The notes under the pieces were generated by a model. It searched no databases, was not told the origin of the DNA, and saw only the letters and a program-made list of their open reading frames with translations. Positions 1-7,485 of a stretch of DNA of 7,485 nt are shown here, one piece after another. The translations under genes and the position numbers were made by a program. Within the stretch, counting starts at the first letter, position 1. Every line of letters starts with the position of its first letter. Origin of the DNA: Pseudomonadota bacterium (GTDB taxonomy: Bacteria; BMS3Abin14); contig JAFGWO010000268.1 of NCBI GenBank assembly GCA_016937135.1, forward strand, positions 1 through 7,485, in the 5' to 3' direction.

Positions 1-189
1 AATCTGCTTTCAGGGACCATCCTGAACAGTACCTTCCTGGGTTCCCTGATCCGCTACCGCGTCTCCGGCCCGGGGGAAAGGCCCGTCATTATCGAGGAAC
101 ACTATCCGGCAGAGGGGAAGATCCGCAAGGACGGGGAAACCCTCTGGTACCGCCTGCCGGCTGACCGTCCCCTCGTGATCCGGGAATAG
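1..189 (+). CDS. ABC transporter ATP-binding protein, C-terminal end (TOBE domain), partial
   Basis: Only the last 62 codons of this gene are in the window; the reading frame is open from base 1 to the TAG at 187-189. The residues form a beta-rich segment typical of the C-terminal TOBE domain of Fe3+/spermidine/sulfate-type importer ATPases. It includes a 'GTILNSTFLGSLIRYRV' stretch and ends in 'WYRLPADRPLVIRE'. Family knowledge: TOBE domains lie after the nucleotide-binding domain and help regulate transport, or bind substrate, in this class. The Walker A, signature and Walker B motifs would lie upstream and are not visible. The stop is 8 bases before the next gene, a matching permease, so the two are almost certainly co-transcribed. 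The assignment rests on the fold-like pattern plus this context; the exact substrate is inferred from the permease. Confidence 0.8.
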   Translation, partial: NLLSGTILNSTFLGSLIRYRVSGPGERPVIIEEHYPAEGKIRKDGETLWYRLPADRPLVIRE

Positions 190-197
190 GGGGAGTC

Positions 198-1847
198 TTG
201 CGCAGGCACTTTCAGGGGTGGAACATCATCCTGGCGGCGGTTTTCGCAATTCTCTTCTTCGCCGTTCTTTACCCCATCCTCTACATCTTCAAGGCAAGCT
301 TCATTGATCCGGAAACCGGCGCCTGGTCCCTGAAAAGCTACGCTACATTCCTGCGTTATCCCTATTATCTGCGCTGCCTGCGAAACAGCCTTTTTGTGAG
401 CTCACTTTCAACCGTGCTTGCCATGGCCATCGGGGTCCCTTTCGCCTTTTTCCTTTCCCGCTACGAGGTCCCGGGAAAGAACCTGATCCGGACCCTGGGA
501 ACCCTTCCCCTCATACTGCCCACTTTCATCGGCGCCGAGGCCTGGCTGATCCTGCTGGGCCGGAACGGTCTTTTTGCGAAGATGTTCCATGGCATTGGTC
601 TGGAGATGCCCAGCATCTACGGCTGGAAGGGGATCGTACTGGTTTTCACGCTGCAGTTTTTCCCTTTCATTTTTCTGATGGTCTCATCCGCCCTCAACAC
701 CATCGACCGCTCCCTGGAAGAGGCATCGACCAACCTTGGCGCAGGAAAAATGCGGGTTTTATTCACAGTGACCCTCCCTGTCGTGACGCCGGCCATCCTG
801 TCCGGGGCGCTGGTCGTTTTCTACCTTTGCATCGAAAACTTCGGCGTGCCGGTCCTGATCGGCGAGGACTTCAAGGTGCTCTCCGTCCAGGCTTACAACG
901 AGTTCATCAGCGAACTGGGAGGCAATCCGGCCATGGCTGGGGCGCTCAGCATGATCCTCCTGGCCATCACCCTGGGCCTGACGGTCTTCCAGAAATACTG
1001 GGTCGAGCGGAAGAACTACACCATGACCTCGTTAAATCCGATCCAGGTGAGGCGCCTTCGCCCCCTGCCGACGTTTTTCATCTGGCTCTTCTGCGCCGGC
1101 ACCGTCTTCGTTGCCCTTTTTCCCTTCGCGGTCGTCATGGTCTCTTCCGTCACCAAAACGCAGGGGCCGGTCATGTACTTCGGGCAGTTCAGCCTGGAGA
1201 ATTTCACCCGCGCCTTCACCATCGCGCCCCGCCCGATCATCAACTCTTTTTTCCTGGCGACCACGGCCACCCTGATCGGCATCGTCTTCGGCATCCTGGT
1301 GAGCTATCTCCTTGTGCGAAAAAGGGGCCCTGTGAGCTACCTGCTTGACCTGCTGGTCATGCTGCCGCTGGCAATAGCCGGGACGGTTCAGGGCATCGCG
1401 CTGGCCGCCACCTACAACAAGGGATTCATCGTGCTCACCGGGACCTGGATGATCCTCGTCCTGGCCTACTTCGTCCGGAAAACGCCCTACTCGATCAAGA
1501 CGACCTCCTCGCTCCTGCAGCAGATCGATCCGAGCATCGAGGAGGCGTCCATCAACCTCGGTGTGCCGCCTGTCCTCTCCTTTGTGAAGGTGGTCCTTCC
1601 TCTCATGCTGCCGGGCATTTTCGCCGGGGCGGTCATCATGTGGGTCACGACCCTGGCTGAGCTGAGCAGCACCATAGTCCTGTACTACGGTCCCTGGGCC
1701 ACCATGACCGTCGAGATCTTCCAGCGGATCGGCAGCGGGGATTTTGGCCCCGCCTCCTCCTATGCGACGATCCTGATCCTGTCTGTGCTGATCCCGCTTT
1801 TCATCCTCAACAGGGTCTCGGGCCGGGACCTGGCCTCCTCGCTGTAA
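198..1847 (+). CDS. Fe3+-type ABC transporter permease (two fused permease domains, FbpB/AfuB class)
   Basis: This is a 549-residue inner-membrane permease that would form the channel of an ABC importer for ferric iron or a similar substrate delivered by a periplasmic binding protein. It carries two tandem BPD_transp_1 modules with about twelve hydrophobic segments: roughly 9-31, 63-87, 97-121, 144-166, 196-215, 246-264, 293-317, 350-373, 379-405, 410-427, 465-485 and 522-537. Each half has an EAA loop that docks on the ATPase: 'LEEASTNLGAG' near 173-183 and 'IEEASINLGV' near 447-456, both followed by the expected LP motif. The duplicated layout and length match the FbpB/AfuB family. The start is TTG at 198, the only reasonable start at the 5' end of the frame; a GGGGGAG run at 189-195 lies just upstream, although only two bases separate it from the start. 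No binding-protein gene is in the window, so iron as substrate is family inference; thiamine or another substrate is possible. Confidence 0.88.
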   Translation: MRRHFQGWNIILAAVFAILFFAVLYPILYIFKASFIDPETGAWSLKSYATFLRYPYYLRCLRNSLFVSSLSTVLAMAIGVPFAFFLSRYEVPGKNLIRTLGTLPLILPTFIGAEAWLILLGRNGLFAKMFHGIGLEMPSIYGWKGIVLVFTLQFFPFIFLMVSSALNTIDRSLEEASTNLGAGKMRVLFTVTLPVVTPAILSGALVVFYLCIENFGVPVLIGEDFKVLSVQAYNEFISELGGNPAMAGALSMILLAITLGLTVFQKYWVERKNYTMTSLNPIQVRRLRPLPTFFIWLFCAGTVFVALFPFAVVMVSSVTKTQGPVMYFGQFSLENFTRAFTIAPRPIINSFFLATTATLIGIVFGILVSYLLVRKRGPVSYLLDLLVMLPLAIAGTVQGIALAATYNKGFIVLTGTWMILVLAYFVRKTPYSIKTTSSLLQQIDPSIEEASINLGVPPVLSFVKVVLPLMLPGIFAGAVIMWVTTLAELSSTIVLYYGPWATMTVEIFQRIGSGDFGPASSYATILILSVLIPLFILNRVSGRDLASSL

Positions 1848-1880
1848 TTCCCCACCGGGAAACGCCCCCTTCCCTCCCCG
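1848..1880. other. Short convergent intergenic gap, no convincing terminator
   Basis: These 33 bases separate the 3' ends of the + strand permease and the - strand UPF0282 gene. The only structure I see is a 5-bp stem, TTCCC at 1848-1852 with GGGAA at 1857-1861 and a 4-base loop. It has no T-tract on either side. A terminator for the transporter operon would have to lie elsewhere or be Rho-dependent. Confidence 0.5.
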
Positions 1881-3026
1881 TCACAGCCCTTCCCTTGTCG
1901 TGCCGTCGGGGAGCATGTTGTCCGGATGAAAGAGGCCCTTTTCCTCCATGCGGTACCGGACGCAGCGTTTGCTGCCCACCATGCAGTAGTTGTCCACCCA
2001 AAAGGTCTCCAGCCTCCCCTGATCGGTGTACCCCTTGATGGGGCAGACGGGGTACCAATCACATGGGGTGACTATCCCTTCCCCCGTGAGGATCTCCCAG
2101 CCCGGGTTTCGAAACGATGCGGCATCCTCTTGCCCCGCCGCGTACCCCTCGTGCCAGTTGGCGGGCACTGGGAGCCAGGAGTAGAGCTTCTCCCTGAGGC
2201 TTTCCAGGAAAAGGGGCGCCCTCGTCATGAAATCCGCTGCGCAGATGACCCGGTTCGAGGCTTCCCGCCCGATCCTCTCCAGCCATGCCATCCCCTCCTC
2301 CGACCGGAGAAGGTGGTGGTCGATGATGAGGGTCTCGACCTTCCGCGAAAGCTCAAGGATATTGGTCCGGGCGAGCTCTTTCAACCTTTCCAGGGATGGG
2401 GAGCGATGGCGATAAAGAGGAGGCCCGGAGACAAGAACGATATCGGGTTTCCACTGCAGGATCCTTTCCACCGTCATGGCATCCAGGAGCTGGTTGTCGG
2501 AGGCGTGGACGAAGGTTTGGCCGTCGTCGTCCTCCACCCGAGTCATCATCACAGTGTGTGCGTCATCTCTTTGCAGCCCATGGGGGACTGGTGCTGAAAA
2601 GGCAAGGGGGCCATCCCGCATGCCTTCGGCAGGGGTAAGGATTCTTCCAAGGGCATCCTCCAGGTCCTTTCTCCGTCGCTGCTGATTTGGGGAGGAGCGT
2701 TCCGGTCCCATGGTCCAGAGGCGGCAACCAGAGATGCTCCGGCGCGCGTCCTCGAGGGAGAGCTGATAGGGGTTGGGGTGCAAAAGGGGAGTGTGGTCGC
2801 CGTCAAAATGACTGATGACGATATCGGTAGCGGTCTGGAGATCCCGGAGGATGGCCCCCCGTATGCCTTCGCCGATGGCGATCTGGAAGGGATGGGGGAG
2901 ATAACCCCCGCGCGACCATCCCAGGGCGATGCCGGGATCGATCATGATCTTTCGATCCCCAAGCTCCACCGAGCAGCAGAGGCCGCGGACCCCAAGGGAC
3001 TCCGCCGTCAGTATACAGATATCCAC
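1881..3026 (-). CDS. UPF0282-family metallo-beta-lactamase-fold protein with extra C-terminal four-cysteine region
   Basis: 381 residues. The N-terminal ~285 residues match the UPF0282 family of metallo-beta-lactamase-fold proteins, best known from archaea and without an established reaction. Visible hallmarks are 'ESLGVRGLCC' (9-18), 'IDPGIALG' (29-36), the metal motif HFDGDH (73-78, form HxDxDH), a histidine at 149, 'HASDNQ' (174-179), 'VSGPPLY' (199-205) and 'DHHLLR' (236-241). A binuclear metal site is therefore likely. Residues ~290-381 form an addition with C322-x5-C328 and C348-x6-C355, then 'HPDNMLPDG' (367-375). I recall a similar tail in some uracil-DNA-glycosylase-like proteins, but cannot verify this. 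The start is GTG at 3026, chosen because the conserved N-terminal motif begins right after it and no in-frame ATG lies closer; the ribosome binding site is weak. The gene converges with the permease, leaving 33 bases between them. It lies 65 bases after a lipoprotein gene on the same strand. A hydrolase or nuclease-like role is possible but unproven. Confidence 0.85.
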   Translation of the reverse strand: MDICILTAESLGVRGLCCSVELGDRKIMIDPGIALGWSRGGYLPHPFQIAIGEGIRGAILRDLQTATDIVISHFDGDHTPLLHPNPYQLSLEDARRSISGCRLWTMGPERSSPNQQRRRKDLEDALGRILTPAEGMRDGPLAFSAPVPHGLQRDDAHTVMMTRVEDDDGQTFVHASDNQLLDAMTVERILQWKPDIVLVSGPPLYRHRSPSLERLKELARTNILELSRKVETLIIDHHLLRSEEGMAWLERIGREASNRVICAADFMTRAPLFLESLREKLYSWLPVPANWHEGYAAGQEDAASFRNPGWEILTGEGIVTPCDWYPVCPIKGYTDQGRLETFWVDNYCMVGSKRCVRYRMEEKGLFHPDNMLPDGTTREGL

Positions 3027-3091
3027 AGGGCGTTCCCGAATTACAGACCGTGGCTTATTATTGATTTCGCCAGGGGACGAAACCGGTTACC

Positions 3092-3556
3092 TCAGCGCTT
3101 CTCCATGCGGATCAGCATACCTGTATCCACGTCGTAAATCCGGACCGAGATAACCAGGCCGGACCTTTGCGGATGATATTCCTCCACCTGGTATCTGCCG
3201 TGCTTCGGTCCGCCATGGACCAGCCAGGCCCCGGGAGGGACCTGCCAGGAGAGGACGTCGCAGGGCCCCGGGGGTGGCTGCTGTCCCGGAGGCGTGCCCG
3301 GGAGCCAGACCCTGCATTCCCCGGGCGGGGGGATGTGGCCGGGGGGGACGCCGGGCGGGCCGTAGGCCTCGGGACCATGCTTGCCTTTTCCTCCGTGTGG
3401 GGAGGGTCCCCCCGTGACCACCCCGCCCCCCTGTGGTGGCGGTTCTCCGATTACCACACCGCCTCCTCCCTCGATGACCGCACCGCCGTTCATGGTGGCG
3501 CACCCGGAGCCAAGGAGAAGTAGCGCAGCAATCAATGCCAAAGTCGTTCCTCTCAT
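3092..3556 (-). CDS. Pro/Gly-rich lipoprotein, function unknown
   Basis: 154 residues. The N-terminus is a lipoprotein signal peptide: Arg2, a hydrophobic stretch to about residue 15, and a lipobox-like LGSGC ending at C19, with Ala at +2, which favours the outer membrane. The mature protein opens with a long low-complexity Gly/Pro/Val region (about 23-78). A compact segment follows with repeated PPG turns and two cysteines (C81, C99) that could form a disulfide: 'GHIPPPGECRVWLPG' and 'VPPGAWLVHG'. The C-terminus (about 120-152) looks like a small beta domain with 'VISVRIYDVDTGML'. I recall the PPPGxCRxWxPGxPPGxQPPP pattern in other small Gram-negative lipoproteins of unknown role, but no function is established. 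The start is ATG at 3556, supported by AAGGGAGAG at 3562-3570 with 7 bases spacing from the GGGAG core. It may be co-transcribed with the downstream UPF0282 gene, though nothing obvious links their functions. Confidence 0.75.
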   Translation of the reverse strand: MRGTTLALIAALLLLGSGCATMNGGAVIEGGGGVVIGEPPPQGGGVVTGGPSPHGGKGKHGPEAYGPPGVPPGHIPPPGECRVWLPGTPPGQQPPPGPCDVLSWQVPPGAWLVHGGPKHGRYQVEEYHPQRSGLVISVRIYDVDTGMLIRMEKR

Positions 3557-3581
3557 TTCAGCTCTCCCTTGTTGTTCCCCC

Positions 3582-3597
3582 GCCCGCTATGGCGGGT
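3582..3597. repeat. Small inverted repeat in lipoprotein leader
   Basis: CCCGC at 3583-3587 pairs with GCGGG at 3592-3596 across a 4-base loop, with a flanking G-T wobble pair. It would sit in the 5' untranslated leader of the lipoprotein mRNA, about 26 bases before the start codon. No tract typical of a terminator follows in the minus direction. It may be incidental. Confidence 0.3.
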
Positions 3598-3616
3598 CGT
3601 TTTCCCGACTTCGTTG

Positions 3617-3629
3617 TCCTTATACCATA
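3617..3629 (-). promoter_or_regulatory. Possible -10 region of the lipoprotein gene promoter
   Basis: Read on the minus strand, the AT-rich patch contains TATGGT and TATAAG, both close to a sigma-70 -10 hexamer, in otherwise GC-rich DNA upstream of the lipoprotein gene. No good TTGACA-like -35 lies 16-18 bases upstream. That position falls in the inverted repeat at 3635-3656, so this is a weak promoter call. Confidence 0.25.
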
Positions 3630-3634
3630 AACCC

Positions 3635-3656
3635 TTTTCCCCCCTATCGGGGAAAA
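3635..3656. repeat. Inverted repeat with 8-bp arms, possible operator or hairpin
   Basis: TTTTCCCC at 3635-3642 is the exact reverse complement of GGGGAAAA at 3649-3656, with a 6-base spacer. It lies between the terminator of the upstream unit and the AT-rich -10-like patch of the lipoprotein gene, where a -35 element would be expected. That position suits a repressor or activator site. Neither side has a T-tract, so it is not a simple terminator. The function is inferred from position only. Confidence 0.35.
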
Positions 3657-3663
3657 CCCGGGC

Positions 3664-3700
3664 AAAAAGGAGAGAGGCCCCGCCGCGTGCGGGGCCTCTC
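3664..3700 (-). terminator. Intrinsic terminator of the sigma-factor/CBM48/DUF4382 operon
   Basis: A perfect 12-bp GC-rich stem (3672-3683 with 3689-3700) closes a 5-base loop. On the minus strand it is followed, after TCTCC, by a run of five T (complement of A at 3664-3668). It begins about 53 bases after the DUF4382 stop codon. The downstream flank on the + strand has no T-tract, so the terminator acts for minus-strand transcription. Confidence 0.85.
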
Positions 3701-3753
3701 CTGGTGAGGATCCTGTTCCACAATGAGGATAAAAGGCGAGGATCCTTATGGTT

Positions 3754-4938
3754 CTAGAATGAAAAATCGATGGTCGTCGGCATGTCAGAGGACATGACGG
3801 GAACCGTGATGGTGGTTTCCCCGAAAGCCCCGATGACCTGGTAATCGGAAACGGGAAGGATCACGGAACTGGAATAGCCATCCATCACGTCGACGGTTTC
3901 GACGGTTATCATCTGATCCAGGGTTGTCCCCGCGCAGGCGATTTCCTGGCGGAAGTCTATGGTCGCGGAGTCGGTGGAACCGGCTCCGGCGATGCTGACA
4001 TTGACCCCGATGGTGCTGGTCGCCAGAGCGGCATCAAGGGCGAAGTCCACCGTGGTCGTGTCCCCAAGGGCCAGGTCGACGGTTTCGCAGGCAGGTGAAA
4101 AGCCGTCCTCGACAGCCACAATGTTGTAGGTCCCCGGCAGCATGTACAGCCTGTAGGAACCGAACTCACCGGACAGCGTTCCGGCCTTTATGACCACCTG
4201 GTCCATCGTGTCGGCGGCGGCAGGGTCAGCCGTCTGCGCCATGACGAAAGCGCCTTCCAGCGGTTCGGACCCATCTGTCACCGTTCCGGAAACGATGGCG
4301 GCAGCGTCCCCCTCGAAGATGGTTACCGTCGGCTTGAGAAGATAAAGCCCGCTGTCCCCGGCCTTGACCACGGACCGGCTGGCGTCAAAGTCCAGGGTAA
4401 TCTCCTGTGTCTGACCGCTCAGGACGTAGAAGCCTCCTACGATCTTCCACCCCGTTTCGGGGCCGCTGGGGACCTTCAGTTCGTGGACCGCGCCGCCATC
4501 CGCGTCAACGACGTAATTGGCGTGGGGATGATCCGGATCAGGGGTATCCGGGTCGTCATAAGGTTCCGACCCTATGATCAGGCGCATCTGGCTGTAATAT
4601 CCTGCCTCCACCTCCGTCACCCCGAGGGTCTCCCGGACGCCGTTGACGAGCACCAGGAGGTTGTAGGTGCCAAGTGTGTGCTCCCCGACCTCCGGTTCCG
4701 CCACCGTCACCCAGTAGCCGTCCTCGTCATCCTCGTCCCCGTAGTGCGCTTCCACCTTGTCAATGGTCACCCAGACCTCGCTGTAGTCCTGTGTCGTGCT
4801 GTCGGTGAGGGAGGTCACGAGGGTCCCTTCTCCAGCCGAACTGCTGTCCCCGTCTGAGCCCCCGCAGGCGGCGATAAGAACTCCAGCGGCCAGCACCGCC
4901 AGAATGGAACCGATCAACCCGATATTTTTCAGCTTCAT
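3754..4938 (-). CDS. DUF4382 domain lipoprotein with carboxypeptidase-regulatory-like domain
   Basis: 394 residues. The start is ATG at 4938, because a full AAAGGAGG lies 7 bases upstream (4946-4953); the frame stays open 11 codons further to a GTG at 4971, which lacks such a signal. The signal peptide runs MKLKNIGLIG..., with lipobox LIAAC ending at C25 and glycine next, so export to the outer membrane is likely. A Gly/Ser/Asp linker follows. Residues ~39-205 fit DUF4382: 'GTLVTSLTDSTTQDYSEVWV' (38-57), 'TIDKVEAHY' (58-66) and a terminal 'LYLLKPTVTIFEG'. Residues ~214-300 form a beta-sandwich resembling CarboxypepD_reg/CNA-B-like domains ('VSGTVTDGSEPLEGAFVMAQ', 'YMLPGTYNIVAVEDGF'). A further beta-rich region ends at 394. 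Acidic clusters at 67-75 and 125-136 could bind cations. DUF4382 proteins have no established function; an envelope adhesive or structural role is inference. It is the last gene before the terminator. Confidence 0.85.
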   Translation of the reverse strand: MKLKNIGLIGSILAVLAAGVLIAACGGSDGDSSSAGEGTLVTSLTDSTTQDYSEVWVTIDKVEAHYGDEDDEDGYWVTVAEPEVGEHTLGTYNLLVLVNGVRETLGVTEVEAGYYSQMRLIIGSEPYDDPDTPDPDHPHANYVVDADGGAVHELKVPSGPETGWKIVGGFYVLSGQTQEITLDFDASRSVVKAGDSGLYLLKPTVTIFEGDAAAIVSGTVTDGSEPLEGAFVMAQTADPAAADTMDQVVIKAGTLSGEFGSYRLYMLPGTYNIVAVEDGFSPACETVDLALGDTTTVDFALDAALATSTIGVNVSIAGAGSTDSATIDFRQEIACAGTTLDQMITVETVDVMDGYSSSVILPVSDYQVIGAFGETTITVPVMSSDMPTTIDFSF

Positions 4939-5068
4939 GGTCTTTCCTCCTTTCGGTTTTGAAAAAATCACTCACGAACTTGTCACTCTGAGGTCCTGCT
5001 GTTTTTCCGCCCGTTTCGAAGCATTGATAACTTCATTCACCGGGGCGGAGATGCGCCTGCTTATATCA
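4939..5068 (-). other. Gap between repeat-protein stop and DUF4382 start; holds a coding-like out-of-frame tail
   Basis: These 130 bases are longer than any other gap in the operon. On the minus strand a frame different from that of the repeat protein stays open from the repeats through 5068 down to a TGA at 4972-4974. It encodes a plausible amphipathic stretch beginning ADDISRRISAPVNEVINASK. Most of its codons start with a purine, as in real genes. I see no convincing promoter or terminator here. It may be the displaced end of the upstream gene, or unrelated spacer. Confidence 0.4.
4946..4953 (-). promoter_or_regulatory. Shine-Dalgarno AAAGGAGG fixing the start of the DUF4382 gene
   Basis: Read on the minus strand, AAAGGAGG sits 7 bases before the ATG at 4938. 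It lies inside the longer open frame that begins at GTG 4971, and so argues for the internal ATG as the true start. Confidence 0.85.
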
Positions 5069-6052
5069 TCAGCGGCTTCGCCCCTCCGAAGCCTCGTCGG
5101 CAGTGTCCAGACCGGAGCTGCTGCGCCCTTCCGAGGCCTCGTCGGCTGTTTCCAGACCGGAACTGCTGCGCCCCTCCGAGGCCTCATCGGCCGTCTCCAG
5201 ACCCGTTTCGGCAGGATCCACCCCTTCCGAATCGGACGGGTCGGTCAGGAGGTTTTTCAGGTCCCCGGTTTCTCCTTTTTTCCGGGTGTTGACGAAGTTG
5301 AGGATAAAGGACCGCAGATTGCCCGGTCCGATATCCTTGTCCCTCACGACGGCCCGCACCAGCTCCGTGACAGGTTCATGTTCGATCCCGTACCCGCGGA
5401 GGGTTTTTACAAGTTCGATTACATCGCCCGGTTCCAGTTTTCCGTTTCCATCCGATTCCTCGGCCATGATCCCGATGATTTCCGTGAGCTGATCCCTGTC
5501 GAGGCCGGCGGCAATAGCGTCTGAAGACTCGGCAAGGAGCCTGCCGTATCCCTCTTCGGTGGAGAAGCGGGGTCCAGACACGGCGATGATCTGTGCCGCG
5601 GTTTCCATCCTTTCCGTAACCTTTCCAAGGGCAATGAGGATTCCCTGGCTGCCGGCATTTTTCGCAAGGCCCTCGAGAACCTTGGAAGCCAGGGGGGCCG
5701 CAGGAAGTCCCCTTTCCCGCGCGGATATGATTTCATCCAGTATCTCACCTGTGGACGTGGCGTCGACGCCCCGGTCAAGGCAATGCTCAACCACGGGAGC
5801 AATGACCCCGGGGGGAATGCCTGACTCGACGGCCTTCCGCGCTTTCTGGAGGATAAGGTTTCCACCCGTCTCGTCATTTTCCAGGCGGTACAGGATTGCC
5901 TCTTCGAGATCGTCGGGCAACCGGGCAGACCAGGCCGGGCTTGCTCCTGTTCCCCCAATGGAGCCCTGCAGGAGGATGATCAGGCCGAACATGAAAACCC
6001 GATTTGCCAGCCTCTTTGACCGCCTTTTTCCGGCCGAAGTTTCCACTTTCAC
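5069..6052 (-). CDS. Secreted helical protein with EF-hand-like loop and C-terminal tandem repeats, function unknown
   Basis: 327 residues from GTG at 6052, or 325 from GTG at 6046. GGGGAGG at 6057-6063 serves either, with 4 or 10 bases spacing. The frame stays open upstream to 6448, but that part overlaps the preceding CBM48 lipoprotein gene and is not protein-like. Residues ~10-18 are basic, 19-34 hydrophobic, and a signal-peptidase I site is plausible after 'GASPA' (40) or 'AWSA' (43). The mature protein is mostly amphipathic helix with a repeated flavour: 'ESGIPPGVIAPVVEHCLDRG' (76-95) and 'ERGLPAAPLASKVLEGLAK' (113-131). I recall the GLPxxPLxxKxxEGLAK pattern from uncharacterised deltaproteobacterial proteins. 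Residues 199-210 (ESDGNGKLEPGD) resemble an EF-hand or dockerin calcium loop. The last 44 residues are three copies of a 15-residue acidic Ser-rich repeat. It begins 26 bases after the CBM48 lipoprotein. The end may be frameshifted (see finding). Confidence 0.7.
   Translation of the reverse strand: MKVETSAGKRRSKRLANRVFMFGLIILLQGSIGGTGASPAWSARLPDDLEEAILYRLENDETGGNLILQKARKAVESGIPPGVIAPVVEHCLDRGVDATSTGEILDEIISARERGLPAAPLASKVLEGLAKNAGSQGILIALGKVTERMETAAQIIAVSGPRFSTEEGYGRLLAESSDAIAAGLDRDQLTEIIGIMAEESDGNGKLEPGDVIELVKTLRGYGIEHEPVTELVRAVVRDKDIGPGNLRSFILNFVNTRKKGETGDLKNLLTDPSDSEGVDPAETGLETADEASEGRSSSGLETADEASEGRSSSGLDTADEASEGRSR
5072..5203 (-). repeat. Three tandem 45-bp coding repeats (15-residue unit)
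   Basis: Three head-to-tail copies at 5159-5203, 5114-5158 and 5072-5113 (the last slightly short) encode the unit GLETADEASEGRSSS, with only E to D and final-residue changes at protein level. At DNA level most differences are in third codon positions, so the repeat has been kept in frame. The unit is acidic and Ser/Ala-rich and probably disordered. The array sits exactly at the 3' end of the gene. Confidence 0.9.
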
Positions 6053-6078
6053 TTTTCCTCCCCATACCCGATAAGGGA

Positions 6079-6468
6079 TCAGTATGTTTCCAGTTTTCCG
6101 TCTGACGTTTTTTCTACCCTGATCACACCGCTCATTCCTCCGAAATCGTCCACCATCAATCTCTCCATTGAGGATTCGACGGTTGGGGTCCCGTCTACCA
6201 TAAAGAAATACCGGTAATTCCCGGGGGGAAGCTTCAAAAAAGAGACCCAGAAACCCGTTTTCGTCTTTACAGAACTTATCTCGAACAGGACCGGATCGGC
6301 CGGCGGCTGAGCTATCACAACCAGGGTGACCTCCGAAGCCCGGGGCGCATTGACGTGAAAATATACATGCTCGTCTTTGGCCGTCGTGGCCTCCGGAGCG
6401 GCCGCGCATCCTGCCAGCGCTGCCAGTACCAGGCAAATCATGATCCATTCCGCAGGTCTCATGGTCAT
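6079..6468 (-). CDS. Lipoprotein with degenerate CBM48/AMPK-type glycan-binding module
   Basis: 129 residues. The signal peptide has a hydrophobic run (about 8-18) and a clear lipobox LAGC ending at C21, with Ala at +2, so outer-membrane placement is likely. The rest is one beta-sandwich (about 34-118) of the early-set/CBM48 type: 'HVYFHVNAPRASEVTLVV', 'GFWVSFLKLPPGNYRYFFMV' (72-91), then 'VDDFGGMSGVIRV' (106-118). The second half aligns in the same order with the C-terminal domain of the preceding gene, so the two modules are paralogous. The GDFNxW and WxPDP motifs that carry ligand-contact aromatics in typical CBM48 domains are absent, so glycan binding may be weakened or replaced by protein contact. 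The ATG at 6468 directly follows the TAA of the upstream gene (stop at 6469-6471), with only a weak upstream purine run (AGGG), which suggests translational coupling. A second ATG two codons on (6462) is an alternative start. Confidence 0.82.
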   Translation of the reverse strand: MTMRPAEWIMICLVLAALAGCAAAPEATTAKDEHVYFHVNAPRASEVTLVVIAQPPADPVLFEISSVKTKTGFWVSFLKLPPGNYRYFFMVDGTPTVESSMERLMVDDFGGMSGVIRVEKTSDGKLETY

Positions 6469-7059
6469 TTACAGGCCGACCCTTACTACGGAATTCGTGG
6501 CCCCGAAATCATCGCTGACGAGGTAATCAGCCGTCGGATCCGGAATCCAGCGCTGATTATCCACAACGATGACGTACTGATATTCCCCCGCTGCCGCGGA
6601 GATCTCCCCGACCCAGTATCCCGTGTTTTCCTTTTGACTCAACGGGAAGGGGGCCGCCCAATTGTTGAAATCCCCTGAGACCGACACCGAGCTTGCCTGG
6701 GGGTCGAAGTAGACGACACGGAAGGTCGCCGACGCCAAGGCAACCTGCCCGGGCTTCTTGACGGCGAAAGGTCCTGCCAGAAGGAAAAAGAGGAGAACCG
6801 CTGCCGCCGGCGCGAAGATGGCCAACCGGATTCTCTTCGAAAAGAACATCGTCGTTGGGACAGAGGGTCGCCCGAACCTGAGCCGAGGCGCCTCGAAATC
6901 CTCATCACCACGGCATGCCTCGATCAGATTTCTTAAACCTCGGACGTATCCCGAAAGGGGGGGCTCGGCCTCGAGGCGGTTTTCGAATGCCTGCCTGTCC
7001 TCCCCGCCAAGTTCCTCATCCACATATCGATTGGCCAGAATGACATCCTCAATTCTCAA
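6469..7059 (-). CDS. Membrane-anchored putative anti-sigma factor with periplasmic CBM48 domain
   Basis: 196 residues in three parts. Residues 1-~60 are a soluble helical segment ('YVDEELGGEDRQAFENRLEA', 12-31) resembling the N-terminus of anti-sigma factors that bind ECF sigmas, but without the HxxxCxxC zinc motif. Residues ~79-97 form one transmembrane helix preceded by basic residues (KRIR, 75-78), which places the N-terminus in the cytoplasm. Residues ~112-195 are a CBM48/AMPK1-type module with 'GDFNNW' (129-134), 'GYWVGEISAAAGEYQYVIVV' (147-166), 'WIPDP' (171-175) and 'DDFGATNSVVRV' (183-194), so it should face the periplasm. The start is TTG at 7059, overlapping the sigma-factor stop as TTGA, with GAGGAGG at 7067-7073 spaced 7 bases. 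Family knowledge: such CBM48 domains bind alpha-glucans or mediate protein contacts. Role as anti-sigma is inferred from gene order and layout. C50 is the only cysteine. Confidence 0.82.
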   Translation of the reverse strand: MRIEDVILANRYVDEELGGEDRQAFENRLEAEPPLSGYVRGLRNLIEACRGDEDFEAPRLRFGRPSVPTTMFFSKRIRLAIFAPAAAVLLFFLLAGPFAVKKPGQVALASATFRVVYFDPQASSVSVSGDFNNWAAPFPLSQKENTGYWVGEISAAAGEYQYVIVVDNQRWIPDPTADYLVSDDFGATNSVVRVGL

Positions 7060-7485
7060 AATCCGTCCTCCTCAATCATTGATCTTAAAAGGTGCCGGGC
7101 CCGGTAAATCCTGACACGGGCGGCATTCTCATTGAGATCGCAGATCCTGCCGATTTCAACGTAGGACAGGTTATCCACATGGCGAAGGAGGAAGGGGATC
7201 CGGTACCTCTCATCCAGGCTGTTGATAATTTCCCAAAGTTTTTGACCGGTTTCGGCTCCGGAGAGGATTTCTTCCGGCGACCGTCCCTCGTTATCGGACA
7301 ACCTTTCCACGATCCCGACAATGTCCTTTTTCCTGTTCTTTCCCGTAACATGTTTTTTCCAGGCATTGATGGCAATGCGGTAAATCCAGGATGAAAACGG
7401 GGCTTCCCCCCGGTACTGGCGCCTGTTTTTATAGGCCAGGTAAGCGGCTTCCTGGAGGATTTCTTCGGCGATATCCCGGTCGCCG
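7056..7485 (-). CDS. ECF (sigma-70 family) RNA polymerase sigma factor, 5' end outside window
   Basis: 142 residues are visible, reading in from the window edge at codon 7484-7482 to the TGA at 7056-7058. The first methionine in frame (residue 136) is near the C-terminus and the GTG at 7310 is internal, so the gene must start upstream of the window. Residues 1-45 match the end of sigma region 2: 'GDRDIAEEILQEAAYLAY' and 'YRGEAPFSSWIYRIAINAWK', the part that contacts core polymerase and the -10 element. After a basic linker (43-53), region 4 (about 83-137) carries the helix-turn-helix for the -35: 'LDERYRIPFLLRHVDNLSY', 'VEIGRICDLNENAARVRIYR'. There is no sign of region 1.1 or 3, as expected of the ECF class. 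The stop overlaps the next gene's TTG, the usual arrangement of a sigma factor with its anti-sigma. ECF sigmas often activate their own operon, so the promoter is probably upstream and not visible. Confidence 0.92.
   Translation of the reverse strand, partial: GDRDIAEEILQEAAYLAYKNRRQYRGEAPFSSWIYRIAINAWKKHVTGKNRKKDIVGIVERLSDNEGRSPEEILSGAETGQKLWEIINSLDERYRIPFLLRHVDNLSYVEIGRICDLNENAARVRIYRARHLLRSMIEEDGF
7067..7073 (-). promoter_or_regulatory. Shine-Dalgarno GAGGAGG for the TTG start of the anti-sigma gene
   Basis: Read on the minus strand, GAGGAGG lies within the last codons of the sigma-factor gene and 7 bases before the TTG at 7059. It supports this rare start codon over any downstream ATG, the next being at residue 71, after the anti-sigma-like segment. 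Confidence 0.8.

What the first reader, a model, noticed from the sequence alone, without database searches (positions are those of the whole stretch)
6079..7485. ECF sigma factor coupled to a CBM48-bearing transmembrane anti-sigma-like protein and a CBM48-like lipoprotein
Seen: the sigma-factor stop overlaps the TTG start of a one-helix membrane protein, and that gene's TAA directly abuts the ATG of a lipoprotein. The membrane protein has a short cytoplasmic helical part, one transmembrane segment and a periplasmic module with GDFNNW and WIPDP motifs of the CBM48/AMPK glycan-binding family. Established: anti-sigma factors are normally encoded just after their ECF sigma and sense through their extracytoplasmic part. 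Inference: the sensor domain here is a carbohydrate-recognition fold, so the system may couple envelope or imported glucan to transcription, with the lipoprotein as a co-sensor or competitor. CBM48 modules are best known in cytoplasmic glycogen enzymes, so a periplasmic sensory use is unusual.
Basis: partly seen in the sequence, partly recalled or inferred. Interest (0 to 1): 0.7.

Follow-up and report, generated by a model that had tools for sequence, protein, structure and literature searches.

The report
Sigma switch with glycogen-module-like sensor
In a little-known bacterial lineage, a gene switch (an ECF sigma factor) is encoded in one operon with a membrane protein that is predicted to hold it off and whose outer part has the predicted fold of the glycogen-binding module of AMPK; the same pairing occurs in other bacterial groups, but here the sugar-binding site is mostly eroded, so this sensor likely reads something other than glycogen.

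The parts
7056..7485 (-). ECF sigma factor, 3' 142 codons; the first 25 codons lie on contig G000:C222 (L143), full length 167 aa
   Evidence: Pfam Sigma70_r2 and r4_2 over cut-off; 87-base exact contig overlap and full reading; best solved relatives are ECF sigmas such as sigma-H, sigma-E and SigW
6469..7059 (-). Membrane anti-sigma-like protein, 196 aa, TTG start overlapping the sigma stop
6910..7059 (-). N-terminal anti-sigma-like domain (residues 1-50), three predicted helices, no Hx3Cx2C zinc motif
   Evidence: AF2 helices 3-13, 19-31, 33-50, pLDDT block means 85-95; NF052375 'anti-sigma factor' weakly in 8 of 9 members; hhalign 95.7% to N-termini of proteins bearing the zinc motif
6757..6837 (-). 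Single transmembrane segment (residues 75-101)
   Evidence: hydropathy up to 2.38 over 19 residues
6472..6741 (-). Periplasmic CBM48/AMPK1_CBM-fold domain (residues 107-196)
6658..6675 (-). GDFNNW: Trp134 aligned with AMPK W100, invariant in the family
6547..6549 (-). Trp171, aligned with AMPK W133; present in 2 of 11 family members
6079..6468 (-). Lipoprotein with degenerate CBM48-like domain, ATG abuts the upstream TAA; lipobox Cys21 at 6406-6408
   Evidence: Cys21 invariant in 6 of 6; CBM_48 22.6 bits; AMPK beta1 CBM E 1.9e-4 with the family profile
5069..6052 (-). ORF4: probably secreted helical protein (GTG at 6052 or 6046), signal-like N-terminus, predicted helical repeat array, low-confidence repeat tail
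   Evidence: found in the 7 carriers (partly masked in G008) plus a partial one in G002; AF2 helices over 45-256

Best explanation
This is an ECF sigma factor operon with a membrane protein that likely acts as its anti-sigma factor and whose predicted CBM48-fold periplasmic domain likely senses an envelope signal. Shown: the gene order, the co-occurrence of sigma and membrane protein, the CBM48 Pfam match, and a shared GTAAC-N17-GTCTA promoter motif before the sigma gene and before a secreted acid-tailed gene (orf0). Predicted: the three-helix N-terminal anti-sigma domain and the AMPK-like fold. Inferred: the N-terminal domain holds the sigma at the membrane. The CBM48 domain, together with the lipoprotein's CBM48-like domain, reads an envelope state, most likely by domain-domain contact rather than by canonical alpha-glucan binding in this lineage. 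Loss of that contact would lead to proteolysis of the anti-sigma. The freed sigma would then transcribe its own operon and orf0, raising the lipoprotein (which would re-cap the anti-sigma) and the secreted helical proteins.
Against: No sigma/anti-sigma contact was tested. The anti-sigma domain evidence is weak by sequence search (RsiW E 0.36; NF052375 16.9 bits against a cut-off of 100 for the window protein). The AF2 model has pTM 0.45 and 44 residues under pLDDT 50. No ligand or partner of the CBM48 domain is known; contact with the lipoprotein is a guess from shared fold and gene order, and G010 has no adjacent lipoprotein. The W100-equivalent is invariant, and the window protein, P0061 and most other-phylum members keep both Trps, so glycan binding is not excluded. 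The total number of promoter-pattern hits is below the reversed-pattern control (12 against 30; 14 against 36): the signal is their place, not their number, and G002, which lacks the sigma, has one good-looking hit. The G000 promoter has a deviant -10. In G009 the sigma reading lacks an internal stretch. Of the 5 genomes without the pair, G002 and G006 are rated only 73% and 78% complete, so some absences may be gaps.
Confidence: 0.6

Rival explanations
1. Glucan sensor: the CBM48 domain binds an alpha-glucan or maltodextrin in the periplasm and this binding releases the sigma; the lipoprotein passes on or competes for the sugar.
For: AMPK1_CBM and CBM_48 match at E 0.01 or better in 16 of 16 scanned members, which were chosen for similarity; W100-equivalent invariant; the window protein also has the W133-equivalent, and its genome is the only one of the 7 carriers in which a GH13 gene was found, and has a GT5 gene; 9 of 11 sigma-linked members outside this family keep both Trps.
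Against: W133-equivalent missing in 9 of 11 and K126 in 11 of 11 family members, among them the window's two closest relatives P0002 and P0003; lipoprotein lacks both Trps in 6 of 6; no GH13 gene found in 6 of 7 carriers, including two genomes rated 100% complete (two others of the six are rated only 71% and 81%); of the promoter hits examined none stands before a carbohydrate gene (four of the hits were not examined).
Confidence: 0.2
2. The CBM48 domain is a structural spacer or dimerisation module; the signal is sensed elsewhere, for example by proteolysis triggered by a misfolded envelope protein or by ORF4.
For: Loss of binding residues in most family members; regulated proteolysis of anti-sigmas is well known (general knowledge).
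Against: The domain is the best conserved part: 33 of the 43 invariant columns of the 9-row alignment lie in residues 113-195, and the same module is found beside ECF sigmas of other phyla.
Confidence: 0.15
3. The membrane protein is not an anti-sigma factor but a co-transcribed envelope protein, and the sigma is controlled otherwise.
For: No direct test; zf-HC2 relatives of it in G003, G005 and G009 have no sigma in the fetched stretches around them.
Against: Anti-sigma-like N-terminal domain, 4-base overlap with sigma, co-occurrence; adjacency in other phyla.
Confidence: 0.05

Closest known systems
SigI/RsgI systems of Clostridium thermocellum (CBM3, CBM42, PA14, GH10 sensor domains)
   Same: Sigma gene followed by a membrane anti-sigma with one transmembrane helix and an extracytoplasmic carbohydrate-module sensor; autoregulation (PMC6056542 and PMC12203970, passages read)
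   Different: RsgI has an autocleaving periplasmic domain (PMC12203970); here the sigma is a typical ECF, the module is CBM48, no RsgI-type Pfam family was reported at E up to 1, and no polysaccharide enzyme is in the operon
ECF52 sigma factors (SCO4117 of Streptomyces coelicolor)
   Same: ECF sigma, zf-HC2-type domain, transmembrane helix and carbohydrate-binding module as one signalling chain (PMC5826349 and PMC8999054, passages read)
   Different: One fused protein, Actinobacteria only, module smart00776; here two genes, no zinc motif, CBM48, plus a CBM48-like lipoprotein
ECF sigma/anti-sigma control of glycan-use genes in Bacteroides and others
   Same: An ECF sigma released from a membrane anti-sigma on a glycan signal (review PMC10766802, passages read)
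   Different: There tied to transporters and glycan-degrading enzymes, none of which is in this operon; no CBM48 sensor in the passages seen
Class I anti-sigma factors (ASDI: RseA, RskA, RsiW, ChrR)
   Same: N-terminal helical domain, with or without zinc; membrane-bound forms common (PMC7406223, passages read)
   Different: The words carbohydrate, CBM, AMPK and glycogen do not occur in that paper's main text
AMPK beta subunit glycogen-binding module
   Same: Predicted fold and aligned W100 and N150 (residue roles from PMC2642990 and PMC4032982, passages read)
   Different: Part of a kinase complex, not a membrane anti-sigma; K126 absent in all 11 members here and W133 in 9

Membership tests
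ECF sigma factors | Sigma regions 2 and 4 only, about 160-200 aa | tested here: met
   Pfam r2 and r4_2; full length 167 aa; TIGR02937 62.0 bits over its cut-off 42.9
ECF sigma factors | Own promoter with AAC-type -35 and GTC-type -10 and fixed spacing (consensus type recalled) | tested here: met
   GTAAC-N17-GTCTA before sigma in 5 carriers exactly, one mismatch in G008, deviant -10 in G000; activity not tested
Class I anti-sigma factors | Encoded directly after the sigma; single-pass membrane protein | tested here: met
   4-base overlap; one hydrophobic segment 75-101; co-occurrence 7 of 7
Class I anti-sigma factors | N-terminal anti-sigma helical domain | tested here: inconclusive
   AF2 three helices at high pLDDT; NF052375 weak in 8 of 9; hhalign 95.7%; RsiW only E 0.36
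Class I anti-sigma factors | Binding and inhibition of the cognate sigma | not testable with these tools
   Only single chains can be folded here
Zinc-binding (ZAS) subgroup | Hx3Cx2C motif | tested here: not met
   Absent in the 9 aligned family members; zf-HC2 found in 3 of 16 members of A4
CBM48 / AMPK1_CBM | Curated profile score and fold | tested here: met
CBM48 with AMPK-type glucan site | W100, K126, W133, N150 equivalents | tested here: not met
   W100 and N150 met; K126 absent in 11 of 11; W133 in 2 of 11. The window protein itself has W100, W133 and N150 but not K126
SigI/RsgI | RsgI N-terminal domain | tested here: not met
   No such family among Pfam matches at E up to 1
SigI/RsgI | Autocleaving periplasmic domain | not tested
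   No model of it was run on its own
ECF52 | Sigma fused to anti-sigma, TM and CBM in one chain | tested here: not met
   Separate genes

The most novel reading that the evidence does not exclude
A class of two-gene ECF systems found in several phyla uses a periplasmic CBM48 domain, the fold that senses glycogen in AMPK, as the sensor of its anti-sigma factor, often with a second CBM48 protein encoded downstream; in this phylum the glucan site was lost and the module was turned into a protein-contact sensor of the envelope with a lipoprotein partner.
Probability: 0.4. Interest if true: 0.7.

Novelty: new variant of a known kind. Interest (0 to 1): 0.45.

Why it matters
In the papers seen, anti-sigma factors with carbohydrate modules come from cellulose-degrading clostridia and from fused Streptomyces sigmas. 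If the CBM48 type is real, an alpha-glucan module has been recruited to transmembrane signalling in several other bacterial groups, giving a bacterial counterpart to the AMPK glycogen sensor. The eroded site in this lineage gives a test of how a sugar module becomes a protein or envelope sensor.

Full report
What is there. The window is one whole contig (G000:C129) of a 1.71 Mb genome rated 81% complete. On the minus strand lie an ECF sigma (7484-7056), a 196-aa membrane protein (7059-6469), a lipoprotein (6468-6079) and ORF4 (6052 or 6046 to 5069). The sigma stop overlaps the TTG start by 4 bases, and the lipoprotein ATG abuts the TAA. The sigma start is on contig C222, whose end repeats the window's end over 87 exact bases; read together the sigma has 167 aa.

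Conservation. Of 12 genomes held for the phylum (one family), 7 have the full-length membrane protein, the same 7 have the sigma ortholog (in G009 with an internal stretch missing), and the 5 others have only distant ECF sigmas; of these 5, G001, G007 and G011 are rated 100, 98 and 91% complete, G002 and G006 73 and 78%. The lipoprotein is in 6 of 7 (not found next to the pair in G010), ORF4 in 7 of 7 (partly masked in G008) plus a partial copy in G002. An upstream acid-tailed, probably secreted gene, orf0, is in 6 of 7: in G004, G005 and G009 the ORF4 profile finds it; in G003, G008 and G010 I recognised it by eye. It was not seen in G000.

Promoter. Upstream of sigma, GTAAC and GTCTA stand exactly 17 bases apart in G003, G004, G005, G009 and G010; G008 has GTAAT-N17-GTCTA and G000 GTAAC-N17-ATCTT. 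orf0 has the same arrangement (GTCTA, GTCCA or GTCTG) in G003, G004, G008 and G009 and G005; G010 has GGAAC-N17-ATCCA. In all 12 genomes GTAACG-N16-GTCYA occurs 12 times, 8 of them before orf0 or sigma at this locus; GTAAC-N17-GTCYAA occurs 14 times, again 8 there. The reversed control patterns occur 30 and 36 times, so the count itself is not enriched; the clustering at one locus is what counts. One further hit lies upstream of a PilZ gene in G008; one lies in G002, which lacks the sigma.

Other phyla. Of 38 named CBM48 loci, 8 have an ECF sigma just upstream on the same strand: two Nitrospirota, five Gemmatimonadota, one Salinivenus; all 8 pass AMPK1_CBM and CBM_48 and have one hydrophobic segment. 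Of the 13 genomes outside the family with a match, G025 (twice) and G031 show it in the loci fetched. In 6 of the 8 named loci my profile finds a second CBM48-like protein downstream (L048, L049, L050, L051, L054, L060); of the two of these given to Pfam, L049's is over the AMPK1_CBM cut-off and L051's is below the CBM_48 one.

Does it bind glucan? Papers name W100, K126, W133, L146, T148 and N150 of AMPK beta1 as contacts (PMC2642990, PMC4032982, passages read). In this family the W100 and N150 equivalents are invariant (9 of 9), K126 is absent in 11 of 11, and W133 is in 2 of 11 (window and P0061). Sigma-linked relatives elsewhere keep both Trps in 9 of 11; the lipoproteins lack both in 6 of 6. 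A GH13 gene was found only in G000 among the 7 carriers, a GT5 gene in G000 and G005 (13 and 12 of 14 control genomes ring); the G000 GH13 looks like a debranching enzyme by eye (recalled). So glucan sensing is possible for the window protein and its distant kin but is not a family trait here.

Mechanism. I infer sigma capture by the N-terminal domain, sensing by the CBM48 domain with the lipoprotein, proteolytic release, and positive autoregulation that also raises secreted helical proteins. The capture, the signal and the proteolysis are untested. ORF4 is predicted as a helical repeat array (residues 45-256, pLDDT block means mostly 77-95) with a low-confidence tail; nothing in PDB matches it at E 0.001 or better.

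Comparison. RsgI and ECF52 already join anti-sigma function to carbohydrate modules. The CBM48 type with a separate ECF gene and a CBM48-like lipoprotein was not found in the searches run, and the main ECF classification paper was not held. I file it as a new variant of a known kind.

Noticed in passing
L035:9086-9727 (-), L036:8754-9395 (-), L037:8216-8860 (+): Orphan zf-HC2/TM/CBM48 proteins in G003, G005 and G009 with no sigma in the fetched stretch; in G005 and G009 followed by a short gene that resembles ORF4 by eye and then multiheme cytochrome genes. In G003 and G005 the upstream region shares a GTAAC-N17-GTAT motif, a different -10 from this operon's. 69 of the 92 collected proteins carry the zinc motif.
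   Followed up: partly
L031:9415-9684: The G009 sigma reading lacks an internal stretch of about 76 residues in frame; it could be a real deletion or an assembly error.
   Followed up: no
L157:1501-1932: In G008 a copy of the sigma promoter motif lies upstream of a PilZ-domain gene, a possible extra target.
   Followed up: partly
window 5069-5240: ORF4 ends in about three near-identical repeats (GLETADEASEGRSSS); several orthologs and orf0 have acidic tails instead.
   Followed up: no
window 3754-4938: Lipoprotein-like protein with DUF4382 and a carboxypeptidase-regulatory-like domain, downstream of ORF4 on the same strand.
   Followed up: no
window 1881-3026: Protein of the PRK04286 hypothetical family (best match below its cut-off).
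   Followed up: no
window 198-1847: ABC transporter permease with BPD_transp_1 matches in two stretches.
   Followed up: no
L045:4176-4466 (G000:C9): A 96-aa protein that is nearly all one CBM48/AMPK1_CBM domain, with a relative in G001.
   Followed up: no
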